64,000 nucleotides of DNA, taken from assembly GCA_030430075.1 (NCBI GenBank), contig JAUIGN010000003.1, positions 124,001 to 188,000 on the forward strand. The letters run 5' to 3'. The translations under genes and the position numbers were made by a program. Shown piece by piece: positions 1 through 64,000 of the stretch; within the stretch, counting starts at the first letter, position 1; each line of letters starts with the position of its first letter. A model generated the notes under the pieces. That model did no database searches. It was given only the letters and a program-made list of their open reading frames with translations, and was not told the origin of the DNA. The stretch is from a bacterium (lineage in GTDB: Bacteria > Planctomycetota > Planctomycetia > Pirellulales > Pirellulaceae).

Positions 1-2240
1 TTCCCCTTCCCTTCGCGGCGACAGACGTTCGCGAAAAGGCGATTCGTTTTCGCGGGTCGGATCGCATCGCCCTCGACCAGCCACTCCATCAACTGGACTT
101 CGCCAAACCATTCACGATCGAACTCTGGGTGCGTTTCGACAAGGGCACGACTGCCCACTGGCTGGTGGGGGATCTGGTGGTGGGGAATCACCCTGATGTT
201 CCTTCCGGCAGCGCCCAGGGGTGGCAGGCATGGATTGAAGAGACAGCAGGCGGTCGTCAGCGATTTGGCATCACCACGCGGCAGGGCTTCCTGGTCGACT
301 ACCCGGCCCGGGATGCGACGTGGAGACACCTGGCCGTCAGTGGCGACGGCACCACGGTTTCCATCTTTGTCGATGGACGCCGGGCCGCCAGTCGCCCGGC
401 CACACTCCTGGCAACGCAACATATCCCAAGTCCGCTCCCGCTGCATGTCGGATCGCACAACTACCTGCACCCCTCGCAGCCGGCCGGCCTGCAAGGACAA
501 CTTCGGGCCCTGCGAATCTCCTCGGCCTGCCGGTACCAAGAGAACTTCACGCCCCCGGCGACATTGGACACCGACGAGGCCACGGAAGTCGTTTTTGATT
601 TTCGCCGCCCAGTGAGTAGCCGAAGGATCAGGGACCTTTCTCGTCATGCACGCGACGGCACTCTGTGGGGTGCCGAGTGGGTGGCGCTGACCGCGGATGC
701 GGCGGTGGTTGCTGGTTCCACCGTGGACGCGGCGGGGCCGGCCGGCGGTCTTACCGCGTCGGGCGAATCGCCATCCGAGATCGCCGAAGCGATTCGCCTG
801 CCTGCTCCGTCGACGGACGAACTGGCGAAAGCCCGTCAGGAAATCGAGCGGCTGCTGGAAGCCGAAATCGCCTCCGCCCGACAGCCGACCGAACAGTTGG
901 AATTAGCGGCCCGGCTGAGCGACCTGGCGCGAGATCCGGAGGCACCGCCGGCCACGCGTTTCGCGCTCTTTGAAATGAGCGTCGAACGATTTGCGGCTGG
1001 CAGCGACTTGTCAAAAGCGATCAAGGTGATCGACGAGCTCGCGGCCCAGTTCGACATCGACCGCGTTCGGCGGCAGGCAGACTTGATGCGTACGGTAGGG
1101 GGCAGGCCTCTGGCGCGGGATGACCGTCGGAAGCTGGCTGAGACGGCCCTCGGCACCGGAGAGGCGATGCTGCAGGAGGGCCGATTCGGGTTGGCCGAGG
1201 AAGTAGCCCAGGTCGCTGTCACCGCGGCCACGCGAATTCGCAATGCCGAGCTGGGCAAGCGGGCTCGCCAACTTCGAGAAGCGGCAAAGCGTGGCGGCAG
1301 GTTGGCGGCCGAAGCCGATCAAGCGCGGCAAACGTTGCTCGACGCCCCCGACGATCCCGCAGCCAATACGACGTATGGGTTGTTTCTCTGCCTGCAGCGG
1401 AATCAATGGGCCCAGGGGGCAACGCACCTGGCAAAGTCCGAAGTGAACCCACTGCGCGAGGCGGCCAGCGCGGAGACAGGTATCGTCGACGGAGACGCCG
1501 AGTCGCAGCGAGAGGCTGCCGAACTCTGGTACGGGGCACGCGGCGAGATCCGCGAGGACGATCAGGTCGCCCTGCTCGAGCACGTCCTGGCACTGGCGCG
1601 GCGGGCCGTTCCCGGGTTGAAGGGGATCGCGAAACTGACGCTGGAAAAGCGGATCACGCAGATTGCCGCTGAGCTGCCCGCAGAAACGGCTCCCGATCAC
1701 GCGGCGCAAGCGGCCCGCGCACGGTTCGAACCGCCAAGGGAATTTCAGGCCCTGCTGGGGCGGCTCCGCGTGGATGGACGGGATGTCGGCATCCTGTGGA
1801 AGTACCGGAGCGGATTGCTGTTGGCCGACGCCAATGTGGCCGATGTGCTCTTACAGTCAGGAATCAATCGAGGCCACCTTCAGCTCGATTTCGTCGGGAA
1901 GCTCCAACTGGCCGAGACCACCTCGGTCAGCGTCGCGCTGCGCGGCGGATCACCGCAGGGAGCAACCGCCACGCTGTTCGTGGATGGGAAGCAGGTGGGA
2001 GCGGTTGGCGGTGAGCATCCCGCGTCGAACCGCTTCGAGTTGGAGCTTGTCAAAGGCGAACACAAGGTGGCCTGGCAACTTTCAGGCCGCGACCTGGGAG
2101 CCAACTCGCTGCAGTTCACGGCAACGGAGACCTCCACGCCGCTCGTTGTCTACTACGATCTCCCGCTCTTCAATGCAGTTCGCGGATCTCCCAGCCGGCC
2201 TCGACTGACCGTGAACTTGATGGGCGGCGGAGCCAACTGA
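1..2240 (+). CDS. LamG-domain protein, 5'-truncated by window edge
   Basis: The frame is already open at the left edge and has no stop before the first possible GTG at 129, so the true start lies outside the window. The visible protein opens with a LamG/concanavalin-like fold (FTIELWVRF, then HLAVSGDGTTVSIFVDG) up to about base 600. A long helical middle part follows, including the stretch ATRFALFEMSVERFAAGSDL, which I associate with planctomycetal multidomain proteins that join LamG modules to kinase or sulfatase-maturation-like parts. The last 170 or so residues look beta-rich. No membrane segment is seen. Carbohydrate or protein binding is a family-level guess and no catalytic motif is visible. 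The gene ends 142 bases before the convergent methyltransferase-like gene. Confidence 0.75.
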   Translation, partial: PLPFAATDVREKAIRFRGSDRIALDQPLHQLDFAKPFTIELWVRFDKGTTAHWLVGDLVVGNHPDVPSGSAQGWQAWIEETAGGRQRFGITTRQGFLVDYPARDATWRHLAVSGDGTTVSIFVDGRRAASRPATLLATQHIPSPLPLHVGSHNYLHPSQPAGLQGQLRALRISSACRYQENFTPPATLDTDEATEVVFDFRRPVSSRRIRDLSRHARDGTLWGAEWVALTADAAVVAGSTVDAAGPAGGLTASGESPSEIAEAIRLPAPSTDELAKARQEIERLLEAEIASARQPTEQLELAARLSDLARDPEAPPATRFALFEMSVERFAAGSDLSKAIKVIDELAAQFDIDRVRRQADLMRTVGGRPLARDDRRKLAETALGTGEAMLQEGRFGLAEEVAQVAVTAATRIRNAELGKRARQLREAAKRGGRLAAEADQARQTLLDAPDDPAANTTYGLFLCLQRNQWAQGATHLAKSEVNPLREAASAETGIVDGDAESQREAAELWYGARGEIREDDQVALLEHVLALARRAVPGLKGIAKLTLEKRITQIAAELPAETAPDHAAQAARARFEPPREFQALLGRLRVDGRDVGILWKYRSGLLLADANVADVLLQSGINRGHLQLDFVGKLQLAETTSVSVALRGGSPQGATATLFVDGKQVGAVGGEHPASNRFELELVKGEHKVAWQLSGRDLGANSLQFTATETSTPLVVYYDLPLFNAVRGSPSRPRLTVNLMGGGAN

Positions 2241-2382
2241 CGCGCCGACGCAGGTTGCCGTTCGCCGGCCTGGAAACGACGCCGGGCATCTTCTCCGAAA
2301 TGTCACCTGGAGTTTACCGTTTCAGAAAGTGGTTCCAGGCGTTGATGATTCCAGATAGGTCCTGGTGGCTCGGTCCCCGGCA

Positions 2383-3267
2383 TCAAGCCAGCGGGTCGGA
2401 GTCGCCGGTCGCGTCCTCGCTGGGTTCGCGCCGCCGCGTCGCGACAAGGGCACAGACTGCGTAGGTCCGGGGGCCGAAGTCCCACAGCCAGGGTGGAGAG
2501 ACACGCACGCTGTGAACGAGCGCGGCGATCACCGGGTCCCTTCCAAAGATTGCGTGCAGGACTGCCGGATTGACTCCGGTGAAGAAGTTGCGTTGCCTGA
2601 TCAACTGGCCGGCAACGGCCGGCAGGGCGGCCGGAAGCGTCGTGGCCAGCGCCGGATAGGTGCCCGAGGAAACAAAGTCGCTAATCAGAATCACCGTGCC
2701 GCCCGGCTGCGTCAGTTCGCACAGGAGTTGGAGATGGCGCAGGCGTACCGCCGCCAGAACCTCCAGGAACCTGGGATGTTCCTGGCCCATGGCAACAGCA
2801 AGCGAATCGACCAGTTGGGTCAACAGGCACGCCGAGGCAACCACCTCAAACGGACCCGGCAGTTGCGGCAAGCAGTGGCTGACCGCCCGCGTGAGACACG
2901 CCTCGACTTCCGCGTCGCTGGGGCCGTGAGCCGGATCCCAATTGCCGACTGCCGCGTGGAATCCGGCCACGTCGATTCCACCCTGGACCGACACGCATTC
3001 CGACTCGGCCCGCCCCTGCGCAGCCAGTCCGCAGGCGAGCGATTCTTCGTCGAGGTCCACCAGGTGAACCTCCTCGAATGCCGAGCAAAGTTCGGCCAGA
3101 TCAAGGTCATTGCAGTTGCCGGCCCCCAGGACACAGAGCCGCCCGTTTCCGGATCCCCGACCAGCGAGCAACAACTGAGTAACTCGCCGGCGGTGGCCCG
3201 CGAACGATTCCCACCGACCACGACTCGCCGCGTTCCGGCGCCGGTGCAGCTCGTCGATCCGATTCAT
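2383..3267 (-). CDS. SAM-dependent methyltransferase-like protein
   Basis: This 294-residue protein has a Rossmann-type methyltransferase motif I (RLCVLGAGNCNDLDL, residues about 43-57) followed by an acidic strand end (VHLVDLDEESL), the usual site that holds the adenosyl ribose. It has no membrane segment or export signal. The ATG at 3267 was chosen because GAGGGA lies 4-5 bases upstream; an in-frame ATG 33 bases earlier has no such site. The substrate cannot be predicted. The gene is the last of a minus-strand run with the epimerase, but 260 bases containing a dispersed repeat separate them, so co-transcription is doubtful. Methyltransferase fold is likely; the reaction is unknown. Confidence 0.7.
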   Translation of the reverse strand: MNRIDELHRRRNAASRGRWESFAGHRRRVTQLLLAGRGSGNGRLCVLGAGNCNDLDLAELCSAFEEVHLVDLDEESLACGLAAQGRAESECVSVQGGIDVAGFHAAVGNWDPAHGPSDAEVEACLTRAVSHCLPQLPGPFEVVASACLLTQLVDSLAVAMGQEHPRFLEVLAAVRLRHLQLLCELTQPGGTVILISDFVSSGTYPALATTLPAALPAVAGQLIRQRNFFTGVNPAVLHAIFGRDPVIAALVHSVRVSPPWLWDFGPRTYAVCALVATRRREPSEDATGDSDPLA

Positions 3268-3349
3268 GTCTCCCTCGCCAAAAATAACGGATCCGTCCAT
3301 GTTCGCAGCGTGGCCGGACCGAGGCTTAAAGAAGATCGACCTCTGCGCG

Positions 3350-3514
3350 ATACTGCATCAGCCGTCGGGCGATAGCCCCGGTTCCGTTGATCGCCGAGCA
3401 GACCAAACACGAACGCGGTCCGGCCGCCCCGCCCGGCGCTTGGGTAAGTTCTCTGCAGAGGATGGCGACACAGCGAGGTGCACTGAACCGTTGTCCGTTC
3501 ATGCATGATCCGGC
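3350..3514 (+). repeat. Dispersed intergenic repeat, family 2, copy A
   Basis: About 165 bases that align over most of their length with 22727-22905 and 52443-52615. Shared blocks include ATCAGCCGTCGGGCG, AGCCCCGGTTCCGT, TTGGGTAAGTT and CGTTGT.CGTTCATG. A small hairpin GGGC-GATA-GCCC lies near the left end. The copy sits just downstream of the epimerase stop. Confidence 0.7.
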
Positions 3515-3527
3515 ACGATCCACGCAT

Positions 3528-4538
3528 TCAGACCGCATAATAATCACGATACCAGGTGACGAATTCTGCCACGCCGTCTTCGATCGTTGTCTGTGGTCGA
3601 AAGCCGATGTCGCGGCTGAGGTCGTCGATGTCAGCAAACGTTGCCGGCACATCGCCGGGCTGCATCGGCATCAGGTGCTGTTCCGCCTGGATTCCCAGGG
3701 CCGTCTCGATGGCCGCGATAAACCGCGACAGTTCGACCGGTTCATGGTTGCCGATGTTGTACAGCTTGTACGGTGCCCGGCTGCTGCCCGGGTCGGACGA
3801 TTCAGGGTCCCAATCCGGATTTGCTTGCGGAACTCGCTCGGCCACCCGGACAACACCTTCCACGATATCGTCGATGTAGGTGAAATCGCGGCGCATCTTC
3901 CCGTGATTGTAAACGTCGATCGGTCGTCCCTGGACCATTGCCTCGGTAAATCGGAACAGGGCCATATCGGGGCGTCCCCACGGCCCGTAGACCGTAAAGA
4001 ATCTCAGGCCGGTCGTCGGCAATTGGTAGAGATGGCTGTAGGTGTGCGCCATCAGCTCGTTGGACTTTTTGGTGGCGGCGTACAAGCTCAACGGATGGTC
4101 AACGTGGTCGTGCACGGAGAACGGCATTTTGGCGTTGGCCCCATACACGGAGCTCGACGACGCGTACACCAGATGGCCGACCTGCTGATGACGGCAACCT
4201 TCGAGGACGTTCAAGAAGCCGACGAGGTTGCTGTCGACGTATGCCGCGGGATTTTCCAGCGAGTAGCGAACGCCGGCCTGGGCCGCCAGGTTGATGACCG
4301 TGTCGAACTGCTCGCCTTGAAACAGGTCGGCAATCCCGGACTGGTCGGCAAGATCGAGTTCATGGAAAGCATAGCCGGGCAGCCCTTCGAGCAGCTCGAG
4401 TCGATCCCGCTTTAATGCCACCGAGTAGTAGTCGTTGACGTTGTCGATTCCGACCACCTGATGGCCCTGCTGCGCCAGCGACTTGGCAACGAAACAACCG
4501 ATGAAGCCTGCCACTCCCGTGACGAGATATTTGGACAT
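3528..4538 (-). CDS. UDP-glucuronate 4-epimerase (NAD-dependent epimerase/dehydratase)
   Basis: A 336-residue extended SDR enzyme. It has the NAD-binding TGVAGFIG at residues 7-14, the DNVNDYYSVALKRDRL signature typical of UDP-glucuronate epimerases of the CapI/LpsL type, the catalytic SSSSVYG serine region and the YAATKKSNE Tyr/Lys pair. FFTVYGPWGRPDMALFRFT is also characteristic of this subgroup. The expected reaction is interconversion of UDP-glucuronate and UDP-galacturonate in the cytoplasm, supplying acidic sugars for LPS, capsule or exopolysaccharide. Length is normal. A small gene lies 89 bases upstream on the same strand. The family is certain and the exact sugar substrate probable. 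Confidence 0.88.
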   Translation of the reverse strand: MSKYLVTGVAGFIGCFVAKSLAQQGHQVVGIDNVNDYYSVALKRDRLELLEGLPGYAFHELDLADQSGIADLFQGEQFDTVINLAAQAGVRYSLENPAAYVDSNLVGFLNVLEGCRHQQVGHLVYASSSSVYGANAKMPFSVHDHVDHPLSLYAATKKSNELMAHTYSHLYQLPTTGLRFFTVYGPWGRPDMALFRFTEAMVQGRPIDVYNHGKMRRDFTYIDDIVEGVVRVAERVPQANPDWDPESSDPGSSRAPYKLYNIGNHEPVELSRFIAAIETALGIQAEQHLMPMQPGDVPATFADIDDLSRDIGFRPQTTIEDGVAEFVTWYRDYYAV

Positions 4539-4627
4539 GGGGCCTGCACTGCAAAGGGGTATGTCGACGCCCGGGCTGCGATCGCCGCGCGGGAGGGCGC
4601 GACCCGGCAGCCGGTTTGGATCAGCGG

Positions 4628-4831
4628 CTACGTGGTCGGGGAATTGGGATCGACGGAGGGTGTGGCCAGGTCGATGGGGATGATCGGTGTCACGTCGACC
4701 TTGGTCTTTTCCAGTTGTTCGACGCGGTCGAGCAGTTGTTGGATGATCTCGCCCAGTTCCGTCCCGGCCGCTTCGCCCAGGTGAACGCGGAGGGCCTTGC
4801 GGCTGCCGAAACTTACTTCACGATTGGCCAT
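4628..4831 (-). CDS. Small conserved-looking protein, 67 aa
   Basis: A short acidic protein starting MANREVSFGSRKAL, with a predicted helix (GTELGEIIQQLLDRVEQLEK) and a Pro/Asp-rich tail. It has no signal peptide or membrane segment. It lies between the epimerase (89 bases downstream) and glmS (150 bases upstream), on the same strand as both. I do not recognise the family. Support for a real gene is its fit in the gap, codon composition like its neighbours and an amphipathic coiled-coil-like helix. No function is proposed. Confidence 0.5.
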   Translation of the reverse strand: MANREVSFGSRKALRVHLGEAAGTELGEIIQQLLDRVEQLEKTKVDVTPIIPIDLATPSVDPNSPTT

Positions 4832-4952
4832 GGTTGGCTTCCTCTAAAAATCACGAACTTGCGACCTCGCGACGACGTTTGTTGTCCGACGGACCGAGCC
4901 GTTGGGGTGGAGGAGCCAGTGGAGCCAACGCTCGCCGACGCCGGCAGAATTG

Positions 4953-4969
4953 GTGACCGGCCCGGTCAC
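4953..4969 (-). terminator. GC-rich hairpin after glmS
   Basis: A near-perfect inverted repeat GTGACC-GGCCC-GGTCAC begins 13 bases past the glmS stop. There is no T-tract, so it may be a transcript-end stabiliser rather than an intrinsic terminator. Confidence 0.3.
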
Positions 4970-4981
4970 GGCGGCGGTCGG

Positions 4982-6868
4982 CTACTCGACCGTCACACTC
5001 TTTGCCAGGTTACGCGGTTTATCAACGTCGCAATCGCGCAACAAGGCGGCGTGGTAGGCCAGCAGTTGCAAGGGCACGACATTGATGAGCGGTTGAAGCG
5101 ACTCGCTGATCGAGGGAACTTCAATTACATCATCGGCCACTTGGGCGGCTCGCCGGTCGCCCTCCTGGACGACGGCAATGACCGGCCCCCCCCGGGCTTT
5201 CACCTCCTCCAGGTTGGCCATCACTTTGTCATACACGAACCCCCGGGGAACAATAAATACGCTGGGGGTCTGTTGGTCGACCAAAGCAATCGGACCATGC
5301 TTCATCTCGGCCGCCGGATAGCCTTCGGCATGAACGTAGCTGATTTCCTTGAGCTTCAAGGCGCCTTCCAGGGCCGTGGGAAAGTTGTACTGCCGCCCCA
5401 GGTAAAGGAAGTTGCGGGCGTGTTGGTATTTCTCAGCCACGTACCGCACCTGGTCGCTGGTCTGGAGGGCCTGCCCCAGCTTGTCTGGCAACTGCTGAAA
5501 GTCGTCAATGATCCGCCTTCCCGCCTCGAAGCCCAAGTGCCGCATGCGAGCAAAATAGAGGGCCAGCATGGCGAGCGTCATGCATTGGGCCGTGTAGGCC
5601 TTCGTCGAGGCGACGCCGATCTCCGGTCCGGCATGGAGGAAGATACCGCCATCGGCCTCCTGGGCGATGCTACTTGCCACCACGTTGCAAATGGCGAGCG
5701 TCCGGTGGCCGGTGCGCTTCATCTCCCGGATCGCACCCAACGTGTCGGCCGTCTCGCCACTCTGCGAAATCGCAAAGACCAACGTGTTCGCATCGACAGG
5801 CGGATTGCGGTAGCGGAGTTCGCTGGCATACTCCACTTCGACCGGGATCCGCGCCCACTCCTCAATCAAGTATTCGCCCAACAATCCGGCATGCCAACTG
5901 GTTCCACAGCCGGTCAGGATGATCCGGCGGACACTGCTCAACTGCTGGGGCGTGAGGTTGAGCCCTCCGAACGTGGCCGTCGCATTCTCCACATCGAGCC
6001 GCCCGCGCATCGCGTTGCGTATCGACTCGGGCTGCTCATGAATCTCTTTGAGCATAAAGTGGTCGAAGCCGTTCAACGTGCGGTCACCCGCGTCGACCTG
6101 GAGCACCTCGACGCTCGGTTTCACCGCGCCCAGCTCGCGGTGCGTAATCCGCAGCGACGTTGCCGTCACGATGGCAAGTTGATGGTCGGCCAGGTAGACG
6201 ATCTTGTCCGTGTAGCCGGCCAACGGCAGTGCGTCGCTGGCAACGAAGTGCTCCTGCGGTCCGACGCCCACGACCAAGGGACTCCCCAACCTGGCTGCAA
6301 TCATGACGTCCGGATGATCGCGGAAGAGGATCGCCAGACCGTAGGTCCCGCGCAGTTGGGCCAGCGCCATGCGAACGGCCGTCACCAGGCTGGCATGCAC
6401 GTCGCGCCGTAAGCCCGCACCGTTGGCCCGCGCGGCGTCGGTGGCGGCTTGCGTGTCCAGACAACTGGCGATCAGATGGGCGATCACCTCCGAGTCCGTC
6501 TCGGACCGGAAGACAAAACCTGCGCCTTCCAGCTGCTGACGCAGGCCGGCATAGTTTTCGATCACGCCGTTGTGCACCACGGCGACCTCGCCCAACCCAC
6601 CGACATGTGGATGCGCGTTGGCATCGTTCGCCGGGCCATGCGTGGCCCAGCGAGTATGCCCGATGCCGGCGTGGCCGGGCAGCGGTTCGCTTAGCAACCG
6701 GCCATGCAGGGCATCGACGCGCCCGGTCGTCTTGCAAACACGGATCGCTCCGCGATCGATAACCGCGACTCCCGCGCTGTCGTAGCCACGGTATTCCAAG
6801 CGGCGCAGCCCTTCGACCAAGAACTCGCTGGCATCACGCGATCCGATGTAACCGACGATCCCACACAT
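4982..6868 (-). CDS. glmS: Glutamine--fructose-6-phosphate aminotransferase (isomerizing)
   Basis: GlmS makes glucosamine-6-phosphate from fructose-6-phosphate and glutamine, the entry step to UDP-GlcNAc for LPS and other cell-surface glycans. The start at 6868 gives MCGIVGYIG, placing the obligatory nucleophilic Cys at residue 2 for exposure after Met removal; GGAGATGGAGCG precedes it. Upstream in-frame starts would bury the Cys and are rejected. The N-terminal glutaminase contains HTRWATHG and HNGVIENY. Two SIS sugar-isomerase domains follow (GCGTSWHAG, ISQSGETADT, FLYLGRQYNFPTALEGALKLKE), ending in PRNLAKSVTVE. At 628 residues it is slightly longer than the E. coli enzyme (609), partly from an insertion in the glutaminase domain near DTQAATDAARANG. 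Confidence 0.96.
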   Translation of the reverse strand: MCGIVGYIGSRDASEFLVEGLRRLEYRGYDSAGVAVIDRGAIRVCKTTGRVDALHGRLLSEPLPGHAGIGHTRWATHGPANDANAHPHVGGLGEVAVVHNGVIENYAGLRQQLEGAGFVFRSETDSEVIAHLIASCLDTQAATDAARANGAGLRRDVHASLVTAVRMALAQLRGTYGLAILFRDHPDVMIAARLGSPLVVGVGPQEHFVASDALPLAGYTDKIVYLADHQLAIVTATSLRITHRELGAVKPSVEVLQVDAGDRTLNGFDHFMLKEIHEQPESIRNAMRGRLDVENATATFGGLNLTPQQLSSVRRIILTGCGTSWHAGLLGEYLIEEWARIPVEVEYASELRYRNPPVDANTLVFAISQSGETADTLGAIREMKRTGHRTLAICNVVASSIAQEADGGIFLHAGPEIGVASTKAYTAQCMTLAMLALYFARMRHLGFEAGRRIIDDFQQLPDKLGQALQTSDQVRYVAEKYQHARNFLYLGRQYNFPTALEGALKLKEISYVHAEGYPAAEMKHGPIALVDQQTPSVFIVPRGFVYDKVMANLEEVKARGGPVIAVVQEGDRRAAQVADDVIEVPSISESLQPLINVVPLQLLAYHAALLRDCDVDKPRNLAKSVTVE

Positions 6869-7435
6869 TCGCTCCATCTCCCGTAAATCGAATTCCGTGG
6901 TCGACTCCCGGCCCATTTCGTCGCAGACACCATTCGGAGCGCGGTATCCATCGCTCCGGTGTGGCTGCCTCTCGCACTTGAAAAGGCCCCTCCGCTCTGC
7001 GAGCGAAAGGCGACGCGCTGGTGTCCACGTTCGCGCAGCACGCGCCGACGGCAGGATTCGCCGCGCGAGGGTAGCAAAAACTGGCGCTTCGCCGGAAGGG
7101 CAACCGGCCTCGCAGCAACGGCCATCCGGCGAAGAATAGGCAGACCCGGAAAACAAGGCAAGGCAGGTAACAGGCCGAGCTACCGCAAATGAAGCTCGAC
7201 GCCGGCAAGAAACCAACTCCCAACCTGGCTCGTCATTTATTTAGCAAGGAAACCTGTCCGGCGGCAACAAGTCTGTTGAGCGACCGGGGTGCGGAAGGTT
7301 CGAATCCTGCCGAGCCGCACTCGGACCCGTCGGCACGGTTCGAATGGGCTCTGGCGCGACCGTGTGGAGCGGGTCGGGCATCAATGGCCCACCGTGAAGT
7401 CACCGCAACCAAGACACCATATTGAGGGATGAATC
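6869..7435. other. Divergent intergenic region with a tRNA-like 3' fragment
   Basis: A 567-base region between divergent glmS and the VIT/vWA gene. Bases 7294-7317 read like the T-arm and 3' acceptor strand of a tRNA (GGTTCGAATCC, then TGCCGAGCCG). Bases 7226-7232 can pair with 7311-7317 over 7 bp including one G-T. The 92-base span in between has no D-arm or 7-base anticodon loop, only nested hairpins such as CAACA-AGTC-TGTTG at 7264-7277. It is therefore not a working tRNA by my reading. Promoters for both flanking genes must lie here but none is convincing. Confidence 0.4.
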
Positions 7436-9862
7436 ATGCAATCGTCGAAATACGGGTTCGTGGGATTGGCACTATGCGTTCTCCTTCCGGCCGCGGTTTC
7501 CGCGCAGGGTGTGTTGCTTGACGAACGGGAAGGGCATCGCGACCGGCTTCCGCGCCTGATCTGGCCGGGTCCACGGCCCACACCATCGCCCCAGTCCTAC
7601 CGCATCAAGCAGTTGGCGGTCGACGTGAACCTCAAGGACCAGGTGGCCCAGGTGCAGGTATCGCAGACATTCGTCAACACGGGCAGCCGGCAGATGGAGG
7701 TCTCGTTCGTTTTTCCGCTGCCTTACGATGGAGCGATTGATCGGTTGACGTTCATGGTTGACGGCAAGGAGTACGATGCCAAGATCCTCGACGCCGGCGA
7801 AGCCCGCCGCATTTACGAGGGCTATGTACGACGCAATCAGGACCCCGCCCTGATGGAATGGATGGGCACGGGAATGTTCAAGACGAGCGTTTTTCCGGTA
7901 CCGGCCGGCGCCAGTCGGCAGGTGTCGATCCGCTACAGCCAACTCTGCCGGAAGCAGGGGGGCCTGACTGAAGTCCTGTTTCCGCTCAGCACCGCCAAGT
8001 ACACGTCGCAGCCTGTCGAGCGGGTCGATATCAAGGTCACGGTCCAGAGCCAGGCAAAGATCAAGAACGTTTACAGCCCGACGCACGAAGTGAAGGTCAA
8101 GCGACCGACGGATCGGTTGGCCAAGGTCACGTACCAGGCAACCAACCAGGTTCCGACTGCGGATTTCCGCCTGATGTACGACATCGGCAACAAGAAGGTC
8201 GGAGCGAGCCTCTTGACCTATCGGCCGCAGCGCGACAAGGACGGCTATTTCCTGATGCTGCTAAGCCCGGCGATCGAGAAAGCCCAGGGCGAAACCGTCA
8301 ACAAGAACGTCGTCTTCGTCGTCGATCGATCGGGCAGCATGAGCGGCAAGAAGATCGAGCAGGCCAAGGGTGCGTTGCGCTTCGTCGTGAACAATCTCCG
8401 GGAAGGCGATCGCTTCAATATCATTGCTTACGATAGCGCAGTCGATAGTTTCAAGCCCAAGTTGCAACCTTACAACGAGAGCTCGCGGCAGGCGGCGATC
8501 GGCTTCGTGGAGGGCATCTTCGCCGGCGGGAGCACCAATATCGACGGTGCATTGAAGACGGCCTTCGGCCAGCTTTCGGATGACGGCAAGCCGAATTACG
8601 TTGTCTTCCTCACGGACGGACTACCGACCAGCGGGGAGAAGAACGAAGCCAAGATCGTGGCCAACGCGCGGCAGCGAAATCAGGGCCGGACGCGTCTGTT
8701 TTCCTTCGGGGTTGGTTTCGACGTCAACAGCCGGATGCTCGACAAACTAGCGCGTCACTGCTACGGGCAAAGCCAGTATGTGCGTCCCAATGAAGACATC
8801 GAAGCCCACGTCAGCAAGCTCTATAACCGGATTGGGGCGCCGGTCATGACCGACCTGGCGATCACGTTCGACATGGAGGATCTGCCGGCGGAACGCGGCA
8901 ACCTGACGAACCGGGTCTACCCGCGCGACAACTATGACCTCTTCGCCGGGGACCAGTTGGTCGTTGTGGGCCGCTACAAATCGGGCGGCGAAGCAAAGAT
9001 CACCGTCCGCGGGAAAGTCGGCAAGAAGTCGCACCGCGTCAGCTTCCCGGCCAGCTTTGTGAAGCGGTCGTCCGACGAAACGAACGCCTTCATTGAGAAG
9101 CTCTGGGCCATGCGACGGGTCGGTGAAATCATTGACGAGATTGACTTGCACGGCAAGAACCAGGAGCTGATCGACGAATTGGTGGCGATCTCGACCCGGC
9201 ACGGCATCATTACGCCGTACACGTCGTTTCTGGCCGACGAGAACACCGACGTGCGCGACTTCGCGTTTTCGTCCCGCCAGGCCGGCGTGGCGCTGGAAGC
9301 ACTCAGCCAGGCCGGTGGCCGGGGCGGATTCGTCCAGCGAGAGATGAAGGCCCAGCTTCAACGAAGTCGCCAGGTGCCCGCCACCGACCACCTCGGAGCA
9401 CAGTATTTCGCCGACGGGCAACTGGGAACTCCGTTTGCCGGCGGCGCCCGGCCGGCCCTGCCGGCGGCGGCATCCGGCGGCGCCGGTGCAGCCAATCGCC
9501 CCAGCGTCACCAGTCGCCCAGGCGGCAGTCCGCCGAGTGCCAGTCGGCTGAGTGCCGCGCGCCCCCAGAATGCAGCGCAAGCAAACTCAACCAACGGCCC
9601 CGACAAAGGACTCGCAGATCAAGATCGATCACTGAAGATTCAGTCGGTGCGGAACGTCGGTGGAAAGACGTTCTACTTCCGAAACAACCAGTGGATCGAT
9701 TCCGTGGCAACCGCCGAGCAAGAGAAGCAGGCCAAGGTTGTGAAACGGTACAGCAAGGAGTACTTCGACCTCGTCACGCAGCACGGCAAGGACGTGGCCA
9801 AGTACCTGGCGCTCGAAGGCAAGGTGACGCTGGTCCTCGACGGCAAACCGTACTCGTTCTGA
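7436..9862 (+). CDS. Secreted VIT and von Willebrand factor A domain protein
   Basis: An 808-residue exported protein. A signal peptide (residues 1-23, ending VSA) is followed by a VIT domain (about 55-190, with SFVFPLPYDGAIDRLTFMVDG) and a vWA domain (about 285-460). The vWA domain has a complete MIDAS metal site: DRSGS starting at Asp297, the GGSTNIDGAL threonine and the FLTDGLPTSG aspartate. A Gly/Ala/Pro-rich linker (about 640-720) and a small C-terminal domain (GGKTFYFRNNQWIDS) follow. The start is supported by GAGGGA 8 bases upstream. Inter-alpha-trypsin-inhibitor-like VIT-vWA proteins bind matrix or surface ligands through the metal site; the partner here is unknown. It stands alone, 221 bases before the next gene. 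Confidence 0.88.
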   Translation: MQSSKYGFVGLALCVLLPAAVSAQGVLLDEREGHRDRLPRLIWPGPRPTPSPQSYRIKQLAVDVNLKDQVAQVQVSQTFVNTGSRQMEVSFVFPLPYDGAIDRLTFMVDGKEYDAKILDAGEARRIYEGYVRRNQDPALMEWMGTGMFKTSVFPVPAGASRQVSIRYSQLCRKQGGLTEVLFPLSTAKYTSQPVERVDIKVTVQSQAKIKNVYSPTHEVKVKRPTDRLAKVTYQATNQVPTADFRLMYDIGNKKVGASLLTYRPQRDKDGYFLMLLSPAIEKAQGETVNKNVVFVVDRSGSMSGKKIEQAKGALRFVVNNLREGDRFNIIAYDSAVDSFKPKLQPYNESSRQAAIGFVEGIFAGGSTNIDGALKTAFGQLSDDGKPNYVVFLTDGLPTSGEKNEAKIVANARQRNQGRTRLFSFGVGFDVNSRMLDKLARHCYGQSQYVRPNEDIEAHVSKLYNRIGAPVMTDLAITFDMEDLPAERGNLTNRVYPRDNYDLFAGDQLVVVGRYKSGGEAKITVRGKVGKKSHRVSFPASFVKRSSDETNAFIEKLWAMRRVGEIIDEIDLHGKNQELIDELVAISTRHGIITPYTSFLADENTDVRDFAFSSRQAGVALEALSQAGGRGGFVQREMKAQLQRSRQVPATDHLGAQYFADGQLGTPFAGGARPALPAAASGGAGAANRPSVTSRPGGSPPSASRLSAARPQNAAQANSTNGPDKGLADQDRSLKIQSVRNVGGKTFYFRNNQWIDSVATAEQEKQAKVVKRYSKEYFDLVTQHGKDVAKYLALEGKVTLVLDGKPYSF

Positions 9863-10083
9863 CGCGGTTGGTTCATCCGCTGTTGTGCGTTACCGGCATC
9901 CGGTCTACCAGGCCGGTCGTGCCGGTTGTAACGCCGTCAGGCGGGAAACAGGTCGCCGGTCCGCCAGGCGAATCCTGGCGATGCCGTCTCAGCACAAGCT
10001 ACGATCTGATAGGCTCTCGCGCGCGGCCGGAGACATCCGGCGCCGCGGCGGGCTGCGTAGTCACTGCAATCGAGAGATCCGGC

Positions 10084-10395
10084 ATGGGCAAGAAACGAGC
10101 AACCTCCAACCGTCGCCGCTCGACCACATCAACGTCGGAAAAAGAAGCGGCGTCGGACGAACACGTGCAAGACGCCGAGGCGCGCGTCGCTGCGGCCCGC
10201 GATCAACTGCGTGACGCCGAGGCATTTCTGGCGGAGGTCCGCGACCAGGCAGCCGAACGAGTCGCCTGGTTGCGAGATCGCAGCACGGGCGAATTGCTCG
10301 ACACATCGCTCGACTTCGTTCGCAAACATCCGGGACTGGGTGTCATCGCGGCCGCTTCCGCCGGCTATTTCCTCGGCCGACTGTTTCGTCGGTAA
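10084..10395 (+). CDS. YqjD/ElaB-like (DUF883-type) membrane-anchored protein
   Basis: A 103-residue protein with a basic, Ser/Thr-rich N terminus, an amphipathic alpha-helical middle (QDAEARVAAARDQLRDAEAF) and a C-terminal hydrophobic anchor after a His-Pro pair (KHPGLGVIAAASAGYFLGRL), ending FRR. This plan matches the YqjD/ElaB/DUF883 group, tail-anchored inner-membrane proteins that in E. coli associate with ribosomes in stationary phase. The start ATG follows GAGATCCGGC. It is the first of three adjacent same-strand genes (gaps of 40 and -8 bases) resembling the yqjD-yqjE-yqjK arrangement. Homology is inferred from architecture. Confidence 0.6.
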   Translation: MGKKRATSNRRRSTTSTSEKEAASDEHVQDAEARVAAARDQLRDAEAFLAEVRDQAAERVAWLRDRSTGELLDTSLDFVRKHPGLGVIAAASAGYFLGRLFRR

Positions 10396-10435
10396 TGTGC
10401 TTCGTCGGTCGTGTTCACGGGGCAATCGAGTTTCC

Positions 10436-10804
10436 ATGTTTACCACGGGTCATCACCGCCGAGCCGCGTTCGAGCAACGGCGGCAACTGCATGCCAGGAT
10501 TGCCCGCGCGCGGCGGCGAATCCAAGGACAAACAACTCGCGCTGTGCGCAACGCGGGGCTCGGCGCCGCTTGGCGGCAGCGCATCCAGGAGCATCCAGTC
10601 ATCGCATTGGCCACCGCTGCCGGAGCCGGGATGTTGCTGGGAAGACTCGGCCCTCAACAAGGATGTGCCGGCGACGCCAGTGACCGCCTTGCCCGTTGGT
10701 TGGCGGGTGGCACTTGGACGCGTGTCGTGAAGCATCTCGAACAGTGGCTGTCCACAGCCGATGCGGCTCGCGCGACGGAAGCTGGGGAGCGAGAACATGG
10801 CTGA
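10436..10804 (+). CDS. Second DUF883-like small membrane protein
   Basis: A 122-residue protein with an Arg-rich N-terminal helix (HRRAAFEQRRQLHARIARAR) and a central hydrophobic segment after His-Pro (EHPVIALATAAGAGMLLGRL), the same anchor motif as the preceding gene. A further 45 or so residues follow the anchor, unlike typical DUF883 proteins. Its stop overlaps the start of the next gene by 8 bases, so translation is probably coupled. The ATG at 10436 lies 40 bases after the previous stop. A role in membrane-proximal nucleic acid or ribosome binding is possible from its charge but not shown. Confidence 0.55.
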   Translation: MFTTGHHRRAAFEQRRQLHARIARARRRIQGQTTRAVRNAGLGAAWRQRIQEHPVIALATAAGAGMLLGRLGPQQGCAGDASDRLARWLAGGTWTRVVKHLEQWLSTADAARATEAGEREHG

Positions 10805-11264
10805 TCCAACCTCCTCCGAATCGGACAGATCCGCTGGCCCCGATCAGGCTCAACCGGCACGTGGAGGCACACCGTTGCTGACCGCCGCCGGGATCCGGCG
10901 ACCGCTGACCGAAGTCGCGGAAATGGCTTCGCTGCGCTGGCAGCTAGCCGAGCTCGAACTGCGCAGCGACCTGCAGGCGGCGAAACGGTTGGGGATGCTG
11001 AGCGGGGCGGGGCTGGTTGCGGCGCTGACCGGCCTGCCCGTATTGACGATTGTTCTGGCCGGGCAGTTGGACTCGCTGATCGCCTCAAATTTCCCTTGGG
11101 TCACCCTCTCTGTCGGCGGTCTCTTGCTGATCGGCGGCCTGCTCACCGCGTGGTTCGGCTGGCGCCGATTTCGGAGTGAATTTCTCGGCCTGCGAGAATC
11201 GCTCGACGAATGCCGTGAAGACCTGATCTGGCTTCGCGAGTTGGTCGACGAACGGGCGGCGTAG
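10797..11264 (+). CDS. YqjE-like/phage-holin-superfamily membrane protein
   Basis: A 155-residue protein with two hydrophobic hairpin segments (GMLSGAGLVAALTGLPVLTI and WVTLSVGGLLLIGGLLTAWF) flanked by helices rich in Glu/Arg, the layout of the YqjE/putative holin 3_6 family. GGGGAG precedes the ATG, which overlaps the upstream stop (ATGGCTGA). The N terminus is polar and Pro/Ser-rich; the C terminus (LRESLDECREDLIWLRELVD) is coiled-coil-like. With the two DUF883-like genes it forms a tight cluster similar to enterobacterial yqjDE, whose role is linked to envelope or stress physiology but poorly defined. Confidence 0.6.
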   Translation: MADPTSSESDRSAGPDQAQPARGGTPLLTAAGIRRPLTEVAEMASLRWQLAELELRSDLQAAKRLGMLSGAGLVAALTGLPVLTIVLAGQLDSLIASNFPWVTLSVGGLLLIGGLLTAWFGWRRFRSEFLGLRESLDECREDLIWLRELVDERAA

Positions 11265-11303
11265 GCGTCGCGGGGCGTTGGGAAGAGCGCAGGGCCCTGC
11301 CCT

Positions 11304-11681
11304 CATGTTGGGCGCGGGTCGCCGACCTCTTGTTGGGCGCGGGTCTGACCCCATGTTGGCAGGGGCTCTGACCCGATGTTGGGCGCGGGGCTCTGACCCC
11401 ATGTTGGGCGCGGGTCTCTGACCCCGCCCCACCGCCGACCGACAGGTCTCCCCCTTCCAAAACCTCCTCGCAGACCATCCTTCGAGCTACGAGCGTCTTC
11501 CTTCGCGGCCGTTGGAGACCTACGGTCAGCGGTTTCGGCGGGGTCGGAGACCCGCGCCGAACAGATTGACCCGCGCAGAACAGATTGACCAACGCCGAAC
11601 AGATTGACCCGCACCCAGCAACTGGACCCGCTTCCAACAACCTGACCCGCGCCGAACAAATTGACCCTGCCAACAGCTTGC
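11304..11681. repeat. Family 1 repeat cluster: two opposed tandem arrays with inverted 40-nt modules
   Basis: The gap between the convergent YqjE-like and M49 genes. The left array (11304-11411) has about five 22-26-base units with the core ATGTTGGGCGCGGGTCTCTG. A 40-nt module lies at 11412-11451 and its inverted partner at 11514-11553; both are bounded by GGGTC...GACCC and GGTCTCC/GGAGACC. The right array (11549-11662) is six 19-base units GACCCGCGCCGAACAGATT with decay. The right unit is largely the reverse complement of the left core (CGGCGCGGGTC), so the whole cluster is a large imperfect palindrome. There are no unique spacers, so it is not a CRISPR. Confidence 0.85.
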
Positions 11682-11760
11682 CTCACATCGAACATCCTGC
11701 CCTGTGCCGAGCACGTCGCCCTCTACCACCCTGGGACACGTCCCGACGAACGGCGAGCGG

Positions 11761-13383
11761 TTACAGTCCCAGCACATCGACGCCCTGCTCAAACACAATG
11801 TCGACTGGAATTCCCTCGCCGGTCAAGCGATCCAGCTCGGCCTGCAGCGGCTCGCCGATGACCCCCATCTCCTCGACGAGCTTCGCGGCACCTGCGTAGT
11901 CGCCGTCACCTTGCAATTGGAGCAGTCGCGCAGACAGTGCCTTGGTGGCTGCCCGAAAGCGATCCGGATTGACTCGGAACTTGCCGTCATCTTGTCGCTC
12001 GAAGGCCCCCTGCTCGCGAAAAAAGTTGAACCGAATCATGTTTGCCTTGCCGTGAGCACTCGAAGCACCGAATCGCACGCTCCGGAAAATACCGGCCATG
12101 AACGTGACATAAAAGTCCTCCAGGTCGGCTTCGATCTCGCCCCGTTGGTGAAGCTGATTGATCATGTGCAGGCCCAGGATGTCGGCCTTGCCCTCTTCGA
12201 TCGCACCGGCGTGCTCCTTCAGCGCCTCGCGAACCGTACCGCGACCGTCGAGCGTATTCTTAATGCCCAGCCCGTGCGCCACTTCGTGAAACATCGTGTT
12301 ACTGAAGAACGCATCGAAGGTAACATGCGATCGCTGCGATTCCGCGATCAGCGCATCGGCAATGGGCAGCAGAATCTTGTCGAACTTGGCACGCATCGCG
12401 TTCTTCAACTGCAGGCGTCGCGTTCCCTTCTTGAGCTGCACTTCTTCATCGTTGGGGAGGTTGATGGCGATTGTTTTCGAGCCGGCGTTGCAGTCGCCCG
12501 CATAGTAAATCACGTCGTAAGCATTCAGTTCGGTATCCGAGCCCGGCTGCTCTTGCTTGTACGCCTCCGCTACGGGCAGCGTCGCCTGCAGCGAGGGAAG
12601 GAACCGGGCATATCTTGCCAGCCGTGCGCTCCACGCTTTGTCCTTGATCAGTACGTAGCATTCGTGTGCCGTTTTATAGCCATAGAGCTGGTCTTCGTAG
12701 TTTTCGATGGGGCCGATCACGACGTCGATCGTGTTGTCGCGCATCTCCAGCCAGGCCAGGTCGCTGGGCTGGTAGTCATCGGTCAGCAGCGCGTCGGCGC
12801 GGAGCAGCAGGTAGCGCCGCAAACCGGCATCTTCCGCCAGGTCTGCCGCCCGCTTGAGCAAGCCGGACGCCTGTTTCACCTGGACGGCAAATTGCTCGTG
12901 GTAGGGGACAACCTTTAAGCTGCCATCTTCGCTCCGCCGCAGGAACGTGTAGAGACCGTCCTTTCCCTTCAGCCGGGACGCTTCGAACTCTTGTTTGGTC
13001 ATATCGGGCGGATAGAAATTGGCCCCGCCCGGCTTCGGTCCAGTGCCCGCCACAAACGGGCGGTTCCCATCCAGCCGATCCCAGGGCCCGTAATTGATTC
13101 GCGCGAATTGCCGGGTCGCGGGATCGTCGATGGTTGCCAACAACTGGTGCGGGTCGCCGTACGCCTCGTACCAGAAACAGGCATCCATGATCGCACCGGC
13201 CTGGATCAAGAGGGGAATCATGGCGCGCTGCTTTGCGGTCAACCCTGCCAGATCGGATTCGAGCCGCACCGTCGCATACTGCGCCAGCCGTTGCCCGGCA
13301 GTGGCCGCAGCCGGTTCCTGCGCGGTGATGGGGGAGACGGACAGAGCGATCAAGCAGGCGAGCGTAGCGTTTCGAGCAGACAT
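11761..13383 (-). CDS. Exported zinc metallopeptidase of the dipeptidyl-peptidase III (M49) type
   Basis: A 540-residue protein with an N-terminal signal peptide (cleavage near ITA-QE) and a zinc site HEVAH at residues 366-370, preceded by SNTMF and followed 26 residues later by EEGKAD (Glu396/Glu397). This resembles M49 dipeptidyl peptidase III, where the second motif is EECRAE/D. Classical M49 enzymes use a six-residue HEXXGH, whereas this one has the five-residue HEXXH reported for some bacterial members such as Caldithrix abyssi DPP III. NYGPWDRLDG, YEDQLYGYKTAHECYVLIKD and the HGKANMIRFNFF segment also fit M49. Expected action is removal of dipeptides from peptide N termini, outside the cytoplasm. 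It is divergent from the response regulator, with 138 bases between starts. Confidence 0.8.
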   Translation of the reverse strand: MSARNATLACLIALSVSPITAQEPAAATAGQRLAQYATVRLESDLAGLTAKQRAMIPLLIQAGAIMDACFWYEAYGDPHQLLATIDDPATRQFARINYGPWDRLDGNRPFVAGTGPKPGGANFYPPDMTKQEFEASRLKGKDGLYTFLRRSEDGSLKVVPYHEQFAVQVKQASGLLKRAADLAEDAGLRRYLLLRADALLTDDYQPSDLAWLEMRDNTIDVVIGPIENYEDQLYGYKTAHECYVLIKDKAWSARLARYARFLPSLQATLPVAEAYKQEQPGSDTELNAYDVIYYAGDCNAGSKTIAINLPNDEEVQLKKGTRRLQLKNAMRAKFDKILLPIADALIAESQRSHVTFDAFFSNTMFHEVAHGLGIKNTLDGRGTVREALKEHAGAIEEGKADILGLHMINQLHQRGEIEADLEDFYVTFMAGIFRSVRFGASSAHGKANMIRFNFFREQGAFERQDDGKFRVNPDRFRAATKALSARLLQLQGDGDYAGAAKLVEEMGVIGEPLQAELDRLTGEGIPVDIVFEQGVDVLGL

Positions 13384-13521
13384 GGGAGACCCTGGAGAAT
13401 TGCAAGGAAGCGAGCCGTCACGAAACCGATCGATGGACGCTCGGGATGGGCATTATAGCCGATCCGGGGCAAGCGGCGTGGTGGCATCGACCGCTCTGAT
13501 CCTGGCAAGTACAACTGCGGT

Positions 13522-14919
13522 ATGGACGCAATTCGAATCCTGATCGTCGACGACGAAAAGCCGGCCCGGTACGCGATGGCCAAGGCCCTGAATCGCCAGG
13601 CCTACCGGATCGACGAAGCGGACGGCGGGGCCGCTGCCGTGGCGCTGCTCCGCGAGCAGCCGTTCGACCTGGTGTTTCTCGATTTGAATATGCCTCAGAT
13701 GGACGGCCAGGCGGTGCTCGAGCAGTTGAGCGACCTGACGGCAAGCACCGACTTCGTGGTGGTCACGGCCGACGACCGGGTTGCGTCCGCCGTGCAGTGC
13801 ATGCGTCTGGGTGCCGCCGATTACCTCACCAAGCCGTACGAAGTGGAGGCGGTCCGCGCCGTCGCTCGACGGGTCACGAAGCGTGTCGACTTGCAGCGCC
13901 GGCTCGAACAACTCCAGACGCAACTGGATCAACAGCAGGCGTTCGGCGCCTTGGTCGGCGTCAGCAAACCCATGCGCGACCTGTTCAGCCAACTCCAGCG
14001 GGCGGCGCAGGCCCCGATCCCGATCCTGGTGCGGGGTGAAACAGGGACCGGCAAAGAGTTGATCGCTCGCGAGATCCATCGTTTGAGCAATCGCGCGGAG
14101 GGACCGTTCGTCGCCGTTAACACCGCCGCGATCGCCGAATCGCTGGCGGAGAGCGAACTGTTTGGACACGTTCGTGGCGCGTTTACCGGCGCGGACGCCG
14201 AGCGGCCAGGGGTCTTCGAGCAGGCCGACGGCGGCACGCTCTTCCTGGACGAAATCGGTGACATGCCGCTCCCCACACAAACCAAGATCCTGCGCGCGCT
14301 GCAGGAACGTGAGGTCCAGCGGGTCGGATCGACCCGACCGATTGGCGTTGACGTCCGTGTGATCACCGCGACGCACCAGGACCTCGCGGCGGCCATCGAG
14401 CAAGGGACATTTCGCCAGGACCTGTACTACCGGATTCGCGGTGTCGAACTCCACGTGCCGCCGCTCCGCAAGCGGCGTGAAGATATTATCCTGCTGGCCA
14501 ACTACTTCCTGGAACGCATGGTTGACGACCAGGGCCCCTCCCCGCAGCTCGATTCCCATGCCGTGGATCGGCTGCTCGCGCACAATTGGCCGGGCAACGT
14601 TCGCGAGCTCGAACAGACGATCACCTCCGCCGCCGTGATGGCCGAGGAAGGTCGGATTCGGGCGGCCGATCTGCCGTCGGCAGCCGGCCGGGGCGATGCA
14701 GACGCCGAACCATGGGACGATTCCCGGCTGCTCGAACTTCCGCTCACGGAAGCCAAGGCCCAGCTTGTCGAATCCTTCGAACGGCGCGCCATCGTCGGCG
14801 CGCTGCGCAACCATGCAGGCAACGTGAGTGCGGCAGCGCGGCAGCTGGGAATTCACCGCCAGAGCCTGCAACAAAAGATGTCGCAACTGGGCATTCGTGC
14901 GGAGCGTCCCGGCGAATGA
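13522..14919 (+). CDS. Sigma-54-dependent response regulator (NtrC family)
   Basis: A 465-residue three-domain activator. The receiver domain (about 1-120) has the acidic pair Asp10/Asp11, phospho-acceptor Asp54 (VFLDLNMP) and the switch Lys in YLTKPYE. The AAA+ domain has Walker A GETGTGKE (about 172-179), the sigma-54 contact loop GAFTGA (219-224), Walker B LFLDEIGDMP and the arginine-finger region YYRIRGVELHVPPLRKR. A Fis-type HTH (GNVSAAARQLGIHRQSLQQK) closes the protein. It should activate sigma-54 promoters on phosphorylation; no cognate kinase is nearby. Its stop overlaps the ATG of the transporter ATPase (ATGA), implying translational coupling and a link to metal export. Confidence 0.92.
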   Translation: MDAIRILIVDDEKPARYAMAKALNRQAYRIDEADGGAAAVALLREQPFDLVFLDLNMPQMDGQAVLEQLSDLTASTDFVVVTADDRVASAVQCMRLGAADYLTKPYEVEAVRAVARRVTKRVDLQRRLEQLQTQLDQQQAFGALVGVSKPMRDLFSQLQRAAQAPIPILVRGETGTGKELIAREIHRLSNRAEGPFVAVNTAAIAESLAESELFGHVRGAFTGADAERPGVFEQADGGTLFLDEIGDMPLPTQTKILRALQEREVQRVGSTRPIGVDVRVITATHQDLAAAIEQGTFRQDLYYRIRGVELHVPPLRKRREDIILLANYFLERMVDDQGPSPQLDSHAVDRLLAHNWPGNVRELEQTITSAAVMAEEGRIRAADLPSAAGRGDADAEPWDDSRLLELPLTEAKAQLVESFERRAIVGALRNHAGNVSAAARQLGIHRQSLQQKMSQLGIRAERPGE

Positions 14920-15623
14920 ACGCGACCTCGATGCTGCTCGCATGTTACGACCTGTGTCGTCCCGGCGGCCCGGAGGGGATGCTGTTGCACGACGTTACGC
15001 TCGAAATCCGGGCGGCGGAACGGCACGCGCTGGTCGGCAAGAGCGGCTCGGGCAAGTCGCTCCTGCTCAGGGCGCTGGCCCAACTGGATTTCCACGCCCG
15101 AGGCCGCCTCATGTTCTTGGGCCGCTCCGCCGAGGCGATCGCGGTCCCCGAATTCCGTCGGCAGGTGATCTACGTGACACAGCATTCGACGCTTCTGCCG
15201 ACAACCGTCGAGGACAACCTGAAGATCCCTTTTCAGCTCGCCTGCCGCCGAGCGGAATCCTATGATCGGGCGGCAATGATTCGCCGGTTGGAGCTGTTGG
15301 GCCGCGATGCATCCTTCCTGGAGAAGCCGGTATCCGAGCTGTCCGGAGGGGAAGCTCGCACAGTGGCACTGCTTCGCGTGACGCAACTTCAAGCCAATGT
15401 CCTGCTGTTGGACGAACCGACCTCATCGTTGGATCCGGAAACCACGGGTGCCGTGGAGCGGCTGATCGAGTCCTGGCGACAAGCGCAAGCGGACCGAGCC
15501 TACGTGTGGGTGACGCATTCGTTGCCGCAAGCACGGCGCGTGGCAGACCAGGTATGGGAGATGCAGCGCGGTCGACTGCAGCCGTGGGCATCACACACGC
15601 CCCCGTCCCAGGAGAGCACCTGA
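14916..15623 (+). CDS. fetA: ABC transporter ATP-binding protein, FetA/YbbL-like
   Basis: A 235-residue ATPase with Walker A GKSGSGKS (41-48), Q-loop Gln88 (VTQHS), signature LSGGE (141-145), Walker B VLLLDE (161-166) with D-loop SSLD and switch His in VWVTHS. The start at 14916 overlaps the regulator stop as ATGA. The following gene begins right after its stop (TGAATG) and is a clear FetB/UPF0014 permease, which identifies this as the ATPase of a FetAB exporter. In E. coli FetAB exports iron and protects against peroxide stress. Substrate here is inferred from the permease family only. Confidence 0.85.
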   Translation: MNATSMLLACYDLCRPGGPEGMLLHDVTLEIRAAERHALVGKSGSGKSLLLRALAQLDFHARGRLMFLGRSAEAIAVPEFRRQVIYVTQHSTLLPTTVEDNLKIPFQLACRRAESYDRAAMIRRLELLGRDASFLEKPVSELSGGEARTVALLRVTQLQANVLLLDEPTSSLDPETTGAVERLIESWRQAQADRAYVWVTHSLPQARRVADQVWEMQRGRLQPWASHTPPSQEST

Positions 15624-16445
15624 ATGTCCGATGCCTACCTCAATCTGGCCCCGTGGCAGGTCGCCAGCGCGGCGGCGTTGGTGTTGATCAACGGCACGGT
15701 GTCGGTTCGCTTGCAGTTGGGGTTGGAGAAGACACTGGTCATTGCCAGTCTGCGGACGGTCGCCCAGTTGCTCTTGGTAGGACTGGTCCTGCATTGGGTC
15801 TTCGAATTGAACCAGCTCGCGGCGGTGATCGGCATCATGGCACTGATGACCTGCATCGCGGTCGGCACGGCCTGGCAGCGCGCCTCGCGGCGCCATCCGG
15901 GCATGCTGCTTAACATTGTTCTTTCGATTTGGGGCAGCTCCTGGCTGATCCTGGCGTTCACGATGACGGTCGTGTTCCGCGACACCACACCCTGGTACGA
16001 TCCTCAATATGCCATCCCTCTGCTGGGAATGATCCTGGGCAATACGCTGAACGGGATCACACTGGGACTGAACACGGCCGTTGATGCATACGACGACCGT
16101 CGGCAGGAAGTGGAAACGCTACTGGCGCTCGGCGCGACCCGCTGGGAAGCGGCGCGCCGGCTCACCCAGCAGTCGGTCCGGGTGGGCATGATCCCCATCA
16201 TCAATTCGATGATGATTGTGGGGCTGGTCAGCCTGCCTGGGATGATGACGGGGCAACTGCTGTCGGGTGTCGAGCCACTGGCCGCGGTGCGGTACCAGAT
16301 CGTGATCATGTTCGTCATCGCCTCCGCCACGTCATTGGGCGTCGTTTCAGTGGTCGTGTTGACCTTCTTGCGCGTCTCAAATGCCCACCACCAATTCGAC
16401 TTCGAGCGGATTCGGGCCGCCGCGAGGTCGGACGAACGGCGTTGA
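15624..16445 (+). CDS. fetB: UPF0014 family ABC permease, FetB/YbbM-like
   Basis: A 273-residue polytopic membrane protein with about seven hydrophobic segments. It contains the family's conserved blocks: ASLRTVAQLLLVG, LLGMILGNTLNGITLGL, the cytoplasmic coupling region EVETLLALGATRWEA and the IPIINSMMIVGLVSLPGMMTGQ block (INSMMIVGLVSLPGMMTGQ). These mark it as FetB/YbbM. Its ATG directly abuts the FetA stop, so the pair is translated together. It should form the inner-membrane channel of the exporter, with iron or another divalent metal as the likely substrate. Confidence 0.9.
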   Translation: MSDAYLNLAPWQVASAAALVLINGTVSVRLQLGLEKTLVIASLRTVAQLLLVGLVLHWVFELNQLAAVIGIMALMTCIAVGTAWQRASRRHPGMLLNIVLSIWGSSWLILAFTMTVVFRDTTPWYDPQYAIPLLGMILGNTLNGITLGLNTAVDAYDDRRQEVETLLALGATRWEAARRLTQQSVRVGMIPIINSMMIVGLVSLPGMMTGQLLSGVEPLAAVRYQIVIMFVIASATSLGVVSVVVLTFLRVSNAHHQFDFERIRAAARSDERR

Positions 16446-16621
16446 TGCGGCTTGCAGAGCGGTGGCTGCCAAGCCCCGGGGTGGCTCGCCGGTTTCGGCG
16501 GCGGGACGAGCGATCCGCAGATGCCGTGTCCGGTCGGCTCAAGGGCGGCCGGCCGGCGCGAGATCGGCCCCCCGGGGCCCCTGCGTTGTCGGCAGCACGG
16601 GTCTGTCTAAAATGCACGGTG

Positions 16622-17191
16622 ATGACGAACGTACCCGACGATCACCGCGCAGGTCTGAGACCGCCCCAATTCCGCCTTTCGACCCTGTTGTGGGTCGTGG
16701 CCGGCGTGGGGATGTTGTGTGCATCGTTCACCTATTTTGGGCCGCATGCGGCGCTGATCCTGATCCTGCTGGTAACGGTCGTTGGGGCGCATGTGGCGGG
16801 CAACGCCTTAGGGACTCAATTGCGGGCCAACGGCAATCAACCAATTGATCGGGGCGGACGGCAGCCGGCGCAGCGGTCGCGTCGCCCCCCGGCCGCCGAG
16901 GATTTCGCGCCCACCTCTGAGTTGCACGATCGCCGCTCGCTGGGGTTGCCCGTGGTGGTCGCCACGGTTGCCGGGGGCGTCCTGACCGCGGCCGCGGGTG
17001 GGTTAATGATGATCGTGGTTTTGGACGAAGTGCCGACGTGGACGGCCATTGTCGCCGGCACACTTGCCTGCGGGGCCCTGGGGGCGATGGGAACATTCAT
17101 GGCATTCAGTTTTATTCAAGTCGCCGGCGGAGCACTTTGGCGGGCGACCCGTTCTGCTGATTCAGACCAGAAGCCGCGATCTCGTGGATAA
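16622..17191 (+). CDS. Small planctomycetal membrane protein, unknown function
   Basis: The 189-residue reading from ATG 16622 begins with a polar segment leading into PPQFRLSTLLWVVAGVGML, a pattern (R-F-x-L-S-T-L-L) seen at the N termini of many planctomycetal membrane proteins of unknown function. Four hydrophobic segments are visible: two at residues about 18-55 and two after residue 105. They are separated by a basic, Gly/Arg-rich loop (GRQPAQRSRRPPA). A longer in-frame reading from 16442 exists but would add an unlikely Arg-rich leader. It lies 9 bases before the next gene, so the two are probably co-transcribed. Confidence 0.6.
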   Translation: MTNVPDDHRAGLRPPQFRLSTLLWVVAGVGMLCASFTYFGPHAALILILLVTVVGAHVAGNALGTQLRANGNQPIDRGGRQPAQRSRRPPAAEDFAPTSELHDRRSLGLPVVVATVAGGVLTAAAGGLMMIVVLDEVPTWTAIVAGTLACGALGAMGTFMAFSFIQVAGGALWRATRSADSDQKPRSRG

Positions 17192-17200
17192 CGGAACAGT

Positions 17201-17848
17201 ATGCAACATCAAGAACCATCACCCGAAGCGTCTGGCGAGCGTCCCGCGGGGGCGGTTGCCAAGCGGGCGCGAGATCGACTGGGACAGCTCCAGGTATGGG
17301 GAGCGGCCGGCGTCCTGGGCCTCCTGACGGCCCTGGGCGGCCTGATGCTCTGGACGGCGGCGACCCATGACCACGATCTGCCCGAACTGACGGTGGAGGC
17401 GTTCGAGCAAGGACAGGCACGATGGCGCGCGGCAGCGCCCCCCGACTATGACATCACCATCGAGGTATCAGGCAGGCAGGCGGCCGTCTATCACGTTGAA
17501 GTCCGCAATCGCCAGGTGGTGGTTTCAACGCGGAATGGAATACCGCTCAAACAGCAACGGACCCGCGGGACGTGGAGCGTCCCCGGGATGTTCGGGACGA
17601 TACAATCCGATGTCGATCACGCCGAACAGCATCGTCAGGGCACGGCCGGTCCTGGCGTGCCCCAGGTCGTCCTCTTCGCGGTATTTGATCCCACGTTTGG
17701 ATATCCTCAACGGTACCACCGCACGGAACTGCAGAAGTCGGGAAACAACCGCGTTGTCTATTGGGACGTCACTCAGTTTGACGTGGTCGCAACCGGATCG
17801 CTCCGGGGCGCAGAATCTGGTAAATCGGACCAGACGACATTAGAATAG
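17201..17848 (+). CDS. Membrane-anchored DUF6174-like protein
   Basis: A 215-residue protein with a cytoplasmic N terminus, one transmembrane segment (about 32-52, VWGAAGVLGLLTALGGLML) and an exported domain. The external part has W-x(5)-PPDYDITIEVSG, YHVEVRNRQVV, WSVPGMFGTI and FDPTFGYPQRYHR, features I associate with DUF6174-type domains of unknown function. It follows the previous membrane protein by 9 bases. No enzymatic motif is visible. Confidence 0.65.
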   Translation: MQHQEPSPEASGERPAGAVAKRARDRLGQLQVWGAAGVLGLLTALGGLMLWTAATHDHDLPELTVEAFEQGQARWRAAAPPDYDITIEVSGRQAAVYHVEVRNRQVVVSTRNGIPLKQQRTRGTWSVPGMFGTIQSDVDHAEQHRQGTAGPGVPQVVLFAVFDPTFGYPQRYHRTELQKSGNNRVVYWDVTQFDVVATGSLRGAESGKSDQTTLE

Positions 17849-18012
17849 GCGGCGGTCGATGCTCGCTTGAGCCGTCGGCTGCAGCACCTACGGCCGACTG
17901 CAATCTCGCTTCTGAAACCAGGCCGGAGGCGGACCGATGAGGTGAGATCACCGGGCGTGCTGCTGCGGGCAGGCATTCATTCAACGCACAAATTCTCGAA
18001 AGCAGAACCGTC

Positions 18013-19362
18013 ATGACCAAACAAACTCGCCGTCGTTTCTTGCAGACAACTTCCGGCGCCGCAGCAGCGGCCGCCACCGTTCCCTACATCTTCACCGCAG
18101 CGTCCGCGCGGGCCGACGACGGCCAGGATGAACGTCCCCAGCTGGGCTGTATCGGGACGGGCAGTCGCTGGGGAGGCGTCGGCCCAGCCGCAATGCGGCA
18201 CGCGGACTGCGTCGCCGTGTGCGATGTCGATCGGGCTCATGCGGAGAAAGGGGCCAACCGCGTCAAACAGATTCAAGGCCATGAGCCGGAGATCCACGAA
18301 GCTTATCAGAAGATCCTGGACCGCAAGGACATTGATGTCGTCACGATCGTAACTCCCGACCACTGGCACACGAAGATTGCCATCGAAGCGATGCAGGCCG
18401 GCAAGGATGTCTATTGCGAAAAGCCGCTCACGCTGACGATCGAGGAAGGCAAGCAGATCTGCCAGGTGGCCAAAGCGACCGGCCGAGTCTTCCAGGTTGG
18501 GACACAGCAACGGACGGAGATGGGCCAGCGTTTTCTGCAAGCGATTGCCATGATTCGCGACGGACGCATCGGTGACGTTCAGAAGGTCACCTGCAACATC
18601 GGCGGTTCGCCCACCAGCGGCCCGATTCCGGTGGCCGAAGTTCCATCCGGACTGAACTGGGATCTCTGGCTCGGGCAAGCACCGAAAGTCGACTACCGCC
18701 ACAAGGGCAAGAATACTCGCTGCCACTACGAGTTTCGCTGGTGGTATGAGTACTCGGGAGGCAAACTCACTGACTGGGGCGCCCACCACGTCGACATTGC
18801 CCAGTGGGCAATCGGCCAGAATGGACCCGATCAGGGCGTCGCTTCATTAGAGCCGGTGCTGGTCGAGCATCCGGTGGAGTTCGTCGGCGGTATGCCGCAG
18901 CAGGATGATCGTTACAACACGTCGCACAAGTTCCACATCAAGTGCATGTTCCCCAACGGCGTCGAAATGAACATTGTCAGCAACTCCAGCGACGGCAATG
19001 GAATTCTCTTCGAGGGCACGAAAGGCCGTTTCCATGTGGCTCGCGGACGAACGAAGGGCGCCCCGTTCGAGGCCCTCAAAGACAATCCCCTGCCGGAGGA
19101 TGCGATTGCGCAGGTATACGGCGGCAAGCAGCCCACCAGCCACATGCAGAACTTCTTCGACTGCATCAAGTCCCGGGACCTGCCGATTTCCGACGTCTTC
19201 ACGCATCATCGGGCGTTGACCACTTGCCACCTGGCCAACATCTGCGTTCGGCTCAATCGCCCCTTGAAGTGGGATCCAAAGACGCAGCAGATCATCGGCG
19301 ACGAAGAAGCGAACGCCTGGCAGAGCCGGGAACAGCGGAAGGGATTCGAGATCAACGTTTGA
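18013..19362 (+). CDS. Tat-exported Gfo/Idh/MocA family oxidoreductase
   Basis: A 449-residue protein with a twin-arginine signal ([19 protein letters not shown] at residues 6-8) followed by a Rossmann NAD(P) domain ([14 protein letters not shown]) and the family's [11 protein letters not shown] motif, whose Lys contacts the nicotinamide and substrate. The C-terminal dimerisation/substrate domain includes the [17 protein letters not shown] histidines. Export of a cofactor-bound oxidoreductase by Tat is common in planctomycetes; such enzymes act on sugars or inositols or their glycosides. The substrate is unknown. A strong intrinsic terminator follows 34 bases after the stop, so the gene is probably transcribed alone. 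Confidence 0.9.
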
Positions 19363-19396
19363 TCCCTCGTACCGATTGGCGATCATGACTGTCATT

Positions 19397-19437
19397 CAGG
19401 GCGGCGCCCCAGGACTGGGGGCCGCCCTGTTTTGTCT
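19397..19437 (+). terminator. Intrinsic terminator after the Gfo/Idh/MocA gene
   Basis: A long GC-rich hairpin pairs CAGGGCGGC with GCCGCCCTG, extended inward by CCCCA/TGGGG around a short loop, and is followed directly by TTTTGTCTT. This is the clearest rho-independent terminator in the window. It ends transcription of the oxidoreductase and argues that the next gene starts at 19454. Confidence 0.85.
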
Positions 19438-19453
19438 TGTTTTCGAGGTGCTG

Positions 19454-19882
19454 ATGTGCAGCGACGCGGAGATTCGAATTCGGCCTGCATCGATTGACGA
19501 CCGGGACGCAGCCCTCACCTTGATCGAGCGGTTCGTGTCCCAGGGCAAGATCCTCTCAAGGACGCTGGATGAACTCGAGCACGTGTTGGCCAACGGATAT
19601 GTTGCCCTCAGCGACAACCGGGTCGTGGGCTTCGTCACCCTGGAGGTGTATTCGCAAAAGCTGGCCGAGATCCGCAGCCTGGTTGTGGACGACGCCCTGC
19701 AGGGCCGAGGCATTGGGCGGCGGCTTGTCGAGACCTGCGTCCAGCAAGCTCGCGAACGCGGTGTACTGGAGGTCATGGCGGTCAGCTCGTCCGAGGCGTT
19801 CTTTCGCACCTGTGGCTTCGACTTCACGTTGCCGGGAGAGAAGAAGGCCTTTTTCCTGCAGACGCGGACCGACGGCCTCTAG
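19454..19882 (+). CDS. GNAT family N-acetyltransferase
   Basis: A 142-residue acetyltransferase starting MCSDAEIRIRPAS. The acetyl-CoA pyrophosphate loop is seen as VVDDALQGRGIGRRLVE (Q-x-x-G-x-G/A), preceded by the beta-4 strand AEIRSL and followed by the typical FFRTCGF near the end. It resembles the small ArgA/YhbS-like acetyltransferases that modify amino or aminoacyl groups. The ATG at 19454 has GAGG upstream. A longer frame from 19376 would translate through the terminator hairpin and is rejected. Substrate unknown. Confidence 0.82.
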   Translation: MCSDAEIRIRPASIDDRDAALTLIERFVSQGKILSRTLDELEHVLANGYVALSDNRVVGFVTLEVYSQKLAEIRSLVVDDALQGRGIGRRLVETCVQQARERGVLEVMAVSSSEAFFRTCGFDFTLPGEKKAFFLQTRTDGL

Positions 19883-19999
19883 CAAGGACTCGAGAACAGC
19901 TTCCATGAATTCAGCGGCGTGGATGTGCGGGAAGTCGGTGATGACGCGTTCCCGGATATCGGGGGCCGTGACCGTGCCGCAAGCTTCGATGGACGACGT

Positions 20000-20809
20000 A
20001 TGACGTTTTGGAAGGACAAAGTTGCCGTTGTGACCGGCGGTTCCGCCGGCTTGGGACGGGTGCTCGGCGAGCGCCTGGCGGCCGCCGGAGCCCGGGTGGT
20101 CCTGGCGGCCCGAAGTGTCGCCGAGTTGGAACGCGCGGCAGGCGACATCACCCAACGCGGCCAAACGGCGATTGGCGTACCCACCGACGTCACCGTGGAC
20201 CGTGAAGTGAACGCGCTGATGGAACGTGCGGTGGCCGAGTTCGGGACGATCGACCTACTGGTCAACAGCGCGGGACGTTCCGATCGTGGCCTGGCATTGG
20301 AGACGACCCCCGAGCGATTTCAGGAACTTCTGGACTTGAATTTCCTGGCCACGGTCCGGTGTTGTCGAGCGGCAGGGCCGCACCTGATTCGTTCCGGCGG
20401 CCATCTTGTCAACATCGGGTCCCTGGCATCCAAAACGGCGGCCCGTTTCTTGGGCGCCTATCCGGCCAGCAAGTTCCCGGTTGCGGCCTATTCGCAGCAG
20501 TTGCGGTTGGAATTGGGGCCCCAAGGCGTCTCGGTACTACTGGTTTGCCCGGGACCGATTGCACGCGACGATGCGGGAAGACGGTATGACAAGGAAGCAG
20601 CCAATCTGCCGGGTGCGGCCAGCCGGCCCGGTGCCGGCGTCAAACTGAAGGGGATTCCGCCGGCCCAGTTGGCCGAGCGGATCTTGCGGGCGAGCGAACA
20701 GGGTCGAGCGGAGTTGATTGTGCCTGCCAAAGCAAGACTCCTGTTCGCGATCGCCCAGCTCTCGCCGCCGTTGGGCGACTGGTTGTTGAAACGTCAGACC
20801 GCCTCTTAG
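20000..20809 (+). CDS. Short-chain dehydrogenase/reductase
   Basis: A 269-residue classical SDR with TGGSAGLG cofactor loop near residue 12, NSAG, an IGSLAS catalytic serine and the YPASK Tyr/Lys pair (GAYPASKF). An Arg after the second strand (AARSVAEL) suggests NADP(H) preference. A C-terminal extension (SPPLGDWLLKRQ) resembles lipid- or sphingoid-linked SDRs, but the substrate cannot be named. The start at 20000 puts the first beta strand immediately after Met, as expected. It is 117 bases after the acetyltransferase and just before a repeat array. Confidence 0.85.
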   Translation: MTFWKDKVAVVTGGSAGLGRVLGERLAAAGARVVLAARSVAELERAAGDITQRGQTAIGVPTDVTVDREVNALMERAVAEFGTIDLLVNSAGRSDRGLALETTPERFQELLDLNFLATVRCCRAAGPHLIRSGGHLVNIGSLASKTAARFLGAYPASKFPVAAYSQQLRLELGPQGVSVLLVCPGPIARDDAGRRYDKEAANLPGAASRPGAGVKLKGIPPAQLAERILRASEQGRAELIVPAKARLLFAIAQLSPPLGDWLLKRQTAS

Positions 20810-20844
20810 TGTTGTGGCCCAACGCCGCCAGCAAGAAGGCCCGG

Positions 20845-20994
20845 CGCGGGCCTCCACCCCGGGCTCGCGGGCTCGGCGCGGGTCTCCACCGCGCGGCTCG
20901 GCGCGGGTCTCCACCGCGTGGCTCGGCGCGGGTCTCCACCGCGCGGCTCGGCGCGGGTCTCCGACCCCGCCGAAACGGCCGACCGCAGGTCTCC
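20845..20994 (+). repeat. Family 1 tandem array with 40-nt end module
   Basis: Most of the 350-base gap between the SDR and sulfatase genes is repeat. From 20870 there are three full 25-base units plus the start of a fourth (20870, 20895, 20920, 20945), each with GGCTCGGCGCGGGTCTCCAC at the left; decayed units precede them from about 20845. The array ends in a 40-nt module at 20955-20994 that matches those at 11412-11451 and, inverted, 11514-11553 and 59998-60037. The module contains the hairpin GGGTC-TCC-GACCC. An open frame runs through but is a by-product of the 25-base periodicity and GC content. Confidence 0.85.
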
Positions 20995-21159
20995 AACTCC
21001 ACTTGTCTTCAGCCCGTCCCCGACGCTCCTCGCGCACCAGTCAGCCCATGGCTGGCCGAGTTGCCAACGGCGGGAAGCTCGCCTACGATGGCATCCGGCA
21101 GAGCGGAAGCGGCCATGCTTGTCCCCGCTTCGCGTCTCACTTCCGACAGGATCCGATCC

Positions 21160-22599
21160 ATGCAGCATCGAATCGCGTTTCTTACCGCCGTTGCTTCCGG
21201 CATTCTGGCAAGCGTGCCGCTGATGGCCGAGACGGTCGAGCCGGCAGCGACCGATCCAAAATCAGCCGGTGGTGAAAAGGCTTTCCGCCCGAACATCGTC
21301 GTCATTTTTTGCGACGATCTGGGGTACGGCGACCTCGCCTGCTTCGGCAATCCGACGATTGCGACTCCCGAGCTGGACCGGATGGCGTCGGAGGGGATGA
21401 AGTTCACGCAGTTCTATTCGGCGGCACCGGTCTGCACGCCTAGTCGAGCTGCCCTGCTGACGGGGCGACTGCCGCTGCGGAGCGGTATGTGCAGTAACAA
21501 GCGGCGGGTGCTCTTTCCCGATTCGAAGGGCGGCCTGCCGGCAGACGAAGTGACCTTGGCCGAAGTGCTTCGCTCGCAGGGCTACGCCACGGCCTGTGTC
21601 GGCAAGTGGCATTTGGGGCATCTCCCCCAGTTTCTGCCGACGCAGCACGGCTTTGATTCATATTTTGGCATTCCCTATTCCAATGATATGGACCGCGTGG
21701 CCGATTCGCCCCAGGGTCGGGCGGCGTTCCTGGACCCCAAGATCGGCTACTGGAACGTCCCGCTGCTGCGCGACGACCAGGTGATCGAGCGCCCCGCCGA
21801 CCAGCGGACGATGACTCGCCGCTACACCGAAGTTGCCGCCAAGTTCATTACCCAGAACCGCGGACAACCGTTCTTCCTGTACTTGCCACATTCCATGCCG
21901 CACGTGCCATTGTTTCGCTCGGAGACGTTCGCGAACCGCAGCCGGCGCGGTCTGTACGGCGACGTGATCGAGGAGATTGACTGGAGTGTAGGCCGCATCC
22001 TCGAGACGCTCCGGTCGCTGCAGCTCGACGAACGGACACTGGTGTTTTTTACCAGCGATAACGGTCCCTGGCTGATCTTCAACGAACAGGGGGGAACGGC
22101 CGGCCAACTGCGTGACGGCAAGGGGAGTACCTGGGAGGGTGGCATGCGCGAGCCGACACTTGCCTGGTGGCCCGGTACGATTCCGGGTGGCACGGTCTGC
22201 CGGGATGTCGCCAGCACGATGGATATTTTCGCCACCGCCTGTGCGTTGGCCGGCGCGGAACTGCCGACCGAACGGACACTCGATAGCTACGACCTCTCGG
22301 CCGCTTTGCGCGGGGAGGGAAAGAGCAGCCGCGAACTCCTCTTCTACTACCGCGGATACAACTTGATGGCCGTGCGCAAGGGTCCTTGGAAACTGCATTT
22401 GATGACGCAGGATGCGTACGGCGCCGGAGCGCGGCAACCGGTCAAGCATGACCCTCCGATCCTGTACCACCTCGAGCGGGATCCGTCCGAACGTTTCGAT
22501 GTGGCGGCCGGCCATCCCGACGTGGTGCAGGCCATTCTGGCCGACATCGCCGCCCACCGGGAACGGCTCGAACCGGCGGAGTCGCAGTTGGAGCTCTGA
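21160..22599 (+). CDS. Arylsulfatase-type sulfatase
   Basis: A 479-residue exported sulfatase. A signal peptide (residues 1-23) precedes the metal-binding NIVVIFCDDLGYGD (Asp52/Asp53) and the formylglycine signature CTPSRAALLTGR, with Cys92 as the residue expected to be converted. VGKWHLGH and the DNGPW segment supply further active-site residues. Planctomycetes use many such enzymes to desulfate algal polysaccharides or glycosaminoglycans. No sulfatase-maturating enzyme lies in the window. The ATG at 21160 was chosen because it gives a normal signal peptide; a longer frame runs back through the repeat array. It converges on the ubiquitin-like operon. Confidence 0.9.
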   Translation: MQHRIAFLTAVASGILASVPLMAETVEPAATDPKSAGGEKAFRPNIVVIFCDDLGYGDLACFGNPTIATPELDRMASEGMKFTQFYSAAPVCTPSRAALLTGRLPLRSGMCSNKRRVLFPDSKGGLPADEVTLAEVLRSQGYATACVGKWHLGHLPQFLPTQHGFDSYFGIPYSNDMDRVADSPQGRAAFLDPKIGYWNVPLLRDDQVIERPADQRTMTRRYTEVAAKFITQNRGQPFFLYLPHSMPHVPLFRSETFANRSRRGLYGDVIEEIDWSVGRILETLRSLQLDERTLVFFTSDNGPWLIFNEQGGTAGQLRDGKGSTWEGGMREPTLAWWPGTIPGGTVCRDVASTMDIFATACALAGAELPTERTLDSYDLSAALRGEGKSSRELLFYYRGYNLMAVRKGPWKLHLMTQDAYGAGARQPVKHDPPILYHLERDPSERFDVAAGHPDVVQAILADIAAHRERLEPAESQLEL

Positions 22600-22656
22600 T
22601 TCGCCGGCCGCCATGACCCCGGACCAGGCCGATCGCCAACCAGGCCGCGATCCCCG

Positions 22657-22905
22657 GGATGATTCATCCGCCGGTGGGCGTTATCCCGCGATGCGGTTGA
22701 TCGCAGTGCGAACCGGCCCCTGACGCGAATCATTCATCAGCCGGTGGGCGTTAGCCGCGGTTCCGTCGACCGCAGTGCCAACCGGACGCAAACGCGTTCC
22801 GGCAGATATGCCCGCCGCTGTGGGTAAGTTCACGGCAATCGCTTGCGGCAACGCGCCTTGCCTTGCATCGAATCGTTGCGCGTTCCCGAATGACCCGGGC
22901 TACCG
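22657..22905 (+). repeat. Dispersed intergenic repeat, family 2, copy B with partial tandem copy
   Basis: The 300-base gap between the convergent sulfatase and RING genes is nearly all repeat. A partial copy (22657-22720, ATTCATCCGCCGGTGGGCGTTA) is followed by a fuller one (22727-22905) matching 3350-3514 and 52443-52615. The right end overlaps the last codons of the RING gene. Confidence 0.7.
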
Positions 22906-23754
22906 GCCGTCTTGCTTGCGCCCCTGTTTCGCGACCAGGAACCGCTTTTGCCCACAGCCGTAGGTCGAACAGTTTCCGTAGTACTGCCAGCAATCACGGT
23001 GATGGGGCGTCTTGCAGCTTCGGCAGAAGACGACGTCCGGCGTATCGTCATCCGAGATCTCATCCCCGCAGACCTGGCAGATGGCCGCCGTCAAGGAGAG
23101 GGCCGCTTCACGGTCGTCGCCGTCGACAAAGTCAATGCCCTCGGAATTCGTGTGCGATGCAGCCTCATGGAGTTGCAAGCCAAGTCGCACCAATCTGTCC
23201 AGCGAGGCACGGTCGCGTATCAACGAGTACTTCTTGATCAGCAGGCGGCCGCCGCGAATGGAAACATAGATGTCATTGTTGCCCAGGAAGTTCCGCAATT
23301 CATCGATCGCGTGCTGCACGGAGCCGCTGAGCAGGCGGCGAATCTCCACCTCTGAGTTGCCGCGAATGATATAGCGTTCGTCAAAGGCGGGCGACCCAAT
23401 CGGGATGTCCTCCATCCCGAACATCTTGCCGACGCCATGGAGGAAACGGAGCGGGTACACTTCGCAACGCAGGTCCCGGTCATGCCAGGGCAGGTGGAGC
23501 TGCGTGTAGAGCTTGGGGTGCTTGCCACCAGTCGAGTAGACGTCGATCTTGGCCGCGCCGCCGGCCGCGCGAAAACGGATCTGCGGGTGACTCAGCCAAC
23601 TTCCCGGCAGGAGGCTTCCGCCGAGACGAGACGCCACGCGGGCGTACGCGTCGTTCAGCGCCTTGGTTTGGTACTGGTTATGCCGGATCGCCAGGAAGGC
23701 AATGAACGCCACAAAGCACCCGATCCCGACAACAAATACGAACTCTTGATTCAC
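22900..23754 (-). CDS. Membrane-anchored prokaryotic RING-finger protein (B)
   Basis: A 284-residue protein, last of eight genes in the ubiquitin-like operon. One N-terminal membrane anchor (about residues 4-24) is followed by a domain of about 190 residues shared with the preceding paralog (GSLLPGSWLSHPQIRFR and GIDFVDGDD have counterparts there). A C-terminal binuclear zinc finger completes it: Cys226, Cys229, Cys244, Cys247, His251/His252, Cys255, Cys262 and Cys267 in the order CxxC, CxxCxTPHHRDCW, NCSTYGC. This is the prokaryotic RING pattern; RING domains act as E3 ligases by binding charged E2. The finger faces the cytoplasm if the anchor is a short N-out helix, which I infer. It starts 123 bases after RING A. 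Confidence 0.85.
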   Translation of the reverse strand: MNQEFVFVVGIGCFVAFIAFLAIRHNQYQTKALNDAYARVASRLGGSLLPGSWLSHPQIRFRAAGGAAKIDVYSTGGKHPKLYTQLHLPWHDRDLRCEVYPLRFLHGVGKMFGMEDIPIGSPAFDERYIIRGNSEVEIRRLLSGSVQHAIDELRNFLGNNDIYVSIRGGRLLIKKYSLIRDRASLDRLVRLGLQLHEAASHTNSEGIDFVDGDDREAALSLTAAICQVCGDEISDDDTPDVVFCRSCKTPHHRDCWQYYGNCSTYGCGQKRFLVAKQGRKQDGR

Positions 23755-23819
23755 CGGATGCCCCCATTCGCTGCGATGTGCTGAGCGCGCCTGCGAATTC
23801 TGGTCGCCAGACGGCGGGT

Positions 23820-23870
23820 CCAGCCTTCCACCGCCTGACGACGGCGGCGACTTCCTGGAAGTTTGGCTGG
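23820..23870 (-). promoter_or_regulatory. Stem-loop between the two RING genes
   Basis: CCAGCC pairs with GGCTGG and CTTCC with GGAAG, around an inner CCGCC/GGCGG hairpin. It lies 8 bases past the RING A stop and upstream of RING B. It could stabilise or process the mRNA. No T-tract follows. Confidence 0.4.
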
Positions 23871-23877
23871 CTCGTGC

Positions 23878-24774
23878 CTACGATCGAAACGGATTGTCGG
23901 AAACCGGCTTCGAGTCGCGATGGCCGGATTCCGCAGGGGAATCCGCTTCCGCCGGCTGGGGCGCCGTCCTGGCCGATCGCGGCGCCACGTACTGTGTTTC
24001 CTGACAACCATAAACGGAGCAAGCGCCATTGTACGTCCAGCAATCATGATGGTGAGGCGTCTTGCACCGTTGGCAACAAACCATGTCATGATCGATCGTA
24101 TCCCCACAGACCTTGCAGATCACGCCCTCCAGGGGTTGCGCGACATCGGCATCGACAAAGTCAATGCCTTCGACCTGCGTCAGCATGGCCTGATCGTACA
24201 GTTCGAAGACCAATTGTACGAACTCCGCCAATTCATCGGCGCGCCGCAAGACCGTAGGCTTTTGGACGGTCATCCGTCCATGTTGAATTTTGAAGTAGAC
24301 ATTGTCGTCTTCGGCCAGCAAGCGTAGCCGGTTCAATTGCCAGCGGACGCCTTCGCTCAACAGCTTCGCGATTTCGGCTTCGTCGCGGCCCTTGATGACG
24401 TAATCGGTTTCAAATTCGCGTTCGCCGATCCCCACGACCTGACTTCGGATCCCGGCGGGCCGAATCTGCTCAGGATCCCGGTAGAGTTCCAGATGCAGCC
24501 GGGCATTCGGCCAGTCGAGCCGCATCTCGCCGCCACGTCCGGTCAACGGGTGGGTTGCGCGGGCTTCGCGATAGAGGGCCCGGGTCGCTCCGTAGCGAAA
24601 TCGTATCCCCGGCCGCCCGAAGAGACCGCCCGGCAGGCACTGTCCAGCAAACCGCTTGGCAACATGCCGATACGCTCGACGCCGCTTGGCCGCTCGAGCC
24701 TGGGCACCTGCAAATGTTCCGGTAGAGACGACAAACAGGACCAGGCAGATGAGGAACGCGATGAAGCACTCCAT
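23878..24774 (-). CDS. Membrane-anchored prokaryotic RING-finger protein (A)
   Basis: A 298-residue paralog of the neighbouring RING protein. It has an N-terminal anchor (about residues 3-24), then the shared middle domain (CLPGGLFGRPGIRFRYG, VEGIDFVDAD) and a zinc finger at residues 220-257. The finger has Cys220, Cys223, Cys234 (with Cys233 beside it), Cys237, His241-243, Cys245, Cys252 and Cys257, spelling CKVC, CQRCKTPHHHDCW and ACSVYGC. A polar, Pro/Ser-rich tail follows. The predicted role is an E3-like adaptor recruiting the E2 at the membrane. Anchoring plus duplication suggests the pair works as a heterodimer, as many eukaryotic RING E3s do; that is inference. Confidence 0.85.
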   Translation of the reverse strand: MECFIAFLICLVLFVVSTGTFAGAQARAAKRRRAYRHVAKRFAGQCLPGGLFGRPGIRFRYGATRALYREARATHPLTGRGGEMRLDWPNARLHLELYRDPEQIRPAGIRSQVVGIGEREFETDYVIKGRDEAEIAKLLSEGVRWQLNRLRLLAEDDNVYFKIQHGRMTVQKPTVLRRADELAEFVQLVFELYDQAMLTQVEGIDFVDADVAQPLEGVICKVCGDTIDHDMVCCQRCKTPHHHDCWTYNGACSVYGCQETQYVAPRSARTAPQPAEADSPAESGHRDSKPVSDNPFRS

Positions 24775-24911
24775 AAGACGCTCACCCGCAGACGTGAGAG
24801 GTTCATATCATGAAGGCGGCAAGCGGGTCCCCACGGCGCGGACCAACGCCGCCCTGTCGTGGGCAAAAACCGGACGCTGTCGCCGCCGCAACGCAACGTG
24901 CGCCAAGTCGA

Positions 24912-25592
24912 TCATTCGTCCCCAATGTACAGCACATCGTCATCGCCGTGTCCATGCCTGCGGACAGGGCCGGTCCGTATCGGCAGCGACGGCGTCGGCG
25001 TATCTTCGCCGATGAAGAATACCTCCGCTGCATCGCGGGCGGGAGGCAACTCGAGTCGCCGGTCCCCGCGGCGCTGATAGCGGATCACGTTGCCGCCTTC
25101 CGGTGCGGTGCGGTCACGCAGCAGGCGAGGGTCGACGGGCAACTGCAGGTTGCACTCGTCCTCAAACCAGTTCTTCGCCGAATAATTCGTCGCCCGGCTC
25201 AAGTCCATGTACTGCAAGCGAGCGATATCCCACAGTCGTTCGCAAACGACGTCCAAGCCCAGATCTTGATCCCACGGCAACCCGACATCCTTAAGGTTGA
25301 TGAATCCGCTGAACGAGATATTGGGGTGGAAGACGGGTGTGATCCAGCGAATATCGGGGGGCCGGCGGGGATAGGAATAGGGCAACCGCAAATCAATGTT
25401 GTGCATGTCGACCAGCTCGACATCCGCACGGGGACTCGTATCCCGACGGATCCCTTTACCGCTCAAGGTAACCGAATAGCGATCGGGCGGCTGCCCTGTG
25501 CATTCGAAGTCGAAGATATTGCTCGCCTTCTTCAGTGCCCGCATTGCCTCCAACTCGGCCACCAGGCGATCGTGTCGTTCCTGTTGTGTCAC
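24912..25592 (-). CDS. E2-like protein lacking the catalytic cysteine (pseudo-E2/UEV-like)
   Basis: A 226-residue UBC-fold protein reading from GTG 25592, which has GGAG 7 bases upstream (an in-frame ATG at 25640 is the alternative). It keeps the E2 core: PYSYPRRPPDIRW, then FHPN at residues 88-91 and a GLDVVCERLWDIARLQ helix. At the position eight residues after the HPN asparagine, where E2 enzymes carry the active-site Cys, it has Asn99 (codon AAC, 25298-25296). The C-terminal tail has two acidic/hydrophobic motifs, AEVFFIGED (189-197) and DDVLYIGDE (218-226), matching two in the active E2. By analogy with eukaryotic UEV proteins it may bind modifier or E2 non-catalytically. Confidence 0.85.
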   Translation of the reverse strand: MTQQERHDRLVAELEAMRALKKASNIFDFECTGQPPDRYSVTLSGKGIRRDTSPRADVELVDMHNIDLRLPYSYPRRPPDIRWITPVFHPNISFSGFINLKDVGLPWDQDLGLDVVCERLWDIARLQYMDLSRATNYSAKNWFEDECNLQLPVDPRLLRDRTAPEGGNVIRYQRRGDRRLELPPARDAAEVFFIGEDTPTPSLPIRTGPVRRHGHGDDDVLYIGDE

Positions 25593-25754
25593 ATCGGTGC
25601 TCCGTGTCTCAGGGCGAAACCGCGATCCGCTGCAGCTCATCTCAGCTCATTGCGGCGACGAGCCCAGCCAGGCCGCGGCCCTGAATCCGCTTCCCGGGCG
25701 GCGGCATTGCCGTCGCCCGCCTTGATGATGCCAAGCACGCCTCGGATCGGCTCG

Positions 25755-25797
25755 ATGCGCCCCGTGGGGCGGGACCGACCGTTCCGCCGGGGCGCAT
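25755..25797 (-). promoter_or_regulatory. Strong intercistronic stem-loop inside the ubiquitin-like operon
   Basis: ATGCGCCCC pairs exactly with GGGGCGCAT, enclosing a second stem GGCGGGA/TTCCGCC. The element starts 28 bases after the membrane JAMM stop, in the widest gap of the operon. It lacks a T-tract, so an attenuator, RNase barrier or processing site fits better than a full terminator. Confidence 0.5.
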
Positions 25798-25824
25798 GCC
25801 GCTCAGGCGATGGGCATCGCTTCG

Positions 25825-27189
25825 CTATTCAGTGTTCGCCTCTTTTGAAGTTTCCTCGGATGATTCGTCGAAATCAAGGTCGTGTTTCTTGTTGCCCGCG
25901 ACGGCAAATGCGACCCCGGCCGCGATGAGGACCGCCACCGCGGACCCAACCCCGATCATTGTCCACTTGGAGACCCCTTCTTCGGGATCCGCCCCGTCAG
26001 CGTCGGTACTGCCGTCCGGCGATGTGGCGACCGCCAGGTCACCTTGCAGATTGGCATTCTTTTTCTTGAGCTCGTCAAGCGATTTTGTGAGGCTCGCCAC
26101 GCGGTCCTCCAAATACTTCCCCCGATCGGTGCTCGACTGAAGCTCGCGTTTCAGTTTGGCCTCGCTTTCGCTGAGCACCTCGTTAAAGGCAACCTGGCCG
26201 TGCAGGCTGTCCTGGAGGTTGGTGTTTGTCTTGGTCTTCTCGACCAGGTCCTGCAAGACCCCTTCGGGCGTCCCATGCTGCGCGCTCAGGAAGCGGTCCA
26301 GCACTTCGACCTGGGCCCGCGAGTCAGCCGCGGCGGTACGCGTCGCCGCCAGTTGCTCGATGCTCTGCTGCAGCGCCGCCATTTGCCGAAGCTCTTCGCT
26401 GGAAGTCTCCGGTGGCCACAACAGGCGGGCGGCGATGACCGCCACCAGGCAGGCCTGGATCGCCAGCATGCCGAGAATCGCCATGGACTGCCACGCCGGC
26501 TGTTCGCCGGAAATGTTGACGACCGGGGCGGGTGGCGAAGCGCCGCGAAAGCGTGGATCCTGAACCATGTCGAACTTCCCCTCAAGCTGGGCCGCGAACT
26601 GTGCTAGTTCGTCCTGGCGGAATCGTGATGCTGTAACGTAAAAACCACCGGTGCGGCGAATCCGTTCGGCCGCGTCTCCCGTCCACTGAAACAGCCCCCG
26701 GTCTTGCCGACAAGGGTCGATGACCAGGGCGACATCAAGCCGCTTGTTAAAAAAATTGTCGCAGATAAACATATCCATTCCGGAGAGGAAGACGCCCCAG
26801 TCCGGATGGGTGTGATACCAGCCGACGATCTGCAAGTCGTCGGGAAACTCGTCCCGCTCGCGGGAAATCTCCGACCACGTATCATGGGTAAACTTGAAGC
26901 TGCCCTTGGTGCTCTCGTAGTGTTTGGCGCGAAGGCTGTCCGTGATCACGACAAAGGCCCGGCCCTGCTCGTCTTCGTACTGGCCGCCGAGCATCACACC
27001 GCCCAACTCGACACTCGTATCCGTCAGGGCATGTTCCTCCATGTCCGCCAGCGAATCCAGGTCGACAAAAATGGGCAGGTCGTCGTCGGTCGGCTCGAAG
27101 ACGGGCACCACGGCGTAATGCTTGTTCTCGTCGGGGCGCAGCCGAACTTCGGGCCGCGTTTCTTCGAGATCGCCGAATTCGATTTCCAC
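25825..27189 (-). CDS. JAMM/MPN isopeptidase with two membrane segments and coiled coil
   Basis: A 454-residue protein. The N-terminal MPN domain has the complete JAMM zinc site: Glu61 (ELGGVMLGG), His126 and His128 (WYHTHP), Ser136 and Asp139 (spacing H-x-H-x7-S-x2-D). Two predicted membrane helices (about 236-257 and 406-427) flank a region of about 140 residues rich in heptad-like helices (AALQQSIEQL, KYLEDRVASLTKSLDELKKK). The tail is acidic and Ser/Glu-rich. JAMM proteases in such operons cleave isopeptide bonds formed by the ubiquitin-like modifier. The loop between membrane helices probably lies outside the cytoplasm while the MPN domain stays inside. The start codon is GTG; the E1 stop is 47 bases upstream. 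Confidence 0.88.
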   Translation of the reverse strand: MEIEFGDLEETRPEVRLRPDENKHYAVVPVFEPTDDDLPIFVDLDSLADMEEHALTDTSVELGGVMLGGQYEDEQGRAFVVITDSLRAKHYESTKGSFKFTHDTWSEISRERDEFPDDLQIVGWYHTHPDWGVFLSGMDMFICDNFFNKRLDVALVIDPCRQDRGLFQWTGDAAERIRRTGGFYVTASRFRQDELAQFAAQLEGKFDMVQDPRFRGASPPAPVVNISGEQPAWQSMAILGMLAIQACLVAVIAARLLWPPETSSEELRQMAALQQSIEQLAATRTAAADSRAQVEVLDRFLSAQHGTPEGVLQDLVEKTKTNTNLQDSLHGQVAFNEVLSESEAKLKRELQSSTDRGKYLEDRVASLTKSLDELKKKNANLQGDLAVATSPDGSTDADGADPEEGVSKWTMIGVGSAVAVLIAAGVAFAVAGNKKHDLDFDESSEETSKEANTE

Positions 27190-27236
27190 GTGATGTGCCG
27201 ATCAACTATGGGCCTGGTTCAGTTGCTTCCGCTTGC

Positions 27237-28409
27237 CTACACATTCATGACGGACCCCCGGTCCGCAGCCAAGAGGTACACGTGTTCGCCTTCGTTGGAC
27301 TCCACGCGGACCACGTCGTACGGGGGAACCCCCAGTTCGATCAACCGTTTGCCCGCCAGTTCGGATCCGCCGTCGACCGCGTGCACGAGCTCCGGCCGGC
27401 ACGTCTGGCCACATTGGGGGCAGACGGCCTCCTGCATGCTCACCTCCTGCAGCGGCCGCATGATCGGCTGGCTGGTCCCGCATTGCTGGCAGGCGATGTT
27501 CACGACCAGGTCCCGGTCGAGCGCCAGTTGCAGCGTGCCGCTCACCTGCGACCGGTCCCGGATCGCCGCGAACAGTTGCTCGGCCGTATGCTCCCTGGCG
27601 GAGATCTCCAGCGCGAGTGGGGTGGGATACGTTTCGTGACTCAGACAGTCTTCGCGGCGTTGAAAGGCCGTCTTGTAGACCTGGTTGGAGATGCCGTTGT
27701 AGACGGTGGCACAACCCGCATCGACGGGCATCCCGTGCAACAGTTTCAGCGCTTCCTGGACTTGCAGCCCACCGATCATGGACGAGATCGTCGGCGCCGT
27801 CGGCACCTTTCCGGCCTGCAAATCCTCTTGCCGCAGCAAGGGGCAGCTATAGCGAAGATTGATCAGCCGATAGTCATTCTCCGTCATCGCGCATTCGTAG
27901 CAGGCACTGTCCGGGGGCGTAAAGACCTTGACCACGCCGTTGATTTCCTGGATGCCGCCGTCGATCCAGGGCGTGCCCACTTTCCAGCATTGCCGGTTGA
28001 CCCACAGCCGGGCTTCGCGATTGTCCAGGCAACCGATCACCACGTCGACGTCGCGGAACATCCCCAGGCCAACCTCGGTCATAATGTTGGCCAGCATCGG
28101 CTTGACCCGGGTATCGGGATTGATGTCGCTGATCGCGGCGGCGGCCGCTTCCGCTTTTGGACGCCCACAGTCGCGATGCCGAAAAAGCACCGAACGAGTC
28201 AGGTTCGACTCTTCAATATGATCGAAGTCGACCACGTAGGCGGTGCCCACCCCTAGCAAGGCCAGGTTCTTGAGCACTTCGTTGCCGAGTGCTCCGGCGC
28301 CGACCACCAGCACCCGTGCGCGCGACAACTTCTGCTGATCCCACCAGGCAATCAGGCGCAGTCGGGAATAACGGTCGTCATCGTCGATCAAGAGGGTGTC
28401 GTCAGGCAT
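27237..28409 (-). CDS. E1-like (ThiF/MoeB family) activating enzyme
   Basis: A 390-residue E1. The adenylation domain has the nucleotide loop GAGALG (37-42), acidic ribose contact Asp61 (YVVDFDHIE), the NLTRSVLF asparagine/arginine pair (Asn69, Arg72) and CLDNREAR (127-134). CYEC at 170-173 corresponds to the zinc CxxC of MoeB/ThiF. Cys189 (YSCPLL), placed before PTAPTISSMIGGLQVQEALK, is the best candidate for the thioester cysteine. The C-terminal 130 residues add two CxxC pairs (307/310 and 330/333), a zinc ribbon that may replace the E2-binding ubiquitin-fold domain. It should adenylate the C-terminal Gly of the modifier and pass it to the E2. Confidence 0.92.
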   Translation of the reverse strand: MPDDTLLIDDDDRYSRLRLIAWWDQQKLSRARVLVVGAGALGNEVLKNLALLGVGTAYVVDFDHIEESNLTRSVLFRHRDCGRPKAEAAAAAISDINPDTRVKPMLANIMTEVGLGMFRDVDVVIGCLDNREARLWVNRQCWKVGTPWIDGGIQEINGVVKVFTPPDSACYECAMTENDYRLINLRYSCPLLRQEDLQAGKVPTAPTISSMIGGLQVQEALKLLHGMPVDAGCATVYNGISNQVYKTAFQRREDCLSHETYPTPLALEISAREHTAEQLFAAIRDRSQVSGTLQLALDRDLVVNIACQQCGTSQPIMRPLQEVSMQEAVCPQCGQTCRPELVHAVDGGSELAGKRLIELGVPPYDVVRVESNEGEHVYLLAADRGSVMNV

Positions 28410-28457
28410 ACCATGAGTACCACTTGGTTTCTACCGTCAGCCGGAATCGAAGCGGGC

Positions 28458-29048
28458 TCATCCAGTCCGCGGCTCGTCTTCCCAAACGCAAACAAATCCG
28501 CAATCCGCCACTTCTCCCCGGCGCCACTGAAAGAATCCCAACTCCTGCCGCTGCGGATCCACAACCATGGCAATCTGCCAGGGTTCGCTGAAGAAATTGC
28601 GATGAATGAACAAGTCGTAAGCGGAGAGGAAAACGCCGAAATTCGGGTGCGTATGGTGCCACCCGACGACCACCTCTTCGGGATAGGACGACTCGACTTG
28701 CTGATTCAGCTGCGACCAGGTCGCGTGCGTAAACGTCAGCGAGGCGGCTCGCGACCGCGTCTCGTGGGCCGGCAGAAAATGCCGAACTTCGACGTAGGTG
28801 CGCCGGTCTTCGTGGAAGCCGCCGAGCAAAAAGCCGCCCCGCTCACGCGAAACATCCTGCTCGGAATACGTCAAGATCTGTTCCAATACCAACTCGTGAA
28901 CGAAGATCGGCGGTGCATCCTGGAAGATCTCGCCCATTGCCGAACCGCCGGCCGTACCCTGGCGTGCTGGTGCCGGTCTTGGAATTGGCTGAATCATACG
29001 CGCATTCCCTGGAGCGGGCGGCCCTCGCGGGTGGCCCACGTCATCCAT
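28458..29048 (-). CDS. JAMM/MPN isopeptidase, soluble
   Basis: A 196-residue protein from ATG 29048 (a TTG at 29081 is also possible). After a Pro/Ala-rich leader of about 45 residues comes an MPN domain with a full JAMM motif: Glu69 (RERGGFLLGG), His132 and His134 (WHHTHP), Ser142 and Asp145. No membrane segment is present, in contrast to the second JAMM protein of the operon, with which it shares VGWxHTHPxxGVFLS and xDPxRQxxGxFQW blocks. It begins 38 bases after the E2 stop and ends 48 bases before E1. It is expected to remove or process the ubiquitin-like modifier. Confidence 0.9.
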   Translation of the reverse strand: MDDVGHPRGPPAPGNARMIQPIPRPAPARQGTAGGSAMGEIFQDAPPIFVHELVLEQILTYSEQDVSRERGGFLLGGFHEDRRTYVEVRHFLPAHETRSRAASLTFTHATWSQLNQQVESSYPEEVVVGWHHTHPNFGVFLSAYDLFIHRNFFSEPWQIAMVVDPQRQELGFFQWRRGEVADCGFVCVWEDEPRTG

Positions 29049-29086
29049 CGTCGAAGCCGCCGGCCCCGGCGAAACGGTCAACCCGA

Positions 29087-29734
29087 CTACTCGATAAACA
29101 GGATGTCGGGGTCTTCCGGTTCGACAATCTCCGCATCGACAATCTCGTCGCTACCGATAAACAGGACATCGGACGGCGCCCGTGGTGCCGCGGTGATCGG
29201 CGGCTTGGCGATCTCTTCCGGAGTCGCCGCGATTCCGGCCACCTTGTCGCGCAACGACCGCTGGTCGATCGGCAACCGGTACGCGTCCTGTGTCTTGGCC
29301 CACAAGGCGGCCTCGCGATTGTAGGGGCTCTCGACGTCGAAATTCTCGTAGCGAATCATGTCCCACAACATGACGCACAACTCGTCCAGATTGAGGCTCG
29401 GCACCCAATGCGTTCCGTACCCTCCCAGGCAGACGACCCCGCTGCCGGAAATATTCGGGTGAAAGATGGGCGTCTTCCACGACAAATCAGGCATCATCCG
29501 TGGGTAGGACGCACCCAATTCAATGGACACCTCGTGATGCTCGCGAATGAGTATCTCCGAAGCACCATCGGTCCGCCAAAAGCCCCTCCCGCGAAACCGG
29601 ACCAGGTAGGACTCCGGCGGGCCACCGAACAAGGCACCGGGGACGGTGAAATCCAGGATCGAACTGTCGTCCCGCAACTTTTCCAGCGACCTGAGATCAG
29701 TTCGCAGCCGGCGCGTACGCGGCGACTCACGCAT
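29087..29734 (-). CDS. E2-like ubiquitin-conjugating enzyme, catalytically complete
   Basis: A 215-residue UBC-fold protein. The core matches eukaryotic E2 closely: ELGASYPRMMPDLSW, HPN at 92-94 and the active-site Cys102 (codon TGC at 29431-29429) eight residues on, exactly the Ubc spacing, within SGVVCLGGYG. WVPSLNLDELCVMLWDMI corresponds to the following E2 helix. The tail carries two motifs, SDVLFIGSDE (188-197) and PDILFIE (209-215), like those of the Cys-less paralog. It should accept activated modifier from E1 and, with the RING proteins, pass it to lysines. The ATG at 29734 follows GGGAG by about 10 bases; the modifier gene ends 117 bases upstream. Confidence 0.92.
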   Translation of the reverse strand: MRESPRTRRLRTDLRSLEKLRDDSSILDFTVPGALFGGPPESYLVRFRGRGFWRTDGASEILIREHHEVSIELGASYPRMMPDLSWKTPIFHPNISGSGVVCLGGYGTHWVPSLNLDELCVMLWDMIRYENFDVESPYNREAALWAKTQDAYRLPIDQRSLRDKVAGIAATPEEIAKPPITAAPRAPSDVLFIGSDEIVDAEIVEPEDPDILFIE

Positions 29735-29813
29735 GCAAGAAATCTCCCTGGGGTTCTCGCGCCGCCACAACAGTTCGTTGAGAAAACGCAGTCACCGGCA
29801 CATGGTTCGTGGG

Positions 29814-29834
29814 GCTCGCAATCTTCCCGCGAGC
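29814..29834 (-). promoter_or_regulatory. Stem-loop between modifier and E2 genes
   Basis: GCTCGC and GCGAGC pair around a 9-base loop within the 117-base gap after the modifier stop. It may raise modifier mRNA relative to the downstream enzymes by blocking 3' decay. Confidence 0.35.
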
Positions 29835-29851
29835 ACAACAGGGTGGATCGG

Positions 29852-30142
29852 TTAGCCGGCGACAATTTCGGGGTAGACAATCAGATGATCCCCTTCGCCG
29901 ACAACGGCATCGAGCAACGTCTGGTCTTCTCGCAGACGCTTGCCACCCTCCTTGTGATCGAGGCTGTAGCTCATGGGCTGACCATCCGGTCCCATCACCG
30001 GCAGGTTCATCTTGGTAATAATGTTGGGCAGAATGCGTTTCACGGTGACCGTATCAGCAATCACGGCATCCACGGATTTAGCACCCGTTTGATCGAGAAA
30101 CGTGACGCGTGTTCCTTTGCGCTCTTCACCTTGGTCGGACAT
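29852..30142 (-). CDS. Ubiquitin-like modifier protein
   Basis: A 96-residue protein with beta-grasp features: an N-terminal strand TRVTFLDQTG, a helix after TVTVKRILPNIITKMN, MSYSLDHKEGGKRLREDQTL, where ubiquitin-like folds place strands and turns, and a final strand DHLIVYPEIVAG. The pattern (threshold loop LREDQTLLDAVVGEGD, final strand) resembles YukD/EsaB and ubiquitin. It ends in Ala-Gly with no extension, so the carboxyl-terminal Gly is already exposed for adenylation. GGAG lies 7 bases before the ATG. As the first gene of the E1/E2/JAMM/RING operon it is the obvious substrate of that machinery. Confidence 0.87.
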   Translation of the reverse strand: MSDQGEERKGTRVTFLDQTGAKSVDAVIADTVTVKRILPNIITKMNLPVMGPDGQPMSYSLDHKEGGKRLREDQTLLDAVVGEGDHLIVYPEIVAG

Positions 30143-30486
30143 CGGGCAACTCCACTAGACCACTGAGACCATGTACAACGGATCGACAATTCAGATCGCG
30201 AACGGAAAGGCACCGGCGACCTGCCCACACGATTCCGCGTAACCTGCCGGGCCGCTTTCCGCGCTGCGAACGACCCATCTGCTCGCAAACACGTTCCGTC
30301 CGCGAACAGGCTCAAGCGAGTCCGACATCTCGACCGATGCCGTTTTCGACCCACCCGTGGCAGGGGAATCCGAACAGATTCCGTTGGGGTATTCGTTCCA
30401 TCTACGGATATCTTAGCGGATCTAAAAACTCATTCCAAGCGCCGGCCGTTTTTCCTAACCGCCTTTCATAGCAACCGTTTGGGTCG
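30143..30486. other. Leader/promoter region of the ubiquitin-like operon
   Basis: A 344-base gene-free stretch between the modifier start and the stop of the transglutaminase gene (both minus strand). It holds the predicted promoter at 30410-30438 and a leader of about 260 bases with no ORF I can support and no recognised riboswitch. Confidence 0.5.
30410..30438 (-). promoter_or_regulatory. Predicted sigma-70-like promoter for the ubiquitin-like operon
   Basis: On the minus strand, TTGGAA (-35, 30433-30438) and TAAGAT (-10, 30410-30415) are separated by exactly 17 bases in an AT-rich patch unusual for this GC-rich region. It would give a leader of roughly 260 bases. Sequence match only. Confidence 0.4.
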
Positions 30487-32124
30487 TCAACCTGGTTCAT
30501 CAACGGCAACAATCTCGAGCTGCAGGCGACCCATCACTTCAAAGACGGGCAGAACGGCCGCGTAGCCGCTGCCGCTCGCCAGATTCGACTCGGCCACCTT
30601 CACATGGGCCGCGCCAATTCCGCCTTGACCCAGCGTGGCGTCCAAGGGAATCCAATGATCGCCGACCCAGACTTCGGTCCACATGTGATAGGCGAACCCT
30701 CCCGCCTGCCCGTAGTAGACCAAACCGATCGCCACGCGGGCCGGAATCTGCCGCGCGCGGCAGGCCGCCGCCAACAGCATCGCGTGCTCGGTGCAGTCGC
30801 CCTGTCGGCTCTTGGCAACCTCGGCGGCCGAGGCGATCGCCTGCGAGAATTCCGTAACGTCCACCAGTTCCTGAACCCGTTTCTCCAAGGCTTGCGCGAC
30901 TTGCCAGGCATCGGTTTCGTCCGCGGCAACCGACTGAGCAATCTCGATGACGGCAGGGTCGTCGCTCTGAATCAGTGAACTCGCGGCCAGATCTTGCTCG
31001 GTCGGAGGCCGGTCCTTCGCCACCGCGACCGCGGCCGCATTCTCCGGCCGCAATGCCTGGACGGTAATCTCCGCCGTCCGGGCATCCAGGCGTTTGACGG
31101 CCTGTGTCGCGCCGACGGCAAACGTCGCCACCGGATCGCCGGCGTCGATCGTCGCCCGGTAGACGATTCTTCGAGTCCGATGGGGGTGGGCCAGTCGCCG
31201 ATCGGTCTTTACCACCGAAGCGGCGCCGAGATCGAAGGGGGCCGCGTTCCCGTCTGCCCGCAAGGCAACGGCCCGCGTCGTGCGGAATGTTTCCTGACCG
31301 AGCGACGGGATGGCCGTCTTCAACGTTTCGCCCTGCTCATCCGTCCAGAGTACGGATTGCACACGGGTCGGTCCGATCTGCGTGCTGCTTTCGATTCTCA
31401 ACAACGTTTGCTCGCCAGACAGCAACCGGGTCGGCTCGTAGTCAACCGCCGTCAATTCGACCTGGCCGATCATATTGAACACGGCCATCAGCGCCCGAAC
31501 GGTCCGTTGCTCGCCCGGCTCCAGGGGATCCTCGCGCAACGATTGCTCGGCGCCGAAGAACCCGCGGCAGTCCGGGCTCCAATCCAAGGCCGAATCGTGG
31601 GACTTGCCGGGCGTGGTGGTGGTCATCCGCAGCTTGCCTCCCTCCACCCTGCCCTCGGTCTTCGTCTCGTTGGGCGCCGTCCCCATGGAACTGAGAAAGC
31701 GGACCAGCCGGCCGTCCGGATGCTCGACGGAAACGACGGTGATTTCCTGCGACACGGTTTGATTGAACCGCAGCATGGTCATCTGGCTGTCGGCGGTGAT
31801 CTTCACCAACCGTTGATCCCCTTGTTCCAGGGTCGCAAACCGAGTTCGCGTGTGACCGACTTTGGAGCCCCCCATGAAGACCGCGTCCCAGGTTTCGTGG
31901 GTTTGTCGCCCCTGCCCCGCGTCTTCGTCGACCTTGCCGCCGGCGGAGGAGACGGGCGACGTCGCCACCTGTCCGGGCTTCTCGGATGGGGCCTTTCCGG
32001 CACCCGCGTCAGCGGGTCCGGTCGGCTCGGTTGGGCGGCACCCGCAGGCACCGCAGACCAGCAGACCGGCCAGCCACCCGACGACCGCACGATACGCGCG
32101 GTGCCTCGCCTGCCTCGAGTTCAT
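30487..32124 (-). CDS. Lipoprotein with transglutaminase-like domain
   Basis: A 545-residue protein from ATG 32124, preceded by AGGAGCGAA. The N terminus (VVGWLAGLLVCGACGC) is a signal with a probable lipobox Cys. A long beta-rich region follows. The C-terminal transglutaminase core shows the catalytic triad: Cys in SRQGDCTEHAMLLAAACRA, His in FAYHMWTEVWV and Asp in WIPLDATLGQ. Bacterial members of this fold are usually peptidases or amidases acting in the envelope rather than true cross-linkers. It lies upstream of, and on the same strand as, the ubiquitin-like operon, 344 bases away, so a functional link is possible but unproven. Confidence 0.82.
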   Translation of the reverse strand: MNSRQARHRAYRAVVGWLAGLLVCGACGCRPTEPTGPADAGAGKAPSEKPGQVATSPVSSAGGKVDEDAGQGRQTHETWDAVFMGGSKVGHTRTRFATLEQGDQRLVKITADSQMTMLRFNQTVSQEITVVSVEHPDGRLVRFLSSMGTAPNETKTEGRVEGGKLRMTTTTPGKSHDSALDWSPDCRGFFGAEQSLREDPLEPGEQRTVRALMAVFNMIGQVELTAVDYEPTRLLSGEQTLLRIESSTQIGPTRVQSVLWTDEQGETLKTAIPSLGQETFRTTRAVALRADGNAAPFDLGAASVVKTDRRLAHPHRTRRIVYRATIDAGDPVATFAVGATQAVKRLDARTAEITVQALRPENAAAVAVAKDRPPTEQDLAASSLIQSDDPAVIEIAQSVAADETDAWQVAQALEKRVQELVDVTEFSQAIASAAEVAKSRQGDCTEHAMLLAAACRARQIPARVAIGLVYYGQAGGFAYHMWTEVWVGDHWIPLDATLGQGGIGAAHVKVAESNLASGSGYAAVLPVFEVMGRLQLEIVAVDEPG

Positions 32125-32573
32125 TTCGCTCCTGTCCACCACGCTCGTCACTCCTGTCTTCGCAACGAATGTCTCGGCCCCTCCAACCGACTTCGACCGT
32201 TAGTATAGTGGAGTCGACCGGCGAAACCGTACCCAATCTGACGACTCGGCAAGATACCGAGCAGAATAAATTCGGGATCTGCTCACGGGACTTCCTTCAC
32301 GCCGCAAACCGGGTGCTAGAATTTTTCTGAACGGCGGGTGTGACTGTCGTTTTCACGCGAAGGACGCCCCGCCCTCCGCTTCGATTCTGACGATTGGATC
32401 GAATGCGTGGGCCCCCTGCGATGCCAGTCGGTGGAGCGAACAACGTGTGAAGAAAAGGGCCCCGGCGGGCCCAAAAGGTAACGTACATTTTGGTCATTGA
32501 AAGCTCTTCCGTTGGCAGTTTTGCCGTCCCCCCCGAATACGAGCTCGCCTGAAATAACACACCGAGGACGACG
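32125..32573. other. Divergent intergenic region
   Basis: A 449-base gap between the divergent transglutaminase and unknown-protein genes. On the minus strand TATACT at 32202-32207 could be a -10 for the transglutaminase gene but has no good -35. A palindrome GGGCCC-CGGC-GGGCCC flanked by A-runs lies near 32457-32473. No ORF is supported. Confidence 0.4.
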
Positions 32574-33263
32574 ATGGGCTTCTTGAAACAGTTTTTTCGC
32601 AACGTTCTGCACGACGAGCCGGGCGCGGCCTGTCCCAGCAGCTTCGAACACCTCAGTGAGGAAGAGCTAGAGACTCACTTAGGTGTTCAGCGGTACGGCA
32701 ACTTTCAGTTAACCGAGGCGGTGCGTCCGTCCTACGACCTCCAGGTCGTGCCTGAACAGGGCTACCGCCACGACGTTTACACCGACGAAGCATCCAACAC
32801 GACCGTTCCCGTCGTCATGGCGTCTGCCTCGGCGCATGTGCTGTTCGAGCTGTTCATGGAGCTGATTGAACCGCTGGGCGAACAGTTGGACGTCGTCCTG
32901 GAAACCAGCCACAACCGCTCAGGCGGCCACCAGGATCTCTATCGTGAGCACATCGATGCTCCCGTGCTGAAAAGCGTACTCTGGGACTTCGAAGAAATGC
33001 TCCTCAATGATGGCTGCACGGGCATCGCCGTCTTGAACCCCGGAATTCCGCAGGAAGTCCAGTTCGACGAACATAAACTGCTGATCGTCTACGGCCAGCC
33101 CCTGGATCGCTTCGAGTCCATCATGCGATCGTACGATGTCGCTCAACGGGATGAAATCAAGTTCATCACAGAGGCCGAACACGTGCATTCGTCCAGCGAC
33201 ACGTACGCCGACCAGTTCGACGAATTGAAACTGCGACTCGGCATGGACTGCACGTTCGAGTAA
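32574..33263 (+). CDS. Conserved-looking cytosolic protein of unknown function
   Basis: A 229-residue acidic protein. It begins MGFLKQFFRNVLHDEPGAAC, then LSEEELETHLGVQRYGNFQL, and contains a central segment ELFMELIEPLGEQLDVVLETSH followed by VLKSVLWDFEEMLLNDGCTG. There is no signal peptide, membrane segment or catalytic motif that I recognise. Composition and codon use match neighbouring genes, so it is very likely real. It stands alone, divergent from the transglutaminase gene. No function is proposed. Confidence 0.7.
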   Translation: MGFLKQFFRNVLHDEPGAACPSSFEHLSEEELETHLGVQRYGNFQLTEAVRPSYDLQVVPEQGYRHDVYTDEASNTTVPVVMASASAHVLFELFMELIEPLGEQLDVVLETSHNRSGGHQDLYREHIDAPVLKSVLWDFEEMLLNDGCTGIAVLNPGIPQEVQFDEHKLLIVYGQPLDRFESIMRSYDVAQRDEIKFITEAEHVHSSSDTYADQFDELKLRLGMDCTFE

Positions 33264-33695
33264 CTGCCGGGGACGGGACCAGCTTCCTTGCTACGCCTGT
33301 GGCTTCCGGAACCTCTCGCTTCCGGAAGTCGTTGCGGATTCGGTCGGACCTGAATTCCGTCTGCCTTGCGTCATGCGCCGCCGAACTTGCGGGATTCCCG
33401 CAATCGCATTCCCGGCGGTCCATTGAAGACCGGGTCCCCGCCGAGCGGCGCTTCACCGCCCAGGCGATCATCGTCCGCCCCGCGAGTCCGCCCAATGCTC
33501 GGCCGTGCCGGCGGCAGCTCGCAGCGGTCGCCATTGGCAGACTTTGCCGGTTGTACCGACTCTTTGGCTCACGCGACTTCATACGCTTGACGCGACAACT
33601 CCGAGTGTACCAGTGGGTTTGAAGATCGGGGTAGGAACGAGTCGATACTGGCTCCTGGCTGGTTAACTCACCTCTCTCATTTTGGCGGTCCGCTC
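33264..33695. other. Intergenic region, 432 bases
   Basis: Contains two closely spaced palindromes around TTCCGGAA (33301-33332 region) that could form a hairpin after the upstream gene. Nothing else is recognisable; it presumably holds the promoter of the outer-membrane protein gene. Confidence 0.35.
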
Positions 33696-34895
33696 ATGTT
33701 CGTTCGCACCTTCACCGTTTTCACGAGCCTGGCCCTGTTCGCCTGTTTGCAGGTCGCCGCCCAGGACGGCGTCCGGGCAACGGTCTCCGACAGCCCCTCC
33801 GATGTTGCCGAACCACTGGTCGCAATCGTCGACGACGCCTCGGACGAAGGGCTCGAATCGCACGCAGACGACCACTTCCATGAATCGGACCACGACTTCG
33901 CCGACCACGGCGACAGCCACGCCCATTCCATCAAACATGGTCGAGTCGACACGCATGCCCCCGCCTTCCTGATGGGCGACCATGTGCATGAGGTCGGCGA
34001 ATGGATGGTCGAGTACAAGTACGCGGCCATGTTCATGGACGGCAACCGGGCCGGCACAACCCGTCTGACAGACCAACAGGCGCTCGACTTCATCGGCACC
34101 GTCCCTCCGGGCACACCGGGCGTTTCCGCGTATGGTGCCACACCGATCAACATGACGATGCAGATGCACATGCTGCACATCATGCGAGGGATGACCGAAA
34201 ACGTCACGGCCTACATCATGCCGATGTGGATGGACAACACGATGGACCATCGGCGCAGGAATCGCACGTTCTTTACGACGACGAACAGCGGCTTCGGCGA
34301 CCTCAACTTCGGCGCCCTGTGGCGGCTCTACGACGGCTGCTCGGACGAGTTGATTCTGAATCTACGGTTCAGCGCGCCGACCGGCGACATCGACAACGTG
34401 ACGTCCATCCCGACCGGCAGTCCGTCCGAGTTCCCCTACCCGATGCGGCTGGGACACGGCACCTGGGACGCGCTGCCCGCACTCACCTATCGTTCCTACG
34501 GTGAACGCCACAGCATCGGACTCCAGGGGGCGCTGGGCTTGCCGATGGGCACGAATGACTCGGACTACCGGGTCGGCAACGAGTATCGGGCGACGGCCTG
34601 GTTAAGCTACCTGTTGGATTGCGAGAAACGTCTGGCCGCGACGTTTCGCGTTGAAGGCCTGTGGCGCAGCAACTTCGTGGGCGCCGATCCGCAACTCAAT
34701 CCGAACCTGATCAGCACGGCCGACCCCAACATGCGGGGCGGCGACTTCCTCAATCTTGGCTACGGTCTGATGTACATGCTGCCGGCCGGCGGCCGTCTGA
34801 ACGTCGAGTTCACCAATCCGGTGGTTCAGAACCTTCGCGGCGTTCAGTTGGAAACTGACTGGTCGTTCGCCGCCAGCTACTCGAAGGCTTTCTAA
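33696..34895 (+). CDS. Outer-membrane beta-barrel protein (phenol-degradation MetA/transporter-like)
   Basis: A 399-residue exported protein. The signal peptide ends near VAA-QD. A His/Asp-rich stretch (HADDHFHESDHDFADHGDSH) follows, then HAPAFLMGDHVHEVGEWMV. The rest alternates short aromatic-ended strands typical of a barrel (ITMQ-type strands such as TFFTTTNSGFGDLNFGALWR, RATAWLSYLLD) and ends in Phe, as outer-membrane proteins do. The Met-rich stretch NMTMQMHMLHIMRG and the His-rich leader suggest metal, possibly copper, handling, which is inference. I group it with the MetA-pathway-of-phenol-degradation barrel family at moderate confidence. Confidence 0.65.
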   Translation: MFVRTFTVFTSLALFACLQVAAQDGVRATVSDSPSDVAEPLVAIVDDASDEGLESHADDHFHESDHDFADHGDSHAHSIKHGRVDTHAPAFLMGDHVHEVGEWMVEYKYAAMFMDGNRAGTTRLTDQQALDFIGTVPPGTPGVSAYGATPINMTMQMHMLHIMRGMTENVTAYIMPMWMDNTMDHRRRNRTFFTTTNSGFGDLNFGALWRLYDGCSDELILNLRFSAPTGDIDNVTSIPTGSPSEFPYPMRLGHGTWDALPALTYRSYGERHSIGLQGALGLPMGTNDSDYRVGNEYRATAWLSYLLDCEKRLAATFRVEGLWRSNFVGADPQLNPNLISTADPNMRGGDFLNLGYGLMYMLPAGGRLNVEFTNPVVQNLRGVQLETDWSFAASYSKAF

Positions 34896-35212
34896 CCTGA
34901 ATGATTCGCGAACGATCGACGATACCGGGCAAATCGCGGTGAGGTCGTCGGCCGGGCTGAACGTTCCCAAAACGCCGCGGATTCGAGCCGGAACACGGTA
35001 GCGTACGGTTTGCTCGGCGGTCAACAGAACCGGGGCGAACGCTCAACGGCTGATGACCGGCGAGGCTGCCTCACAGACCAATGAGGCCTGTCGCATACCA
35101 ACACGGTGTACGAGAATTAACACTGCGGTAAAACAGCAGCGCGGAGTCACGACTGCCCGCGTCCGTACCGCGGCCAATACGAAGGTTCTCGTTAACGGGC
35201 TCTTCCGATCGG
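34896..35212. other. Intergenic region, 317 bases
   Basis: A short inverted repeat GCCTCA-(8)-TGAGGC lies at 35068-35087. No T-tract, ORF or repeat family is seen. Confidence 0.3.
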
Positions 35213-35773
35213 ATGTCCAACCACTGGAAACTGACGTCGCTCGTTCTGTCGATGGCCATCGGCCTGGGCCTGGCGTTGATGTTTGTCGCCGCGCAGAGAC
35301 AAGCGGGACGCCAGGACGCCGCACTCGCATTGCTCGCCGCCGTGGACCGCGTCGACCGGCAACTGGCACAAGCCTCGCGAGAGTTCGGCATCGCCGTTGG
35401 CGACTATCTTTCCGACCCGGACAGCGAGGACCTGGAAATCGTACGACAAGCGCACCGCACGCTACGCAACTCGGTCGACCGAGCGTTGCAGACCGTTTCG
35501 CGCCTTGAAGCTCCAGACTCCACACACGGCGAGGCGTTGATCACGGCCCAGCGACGGTTCGTGTTGGTGCAACGCCGGATCATCCGAGCGGACTTTGGCC
35601 GCCTGGTCGACCGGCTGGAGGACGACGATCTGGATCCGGCAGCCCAACGTGCCGCAACGGACGAGGTGACGCAGCGGGCGTTTGCCGCGACCGAACAGGG
35701 GTTCGCCCAAGTCGCCTCGACACGTGAGGCGTTCGCCAAAGAATTCGCGATTCAGTTATCCGTCATCCAATGA
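35213..35773 (+). CDS. Single-pass membrane protein with helical sensor-like domain
   Basis: A 186-residue protein with one N-terminal transmembrane segment (about 8-27, LTSLVLSMAIGLGLALMFVA) and an extracytoplasmic all-helical region rich in Arg, Glu and Leu (LLAAVDRVDRQLAQASREFG, DEVTQRAFAATEQGFAQVAS). The pattern resembles a four-helix-bundle sensory domain, but no output domain follows, so it is not a full chemoreceptor or kinase. I do not recognise a family. Confidence 0.55.
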   Translation: MSNHWKLTSLVLSMAIGLGLALMFVAAQRQAGRQDAALALLAAVDRVDRQLAQASREFGIAVGDYLSDPDSEDLEIVRQAHRTLRNSVDRALQTVSRLEAPDSTHGEALITAQRRFVLVQRRIIRADFGRLVDRLEDDDLDPAAQRAATDEVTQRAFAATEQGFAQVASTREAFAKEFAIQLSVIQ

Positions 35774-36139
35774 ACCATCCCACCCCGGGGACTGCCAGCG
35801 AGCGTTGGTAACAGGGCCACCAATGGCCCGTTGCAAGAGGGTGTCTCCTGGAGAATCCCCGCTTCGCATGGTGGTACGCGGAAGCCCAACGGGAACATCC
35901 GATCCACCCAGGTCGTCGCCGCTCGGGCAATTCCCACCGCCGTCAGTTTCTGGTCTCGCTGGCGTTTCGAAGTGGCGTCTGGTAAATTTTCGTGCGGATT
36001 CGGTGCTCGGCCCGAGTGCCGCGCCGAGCAGCACTGGCTGATGAATTCCGTCCGTGTTGGAAGTGCCGCCACGCTGGCGGGAACCTCGTTTCGCGGGCAA
36101 CTTGAACGGCATCGAACAGTCCAGCGACAGGAAGCGATC
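35774..36139. other. Intergenic region before the aldehyde oxidoreductase cluster
   Basis: A 366-base gap. A perfect hairpin GGGCCA-CCAA-TGGCCC at 35814-35829 lies 40 bases past the upstream stop but has no T-tract. I looked for a Moco/tungsten-cofactor riboswitch and cannot support one by eye. Confidence 0.35.
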
Positions 36140-36628
36140 ATGACCAGAGTTTTGAATATCGTGCCGGACCGCTGTACGGGCTGCATGCAATGTGAGTTGG
36201 CCTGTTCGTGGGTCCAAACCGGCACGTTCGCCCCCTCCAAGAGCGTCATCCGCGTCAACGTTTTCGATGAGGAAGCGAGTTACGCACCCTACACTTGCCT
36301 GCAATGCGATGAAGCGTGGTGCATGTCCGCCTGCCCGGTCAATGCGATCGCCATCGACAACGCGACCGGCGCGAAAGTCGTGATCGAAGCATCCTGCATT
36401 GGCTGCCACCTGTGCACGATCGCCTGCCCCTTCGGAACGGTCTTCACAACGCCCCAGTCGGATCTGGCCACCAAGTGCAATCTCTGCGGCGGCGACCCGG
36501 CGTGTGCCACCGCTTGCCCCACTGACGCAATCGAATACGTAGAAGCGGAACGGGCCGGCTCGTGGTTCGAACCATGGACGGAACGGGTGAACACCAACTA
36601 CCTGGAAGCAACAAGCGGAGCCGGCTGA
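36140..36628 (+). CDS. aorA: Ferredoxin-like electron-transfer subunit with four [4Fe-4S] motifs (AorA-type)
   Basis: A 162-residue protein with sixteen cysteines in four groups: CTGCMQCELAC, CLQCDEAWCMSACP, CIGCHLCTIACP and CNLCGGDPACATACP. This is the polyferredoxin subunit pattern of DmsB/AorA-type proteins. It should pass electrons between the tungsten enzyme encoded next and the FAD subunit. AGGAAG lies 6 bases before the ATG. The gene order ferredoxin, AOR, FAD oxidoreductase and MoaD-like protein matches known AorABC clusters. A 232-base gap carrying a dispersed repeat separates it from the AOR gene. Confidence 0.85.
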   Translation: MTRVLNIVPDRCTGCMQCELACSWVQTGTFAPSKSVIRVNVFDEEASYAPYTCLQCDEAWCMSACPVNAIAIDNATGAKVVIEASCIGCHLCTIACPFGTVFTTPQSDLATKCNLCGGDPACATACPTDAIEYVEAERAGSWFEPWTERVNTNYLEATSGAG

Positions 36629-36748
36629 AAGCGAAAACCGGCGGCTTGGCGTTCCGAGGTCACGCCCCGGCACGGCCAGGCGACGACCACGCCCGACAAG
36701 CTCCCACGATCAGCTCACACGAGGCGCGAGCGAGGCTGAACCTTGAAC

Positions 36749-36815
36749 CAATCGCGAGTTGACGCGTGCGACATGCTGCTCCACTCCCGTTGCTCGCGAA
36801 GACTTGACGCGACAT
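36749..36815 (+). repeat. Dispersed repeat family 3, copy 1
   Basis: About 65 bases with GCGAG-TTGACGCG, CATGCT, CCACTCCCGTTG-TCGC and CTTGACGCG, alignable with 41347-41420 and 50514-50575. It lies between the ferredoxin and AOR genes. Confidence 0.6.
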
Positions 36816-36860
36816 ACACGACGTTGGCCCGATAGGTAACCTAGCACGAGGACGAACAGG

Positions 36861-38693
36861 ATGGGCGGTTGGACAGGCAAGCTGCTGCGGGTCAATCTGA
36901 CGACGGGAACGCACAGCGTGGAAGCGATTCCGGCTGAGTGGATGCGCGAGTACATCGGTGGCCGCGGCCTGGCCGCTCGCTACCTGTACGAAGAAATGGA
37001 CCCGACGGCCGACCCGTTGGGTCCCGACAATAAACTGATCTTCGCGACCGGTCCGCTGACGGGAACGCCCGTCCCCTGTGGTGCCCGCTATATGGTGGTC
37101 ACCAAGGGCGCGCTCACCAACGCCATCACCACTTCCAATTCGGGCGGCCACTGGGGTCCGGAACTAAAGTTCGCCGGCTACGATCTGTTGATTCTCGAAG
37201 GGCAGGCTCCCCGGCCCAGCTACCTGTTTATCTACAACGATCGGGTGGAGATTCGCGACGCCGCCGCCTATTGGGGCAAGGGAGTCTTCGAGACCGAGGA
37301 TGGCTTGCGTCACGAGTTGGGAATTCCGGGCTTGCGCGTCTCCTGCATCGGTCCGGCCGGCGAGAACCTGGTGAAGTTCGCCTGCATTATGAACGACAAG
37401 CATCGGGCTGCCGGCCGCAGCGGCGTGGGCACCGTGATGGGCTCGAAGAACCTCAAGGCGATTGCCGTCCGCGGCACGGGCGGTGTGGAGATCGCCGATC
37501 CTGCCGCCTTCATGAAGGCCGTCTGGGAGATGCGGGCGGAAATGCAGGACAACCCGGGGCGGAAGTCGTTTACCGAACTGGGAACCGCAGCCACGATCGA
37601 CCTTACCAATGCGTTCGGCGGCTTGCCCACGCGCAACTTTCAGCAGGGCCAGTTCGAACATGCGGAAGACCTGAACGGCAACGCCGTCAGGGACACTCGG
37701 ATGGTGAGCAACAAAGCCTGTTTCGCCTGCACGATCGCCTGCGGTCGCGTCTGCCGCCTGGGCGAGCATGCCGACAAATACCTGGTCAACATGCATCCGC
37801 GGAACTGGAAGATCGCCGGCGAGGGCCCGGAATACGAGGCGGCGTGGGCACTCGGCGCCGACACCGGGGTAGGAGACCTGGATGCCGTCCTGAAGGCCAA
37901 CTGGCTCTGCAACGACCTGGGAATGGATCCCATCTCGATGGGCTCGACGCTCGCCTCTGCAATGGAGCTCTACGAAACAGGCGTCATCGGCGACGCGGAC
38001 GTCGAAACGCCGCTCACCTTTGGATCGGCCGAAGCGCTGGTGCGGATGTGCGAGGCGACCGCCTACCGGGAAGGGTTCGGCACGGAGTTGGCCGAAGGGG
38101 CGAAGCGGATGGGCGAGAAATTCAAGCACCCCGAAGTCTTCATGGGCTCTAAAGGACAAGAGTTCCCGGCCTACGATCCGCGCGGTTTTCAGGGCATGGG
38201 CGTGGCCTACGCGACCTGCAATCGGGGCGGCTGCCACCTCCGCGCCTGGACTCCGGGCCCCGAGTCGAGCGACATGGATCCCCATACACCCGAGGGGAAG
38301 AGCGAATGGGTGGTCCCCGAACAGAACCGCACCACGTCGCACGACAATACGGGCGTCTGCCTCTTTGTCGCGGGCGCCGGCGGCCCCATGGAGAAGATCG
38401 CCCCCTGCGTCGCCGCCGCCACCGGCCAGCCGTACACGATGGACGAAGTCTTGAAAATCGGTGAGCGCACCTGGAATCTCGAGCGGCTCTGGAACCTCCG
38501 CGCGGGTCTCACCAAGGCAGATGACTCGCTTCCCAAACGGCTTCTCAAGGAACCCTTTGCGGAGGGCCCGTCCAAGGGAGTGACCGTGCAGCTCGACGTG
38601 ATGCTGCCGATCTATTACGAGTCACGCGGCTGGGATCCGGAGGGCGTTCCCACACCCGAAAAACTGACCGAACTGGGGCTGGCGTCTCTGTAA
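36861..38693 (+). CDS. aorB: Tungsten-containing aldehyde ferredoxin oxidoreductase
   Basis: A 610-residue AOR-family enzyme that oxidises aldehydes to acids (or reduces acids) at a tungsten bis-pyranopterin centre. It opens with GGWTGKLLRVNLTTG and YIGGRGLAARYLYEE, the AOR N-terminal signature. GPLTGTPVPCGARYMVVTKG and NSGGHWGPELKFAGYD follow. The [4Fe-4S] ligands are Cys287, Cys290 and Cys294 (CFACTIAC), with a distal Cys near residue 500 (NTGVCLF). Length is normal (about 600). It sits between ferredoxin and FAD-subunit genes, so the product is likely a complex able to use NAD. Substrate range cannot be read from sequence. Confidence 0.92.
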   Translation: MGGWTGKLLRVNLTTGTHSVEAIPAEWMREYIGGRGLAARYLYEEMDPTADPLGPDNKLIFATGPLTGTPVPCGARYMVVTKGALTNAITTSNSGGHWGPELKFAGYDLLILEGQAPRPSYLFIYNDRVEIRDAAAYWGKGVFETEDGLRHELGIPGLRVSCIGPAGENLVKFACIMNDKHRAAGRSGVGTVMGSKNLKAIAVRGTGGVEIADPAAFMKAVWEMRAEMQDNPGRKSFTELGTAATIDLTNAFGGLPTRNFQQGQFEHAEDLNGNAVRDTRMVSNKACFACTIACGRVCRLGEHADKYLVNMHPRNWKIAGEGPEYEAAWALGADTGVGDLDAVLKANWLCNDLGMDPISMGSTLASAMELYETGVIGDADVETPLTFGSAEALVRMCEATAYREGFGTELAEGAKRMGEKFKHPEVFMGSKGQEFPAYDPRGFQGMGVAYATCNRGGCHLRAWTPGPESSDMDPHTPEGKSEWVVPEQNRTTSHDNTGVCLFVAGAGGPMEKIAPCVAAATGQPYTMDEVLKIGERTWNLERLWNLRAGLTKADDSLPKRLLKEPFAEGPSKGVTVQLDVMLPIYYESRGWDPEGVPTPEKLTELGLASL

Positions 38694-38764
38694 CGACGAT
38701 TTGGCCACCGCGACGACTTGACCAACCACGCCGGCGCTTGCCGCGCGATTTGCAGGAAGAACCA

Positions 38765-40153
38765 ATGAGCCAACATCACGTCATCATCGGCGGCGGCCCT
38801 GCCGCGACCAACGCCCTCGAGACGATTCGCATTTTCGACAGCGAGGCCCGGATCACGCTTGTTTCCGACGAGCCCGCCTATTCGCGGATGGCACTCCCCT
38901 ACTGGCTGGCCGGTAACATTCCTCCGGAGCAGACCCACACGGGCGATCGGGCCCACTTCGAGACGCTGCGGGTCGAAACCCAATTCGGCGCTCGCGTCTC
39001 CCAAATCAACGCGGGCGAACAGTCCCTGACGCTCGACGATGACCGCACGCTCAACTACGACAAGTTACTGATCGCCACCGGCTCGTCGCCCCTCGCGCCC
39101 CCGATTCCCGGCACGGACCTGCCCGGCGTGCAACCGTTGTGGAATCTGGCCCACACGCAGCGACTGCTGGACGACACGGACCCGATCGGCAAGCCGCGGG
39201 TCGTCCTGGTCGGAGCCGGTTTCATCGGCTTCATCGTCCTCAATGCGATGTTCAAGCGGGGCTGGGACCTGACGGTCGTGGAGCGAGAGTCTCAAGTGCT
39301 GCCCCGGATGCTGGATGGCGACGCCGCCGGCTTCGTCAAGAATTGGTTGACATCGCAGGGCGTCGCCGTGCACACCGGCACGACCGTGCAATCGATCACG
39401 GCGGGCGACGGTGGCCAGAAGGTCGTCCATCTGCAGGATGGTAACCAGGTCGCCGCCGATATCGTCATCATTGCCACCGGGATTAAACCCAATACCGAAC
39501 TGGTTGCCGGAACGGGAATCGAAACGGATGAAGCCATCCTGGTGAACGACCAGATGGAGACCAGCGTGGCAAATATCTACGCCGCCGGCGACGTGGCCCA
39601 GGGACCGGTCCTCTTCAGCGACCGACGCGCGGTTCACGCCATCCAACCCACGGCCGTTGACCACGGCCGGGTCGCCGGTGCGAATATGGCCGGCGAAGTG
39701 GTCCACTACCCGGGCAGCCTGCTGATGAACGTCGTCGACGTGTGCGGACTGCAGACCGTCAGCTATGGCTCCTGGAACGATTCTGACGCGGAAGTCACGT
39801 TGATTTCGAATCCCACCAATTCAATTTACCGCAAACTTCTCTGGCGAGACGACTCCTTGGTCGGCGCCATTTTTACCGGCCGAGCGGACGACCTGGGGAT
39901 GCTGACCGACATCGGGATGGTCAAGGGAATGATGCAAACCCAAACCAAACTCGGATCGTGGAAGACCTACCTGCAGGAAAACCCCTTCGACATTCGCCGG
40001 GCCTACATCGGGGCGGGCGTCGCCCAGAAGCTAGTGCAGACCACGCTGCTCGGCACCGCCACCCGTGATCGCAAGTACCATTTTCGCGGTGCGGACGCCA
40101 AGGCGACCATGGGATCGTCGCACGCGAGTTTTGTCGGCACCAAACCGAGTTGA
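38765..40153 (+). CDS. aorC: FAD-dependent NAD(P)H oxidoreductase subunit (AorC-type)
   Basis: A 462-residue pyridine nucleotide-disulfide-type flavoprotein. The FAD loop is GGGPAATNALE near residue 8 and the second dinucleotide loop is LVGAGFIGFIV. ATGIKPNTEL and IYAAGDVAQGP are the usual downstream FAD contacts. The redox-active CxxxxC of disulfide reductases is absent, as in NADH-ferredoxin or nitrite reductase-type members. The ATG at 38765 has AGGAAG upstream. It follows the AOR gene by 71 bases and probably links the tungsten enzyme to NAD(H) through the polyferredoxin. Confidence 0.85.
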   Translation: MSQHHVIIGGGPAATNALETIRIFDSEARITLVSDEPAYSRMALPYWLAGNIPPEQTHTGDRAHFETLRVETQFGARVSQINAGEQSLTLDDDRTLNYDKLLIATGSSPLAPPIPGTDLPGVQPLWNLAHTQRLLDDTDPIGKPRVVLVGAGFIGFIVLNAMFKRGWDLTVVERESQVLPRMLDGDAAGFVKNWLTSQGVAVHTGTTVQSITAGDGGQKVVHLQDGNQVAADIVIIATGIKPNTELVAGTGIETDEAILVNDQMETSVANIYAAGDVAQGPVLFSDRRAVHAIQPTAVDHGRVAGANMAGEVVHYPGSLLMNVVDVCGLQTVSYGSWNDSDAEVTLISNPTNSIYRKLLWRDDSLVGAIFTGRADDLGMLTDIGMVKGMMQTQTKLGSWKTYLQENPFDIRRAYIGAGVAQKLVQTTLLGTATRDRKYHFRGADAKATMGSSHASFVGTKPS

Positions 40154-40318
40154 GTGGACGATTCCGCGTGCTTGACCAGCACGGGCGGCAACAACCGGCA
40201 GTTCGGCCGTTTTCCCTTCAGCCGCCTCGCCCAGGACGGATATTCCCATGCCTCGTAACCGAGATCGCCACATGCCGGTTTGCCAGGGCATACGAATTGT
40301 GACGGGATACAAATCACG

Positions 40319-40546
40319 ATGATTGTGGAAGTTAAACTGATGGGCGTGCTGAAGGCACATGCCCCGACTACCGGCCAAGTGGAACTCGCGGCCGGCGAAA
40401 CGATCGATCACGTGCTGAAGAAGTTGGACGTTCCAGCGACCGGCGTGCAGATCTGCACTGTCAACGGCTCGTTAGAGCGCGACCGGGAGCGTGAATTGCA
40501 AGACGGCGATGTGCTGACCATCTTGCCGCCTGCGGGCGGCGGATAG
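40319..40546 (+). CDS. MoaD/ThiS-family sulfur carrier protein
   Basis: A 75-residue beta-grasp protein ending in Gly-Gly-Gly (ILPPAGGG), the tail needed for adenylation and thiocarboxylation. MIVEVKLMGVLKAHAP and DGDVLTILPP are family features. It supplies sulfur for the pterin dithiolene of molybdenum or tungsten cofactor and fits as the last gene of the aldehyde oxidoreductase cluster. It is unrelated in context to the ubiquitin-like modifier operon 10 kb away. A leader of 165 bases precedes it. Confidence 0.88.
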   Translation: MIVEVKLMGVLKAHAPTTGQVELAAGETIDHVLKKLDVPATGVQICTVNGSLERDRERELQDGDVLTILPPAGGG

Positions 40547-40660
40547 CCGAGCCACCGCGTTTTTCGGAGCAGGGCGATTGCTTCAATGATCGGTCTGCGA
40601 CAGCACTGCAGCGACGTCGCTGGCGCCAGGCGAGAGGCGACGTTCGCGTTCCCGCAGCCC

Positions 40661-41098
40661 CTAGTTGCGTGCGGCGATGCCGTAGAGTTGGCTGTAGTGG
40701 TCGAGTCGCTCTTCAGCGTACGTGGCGCGGAAGCGGCTGGCAGCCAGTTCCATGGGGGCCTGCCCGGGCTGTACGGAGGTTCGGTGCGCGTGATCGCGCG
40801 CCGGAAGGAATCCCCGCAACCAGTGACCTGCGGAGTACCATTGCGGTCGTTCCTCGGCCCCGCGCGGACCGGATGCTCGCTCATCCAGGGCCAGGCGCTC
40901 CGCAGTGGCGGCTTCGTCCGCGCGAGCTTTCAGGCGGCTCCATGCTTCCTGGACCTGGCTGGCGGCAAGCGGGGTCGACGACGACTTCCAGGGTCCCCTC
41001 ACCGCCAGGCCCGTCGCGCCGTTCAGGGCCCAGAGAACCAGCACAACTCCCAGGGTCTCGACGGTCGCGGCGCGCAATGCTCCACAGAAAATCTGCAT
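40661..41098 (-). CDS. Small membrane-anchored or secreted protein
   Basis: A 145-residue protein from ATG 41098, chosen because AGGAG lies 7 bases upstream. One hydrophobic segment (VETLGVVLVLWALNGATGLA, residues about 14-33) may be a signal anchor. The rest is Ala/Arg-rich and helical (SQVQEAWSRLKARADEAATA), with a WYSAGHWLRGF segment. I do not recognise the family. It is convergent with the MoaD-like gene (114 bases between stops). Confidence 0.6.
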   Translation of the reverse strand: MQIFCGALRAATVETLGVVLVLWALNGATGLAVRGPWKSSSTPLAASQVQEAWSRLKARADEAATAERLALDERASGPRGAEERPQWYSAGHWLRGFLPARDHAHRTSVQPGQAPMELAASRFRATYAEERLDHYSQLYGIAARN

Positions 41099-41458
41099 GG
41101 AAAAACTCCTGAAACGGAAATGCGTGGTGGCCACCAAGATCTCGGTAGCGTCGAGTTGCTTGCCACCACTACAATGCAACCGTCGTGCCGAATCGCTTCA
41201 CTTTCTTTGCCCATGCGTCGCAAGTCGCTGGCGGTGAACGGCTTGTGATGCAACCCGCGAGACGGTTACTCGCCAAAGAACCGGCGTACGTTGTACAACT
41301 GACATCGAATCGTGAACAAAGATACATAGCGAGGCAGGGCCTCGGACCGATAGCGAGCTGACGCTCGCGGCATGTTAGTCCGCTCCCGTTGGTCGCTCAA
41401 ACTTGACTCGTTTGTATAGCTAAACCTGATACAAGCCATATAGCCCCAGGCCCGCTGC
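41099..41458. other. Divergent intergenic region containing repeat family 3, copy 2
   Basis: A 360-base gap. Bases 41347-41420 are the best copy of the family 3 repeat, with the hairpin GCGAG-CTGACG-CTCGC, GTCCGCTCCCGTTGGTCGCT and CTTGACTCG. Promoters for the helicase and the small membrane protein must lie here; none is convincing. Confidence 0.5.
41347..41420 (+). repeat. Dispersed repeat family 3, copy 2
   Basis: Aligns with 36749-36815 and 50514-50575 through GCTCGCGGCATG, GTCCGCTCCCGTTGGTCGCT and ACTTGACTCG. It ends about 40 bases before the helicase start. Confidence 0.65.
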
Positions 41459-43768
41459 ATGACTGCACCCGACACACCGTCGCGCGACGAACTGGCGAAC
41501 GATTATCTGGATCAGCTTGAGTTTGAGCCTTATCCGGTTCAGGAAGAGGCGTTACTCGCGTGGTTCACGTCCGAGCAGGGGGTCCTGGTCTGTGCGCCCA
41601 CCGGAACCGGCAAAACGCTGATCGCGGAGGCCGCCTTGTATGAGGCCTTGCGCACCGGGCAGCGTGCCTATTACACGACCCCCTTGATCGCGTTGACCGA
41701 GCAGAAATTGCAGGAGATGCAGGCGGCTGCCGAGCGTTGGGGGTTTCAGGCGGATGACGTCGGGCTGGTCACCGGTAATCGCCGCGTCAACCCGGATGCC
41801 CCCGTGCTGGTCGTCGTCGCCGAAATCCTCTTCAACCGCTTGCTGCATCCCGAAGCCTTTTCATTTGACGACGTGACAGCGGTCGTGATGGACGAGTTTC
41901 ACAGCTTTAACGATCCCGAACGGGGCATCGTTTGGGAGATGACGCTCGGCATGCTGCCGCCCCACATCCGCCTGCTGCTTCTGTCAGCAACCGTGGGCAA
42001 CGCCTATCCGTTTGTCAGCTGGCTGCGGCATGCCCATCAGCACAATCTGGAATTGGTCCAGAGTGACGACCGAAAAGTGCCGCTCACCTACCACTGGGTT
42101 GGAGATCAATTGCTGAATGAGCAGTTAGAGCTGATGGCGGCCGGAGACGAGTCGTCGCGCTATACGCCGGCGCTGGTCTTCTGCTTCAATCGCGAGGAGT
42201 GCTGGAGCGTGGGCGAACAACTCAAGGGCAAAAAGATGGTCCGGGGCGACCAGCAGAAGTTGCTGGCCCACGAATTGGACAAGTACGACTGGTCGCAAGG
42301 CGCCGGCCCCAAGCTCAAACAGATTCTGTACCGGGGCGTCGGCGTCCACCATGCCGGGCTGCTGCCTTCCTACCGCCGGATTGTGGAAGACCTGTTTCAA
42401 CGCAAACTGCTGTCGGTCTGTGTCTGCACGGAAACACTGGCTGCCGGAATCAACCTGCCGGCGCGAAGTGTGGTCATCCCGAACCTTCTCAAAGGCCCTC
42501 CAGACAAGAAGAAGTTGATTGAAGCCAGCGCGGCACATCAGATGTTCGGTCGCGCCGGACGTCCCCAGTTCGACTCAGAGGGATTCGTCTTCGCACTGGC
42601 GCACGAAGACGATGTCAAACTTGCCCGTTGGCGCGAGAAGTATGATCAGATTCCGGAAGACACCAAGGACCCCGGTCTACGGAAGGCCAAGAAGTCGCTC
42701 AAGAAGAAAATGCCCAAGCGACGTGCCAATCAACAGTACTGGAATGAGACGCACTTCGAGAAACTGAAGAATGCCCCAGCCAGTAAGCTCGCCAGCCGGG
42801 GACCGTTGCCCTGGCGGCTGCTGACGTACATGCTGGATGCGTCGCCCGACGTCGAACCGATTCGCACTCTGGTGGGAAAACGACTTCTGGAAGGGAGCGG
42901 CGCCGAGGCCAGCCAACGTGAACTGGATCAGATGCTGAAGACGCTCTGGACTGCGGGTTACGTGGAACTGGAACCGGAACCTCCCAAGCCGCAGGCCGAC
43001 AGCGAAGTCGACACGTCGAGCGCAGCCGATCCGCCCGACGCGCCTCCGCCACCCTACCGAGCCGAATTTGCTTACCCCACGGAGACATTGACGCGGTTGC
43101 TCGGGTTTCGCGGCGTCAACCCGTTGTTCGGAGTGTTCCTGGCCAACCACCTGGGGATCGCGGACCGGCAGGAACGCATCCAGGCACTCGAATCCGTGCT
43201 GGCGTTGCCGGGACCTGTCGCCCGGTTTGTGCGAGTTCCCAAGCATGAAGAATTGCCGCCAGGCCCCTTGGCCACCACACGGCTCGACGTCGAACTCCTG
43301 CGGCTTGGCCTGGTCACGCTGGAACAACTGGGGGCCGGCGACCAGCCGGAGGACGATGGGGCGGACCGGCGCCCTGCCTTCTATGACGAAGAGCCGGTCT
43401 GGGTGCTGACCCTGGCGGAAAAGCTCAAGCTGTTGTTTGACTACGACTTCCCCGGTGTCCGCGATGTCCGCATCACCCCCGTCTGGGCCGCGGGAGAAAT
43501 TCTCGAATTTGGCGGCAACTTCAACAACTTCATCACCAGCAAGGGGCTGCAGAAACAGGAAGGCATCATTTTCCGGCACCTGTTGCGTCTGATCTTGCTG
43601 ATTGCCGAGTTCAAAGTGATCGTCCCCTATGACACCACGGAAGACGAATGGTTGACCGACCTGGAAGAGATCGCAGAGCGTCTGGCGGAAACCTGCCGGG
43701 CTGTCGATCCCACCAGTACCGACAAGACGGTCGAACAGGCGAAAGCCACGGAGACGCTGGAGGTCTAA
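41459..43768 (+). CDS. Ski2-like DExH-box helicase
   Basis: A 769-residue superfamily 2 helicase. Walker A APTGTGKT spans residues 46-53; motif II is DEFH (VVMDEFHSF), motif III SAT and motif [31 protein letters not shown] and [18 protein letters not shown] are typical of Ski2/Mtr4/Hel308-type enzymes. A basic insertion ([20 protein letters not shown]) follows the helicase core, and a C-terminal half of about 300 residues has no recognised domain. It probably unwinds RNA or DNA in repair or RNA decay. The gene is monocistronic and no nuclease partner is nearby. Confidence 0.88.
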
Positions 43769-43927
43769 CGCCCGCCCATGGCAACAACTTGGCCGAGGTA
43801 CGCGGCGTCAATCAGTCCCTGGCGGCCACCTCCGGGACGACGCATTGCTCCGCGACGCCGGACCGCATGACGTCATGCCCAGCATGACCTACGGAATCGC
43901 GAAACAACGTCCGCTAAGTCTGGCAAG

Positions 43928-45202
43928 TTAAATCAGATCCGGCGGCTTGTGCTGCGGGTCGCGTTCGCGCGGTTTGGGCTGGTCCAGCATCGTCTCTTCT
44001 CGAACGATCGTCTCGATGGTCGATTGGCGAACTTCCTGTTGCGAGTCGATCGGGGCGGCCGCCACTTCGGGCGTCGCTTGCGGCGGCGTCTCGCTGCGCA
44101 TCCGCTTCTTGGCATGCTGCAGGCGAGCGTTCAGGACGGAACGGAAGTTGATCCGGTTCTCCTCCCGGGCGGCAAACGGCCGCAGGTACTTGGCGACCTC
44201 GCCGGCCGTTTGAATCCGGTTCTCAGGTCGCTTGGCCATCATTTTGGCCACGATCAATTGCAACCGTTCGGGAGTCTCCGGCCGCAATTCTTGCACCGGA
44301 GTGGCCCGTTTCTTCAAGTGACCCTTTAACTTCTGGGCATGGGACTTGAACGGAAACGGGACCTGCCCGGTCAACGCGAAGTACAACGTGCAGCCCAAAC
44401 TGTAAATGTCCGCCCGATGGTCGATCTGGTAGCTGTCGACGTACTGCTCGGGAGAAATGTAATCCGCAGTCCCCAGCCGGTTCTGACCGAAGATCATGGC
44501 CATTGAGAATTCTTCGTCGTTGTCGTCGAGCATCGCGAGGCCAAAATCGAGGATCTTAACCGTGCCGTCGGCGCAGACCAGCAGATTCTCAGGCTTGATA
44601 TCGCGATGCACCAAACCGGACTGGTGCGCGTAGTCCAACCCCTCGGCCGCCTGCATCACGATGTCGCAGGCCTGGCCGATCTCCAGTTGCTTTTTCATCA
44701 GCATGAACTCGAAGAGGTTCACGCCACGCACCAATTCCATGGCCACGTAATGAATCGGTCCGTAGATGTCCTCGTAGTGGCCCATCTTGTATGTGTGGAC
44801 GATGGCCGGATGCTTGAGTCGCATTCCGGCTTGCGCTTCGAGCCGAAAGCGGGCCAGGGTGCCGGGGTCCTGGCGGGCGTCTTCCGGAAGCACCTTGAGG
44901 GCAACCCGCCAGTGAGTCTCGATGTCCTCGGCGATGTACACCCATCCCATGCCGCCGCAACCGAGGACCTCCAGAACCTTGTAGCCGTCGATCACCAGCC
45001 CGCGAGAACTGCCTTTCAACAAGCGGTCGGCCTGGTACCGGGTCAAGTACCCGTCTTCCACCAGGACTTGCGCGATTTCTGCCGAGGTCGGATCGGTCAG
45101 TTGCGAGATGGTCACAGCGGCGTCTTGCAGGTCGTCAAGCTGTAAGAGCTGGCTCTTTTTCAGCAGCAACAGGAAATCGTTCGTTGCTTTGGAGACTGCC
45201 AT
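43928..45202 (-). CDS. Serine/threonine protein kinase (PknB-like), soluble
   Basis: A 424-residue kinase. An N-terminal region of about 70 residues (QLTDPTSAEIAQVLVEDGYL, TRYQADRLLKG) is the short extension found in many planctomycetal kinases. The kinase domain has GCGGMG (81-86), Lys103, the catalytic HRD at 199-201 and DFG at 219-221, with a full SPEQY and DIYSLGCTLYFALTG. All key residues are present, so activity is expected. No transmembrane or sensory domain follows, only a polar tail rich in Glu, Pro and Arg. The ATG at 45202 was preferred to an upstream reading with an Arg-rich leader. Targets are unknown. Confidence 0.88.
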   Translation of the reverse strand: MAVSKATNDFLLLLKKSQLLQLDDLQDAAVTISQLTDPTSAEIAQVLVEDGYLTRYQADRLLKGSSRGLVIDGYKVLEVLGCGGMGWVYIAEDIETHWRVALKVLPEDARQDPGTLARFRLEAQAGMRLKHPAIVHTYKMGHYEDIYGPIHYVAMELVRGVNLFEFMLMKKQLEIGQACDIVMQAAEGLDYAHQSGLVHRDIKPENLLVCADGTVKILDFGLAMLDDNDEEFSMAMIFGQNRLGTADYISPEQYVDSYQIDHRADIYSLGCTLYFALTGQVPFPFKSHAQKLKGHLKKRATPVQELRPETPERLQLIVAKMMAKRPENRIQTAGEVAKYLRPFAAREENRINFRSVLNARLQHAKKRMRSETPPQATPEVAAAPIDSQQEVRQSTIETIVREETMLDQPKPRERDPQHKPPDLI

Positions 45203-45576
45203 TTTCGCCCAATCACCAATGATGGCCCGCAGAAGCGTGTCTCTTATTCTACCACGACATGCCTGATTGTTGCACGCCGATTGGTGCCCGGAAAGTCGCC
45301 GTATCACGCACAGCTTGACGTCCGGTGAGCGCAGGCGGGCGTTCCGACGGGGCTTGGCACGCGGGGGAGCCAACGCCGGGTGGACCAGTCTTTGCCTGGA
45401 GGTAAACTGCCGGTCTGGTGGCGGGGCACGGCTGGTCGCCAGCCGCTCAGGGGATTGGACGGCTGCCAGACCAACCGGCCATACTCGCGGGCGGACTGGA
45501 TAGGAAATCTAATGTGTTCGGCCTATAATTTCGAATTCGCCGAGCCGGCGACCTTTTTCTCCCCCCTCGGTGCCCC

Positions 45577-47628
45577 ATGATCAAACTGCCCGTCCTCAAC
45601 AACCTGGAGACGGAGTCCGACCCGCTGGCGTCCTTGGTGCCGCCAGAGATTCCCTGGGACCAACGACGCCCCCTCCCCATGTCGCCGGAGGAAGTCGCAG
45701 CGCGTGGGTGGGACCAGGTCGACGTCGTCTTCATCACGGGCGACGCGTACATTGACCATCCCAGTTTTGCGACGGCCATTTTGGGCCGCGTCCTGGAAGC
45801 GGCCGGGTTTCGGGTGGCCGTCGTCGCCCAACCCAACTGGCAAAACGCCGATGATTGGCGACGCTTTGGACGCCCGCGACTCTTCTTCGCGGTCAGCGCC
45901 GGCAACATGGACTCGATGATCAATCACTACACGGCAAATCGCAAGGTTCGCAATGACGACGCTTACTCGCCGGGAGGGCGAATCGGCCTCCGTCCAGATC
46001 GCGCGACGCTCGCCTACTGCCAGCGTGCGCGGCAGGCGTACAAAGGCGTGCCGATCATCGCGGGTGGCGTCGAGGCGTCGCTGCGACGGCTGGCACACTA
46101 CGACTATTGGAGCGACAAGGTGCGGCGTTCCATCCTGCTGGACGCGAAGCCCGACCTGGTCGTTTTCGGCATGGGGGAGGACATTATCCTCGAGATCGCC
46201 CGCCGCCTTGATGCGGGCGACACGGTTAACGATCTTCGTTCCCTCCGCGGCGTGGCCTATGCGATGGGCGCATCCGAAACGCCCCCCGCGGACAGCCTGA
46301 CCCTCCCCAGCTTCGAGCAGGTTCGGGACGACAAGCGGGCCTTCGCCGAAGCAACCAGGCTGACCCACCACGAAACAAACCCCTACAACGCCCGCCGCCT
46401 CCTCCAGTGGCATGACCGCCAGGCCGTCGTCGTGAATCCGCCCCGCTTCCCGATCTCCGAAGCGGCCATGGACAGACTCTATGCCCTGCCCTACACCCGC
46501 CGACCCCACCCCAGCTATCGCGAACCGATTCCCGCCTTCGACATGATCAAGGACTCCGTCACGATCATGCGGGGTTGTTTCGGTGGCTGCACGTTTTGCT
46601 CCATCACGGCGCACCAGGGACGCATCATTCAATCCCGCAGCCGGGACTCCGTGTTGCAGGAAGTCCGCGACATGACGCGGGACGAAGAATTCAAAGGTAT
46701 CATCAGCGACATCGGCGGACCGACCGCCAACATGTACCAGATGAAGTGCACCAAGCCGGAAGTGGAAGCCGTTTGTCGCCGCCAATCGTGCGTCCATCCG
46801 AAGATTTGCAAGTTGCTGGGAACCGACCATGGACCGCTGATTCAACTGATGAAGGACGCGCGCCAGACGCCGGGTGTGAAAAAGGTCCTGGTGGCCAGCG
46901 GGATCCGCATGGATCTGGCTCGCCGCTCCCCCGAATATATGCGGGAACTAACCCAACATCATGTCGGCGGTCTCCTCAAGGTGGCTCCCGAACACACCGA
47001 CTCCAACGTCCTCAACTTGATGCGCAAGCCGTCCGGCGACGACTTCGAGAAGTTCAGCCGGCAGTTTGAAGACGAGTCGCAAAGGATCGGTAAGAAGCAG
47101 CACATTGTGCCCTACTTCATTGCCAGCCATCCGGGCAGTGACCTGAATGCCATGATCGACCTGGCCCTGTTCCTGAAGCGAAACGGGTACCGTCCGGATC
47201 AAGTCCAGGACTTTATCCCTGCGCCTATGGACGTGGCGACGGCCATGTTCTACACGGAAATCGATCCCTTCACCAAGAAGCCTGTTTACATCGCACGCCA
47301 TCTGCGGGATCGAAAACTGCAGCGGGCGTTGATGCAGTACTTCAAACCGGAAAACTACTTCGAAGTCCGCCGGGCACTCCAGCAAGCAGGCCGAAGCGAC
47401 CTGATTGGCGGCGGCTGCGATTGCCTGATTCCGAGCAAACCGCCCCCAGCGGCGATCGAAAAACGCCGTCGGAAGGCGAATGCGCAACTGTCTGCCGGTA
47501 AGTACGTTCATACCATCCCCGCCGGTAAGAAGTCGAACAAGAAGAAGAAGGGCAAGCGCAAGCAGTCACGCCACCAACCGGGGCCCGGCTATCGGCCTGA
47601 CACCCAGAAGGCACGTGACCAGCGGTAG
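45577..47628 (+). CDS. YgiQ-family radical SAM protein
   Basis: A 683-residue protein with the radical SAM cluster motif CFGGCTFC (Cys334, Cys338, Cys341). The N-terminal cobalamin-type region has VDVVFITGDAYIDHPSFATA and FFAVSAGNMDSMINHYT, both hallmarks of YgiQ (UPF0313). The SPEYMRELTQHHVGGLLKVAPEH and PYFIASHPGSDLNAM blocks also fit. The C terminus ends in a Lys-rich tail. Family function is not established. The gene is preceded by 200 bases without features. Confidence 0.9.
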   Translation: MIKLPVLNNLETESDPLASLVPPEIPWDQRRPLPMSPEEVAARGWDQVDVVFITGDAYIDHPSFATAILGRVLEAAGFRVAVVAQPNWQNADDWRRFGRPRLFFAVSAGNMDSMINHYTANRKVRNDDAYSPGGRIGLRPDRATLAYCQRARQAYKGVPIIAGGVEASLRRLAHYDYWSDKVRRSILLDAKPDLVVFGMGEDIILEIARRLDAGDTVNDLRSLRGVAYAMGASETPPADSLTLPSFEQVRDDKRAFAEATRLTHHETNPYNARRLLQWHDRQAVVVNPPRFPISEAAMDRLYALPYTRRPHPSYREPIPAFDMIKDSVTIMRGCFGGCTFCSITAHQGRIIQSRSRDSVLQEVRDMTRDEEFKGIISDIGGPTANMYQMKCTKPEVEAVCRRQSCVHPKICKLLGTDHGPLIQLMKDARQTPGVKKVLVASGIRMDLARRSPEYMRELTQHHVGGLLKVAPEHTDSNVLNLMRKPSGDDFEKFSRQFEDESQRIGKKQHIVPYFIASHPGSDLNAMIDLALFLKRNGYRPDQVQDFIPAPMDVATAMFYTEIDPFTKKPVYIARHLRDRKLQRALMQYFKPENYFEVRRALQQAGRSDLIGGGCDCLIPSKPPPAAIEKRRRKANAQLSAGKYVHTIPAGKKSNKKKKGKRKQSRHQPGPGYRPDTQKARDQR

Positions 47629-47894
47629 CCCGCGATTGCAACAGGCCGTCCGCAGCGCGGACCGCTGAGCTGCTCGTGCCGGCCGCAGGCGGCGGGGCGA
47701 CGGACCGTCGTCGCTCGCCCGACGCCAACAGCGGCAATCCGGGTGCTTGAGGCAACCGCCAAGGATCGGCTCGGGGGAGGCCGGGTGAGCGGTGATGGCG
47801 GGTTCCGAATCCGTCTGGGCTGGCTCGCCGGGATCGACTATCCTGCTGCTTCTCCGCCCGGATCGCCCTACCCACCCCCTCGATGGGAATCGCC

Positions 47895-48677
47895 ATGTCC
47901 GCCGAAGCACGGAAGCTTCGTCTGCATTTTCGTAGTTACGTCGTAATCCCCGCTCGGCTGGCCTCGACGCGACTACCCCGCAAGCTGTTGCTGGCAGAAA
48001 CCGGCAAGACGGTGATTCAGCACACGTACGAGTCGGCCAGCGGTGCCGGTCGCCCGCTGGGAGTGGTCGTGGCGGCCGACAGTCAGGAGATCGCTGCGGA
48101 GGTCGAGCGGTTTGGCGGCCGCGCGCTGCTCACCGACCCGGCGGCCCCCTCCGGCACGGACCGTGTCGCCGAGGCGGCGCGTCACTTGCCGGATGCGGAT
48201 GTGATTGTCAACGTGCAGGGCGACGAGCCGGAAATCGCGCCCGCCGCGATTGACCTGGTGATTGGGCTGCTGGAAGAGAATCCGCAAGCCGTCATGGCGA
48301 CCCTGGCGACGCCCATTCGGCGCCGCCAGCAATTGGAGGATCCGGCATGCGTGAAGGTCACGATCGCCGCCAACCACCAGGCCCTCTACTTCAGCCGCAG
48401 CCCGATCCCCCATGCGCGCGACGGCTACGAACCGCTCTTGGAGGCAGACCCACCGCGCTTCCACCAGCATCTTGGGCTCTACGCCTACCGACGAGAGTTC
48501 CTTTTCCAGCTGGCGAAAATGGCACCCTCGCCATTGGAGCAAGTAGAGAAACTCGAGCAGTTGCGAGTGCTGGAAAGCGGGCACCAGATACTCGTGGGTG
48601 TGGTCGACGAGCCTTCCGTCGGCATCGACACGCGGGCGGACTATGACACGTTTGTCATCCGGGCATTGAATCGCTAA
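47895..48677 (+). CDS. kdsB: 3-deoxy-manno-octulosonate cytidylyltransferase
   Basis: KdsB activates KDO as CMP-KDO for lipid A inner core assembly. The 260-residue reading has the nucleotide loop YVVIPARLASTRLPRKLL, the DADVIVNVQGDEPEI metal/CTP motif and HLGLYAYRREF near the KDO site. GGGA lies 6 bases before ATG 47895; an ATG four codons earlier lacks a ribosome site. Length is normal (about 250). It implies LPS synthesis, consistent with the diderm planctomycete envelope. It precedes pyrG, which makes the CTP it uses, with a 177-base gap. Confidence 0.93.
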   Translation: MSAEARKLRLHFRSYVVIPARLASTRLPRKLLLAETGKTVIQHTYESASGAGRPLGVVVAADSQEIAAEVERFGGRALLTDPAAPSGTDRVAEAARHLPDADVIVNVQGDEPEIAPAAIDLVIGLLEENPQAVMATLATPIRRRQQLEDPACVKVTIAANHQALYFSRSPIPHARDGYEPLLEADPPRFHQHLGLYAYRREFLFQLAKMAPSPLEQVEKLEQLRVLESGHQILVGVVDEPSVGIDTRADYDTFVIRALNR

Positions 48678-48854
48678 GATGCAATCCCAGGGTTCGCTCC
48701 CTGGCCAAGCCTCTCTTGATCCCGCCTCGCCAGGGAAGCCTCCCCCGAATTCGCTATTTCGTGTTGCGTCGCGCGCCTGACGCTGACGCCGCCGTGAGCA
48801 GTTTGAGTGATCAATTTCTTGAGTTTCGATACCGCCAGGAAGGCCAACAAACGG

Positions 48855-50492
48855 ATGACAAAGCATATCTTCGTGACAGGGGGCGTTGTCAGCTCACTTG
48901 GAAAAGGGCTGACCAGCGCCTCGATCGGCATGCTTCTCGAACGCCGGGGGCTGACGGTCCGGATGCAAAAGCTGGACCCCTACATCAACGTCGATCCGGG
49001 AACGATGAGCCCGTACCAACATGGTGAAGTCTACGTGCTGGACGATGGCAGTGAGACCGATCTCGATCTGGGTCACTACGAGCGGTTCACGAATGGGCCA
49101 CTGACGCGGGATGCCAACTACACGACGGGACAGATTTACCAGTCGGTGATTGAAAAGGAGCGGCGCGGCGAGTTTCTGGGAAAGACCGTGCAGGTGATTC
49201 CCCATATCACCAATGAAATCAAGAGCGTCATCAAGAAGTTGGCGGTCGACGGCGTCGACGTTGTCATCACGGAAATTGGCGGCACGGTAGGCGACATCGA
49301 AAGCCTCCCGTTCCTGGAGGCGATCCGACAGTTTTCGCTCGACGTCGGCAAGGAAAACTGCCTCTACGTTCACCTGACCCTGGTGCCCTACCTGAAAGCG
49401 GCCGGTGAATTGAAGACCAAGCCCACCCAGCACTCCGTGGGCCAGTTGCGGCAAATCGGTATTCAGCCGGACATCCTGGTCTGCCGCACAGAACACTCGA
49501 TCAGCCATGAAGATCGAGAAAAGATGGCCCTCTTCTGCAACGTCCCGATTGAAGCGGTGATCGAAGAAAAGGACAAGGATTTCTCGATTTACGAAGTGCC
49601 GTTGAGTTTGGTCGAGCACGGCCTGGACGCGCTGATCGTCAAGAAGCTGCAGCTGCCGGCCGAAACCTTGGAAATGGACGACTGGCGCGATCTCGTGCAC
49701 CGCCTGCGGCACCCCGAACACGAGATCCGGATCGCCGTTGTCGGCAAGTACGCAGAGCACACGGATGCTTACAAGTCGATCTACGAATCCCTGGATCATG
49801 CCGGGATCCACAACCACGCCAAGATTGAAATCGGCCGCATCCACAGTGAAGCGATTGAGCAGGATGGACCCGAGGAACTGCTGGCCGGCTACGATGGGAT
49901 CCTCGTTCCCGGTGGATTCGGCGACCGAGGAATCGAAGGTAAGGTAGAAGCGATTCGCTACGCGCGCGAACAGGGCATTCCATTCTTTGGCATCTGCCTG
50001 GGAATGCAATGCGCCGTGATCGAGTTTGCTCGCAACGTCGTCGGGCTGGAAGGTGCCCACTCCGCGGAATTCGATGAAGATACCCCGCATCCCGTCATCG
50101 GACTCCTGGATGAGCAACGGAATATTACGCGCAAGGGAGGCACCATGCGGCTGGGCGCGCAGCCGGCGTCGCTTGATCCCACCAGCCATTCTGCCGCCTG
50201 TTACGGGAACACGGAGATCTCGGAAAGGCACCGACATCGGTATGAGTTCAACAACGCCTACCGCGAGCAGTTTGCCAAACACGGCCTCGTGTTCGCCGGC
50301 CAAAGCCCGGACCGATCCTTGGTCGAGATTGTCGAAATTGCGGACCACCCCTGGTTCGTCGCCGTCCAGTTTCACCCGGAGTTCAAATCGAAGCCGACAG
50401 CCTCACAGCCCCTGTTCGGAGGCTTTGTCGGTGCGGCCGTCAAGCGAAACGAGACCGTGTGCGCCGCCCGAGAAAGCGTCGAAACGTCTTGA
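48855..50492 (+). CDS. pyrG: CTP synthase
   Basis: PyrG converts UTP and glutamine to CTP. The 545-residue reading starts [20 protein letters not shown], with the amidoligase domain containing [15 protein letters not shown] and [13 protein letters not shown]. The C-terminal class I glutaminase has the catalytic Cys in [15 protein letters not shown] and the His/Glu pair in VQFHPEFKS. An in-frame ATG 16 codons upstream is rejected because the family begins at MTKH/MTKY. CTP is a substrate of the adjacent KdsB, a sensible pairing. Confidence 0.96.
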
Positions 50493-50809
50493 CGTGGCTG
50501 GCCCCCGGCCCCTTCGCGGGCAAACGCTCGCGACATGCTCGTCCGCACCCGTTGGTCGCTCGCACATCACACCTAAAATGAACCTCGTTGGCCCTGCGGG
50601 CGCTTCGCACGTTCGGGTGCCACCCATCTTCGCGTTCCGAGATTCTGAAATGTGACGAATTCACCAGACAACGTCCGCTCATAACAACCGTGCCGCGGCA
50701 ACCGTGGCCAAGTCGCCCGACAAACGACCAGGCCTTACGGACGTCCCAGCCGGCACGCGTTGCTGAGCGTTTTTGGCCAACATCCTTGCCTTGGTGGGAG
50801 CACGCAACC
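50493..50809. other. Intergenic region with repeat family 3, copy 3
   Basis: A 317-base gap. Bases 50514-50575 carry the repeat (GGGCAAACGCTCGCGACATG, GTCCGCACCCGTTGGTCGCT). The remainder has no recognisable feature apart from a probable promoter region for the DUF1844 gene. Confidence 0.45.
50514..50575 (+). repeat. Dispersed repeat family 3, copy 3
   Basis: Shares ACGCTCGCGACATG and CCGTTGGTCGCTCG with copies 1 and 2. A degenerate relative around 51388-51410 keeps CTCCCGTTGGTCG. Confidence 0.6.
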
Positions 50810-51331
50810 ATGCCAGAAGAAACCCCTGAAGAACCAAAACTGATTATTGACGATGACTGGAAGGAACGTGTCCAGTCGGAAAAGGAGGCGGCCGCCGCGG
50901 CGGCAGCAGAGAAAGCGGCGGGCGCGGAAAAGTCCCAGACGGCTGCGGATCACGCGTCGTCGGACGCGGCGACTCCCGTCGACACCCCTCCCGGCGCGGC
51001 AACAACGGACGAACCGCCATCACCCGACTTGCCCCCCGCTTCGTTCGCCACGCTCGTGCATTCGCTGACCGCTCAGGCCCTGGCCAGCCTGGGGCAGATC
51101 CCCGATCCGGAAGGCAAGGCCAACGTCGAGCTTGAGCTCGGTAAACACTTCATCGATACGCTCGCCGTGCTCGAAGAAAAGACAAAAGGCAACTTGGACG
51201 AGGACGAATCCGCCGCGCTGTCCAAGATGCTCTACGAACTACGCATGTTGTTCGTCCACGTCCGCAACGAACAACGTGGCGGAGCGACCCCACAGGAAGA
51301 TCCGTCGAACCTCCATGATCCGGGCTATTGA
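50810..51331 (+). CDS. DUF1844 domain protein
   Basis: A 173-residue protein. A disordered N-terminal half rich in Ala, Glu and Pro follows MPEETPEEPKLIIDDDW. The conserved C-terminal domain is PPASFATLVHSLTAQALASL, GQIPDPEGKANVELELGKHF and TKGNLDEDESAALSKMLYEL, which I recognise as DUF1844 of unknown function. It has no membrane segment. The ATG at 50810 is the first giving the conserved start. Confidence 0.85.
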   Translation: MPEETPEEPKLIIDDDWKERVQSEKEAAAAAAAEKAAGAEKSQTAADHASSDAATPVDTPPGAATTDEPPSPDLPPASFATLVHSLTAQALASLGQIPDPEGKANVELELGKHFIDTLAVLEEKTKGNLDEDESAALSKMLYELRMLFVHVRNEQRGGATPQEDPSNLHDPGY

Positions 51332-51484
51332 CGGCTGCGCGGCAAATGAGCCTTCGGCAAGCAACGCGCGGCCGTATATCTGCGGACTCCCGTTGGTCGT
51401 CCTGGTCCATTCGCTGCGCACGTATCAATAAGAGTTTCGACGAACTCTTTGCCAGGTTCCCTGCCTTCCATTTCCAGGTCCCTC

Positions 51485-52261
51485 ATGCTCTCGACGGCGA
51501 AACACCTCCGCGCACTGCTGGCAACCGATCAACCGGTGATTGGCCTGATGGCGACCGATCATGCCTGGCCTTTTCTGGTGGAAATCTGCCAACGAGGTGG
51601 CCTCGACTACCTGGTCGTTGATGCGGAGCACGGAGATTTCTCCGATGAGTTGATTTCGCACTTGTGCCAGGTAGGACGGCTGGCAAACTTCCCGGTCTTG
51701 GTGCGAACCATTTCTTGCGACGAGTCCGTGATCCGGCGCACCTTGGGTCTGGGACCGTGCGGAATTCTGCTCCCCTGTGTCGAATCAACCGAACAGCTTG
51801 ATCAGGTTGGTAACGCCGCACGAATGCCGCCTCGTGGGACGCGACGGCCGGGCGGAAAAGGCAACTACTGGCTTGACGATTTCCAGTACGACACCTGGAA
51901 ATCCGACTTCGAAGACCGCCTGATCGTCATCCCGCAAATCGAGTCGCGGGCGGGTGTCGCGAACGTGGCGGCGATCGCGGCCCATGCGCTCGTCACGGCA
52001 GTTGGGCTCGGTCCGTATGACTTGTCTGCCGACCTGGGATGCTGCTGGAACCCGGACGACGGAGAATTCCAACGGACCCTGGCACATATCAAGCAGGCGG
52101 CCGACCAGGTCGACAAGAAGGTCTGGGCCGGCTGCGATGGGCCAGCACTTCGAGCCCAAGGCTATTCGTTCTTATGGCTCGGTACGGCAACCACGCTACT
52201 CACCAACGCCATCACCCGGTCCGTTCAGGAAATCACCCACGCTGACCGACAAACGGATTGA
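51485..52261 (+). CDS. HpcH/HpaI aldolase family protein
   Basis: A 258-residue TIM-barrel aldolase-like protein. Family features are DYLVVDAEHGDFSDELI (metal and pyruvate region), GPCGILLPCVESTEQLD, IPQIESRAGVANVAAIAAH (metal-binding Glu) and GLGPYDLSADLG. HpaI-type enzymes cleave 4-hydroxy-2-oxo acids to pyruvate or glyoxylate plus an aldehyde. The exact substrate is unknown. The ATG at 51485 gives the usual short N terminus. It ends 409 bases before a convergent sulfatase. Confidence 0.85.
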   Translation: MLSTAKHLRALLATDQPVIGLMATDHAWPFLVEICQRGGLDYLVVDAEHGDFSDELISHLCQVGRLANFPVLVRTISCDESVIRRTLGLGPCGILLPCVESTEQLDQVGNAARMPPRGTRRPGGKGNYWLDDFQYDTWKSDFEDRLIVIPQIESRAGVANVAAIAAHALVTAVGLGPYDLSADLGCCWNPDDGEFQRTLAHIKQAADQVDKKVWAGCDGPALRAQGYSFLWLGTATTLLTNAITRSVQEITHADRQTD

Positions 52262-52670
52262 TCCAACGTGGGAATGCGGCAAGAACAACTCCCATTCATT
52301 CAGCGGAACCGACGAGCGGGAAGTCGTTAATGCCAGGTTTCGGCCGCATGCCGGAACGCGTGAAGTCAACCACAGCACGGCCTCGGAAATGACCGTCGAG
52401 CCGATGTTGTCGCGATCATGACCACACGCCGGGTTGGCCCGGATCATTTATCAGCCGTCGGGCGTTAGCCCCGTTTTTTTCGACCGCTGCACAAACCGGA
52501 CGCGCACGCGTTCCAGCTGAGATGCGCGGCGATTTGGGCAAGTTGATCACAATCGATTGTGACGTCATGACTTGCCCTGAAGGGTTGTTTGTTCGTTCAT
52601 CAATCATCCGGGCTAGCGGCTCCCAAGTGACCCGGGGTGCTCGGTCCGCAACCGGCGTCAATCAATGGCG
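52262..52670. other. Convergent intergenic region with repeat family 2, copy C
   Basis: A 409-base gap. The repeat fills 52443-52615. The first 180 bases have no recognisable feature. Confidence 0.45.
52443..52615 (+). repeat. Dispersed intergenic repeat, family 2, copy C
   Basis: Contains TTATCAGCCGTCGGGCGTTA, hairpin GGGC-GTTA-GCCC, AAACCGGACGCGCACGCGTT and TGGGCAAGTTGATCACAATC, aligning with 3350-3514 and 22727-22905. Confidence 0.7.
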
Positions 52671-54200
52671 TTACGAGTCGGACGGATCGCCTTTCCCTGT
52701 CCGCACCTTTTTTCGCGACTTCTTCTTCCGGGGCGGTTTCGGCGGGCCGTAAGTCGCACGAAGCACCTCATCAACAGCCGCTCGATCTTTCCGCTGCTGG
52801 AAGGCAGCCAACATGGGATCTTCCGTTCTCTGCATGTGTGCCAGCAACCTGGCCCGGAGCGCCGCGATCGCTGGTTGGTGCGCCGGGCTGTCAATCAAGT
52901 TGACCAGGCAGTCCGCGTCTTGCTGCAGGTCATAAAATTCTTCCGGGACGCGGTAACGAAACAGGGCGATCCGTTCGGCGATCAAAGCGTCTGTCCTGGC
53001 CGCCGCTTGCATCGCGGCCATGGTCTTGCCTTCGTTGTTGTTGCGGTACCAGTGCTTACCGTCACTGAAAGGGTTGTAGATGTAGGCATACCTCTCACTC
53101 TGGACGCACCGCATGGGGACGGCATCCCCGCCCGCTTTCGAATCGATCTGTGTGAACACAAAGCGGCGGTCATCTCCGGCCGAACCAGGGCGTGGCTTGC
53201 CCTCCAGCAACGGGACCAGCGAGTGGCCATCCAATCCGTCTGGACCTGCGACGCCGGTCACATCGAGGAACGTGGGGAAAAAGTCGACCGTCGACACGAA
53301 ATCGTGCTGGTTGATCGCCCCAGCCTCCACGCGGCCCGGCCAACGCACCAAGAGCGGTGTTCGCGAACTGTGGAACCACGTGTTGCATTTGGCAAATGGG
53401 ACCGCGATCCCATTGTCTGAGAGGAAGATGACCAACGTCTCGTTGGCAACCCCCGACTCGCGGAGAGCCTGCATAACTTTACCGAACGTGTCATCAAGCC
53501 GGCGCGTCGAATTCAGATAATGTGCCAGTTCCGCGCGGACACCCGGCAAGTCCGGCAAGAAGCCGGGGACTTGGACGTCGCCCGGTTGATAGATGCGTGA
53601 CGGCATGGCCGCACCGCGGGTCAATTTCTCCGGGTTGCAATAGGGGCGATGCGGATCGTGCGAATTGACCATCAGATAGAAAGGCTTCGCCTCTCGCCGG
53701 CTCTTTTGCAGAAAGGCTTTCGTGCGTTGGTAGTAGATCTCCGGATTGCGGCCGTTGCCCAGGTCACGTTGGTCAAACTGCGTGTCCCAGCGGATCGACA
53801 TTTTCGGAGTCGAATGGCTGACTTTGCCCAGGATACCGGCGAGGTACCCACCTTCCTGCAGCGTTGTCACGAGATCCGGCACATCCTCGCGGGCCTTCAT
53901 GAAGCCCATCGCGCCTGAGCGATGACTGTAGCGCCCCGTCGCAATGATCGCTCGGCACGGCGCACAAATCGCCGCATTGACGTGGGCCCGCTCAAACCGC
54001 ATCGACTCGGCCGCGAACGCGTTCAGGTGGGGAGTCAAGTCCGCCGGCAGCCCGCCATAGACTCCCAACGATTCCGCGTGCAGGTCATCCGCCGTGAACA
54101 GGAGAAGATTGGGACGCGCGTCCGCCCCCTTCGCGGCACCCGCTAACCCGACAACTGCAGCGACGAAAACGATACCGAAAGCAACGTTGGAGAGGCGCAT
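52671..54200 (-). CDS. Sulfatase with an atypical C-A-P-C-R formylglycine site
   Basis: A 509-residue exported sulfatase (signal peptide 1-26). Metal residues Asp38/Asp39 lie in LLFTADDLHAESLG. The maturation site reads AICAPCRAIIATGR: Cys79 is the likely formylglycine residue and the Ser/Ala normally three residues on is Cys82, giving C-x-P-C-R. LGKVSHS, HDPHRPY and FLSDNG follow. It resembles iduronate- or heparan-type sulfatases of planctomycetes (N-terminal NLLLFTADD). The C-terminal tail is Lys/Arg-rich (PPKPPRKKKSRKK). It is convergent with the HpcH gene. Confidence 0.88.
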   Translation of the reverse strand: MRLSNVAFGIVFVAAVVGLAGAAKGADARPNLLLFTADDLHAESLGVYGGLPADLTPHLNAFAAESMRFERAHVNAAICAPCRAIIATGRYSHRSGAMGFMKAREDVPDLVTTLQEGGYLAGILGKVSHSTPKMSIRWDTQFDQRDLGNGRNPEIYYQRTKAFLQKSRREAKPFYLMVNSHDPHRPYCNPEKLTRGAAMPSRIYQPGDVQVPGFLPDLPGVRAELAHYLNSTRRLDDTFGKVMQALRESGVANETLVIFLSDNGIAVPFAKCNTWFHSSRTPLLVRWPGRVEAGAINQHDFVSTVDFFPTFLDVTGVAGPDGLDGHSLVPLLEGKPRPGSAGDDRRFVFTQIDSKAGGDAVPMRCVQSERYAYIYNPFSDGKHWYRNNNEGKTMAAMQAAARTDALIAERIALFRYRVPEEFYDLQQDADCLVNLIDSPAHQPAIAALRARLLAHMQRTEDPMLAAFQQRKDRAAVDEVLRATYGPPKPPRKKKSRKKVRTGKGDPSDS

Positions 54201-54308
54201 GGGAGTCTCACGGATTCGAAAGCTGAGTTGACTGAGACGCGGGGATCAGTGCGGCAAGCGCGGCCCGGGGGACCCTAGGGCAGATCGACGCATCCACCCT
54301 TTTTGCGC

Positions 54309-55211
54309 TCAGGCGAAGAGCGCGTCAAGCGGTTCGTCGAATTTCAACTGGCGGGCGGAAAAGGCCTGATCGACGTGCTCGATCCGGCGAGCCCCAATGA
54401 GGACGCTGGTAATCAGCGGCTGCTGCATCGCCCAGGCCAGGGCGAGCTCCACCTGGGTTCGCTTGAGACGCACGGCAATCTGCTCCAACCGTTCCAGCAT
54501 GGCAAACCCCTGCTCGGTGAAGTAGATCGGCTGATGTCCGGGCATCACGTCAAACCGCGTGCCGGACGGTACGACCTGGTCACGACCGTACTTGCCTGTC
54601 AGGAAGCCGGCAGCCAACGGGCTGTAGCTGATCACACCCAACTGCTGATCCGCGCAGAGGGGCAACAGGTCGGCCCGGATGTCCTGCTGCACCAGGTTGT
54701 ACGGCGGCTGCACCGATCGGATGGGATGGAGACCGTGCTGTTGACAATACAATAGCGACTTGGCCACTTGCCAGGCCCGCCAGTTGCTGCACCCGACGTA
54801 CCGCACTTTGCCGGAATCGACCAACGAACTGAGCGCCTGCAATGATTCTTCGACCGGCGTCGTGTCATCCCAAACATGCAATTGAAACAGGTCAATCCGG
54901 TCCGTCTGCAAGCGACGGAGGCTTGCTTCCGCCGAAGCCACGATCCGCTGGGGCGAAAGCACACCGGAGACCTTGGTTGCCAGCACGATCCGATCGCGAA
55001 CTCGACGGTCAGCGATCCACCGCCCCACGACGGTCTCCGATCCGCCGTCCGCATACGCCTCTGCCGTATCGATCAGTGTGATCCCGCGCTGCAGCGCATG
55101 ATCAAGAATGGCAAAGGATGTTTCCCCGTCGATCTCACGATTGAATGTCGCACATCCCAGCCCAAGTGGGCTGACAAAGAGATCTGTGTCGCCCAAGCGT
55201 CGTTGGTCCAT
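54309..55211 (-). CDS. Aldo/keto reductase
   Basis: A 300-residue AKR with TLIDTAEAYADGGSE (catalytic Asp and Tyr), LATKVSG (catalytic Lys), LFQLHVWDDTT, in which the usual active-site His lies, and VRYVGCSNW. Loop ISYSPLAAGFLTGKYGRD and the ALAWAMQQPLITSVLIGARR C terminus are standard. It probably reduces sugar or aldehyde carbonyls with NADPH. ATG 55211 has GGAG 7 bases upstream. It lies between a sulfatase and the DUF1501 gene on the same strand. Confidence 0.88.
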   Translation of the reverse strand: MDQRRLGDTDLFVSPLGLGCATFNREIDGETSFAILDHALQRGITLIDTAEAYADGGSETVVGRWIADRRVRDRIVLATKVSGVLSPQRIVASAEASLRRLQTDRIDLFQLHVWDDTTPVEESLQALSSLVDSGKVRYVGCSNWRAWQVAKSLLYCQQHGLHPIRSVQPPYNLVQQDIRADLLPLCADQQLGVISYSPLAAGFLTGKYGRDQVVPSGTRFDVMPGHQPIYFTEQGFAMLERLEQIAVRLKRTQVELALAWAMQQPLITSVLIGARRIEHVDQAFSARQLKFDEPLDALFA

Positions 55212-55295
55212 CGGGTCGCTCCATGTTGAGTTCGGCAGTTCATCATGGCTACCGGCGTGAGGCTTCCCGCGCATCAGCCGGCACCGGGTGATACG

Positions 55296-56747
55296 CTACG
55301 CCTGGAGGAGCCCCGATTGTACCTGGCCCGGTTGGTCGCTGAGGAGTGTCTCGGCGCGTCCATTCCGCTGGAAGACAAGTTGCTTGGCATCGAGTCCGAA
55401 CAGATGGAGCAGCGTGGCGTGATAGTCGAAGTGGTTGACAACATTTTCAACCGCGTGATGTCCAAACTCGTCGGTCGCGCCGTACGTCCCGCCGCGCTTG
55501 AATCCGCCACCTGCGACCCACATCGTGAAACCGTAGGTGTTGTGATCGCGGCCCACCTTGGCCCGTCCCGCATCATTTTGAATCACGGGCAGCCGGCCCA
55601 TTTCGCCACCCCAATGGACAACGGTCGTATCGAGCATCCCGCGCTGCTTGAGATCCTTGACCAATGCCGCCGCCCCACGATCGGTCTTGCCACAACTGGC
55701 GGGCAACGCCGTCAGAATGGAACCGTGGTGGTCCCAATACTGGTTCTTGGTAAACAACTGGACGAAGCGGACACCGCGCTCGACGAGCCGACGAGCGATC
55801 AAGCAACGGCGACCATACTCTTCCGTCACCTTGTCGTGCAGCCCGTACATTTCGTGGGTCGCCTTGGTCTCCTGGCCGATGTCGAGCACTTCGCGAGCCG
55901 CGTTCTGCATCCGCGCCGCCAGTTCGAAATTCGAGACCCGCGCCGCCAGGTCGGTATTCGCAGGAAAACGCTCCAATTGGTCGCGATTCAACCGGTCCAG
56001 GAACGCCAGATAATTCCGCTGCACCTCGCCGCGCAAATGGAGCGGAGGTTCGAGATTGAGAATCCGTGGTTCGCGAGAACGAATCACCGTTCCCTGAAAC
56101 AGGGACGGGAGCCAGCCATTGGACCAGTTCAAGACCCCCTCAACCGGCAACCCGGCCGGGTCGCGCATGGCGACGTAGGCCGGCAACTCATCTGTCTCCG
56201 CGCCAAGTCCATACGTCAACCAACTTCCCAGCGAAGGCCGCCCGCGTTGGATCCGTCCCGAGTTCATCGCATGGATCGATTGCCCATGATTGTTGACGCC
56301 GGTCCGCATCGAACGAATGACCAGAATGTCGTCGACGATCTCCGCGAGGTGCGGCAGGAGTTCGGAAACCTCCGTCCCGCACTGGCCGTGCTTGGCAAAC
56401 TTCCAAAAGCTGCCCAGGATTTTGGAACTCGCGCCACCGACATCGTCATACTTGATCTTGCCGGGGAACTTCTGCCCGTCCAGCCGCGTCAGCGCCGGCT
56501 TCGGGTCGAGCAGATCGACCTGGCTGGGCCCCCCCTGCATAAACAGGCTGATCATTGCCTGGGCTCGCGGCGCATAGTGCGGCGGACGCGGCTCCAAGGT
56601 GAACTGCTGGGGAGCAGCAATCGGCTTGATTGGTTCGGCGCGTAAACGGCCTTGTCGGCACAGCGCGGCCAGCGCCAGCGGCGCCAGGCTGAACGCGCCC
56701 GCCTTGACCAGATCACGCCGCGAGACGATCGGTTGTTGCTCGTTCAT
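55296..56747 (-). CDS. Tat-exported DUF1501 protein
   Basis: A 483-residue protein with a twin-arginine signal (SRRDLVKAGAFSLAPLALAA). AQAMISLFMQGGPSQVDLLD, GQSIHAMNSGRIQRGRPSLG and HNTYGFTMWVAGGGFKRG are DUF1501 hallmarks. The fold is related to alkaline phosphatase/sulfatase proteins, but activity is unproven. It starts 11 bases after the DUF1553 gene stop, the standard planctomycetal pair whose members are probably co-exported. The pair is thought to act together in envelope or polymer degradation, but this is unproven. Confidence 0.92.
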   Translation of the reverse strand: MNEQQPIVSRRDLVKAGAFSLAPLALAALCRQGRLRAEPIKPIAAPQQFTLEPRPPHYAPRAQAMISLFMQGGPSQVDLLDPKPALTRLDGQKFPGKIKYDDVGGASSKILGSFWKFAKHGQCGTEVSELLPHLAEIVDDILVIRSMRTGVNNHGQSIHAMNSGRIQRGRPSLGSWLTYGLGAETDELPAYVAMRDPAGLPVEGVLNWSNGWLPSLFQGTVIRSREPRILNLEPPLHLRGEVQRNYLAFLDRLNRDQLERFPANTDLAARVSNFELAARMQNAAREVLDIGQETKATHEMYGLHDKVTEEYGRRCLIARRLVERGVRFVQLFTKNQYWDHHGSILTALPASCGKTDRGAAALVKDLKQRGMLDTTVVHWGGEMGRLPVIQNDAGRAKVGRDHNTYGFTMWVAGGGFKRGGTYGATDEFGHHAVENVVNHFDYHATLLHLFGLDAKQLVFQRNGRAETLLSDQPGQVQSGLLQA

Positions 56748-56758
56748 GCGATCCACAC

Positions 56759-59737
56759 TTATTCCACGTACAGAAAACGGTTCGAACTCAACAGGGCATG
56801 GCAGTAAGACGCCAGGCCGCCACGGCGAGCGTCCTCAGCCGTTGCCTCAGAGGTCTTGTCACGGATGACGTGCGCTTGCTGTTCGACGAACGCCACCGCG
56901 GCCCGGATATCGACCTCCGCAGGCACGCTCCCAAAGGCCACGCGCCACCCCAACGCGACCTGGTCCCGCAGCCGGCTCCCAGCCTGGCCCTCGAGGCGTT
57001 CCGCGAACCTCTCTGCGTAGTCCGCGACAAATTGGCTGTTCATCAACAAGAGGGATTGCGGGGCGACGTTGGAGGTCGCGCGTTGATCGCAGTTTGGCGT
57101 CATTGCCGGAGTATCGAAGACGTCGAAAACGGCCAGCGGCCGGCTCCGCCGCGCCTGCACGTAGACGCTTCGTCGGAACGCTTCCGCCCCCAAGGGAATC
57201 GGCTTGGTCGGCTTCCGCTCACCGTCCAGATTCTCGCGGCCGAGCACAATCTGCCCGACTTCATCTTCCATCACGGGCACCGGCTCTCCGTACAGCTTCA
57301 GATGCAACTCCCCGCTGACGGCCAAGACGGCATCACGGAGGGCGTCGCTGTCGAGGCGCCGGACCGACATCCTGGCATAGTAATGATTATCCGGATCGGC
57401 TTGCGCCACGTCGGCGAGCACTTCTGACGTCTGCTGGTAGGCTCGGGACGTCATCACCAGCCGCTGAACGTGCTTGACGCTCCACCCGGAATCGATCAGT
57501 TCGACCGCCAGCCAATCCAGCAACTTCGGGTGCGTGGGCCGCTCGCCGAGGACGCCGAAGTCGGCCGGAGAATTCACCAGCCCGCGGCCGAAGTGGTGCA
57601 TCCAAATGCGATTGACAATCACTCGGGCAACCAGCGGATGGCGTCCCCTCGTCAGGTGCCGGGCGAATTGAAGTCGGCGTCCCGTCGACGGTAATGCCGG
57701 ATCATTCTTGGCAAAGGTCAGGTCAGGATTCAGAACCGACAACTCGGCGGGCAGCACTTCCTGCTTCGGCTGATCGTGATCGCCACGATGAAAGACAAAC
57801 GTGGCCGGCACACTGCCCGGCTCCTCTCGCAAGGCCCGGACAAACGGCTCGGGGGGGATCTCCGCGCGGATCTTGGCAGCCTTGTCCGTAAACTCCTGCA
57901 AGTGTTGTTTCATGCGCGATTTGCGAATCTCTTCCGCCGCTCGCTTGTACACCGCCAGTTCGTCGACCGCCTGAGGCGCCAGGTCGGCTTCGCGGATCGC
58001 CACCGCGGGATGCGCGGCCAGGAGCGACGCTTGCTGTGGACTGCGTTCCCCCGGTTCCCTGGCCAATGCCATCTCGACCTCTGCCCGCGTCTCCGCCGGC
58101 AGTTTCGCAAGTGCCTGCGTCCGCGCGGCGGCGAGATACTGCTGCAGCTTCTCTGCCCGTTTTGCTTCCACATCCCGCGCCCGCGCCTCGCGGCGGCGAT
58201 CGTAAAGGTAGAGCGCACCTGCCGAGATATTCGCCACGCTGGGATGCTCGTTGAGAAGTTGTTTCTGCCGGTCCGTCCGCTGGGCCGCCGCCGTTTCATA
58301 GGCGGCCCGCAAATCGTCGCGAAGGTGATCGTCGACCAGGAGCAATTCCTGCTCAATCGTGCGGGCAATATATTCGTCGGCAATCCGCTTGCGCTCCGCA
58401 TCCACCTGCTTGGCTTCCGCTTCCAGCCGAGCACGGGTCTGGCGGTCCGTGTCGCTGTAGAGCGAAATGCGGCGCGCGGCCGGGGTCTTCCATTTCTTCC
58501 AGTCCAAGGCAGGCTCGAAAATGGCCCGAAATCGATAGTAGTCCGCCTGGGAAATCGGGTCGTAACGGTGGTCGTGGCATTGGGCGCAGTGAATCGTCAG
58601 CCCCAGCAACGACGTGCCGACAATCTGGACGGTATCGGCAACCACCTGGTTGCGCGCCAGATCCTGGTCGACATCACGGCTTGCCGTGCCGTCCGGAGCC
58701 ATCCGCAGATAGCCGGTCGCCGTCAACTTCTCCATGGCGTCACCGGCCGGCGGAGCGTCCGGTCCGATCAGTTCGTCGCCAGCGAGCTGCTCGACAATGA
58801 ACTCGTCAAATCGCTTGTCGGCATTGAACGCCGCGATAACGTAATCGCGGTACCGGTAGGCGTGAGGACGAACCGCATCCTCTTCGGTGTACCCCTCCGA
58901 GTCCGCATAGCCGGCCACATCCAACCAGTACCGCCCCCAGCGTTCCCCGTAGTGCGGCGACGACAGCAGTCGATCAATCAGCCGCGCCCAGGCATCGGCG
59001 CTAGGATCCGCAACAAACGAGTCGACATCCTCGGGCGTCGGCGGCAGGCCGAGCAAGTCAAAGGCGGCTCGGCGGACGAGCGTCGGCGCCGCCGCACGCG
59101 CGGCAAACGTCGCCGGCAGCAAGCCACCCGCTTCGCCGTTCGAGTGGCGGGATGATGCATCGCGCCCCAAGGCGCCCGTTGCGCTGTCCGCCATGGCAAG
59201 TTTCTCCAGCCGGGCCAGCAGAAAGACATCGATCGCGTTGGCCACCTGCTGGTTATTTCGCACGCGGGGCAGAGGGGGCCGAGTCAGCGGCTGAAACGAC
59301 CACCAGCCCCTCTCCTCCGCGGTAAATCGCGGCTCATCACCCAATGCTTCGGGTTCGGCCCGCGCGGTCGGCGCGCCGGCGGAGATCCACTCTTCAATGA
59401 CAGCAATTTCGTTGTTGGACAGTCGCTGATCGTCGCCCGGCGGCATCTCACCCGTCCGAATTCGCGCCATCAGGCTGCTGTTGGCCGGTTCACCCGGGAC
59501 AATCGCACTGCCGGAGTCGCCACCGGCCACGATCAATCGTCGCAGCCGCAGATCGAGCCCTCCTTCTCTCTCGCCCGCCTCACCGTGGCACTGAAAGCAA
59601 TGTGCCTTGAGGATGGGCCGGACGTCGGCCTCGTAGGTACGCTGCGCCGCCAGTCCCGTGCCAGTGCAAACGACGACCGACAGCAAGGCACCCCAGACAG
59701 TTCGCCGAGTGAATGGTGCAGCCGCGAAGTGAGTCAT
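56759..59737 (-). CDS. PSCyt1/DUF1549/DUF1553 planctomycete cytochrome-type protein
   Basis: A 992-residue exported protein. After a signal peptide (about 1-31) comes a haem c motif CFQCH (Cys47, Cys50, His51) in HCFQCHGEAGEREGG, the planctomycete cytochrome C domain. DUF1549 follows with HCAQCHDHRYDPIS, a second CxxCH, then a long helical insertion. C-terminal DUF1553 has NRIWMHHFGRGLVNSPADFG and ALRDAVLAVSG. ATG 59737 follows AAGGAATCTCC. It is paired with DUF1501 downstream. A G-rich tract and repeat array lie upstream of its start. The biochemical role is unknown. Confidence 0.92.
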   Translation of the reverse strand: MTHFAAAPFTRRTVWGALLSVVVCTGTGLAAQRTYEADVRPILKAHCFQCHGEAGEREGGLDLRLRRLIVAGGDSGSAIVPGEPANSSLMARIRTGEMPPGDDQRLSNNEIAVIEEWISAGAPTARAEPEALGDEPRFTAEERGWWSFQPLTRPPLPRVRNNQQVANAIDVFLLARLEKLAMADSATGALGRDASSRHSNGEAGGLLPATFAARAAAPTLVRRAAFDLLGLPPTPEDVDSFVADPSADAWARLIDRLLSSPHYGERWGRYWLDVAGYADSEGYTEEDAVRPHAYRYRDYVIAAFNADKRFDEFIVEQLAGDELIGPDAPPAGDAMEKLTATGYLRMAPDGTASRDVDQDLARNQVVADTVQIVGTSLLGLTIHCAQCHDHRYDPISQADYYRFRAIFEPALDWKKWKTPAARRISLYSDTDRQTRARLEAEAKQVDAERKRIADEYIARTIEQELLLVDDHLRDDLRAAYETAAAQRTDRQKQLLNEHPSVANISAGALYLYDRRREARARDVEAKRAEKLQQYLAAARTQALAKLPAETRAEVEMALAREPGERSPQQASLLAAHPAVAIREADLAPQAVDELAVYKRAAEEIRKSRMKQHLQEFTDKAAKIRAEIPPEPFVRALREEPGSVPATFVFHRGDHDQPKQEVLPAELSVLNPDLTFAKNDPALPSTGRRLQFARHLTRGRHPLVARVIVNRIWMHHFGRGLVNSPADFGVLGERPTHPKLLDWLAVELIDSGWSVKHVQRLVMTSRAYQQTSEVLADVAQADPDNHYYARMSVRRLDSDALRDAVLAVSGELHLKLYGEPVPVMEDEVGQIVLGRENLDGERKPTKPIPLGAEAFRRSVYVQARRSRPLAVFDVFDTPAMTPNCDQRATSNVAPQSLLLMNSQFVADYAERFAERLEGQAGSRLRDQVALGWRVAFGSVPAEVDIRAAVAFVEQQAHVIRDKTSEATAEDARRGGLASYCHALLSSNRFLYVE

Positions 59738-59997
59738 TGGAGATTCCTTGTAGCCAAGGAGGAGATCCAAGCCGTCATGGGTGGGACGCCGTCGACGCAA
59801 ACCGGCTTGGGAAGCGAACTTGATTATCGTAGCTCGCGGCCCACACCGCAACAGCAAGCGTCGGGTGCGCGCCGACGGGAAGCGGCAAAGCACTGGGGAA
59901 ACTTCGAGCCGGGCGCACAAGGGTGGTCGTTGTATCGGGTGGTCGTTGTATCGGGTGGCCGATGGGGGTGGGTGTGGGTGTGGGGATGCTGGCTGAG
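59738..59997. other. Upstream region of the DUF1553 gene with G-quadruplex motif
   Basis: About 260 bases of non-coding DNA. A tandem pair of the 16-base unit GGTGGTCGTTGTATCG lies at 59930-59960. Bases 59964-59985 (GGGGG-T-GGG-TGT-GGG-TGT-GGGG) fit the G-quadruplex pattern on the plus strand. Confidence 0.5.
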
Positions 59998-60291
59998 GGA
60001 GACCTGTCGGTCGGCGGTGGTGCGGGGTCGGAGACCCGCGCACAGCCAGTCAAACCCGCGCACAGCCAGTCAGACCCGTGCACAACCAGTCAGACCCGTG
60101 CACAACCAGTCAGACCCGCGCACAGCCAGTCATACCCGTGCACAAACCAGTCAGACCCGCACACAGCCAGTCAGACCCGCACACAGCCAGTCAGACCCGT
60201 GCACAAACCAGTCAGGCCCGTGCACAAACCAGTCAGCTCGGCGCCCAGCCGGACAGGCGCGCACAACCAGTCAAACCCGTGCACAACCAGA
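59998..60291 (-). repeat. Family 1 tandem array with inverted 40-nt module
   Basis: A 40-nt module at 59998-60037, the reverse complement of those at 11412 and 20955, opens about thirteen tandem units (60033-60291) of 18-21 bases with consensus GACCCGTGCACAACCAGTCA. Variants include GACCCGCGCACAGCCAGTCA. The unit differs from the arrays at 11.5 kb (19 bp) and 20.9 kb (25 bp) while the module is conserved. It lies between the histidine phosphatase stop and the DUF1553 upstream region. Confidence 0.88.
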
Positions 60292-60296
60292 CGGCT

Positions 60297-60941
60297 CTAG
60301 TTTGACAAGAGTTCCGGCGGCAGGTGGGCAATCTCATTGTGTTTGACCAACCGAAAGGCATCTCCCTCGAAAACCACCTTGGCGATCGACGTGTTCCAGG
60401 GAACGTCGAGCGGCTCCTGGTGAATCTGGCCCAGCATGATGAGCTTGAAATCGGCATGCATCACGTAGGCGACGCGGAGTTGCGTATGCCCGAATTCCTC
60501 GCGCGTCCGCTGCCAGACTTGAGCCGCCCGCTGCCGCGCACCTGCACCGGTTTCGTGGTCTTGGCATCGCCACCACCCGTTCTCGCCGATTTCGTCTGCA
60601 ACCCGAAAACCGGGAAAGCGTGTCTCAATCTCTCGGCGGTTCATCCCGGGACGTCCACGCATCCCCACTTCGGCATAACCGCGGTAACATCCCCCCTGCT
60701 CGTGGATCGCCGTACGTACATGCGGCGTCAGGCCCGTCGCTTCGTGAATCCGGCGTGTCGTCTCCAATGCGCGCAAGAAGGGGCTCGTGATGAGCTCGTC
60801 CAAGCGAAGTTGCGGGATCCATTCTCCCAGCAGTTCGGCTTGCCGATGCCCTAACGGGGTAAGTCCAGGGTCTTCCACGCGCTGCTCCTCGGGCAAGGCG
60901 TTGTTCTGCGACTGAGCATGGCGAATCAAGTACAATTCCAT
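60297..60941 (-). CDS. Histidine phosphatase (phosphoglycerate mutase-like)
   Basis: A 214-residue protein. The catalytic RHA motif is at residues 7-9 (LYLIRHAQSQNN), with ITSPFLRALETTRRI following and the second catalytic His in YVMHADFKLIM. The acidic residue is probably in HEQGGCYRGYAEV. AGGA lies 7 bases before ATG 60941. Substrate could be a small phosphorylated metabolite; it is not a full phosphoglycerate mutase by sequence. It ends 6 bases from the repeat array. Confidence 0.85.
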   Translation of the reverse strand: MELYLIRHAQSQNNALPEEQRVEDPGLTPLGHRQAELLGEWIPQLRLDELITSPFLRALETTRRIHEATGLTPHVRTAIHEQGGCYRGYAEVGMRGRPGMNRREIETRFPGFRVADEIGENGWWRCQDHETGAGARQRAAQVWQRTREEFGHTQLRVAYVMHADFKLIMLGQIHQEPLDVPWNTSIAKVVFEGDAFRLVKHNEIAHLPPELLSN

Positions 60942-61291
60942 GGGAATTCCTGAGAATCTGAGCGCGAACACAACACGGCAAGGTCCCGTCTGGCCAGAGA
61001 TTTTAGCCAATCGACCGTTCCGCGAAACCTCTGGCGCGAGGGGGTTGGAAACGGGCGGTCGATCGAGGGTCGAGACTTTCCCCGCCACCTGGAGAAAGTT
61101 CTTTATCTCCGTCCGGAATCGGCCATACTGGTGAGCTCCGGTCTTGGCGGCGGGGTAACCCGCACCATCCCGCCAACGGTACATAAGGCGGTTCACAGCC
61201 GGACGCGCCGTGACGATGCGTCCGACCGTCGCATGACCGCGGCCCGACACCTGCCAGTAACCAAATTGAAGCATCTCCCGAGGAACACACC
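60942..61291. other. Divergent intergenic region, 350 bases
   Basis: An imperfect inverted repeat GGAGAAAG-TT-CTTTATCTCC lies at 61091-61110 between the divergent histidine phosphatase and beta-helix genes, a possible operator or hairpin. No ORF or repeat family is seen. Confidence 0.35.
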
Positions 61292-62458
61292 ATGCGACGC
61301 TTTTACGATTTGTGTCTCTTGCTCATCCCTTTGAACCTGATCTGCTTGCTGGCGGGCTCGGCGTCTTTCGCCCAGCCGCCGGCTCTCCCCTCGGCACGAC
61401 CGGCAATCGACGCCCGTGACTATCCCAGTCTGCAAGCCGCCCTGGATGCCGTTCCGGAAGCGGGTGGTGTGGTTCGGCTACCGGCCGGTGAATTCGAAAT
61501 CTCCGAACCGCTTCGGCTCCGCCGTGGCGACACGCGATTGGAAGGCGTCGGTGCGGCCACGCATATCATCAACGCCAATCAAGCGGGAGAACCGGCTCTC
61601 ATTGTGGCGCATCCGGATGGCGCCAAGGTCAAGAAGGAGGATCGACTCTGGCGCGTCAACCTGGCCAACTTCCGCATCACGGGAAACGAGAAGAGCGGCC
61701 ACGGAATTGTGGCGACACTGATCGAAGAAATTTTCCTGCAGGGTGTCTCCGTCTCCTACCATGGCGGTGACGGGGTTCGCCTGGAAACCTGTTACGAAGA
61801 TCCGCGCATCAGCGATTGCCTGCTCACCTACAACAAGCGCGTCGGCCTGAACATTCTGGGCGGCCACGACATCGTGGTCTCCGCCAATCAATTCGAAGAG
61901 AACGACGATGCCCTCCACTGCATCGACAGCTTCAACCTCTGCATGACAGGCAACAACCTGGACGACCATCTCAACCGGGGCGTGCTGATCGAGAACACCT
62001 ACGGTTCGGTGCTCTCCGGCAACATGATCGAAGAGTGTGCCGGTACGGCGATCACCTTGGATCGCGACTGCTATGGCACGACGATCAGCGCGAATGTCAT
62101 CGCGCACAACGGAGCGGGCGTCGACCTCCGCGACGCACACGGTTGTGCCGTCAGCGCCAATACGTTCACGATCATGAAGAAGGACGCCTTGCGGATCGGA
62201 CCGCAGAGCGGCCGCATAACGGTTACGGGAAACAACTTCTCCAACAGCTTCCTGGGTGACGGAAAAGTCAAACGTCGCGAAGGTGACCGGGAGGCGGGGG
62301 GCCTCGTGTTGGAAGCAACGCGGGACATTACGGTGGTGGGCAACCTGTTCTCCGGTCTCCGTCCCAAGGCGATCGAACTGCGCGGCAAAAAGAGTACTGG
62401 TGTTGTTTTTGCCAACAACGTGATCGTCGACGGCGAAAGCGACTTGAAGAACGAATGA
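61292..62458 (+). CDS. Exported right-handed parallel beta-helix protein
   Basis: A 388-residue protein with a signal peptide (1-27, ending SFA-QP). The mature part starts DYPSLQAALDAVPEAGGVVR, the entry strand of pectate-lyase-like helices. Repeated rungs follow, such as SGHGIVATLIEEIFLQGVSV, DIVVSANQFEEN, LCMTGNNLDD and GSVLSGNMIEECAG, roughly 22-25 residues each. No catalytic pectate lyase residues are identifiable, so it may bind or cleave a polysaccharide. GAGGAA lies upstream of the ATG. It is convergent with the partial oxidoreductase. Confidence 0.88.
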   Translation: MRRFYDLCLLLIPLNLICLLAGSASFAQPPALPSARPAIDARDYPSLQAALDAVPEAGGVVRLPAGEFEISEPLRLRRGDTRLEGVGAATHIINANQAGEPALIVAHPDGAKVKKEDRLWRVNLANFRITGNEKSGHGIVATLIEEIFLQGVSVSYHGGDGVRLETCYEDPRISDCLLTYNKRVGLNILGGHDIVVSANQFEENDDALHCIDSFNLCMTGNNLDDHLNRGVLIENTYGSVLSGNMIEECAGTAITLDRDCYGTTISANVIAHNGAGVDLRDAHGCAVSANTFTIMKKDALRIGPQSGRITVTGNNFSNSFLGDGKVKRREGDREAGGLVLEATRDITVVGNLFSGLRPKAIELRGKKSTGVVFANNVIVDGESDLKNE

Positions 62459-62482
62459 ACGCCGGGCGGCCGGTTCGCCGCG

Positions 62483-64000
62483 TCAGGCGCCGGGTTGCGA
62501 ATCCGTGTACACACGCACGTCGCAGATTCTGGCGTGATCCAATCCGTTCGTTCCGGTCACGGTCACGCGAATCGCGGCACACCGGGCCGCCGGTTCCAGC
62601 GTGTGCCGGCGGAGCCGTTGATAGTTGCCTGCAACCTGAACCAGATCCAGCCAGCGGCCATCCACCAGGCCAGTAATCTGATAGTCGCGGACGGTTTCCG
62701 GTTGCGGCTTCCCCCAGACCATCCGCGAGGTGTAACCGTCGTGATGGCTGAGCGTCAAATGGCGATGCAACCCGGTGTCAAACACCAGCCGCACCTCGGT
62801 GATCGCGTGCGGTTCGTGCCACGCGAGTTCGAGCCACACGGGGATGCCGTCGGCGGGGTCCGACATCCATCGATGGCGTCCCGGTCGGCGGCGGTCGGGC
62901 GGCGCGCCCCGTGCGCCATGGGTGCACCGCGTCTGGGCAGAAACCAGCTTGTCCGGCTCGGCACCTGACTGCCAGCTTGACGCCCTGATCTCGGCCAGCC
63001 CGGCCACGTCGCGGGGATCGTTGCGCGTGCCACCGATCAGGTAGGCATCGTCGGCCAGCAATTGCTGGCGGATCGCCTCCATCGCTTCCGGCTGCGCAGC
63101 CAGCTCGCTGGGGAGAAGCTTCGTGCCGACAGCAATCGCTGCCGCCGTCCCAACCCCCTGGCCAACCGCCGCGCAGGTCGCCATGACGCGCGTTGAAGAA
63201 AATGCCACGTGCGTGGCAGAAATGTTTCGTCCGGCGAACATCAAATTGTCGACGTCACGAGAGACGCATGCCCGCAGGGGGATGTCGTACAGCCATGGCA
63301 CATCATGCTGCCAGCACGGTTGTTCGTCGGGCGCATCGACGCCGGCAGGCGGATGCAGGTCGAGCGACCAGCCGCCGTAAGCAATCGCATCATGGAACGG
63401 GCGGGACCGAACCACGTCCTGTTCCGTCAGCACGTGTTGACCGACGAAACGGCGGCTTTCGCGCTTTCCCGGCAAAAACCCGATCCACTCCAAGGCCCAG
63501 CAGGCGGCATCCCAGGGATCATCGCCGTGGTCAGCGTCGGGCGGCCCGTTCTTGATGTGGTTCCAGATGCCCAACGTGATTGCCAACAGCTCATCGCGGA
63601 TCATCTCGTTGTCCTTGATGGTGTCCAGCCTCCCGCCCCACTCGGCCCACCAATAACCGTACTCGTGGGTCGGCCGTTCATCGCCGGGCGTGGCATACAG
63701 GCGCAGCCGCAATTCATCTCGGGAGAACGTCCGGACCCAGCCGGGGGCCACGAACGGCATCGGCCGATCATGCTTGCGCGCGGTCAACAGGATGGTGGAA
63801 CCGAGCTGACACGTATCCGCTACCTCGATCGCCAGCGATTCCTGCGTTTGTTCGCCACTTTCCCGGCCGCGCATAAACGAGGCTCCCGCCTCGACCCCCA
63901 ACCGGCCATCCCCGGTACAGTCGATGAACACGTGCGCATGAATCCGGAAGGCGTCTTCCGTGCTGGTACGCTCGGCGCCGGCCACCTCAATCAGGCGTGG
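62483..64000 (-). CDS. FAD-dependent oxidoreductase with C-terminal beta domain, 5'-truncated
   Basis: The gene runs off the right edge, so the FAD-binding N terminus is missing from view. Seen are FIDCTGDGRLGVEAGASFMRG, RDVDNLMFAGRNISATHVAF and RVMATCAAVGQGVGTAAAIA, features of the FAD_oxidored (PF12831-like) enzymes common in planctomycetes. About 130 C-terminal residues form a discoidin-like carbohydrate-binding fold (PVWLELAWHEPHAITEVRLV, CAAIRVTVTGTNG). The reaction is unknown. The open frame continues at least to base 64000. Confidence 0.85.
   Translation of the reverse strand, partial: PRLIEVAGAERTSTEDAFRIHAHVFIDCTGDGRLGVEAGASFMRGRESGEQTQESLAIEVADTCQLGSTILLTARKHDRPMPFVAPGWVRTFSRDELRLRLYATPGDERPTHEYGYWWAEWGGRLDTIKDNEMIRDELLAITLGIWNHIKNGPPDADHGDDPWDAACWALEWIGFLPGKRESRRFVGQHVLTEQDVVRSRPFHDAIAYGGWSLDLHPPAGVDAPDEQPCWQHDVPWLYDIPLRACVSRDVDNLMFAGRNISATHVAFSSTRVMATCAAVGQGVGTAAAIAVGTKLLPSELAAQPEAMEAIRQQLLADDAYLIGGTRNDPRDVAGLAEIRASSWQSGAEPDKLVSAQTRCTHGARGAPPDRRRPGRHRWMSDPADGIPVWLELAWHEPHAITEVRLVFDTGLHRHLTLSHHDGYTSRMVWGKPQPETVRDYQITGLVDGRWLDLVQVAGNYQRLRRHTLEPAARCAAIRVTVTGTNGLDHARICDVRVYTDSQPGA

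What the first reader, a model, noticed from the sequence alone, without database searches (positions are those of the whole stretch)
22900..30142. Eight-gene ubiquitin-like conjugation operon with paired E2, JAMM and RING components
In one minus-strand run lie a modifier ending in Gly, an E1, a Cys-active E2, a Cys-less E2, two intact JAMM proteases and two membrane-anchored RING proteins. Prokaryotic Ubl/E1/E2/JAMM operons (Bil-type defence) and RING-linked versions are known or predicted families. The doubled layout with a pseudo-E2 and three membrane-anchored parts is unusual and amounts to a nearly complete eukaryote-like cascade.
Basis: partly seen in the sequence, partly recalled or inferred. 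Interest (0 to 1): 0.95.

Follow-up and report, generated by a model that had tools for sequence, protein, structure and literature searches.

The report
Membrane-anchored bacterial ubiquitin-like cascade, inactive E2
A planctomycete-type bacterium carries a conserved eight-gene set that encodes a ubiquitin-like protein, an activating-type enzyme, one conjugating-type enzyme with its active cysteine and one without it, two JAMM-type proteases and two membrane RING proteins; it likely tags proteins at the cell membrane, much as eukaryotes do with ubiquitin.

Summary
All eight genes lie in order on the minus strand, each matches the expected family, and the order recurs in relatives. The basic kind is known as a prediction: a review (PMC4197634) cites Burroughs 2011 for related operons in Planctomycetes (original not held). 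New here: (1) the Cys-less E2 is a conserved clade; 120 of the 120 best homologues, own protein included, lack the cysteine. (2) The modifier's last Gly is kept in 66 of 67 rows whatever follows; 44 carry an unconserved tail, the mark of a processed modifier. (3) Both E2s end in acidic-hydrophobic, SIM-like motifs. (4) A DNA search with that motif found an unlinked two-helix membrane protein, present in 8 of 10 operon-bearing genomes of the family (own one counted) and in 0 of 20 listed without it. (5) The RINGs and the second JAMM are membrane-anchored; the RING stalk resembles TtfA. Best reading: E1 to E2a to substrate at the inner membrane, with RING E3s and the dead E2 as helper. Chemistry is untested. 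Defence is not supported: no PADLOC match for modifier, E2s or RINGs, none in ten flanking genes. New variant of a known kind.

The parts
29852..30142 (-). Ubl: YukD-like ubiquitin-like modifier, 96 aa, ends ...VYPEIVAG with no tail after Gly96
   Evidence: PF08817 3.1e-15; Ala-Gly end conserved in relatives; only YukD match in the genome
29087..29770 (-). E2a: active-type E2 (likely start ATG 29734); HPN motif and cysteine at codon 29429-29431
   Evidence: PF00179 5.3e-13; Cys invariant in alignment A1 of 20; the 60 PDB rows shown are UBC-type E2s, nearly all eukaryotic
28458..29081 (-). JAB1: JAMM protease without membrane helix (true start probably inside the ORF)
   Evidence: PF01398 1.8e-11; intact motif; best solved relatives Rpn11/PSMD14, 4.7e-9
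27237..28409 (-). E1: ThiF-fold activating enzyme; candidate catalytic Cys189 (codon 27843-27845); C170/C173 with C255/H258; ribbon C307/C310/C330/C333; C-terminal extra domain
   Evidence: PF00899 9.4e-59; conservation; model pLDDT 84, pTM 0.85; fold matches
25825..27189 (-). JAB2: JAMM protease, then membrane helix 236-254, a stretch of about 150 residues, and membrane helix 406-424
   Evidence: PF01398 6.2e-9; helices by hydropathy
24912..25640 (-). E2b: Cys-less pseudo-E2 (likely start GTG 25592); HPN kept, Asn99 (226-aa numbering) in place of Cys (codon 25296-25298)
   Evidence: PF00179 3.1e-8; 120 of 120 homologue rows lack Cys; one group on the tree, support 99/98
23878..24774 (-). RINGa: N-terminal membrane helix, stalk domain, C4HC3 RING
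   Evidence: PF14446 2.1e-9; helix 3-21; ligands
22900..23754 (-). RINGb: N-terminal membrane helix, DUF3137/TtfA-like stalk, C4HC3 RING (C226 C229 C244 C247 H252 C255 C262 C267)
29091..29107 (-). SIM-like motif at the very end of E2a (PDILFIE)
29154..29170 (-). SIM-like motif in the E2a tail (SDVLFIG)
25009..25025 (-). SIM-like motif in the E2b tail (AEVFFIG)
24922..24938 (-). SIM-like motif at the end of E2b (DDVLYIGDE)
30487..32151 (-). Transglutaminase-fold protein, conserved upstream neighbour; role in the system unknown, may not belong to it
   Evidence: PF01841 4e-19; same place in L044, L099, L101, L103, L105

Best explanation
Eight adjacent genes of one strand encode a YukD-type ubiquitin-like protein, an E1, an E2 with its cysteine, an E2 without it, two JAMM-type proteases and two membrane RING proteins, and together they likely form a reversible protein-tagging cascade that would work at the inner face of the cell membrane. 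Inferred steps: a JAMM trims the modifier after Ala-Gly in species whose modifier has a tail (here it already ends at Gly); the E1 adenylates Gly96 and takes it on Cys189; E2a takes it over; a RING protein, held in the membrane by its N-terminal helix, brings E2a~modifier to a membrane or membrane-near substrate; JAB1 (soluble) and JAB2 (membrane) take the modifier off. E2b keeps the fold and HPN motif but has no cysteine for a thioester; it likely acts as a UEV-like partner of E2a (as Mms2 does for Ubc13), to position an acceptor. The acidic-hydrophobic motifs at the ends of both E2s are SIM-like and would bind the modifier or a shared docking protein; an unlinked two-helix membrane protein with the same motif is the best candidate for a further component.
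For: Family matches of all eight. At the modifier's end Ala in 67 of 67 and Gly in 66 of 67 rows, tail 0 in 23 and 1-146 unconserved residues in 44 (rows include the window, one near-copy pair and one place held twice). E1: ATP-site residues and Cys189 conserved (65 of 65 rows with a residue there); in PDB the best single stretch is UBA3 (120.7 bits), then ThiF (112.9). JAMM motif in 74 of 75 frames; JAB1 nearest to Rpn11. RING ligand pattern in 82 of 86 frames. Pseudo-E2: 120 of 120 rows without Cys, H and P kept in 120; one group on the tree. Tail motif: E2b homologues 109 of 110 against 0.74 in shuffles; E2a of the doubled layout 9 of 11, other CLG-type E2s 20 of 25, other E2 types 0 of 43. 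Unlinked protein in 8 of 10 family carriers, 0 of 20 listed non-carriers (Fisher 7.7e-6). YukD in 10 of 10 family carriers, 0 of those 20; Prok-RING_1 in 10 of 10, and 5 of the 20. Archaeal precedent: a JAMM (Rpn11) trims C. subterraneum pro-ubiquitin, which E1, E2 and a RING protein then conjugate (PMC5654768: one section; passages).
Confidence: 0.62

Rival explanations
1. It is an anti-phage defence operon of the Bil or Bub sort that tags phage or host proteins during infection.
For: Same enzyme classes as Bil; PADLOC's E1-E2 models match the E1 up to 1.4e-20 and its JAB models match JAB1 up to 1.1e-9, over parts; only some members of the family carry it (10 with, 20 listed without); upstream neighbours are not shared by 5 of the 10 other doubled loci.
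Against: No PADLOC match for modifier, E2s or RINGs or for ten flanking genes; no PHROGs match for the six proteins tried; flanking genes with a Pfam match are mostly metabolic and the two upstream ones keep their place in five relatives; single ThiF domain E1.
Confidence: 0.15
2. Conjugation is real, but E2b is not a UEV-like catalytic partner: it is a scaffold or brake that holds the E1, the modifier or the RING proteins through its tail motifs.
For: The replacing residue varies (N 76, D 10, H 10, Q 7, K 5, R 4, T 4, S 4 of 120); the tail motifs are widely kept.
Against: HPN and the Trp after it are kept, which suggests that an E2-like surface is used.
Confidence: 0.3
3. The set is a sulfur-carrier pathway (ThiS/MoaD with ThiF/MoeB), not protein tagging.
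For: The E1 model superposes on MoeB and ThiF as well as on UBA3.
Against: E2 with conserved Cys, RINGs and JAMMs in the same cluster; variable tails after Ala-Gly; no thiamine or molybdenum-cofactor gene among the flanking genes scanned.
Confidence: 0.04

Closest known systems
RING-linked prokaryotic Ubl/E1/E2/JAB operons predicted by Burroughs, Iyer and Aravind 2011 (10.1039/c1mb05061c; not held; known through a passage of PMC4197634 and recall)
   Same: Modifier, ThiF E1, E2, JAB and RING genes together (gene list recalled); Planctomycetes named as carriers of related operons (PMC4197634)
   Different: Doubled layout with a conserved Cys-less E2 and a soluble plus a membrane JAMM; whether that paper describes these could not be checked
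Caldiarchaeum subterraneum ubiquitin operon (PMC5654768, one section and passages)
   Same: Modifier + E1 + E2 + RING + JAMM; JAMM trimming of a modifier tail; shown to conjugate
   Different: One E2, one small RING protein, Gly-Gly end; here Ala-Gly, two E2s, membrane anchors
Bil (bacterial ISG15-like) operon
   Same: Modifier, E1, E2 and JAMM in one operon
   Different: Bil's E1 has an inactive plus an active adenylation domain and the operon has four genes (PMC11354881, passages); here a single-domain E1 and RING genes
Eukaryotic Ubc13-Mms2/UEV pair (recalled)
   Same: One E2 with Cys and one Cys-less E2 fold
   Different: No proof of a heterodimer here; E2b has a tail with SIM-like motifs
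YukD of type VII secretion (PMC1779556, passages)
   Same: Same Pfam family
   Different: There beside ESAT-6 export genes; here with E1, E2 and JAMM, and ends in Ala-Gly

Membership tests
RING-linked prokaryotic Ubl-conjugation operon (Burroughs 2011 kind) | YukD-like Ubl, ThiF E1, E2, JAB and Prok-RING genes in one neighbourhood (definition recalled) | tested here: met
   synteny
RING-linked prokaryotic Ubl-conjugation operon (Burroughs 2011 kind) | Modifier with conserved C-terminal Gly | tested here: met
   66 of 67 rows
RING-linked prokaryotic Ubl-conjugation operon (Burroughs 2011 kind) | Conjugation activity | not testable with these tools
   needs biochemistry
Bil | BilD-type E1 with inactive and active adenylation domains | tested here: not met
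   one ThiF domain, residues 18-255 of 390
Bil | PADLOC Bil models match most parts | tested here: not met
   BilC 0.0021 (JAB1) and BilD 2.9e-9 (E1) over parts only, none for modifier or E2
Bub | Bub gene set | not tested
   defining papers not held
UEV (Mms2/Uev1) | UBC fold without catalytic Cys | tested here: met
UEV (Mms2/Uev1) | Heterodimer with an active E2 | not testable with these tools
   a Cys-bearing E2 is in the same cluster in 11 of 11 doubled loci; contact unknown
Canonical E1 (UBA1/UBA3 type) | C-terminal ubiquitin-fold domain | tested here: inconclusive
Canonical E1 (UBA1/UBA3 type) | Separate catalytic cysteine domain | tested here: not met
   ThiF match runs unbroken 18-255 and holds Cys189
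Type VII secretion YukD | Next to ESX/FtsK-type genes | tested here: not met
   none among the cluster and flanking genes scanned; the genome was not searched for such genes

The most novel reading that the evidence does not exclude
Bacteria have their own Ubc13-UEV-like pair: an active E2 and a dedicated dead E2 build ubiquitin-like chains at the inner membrane under membrane-bound RING E3s, and a SIM-like code, shared by both E2 tails and an unlinked two-helix membrane receptor, organises writing, reading and erasing of the tag.
Probability: 0.22. Interest if true: 0.93.

Novelty: new variant of a known kind. Interest (0 to 1): 0.74.

Why it matters
A modifier-E1-E2-RING-JAMM set with a conserved dead E2 in bacteria would show that paired E2s, SIM-like reading and membrane-bound E3s are not eukaryotic inventions, and gives a small, clonable set in which the origin of E3-directed tagging can be tested. 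The motif search also gives a concrete unlinked candidate partner.

Tried and rejected
Chance cluster: rejected by families and synteny. Defence island: no support, not excluded. NCBIfam: no match above a curated cut-off for any of the eight (E up to 1; for the E1 25 of 32 rows shown). Type VII secretion: the only YukD match of the genome is in this cluster. Decaying E2: rejected, since E2b homologues are well conserved and form one group (the tree's bootstrap had not settled and L108's E2b is a very long branch).

Literature: in what I saw of searches (listings; passages of seven papers; one section) there was nothing on a Cys-less planctomycete E2 or this motif. Key papers are not held, so this does not show that none is in print.
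Full report
What is there. Eight genes follow each other on the minus strand of window 22900-30142: Ubl, E2a, JAB1, E1, JAB2, E2b, RINGa, RINGb. Each passes the curated Pfam cut-off of its expected family. The genome (9.24 Mb, 101 contigs, unnamed) has two Prok-RING_1 matches and one YukD match, all here. Named relatives are Pirellulaceae, Planctomycetaceae and other Planctomycetota assemblies, so I call the host planctomycete-type.

Conserved module. UQ_con was found in 35 of 392 genomes of the phylum sample and an E2b relative of any kind in 71 of 397 of the class sample. I scanned 81 loci: the window, 36 that cover the other genomes, 4, and 40 stretches chosen from the matches (not all 71 genomes were taken). 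L102 and L126 appear to be one place, and L034/L035 are near copies. The order Ubl-E2a-JAB1-E1-JAB2-E2b occurs in 11 of the 81: window, L044, L099, L100, L101 and L103 to L108. RING genes follow in 9 of them: two in window, L099, L100 (second one split), L101 and L105; three in L103; one in L044, L107 and L108. In G683 and G746 (L106, L104) they lie elsewhere in the genome. Other loci show simpler layouts: Ubl-E2-E1-JAB2 with a RING gene after it, before it or not in the stretch; a four-gene core; and Ubl-E1-JAB-...-RINGs-E2. The doubled set is a lineage variant that has JAB1 and E2b in addition. Loci were chosen by E2 hits, so these counts are not frequencies of layouts.

The modifier. In 67 rows with a Ubl frame (window included), the position of Gly96 is Gly in 66 and Ala in one (L057), and the residue before it is Ala in all 67. 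After it, 23 stop at once and 44 run on for 1 to 146 unconserved residues. A kept end followed by anything is what a processed modifier shows. The archaeal C. subterraneum modifier has a nine-residue tail that Rpn11, a JAMM, removes before E1 accepts it (PMC5654768, one section read).

The two E2s. E2a has HPN and Cys; PDB relatives are UBC-type E2s. E2b has HPN and Asn. Of the 120 best of 357 homologues of E2b (the own protein is one of them), 120 lack the Cys, 120 keep H and P, 115 keep N and 119 the later Trp. In a tree of 88 E2 domains the 11 E2b form one side of a branch with 99/98 support. Four other Cys-less E2s (L059, L133, L063, L065) lie away from E2b on that tree. E2b is thus a kept pseudo-enzyme.

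The tail motif. Both E2 tails hold acidic-hydrophobic motifs of the form D/E-V/I-L/F-F/Y-I-G/D/E, which resemble SUMO-interacting motifs (recalled). Among E2b homologues 109 of 110 tails have at least one and 102 two or more hits (overlapping hits counted), against 0.74 and 0.1 in shuffles (10 of the 120 rows were dropped for lack of a clear or long enough tail). In the loci: E2b 10 of 11, E2a of the doubled layout 9 of 11, other CLG-type E2s 20 of 25, with shuffles at 0.07, 0.25 and 0.33 on average; other types 0 of 43, of which 29 hold a CxxC...CxxC pattern in the tail instead. A strict DNA pattern for the motif hits the own genome twice: E2b, and a 106-aa protein with two hydrophobic stretches on another contig; the reversed pattern hits 0 times. 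That protein has no Pfam match (E up to 0.01). Relatives of it lie in 8 of the 10 family genomes with the operon, own one counted (not G621, G671), and in none of the 20 same-family genomes without an E2 match that the lists show (the lists are cut, so more may exist). By coordinates it is not next to the operon in any of the eight. The motif is close to the E2 form in 5 of 8, looser in G459 and G641, and only HEIQFLE in G353. Fisher 7.7e-6, with the own genome, which led to it, in the count and no correction for kinship: if the carriers are one clade, this is one event. I read it as the best candidate for an unlinked partner.

Context. A transglutaminase-fold gene sits just upstream in L044, L099, L101, L103 and L105 as well, with a 229-aa gene without Pfam match beyond it; in the other five doubled loci I did not see this pair. 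Flanking genes with a Pfam match are mostly metabolic and free of PADLOC matches. This points to stable inheritance in part of the lineage more than to a defence island, but the patchy spread in the family leaves that open. Of 29 family genomes tested besides the own one, the 9 carriers each have one YukD match and the 20 others none; Prok-RING_1 is in the 9 carriers and in 5 of the 20. Of nine carriers of the other family tested, eight have Prok-RING_1 and G434 has none.

Known and new. A review states that operons related to the archaeal one occur in Actinobacteria, Planctomycetes and Acidobacteria, citing Burroughs 2011 (PMC4197634, passages). The kind is therefore known as a prediction. 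Bil differs in its two-part E1 (PMC11354881, passages). Bub operons (544 identified; PMC13373217, passages) could not be compared, as their papers are not held. What I did not find in the held library: the conserved pseudo-E2, the Ala-Gly end with free tail, the tail motif, and the unlinked partner. Shown: sequence, conservation, synteny, co-occurrence. Inferred: every chemical step, the roles of E2b and of the motif, the place of action.

Noticed in passing
window 30487-32151 and 32574-33263: A transglutaminase-fold gene and a divergent 229-aa gene without Pfam match stay beside the operon in five relatives (the second 64-91% identical); functional link unknown.
   Followed up: partly
L143:1264-1584 (own genome, another contig): 106-aa two-helix protein beginning MFGKPQWF with the E2 tail motif; present in 8 of 10 family operon carriers, own one counted; no Pfam match.
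   Followed up: yes
L059, L133, L063, L065: Solitary Cys-less E2-like proteins with zinc-ribbon-like tails and no cascade genes found in the stretch read; away from E2b on the tree.
   Followed up: no
L034, L041, L054, L123 and similar: A second layout, Ubl-E1-JAB-(gap with unidentified content)-two or three RING proteins with helices elsewhere than the N-terminus-E2; 25 of 30 E2s of this type have a CxxC...CxxC tail.
   Followed up: no
L123:1864-3195: Ubl frame running 146 residues past Ala-Gly, with CPYCGE, perhaps a fused zinc-finger domain.
   Followed up: no
L100:10577-11397: The second RING gene of this metagenome assembly is split over two frames; could be an assembly error.
   Followed up: no
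G121, G339, G421, G436, G540 (genomes): Five family members without an E2 match or YukD match still carry one Prok-RING_1 match.
   Followed up: no
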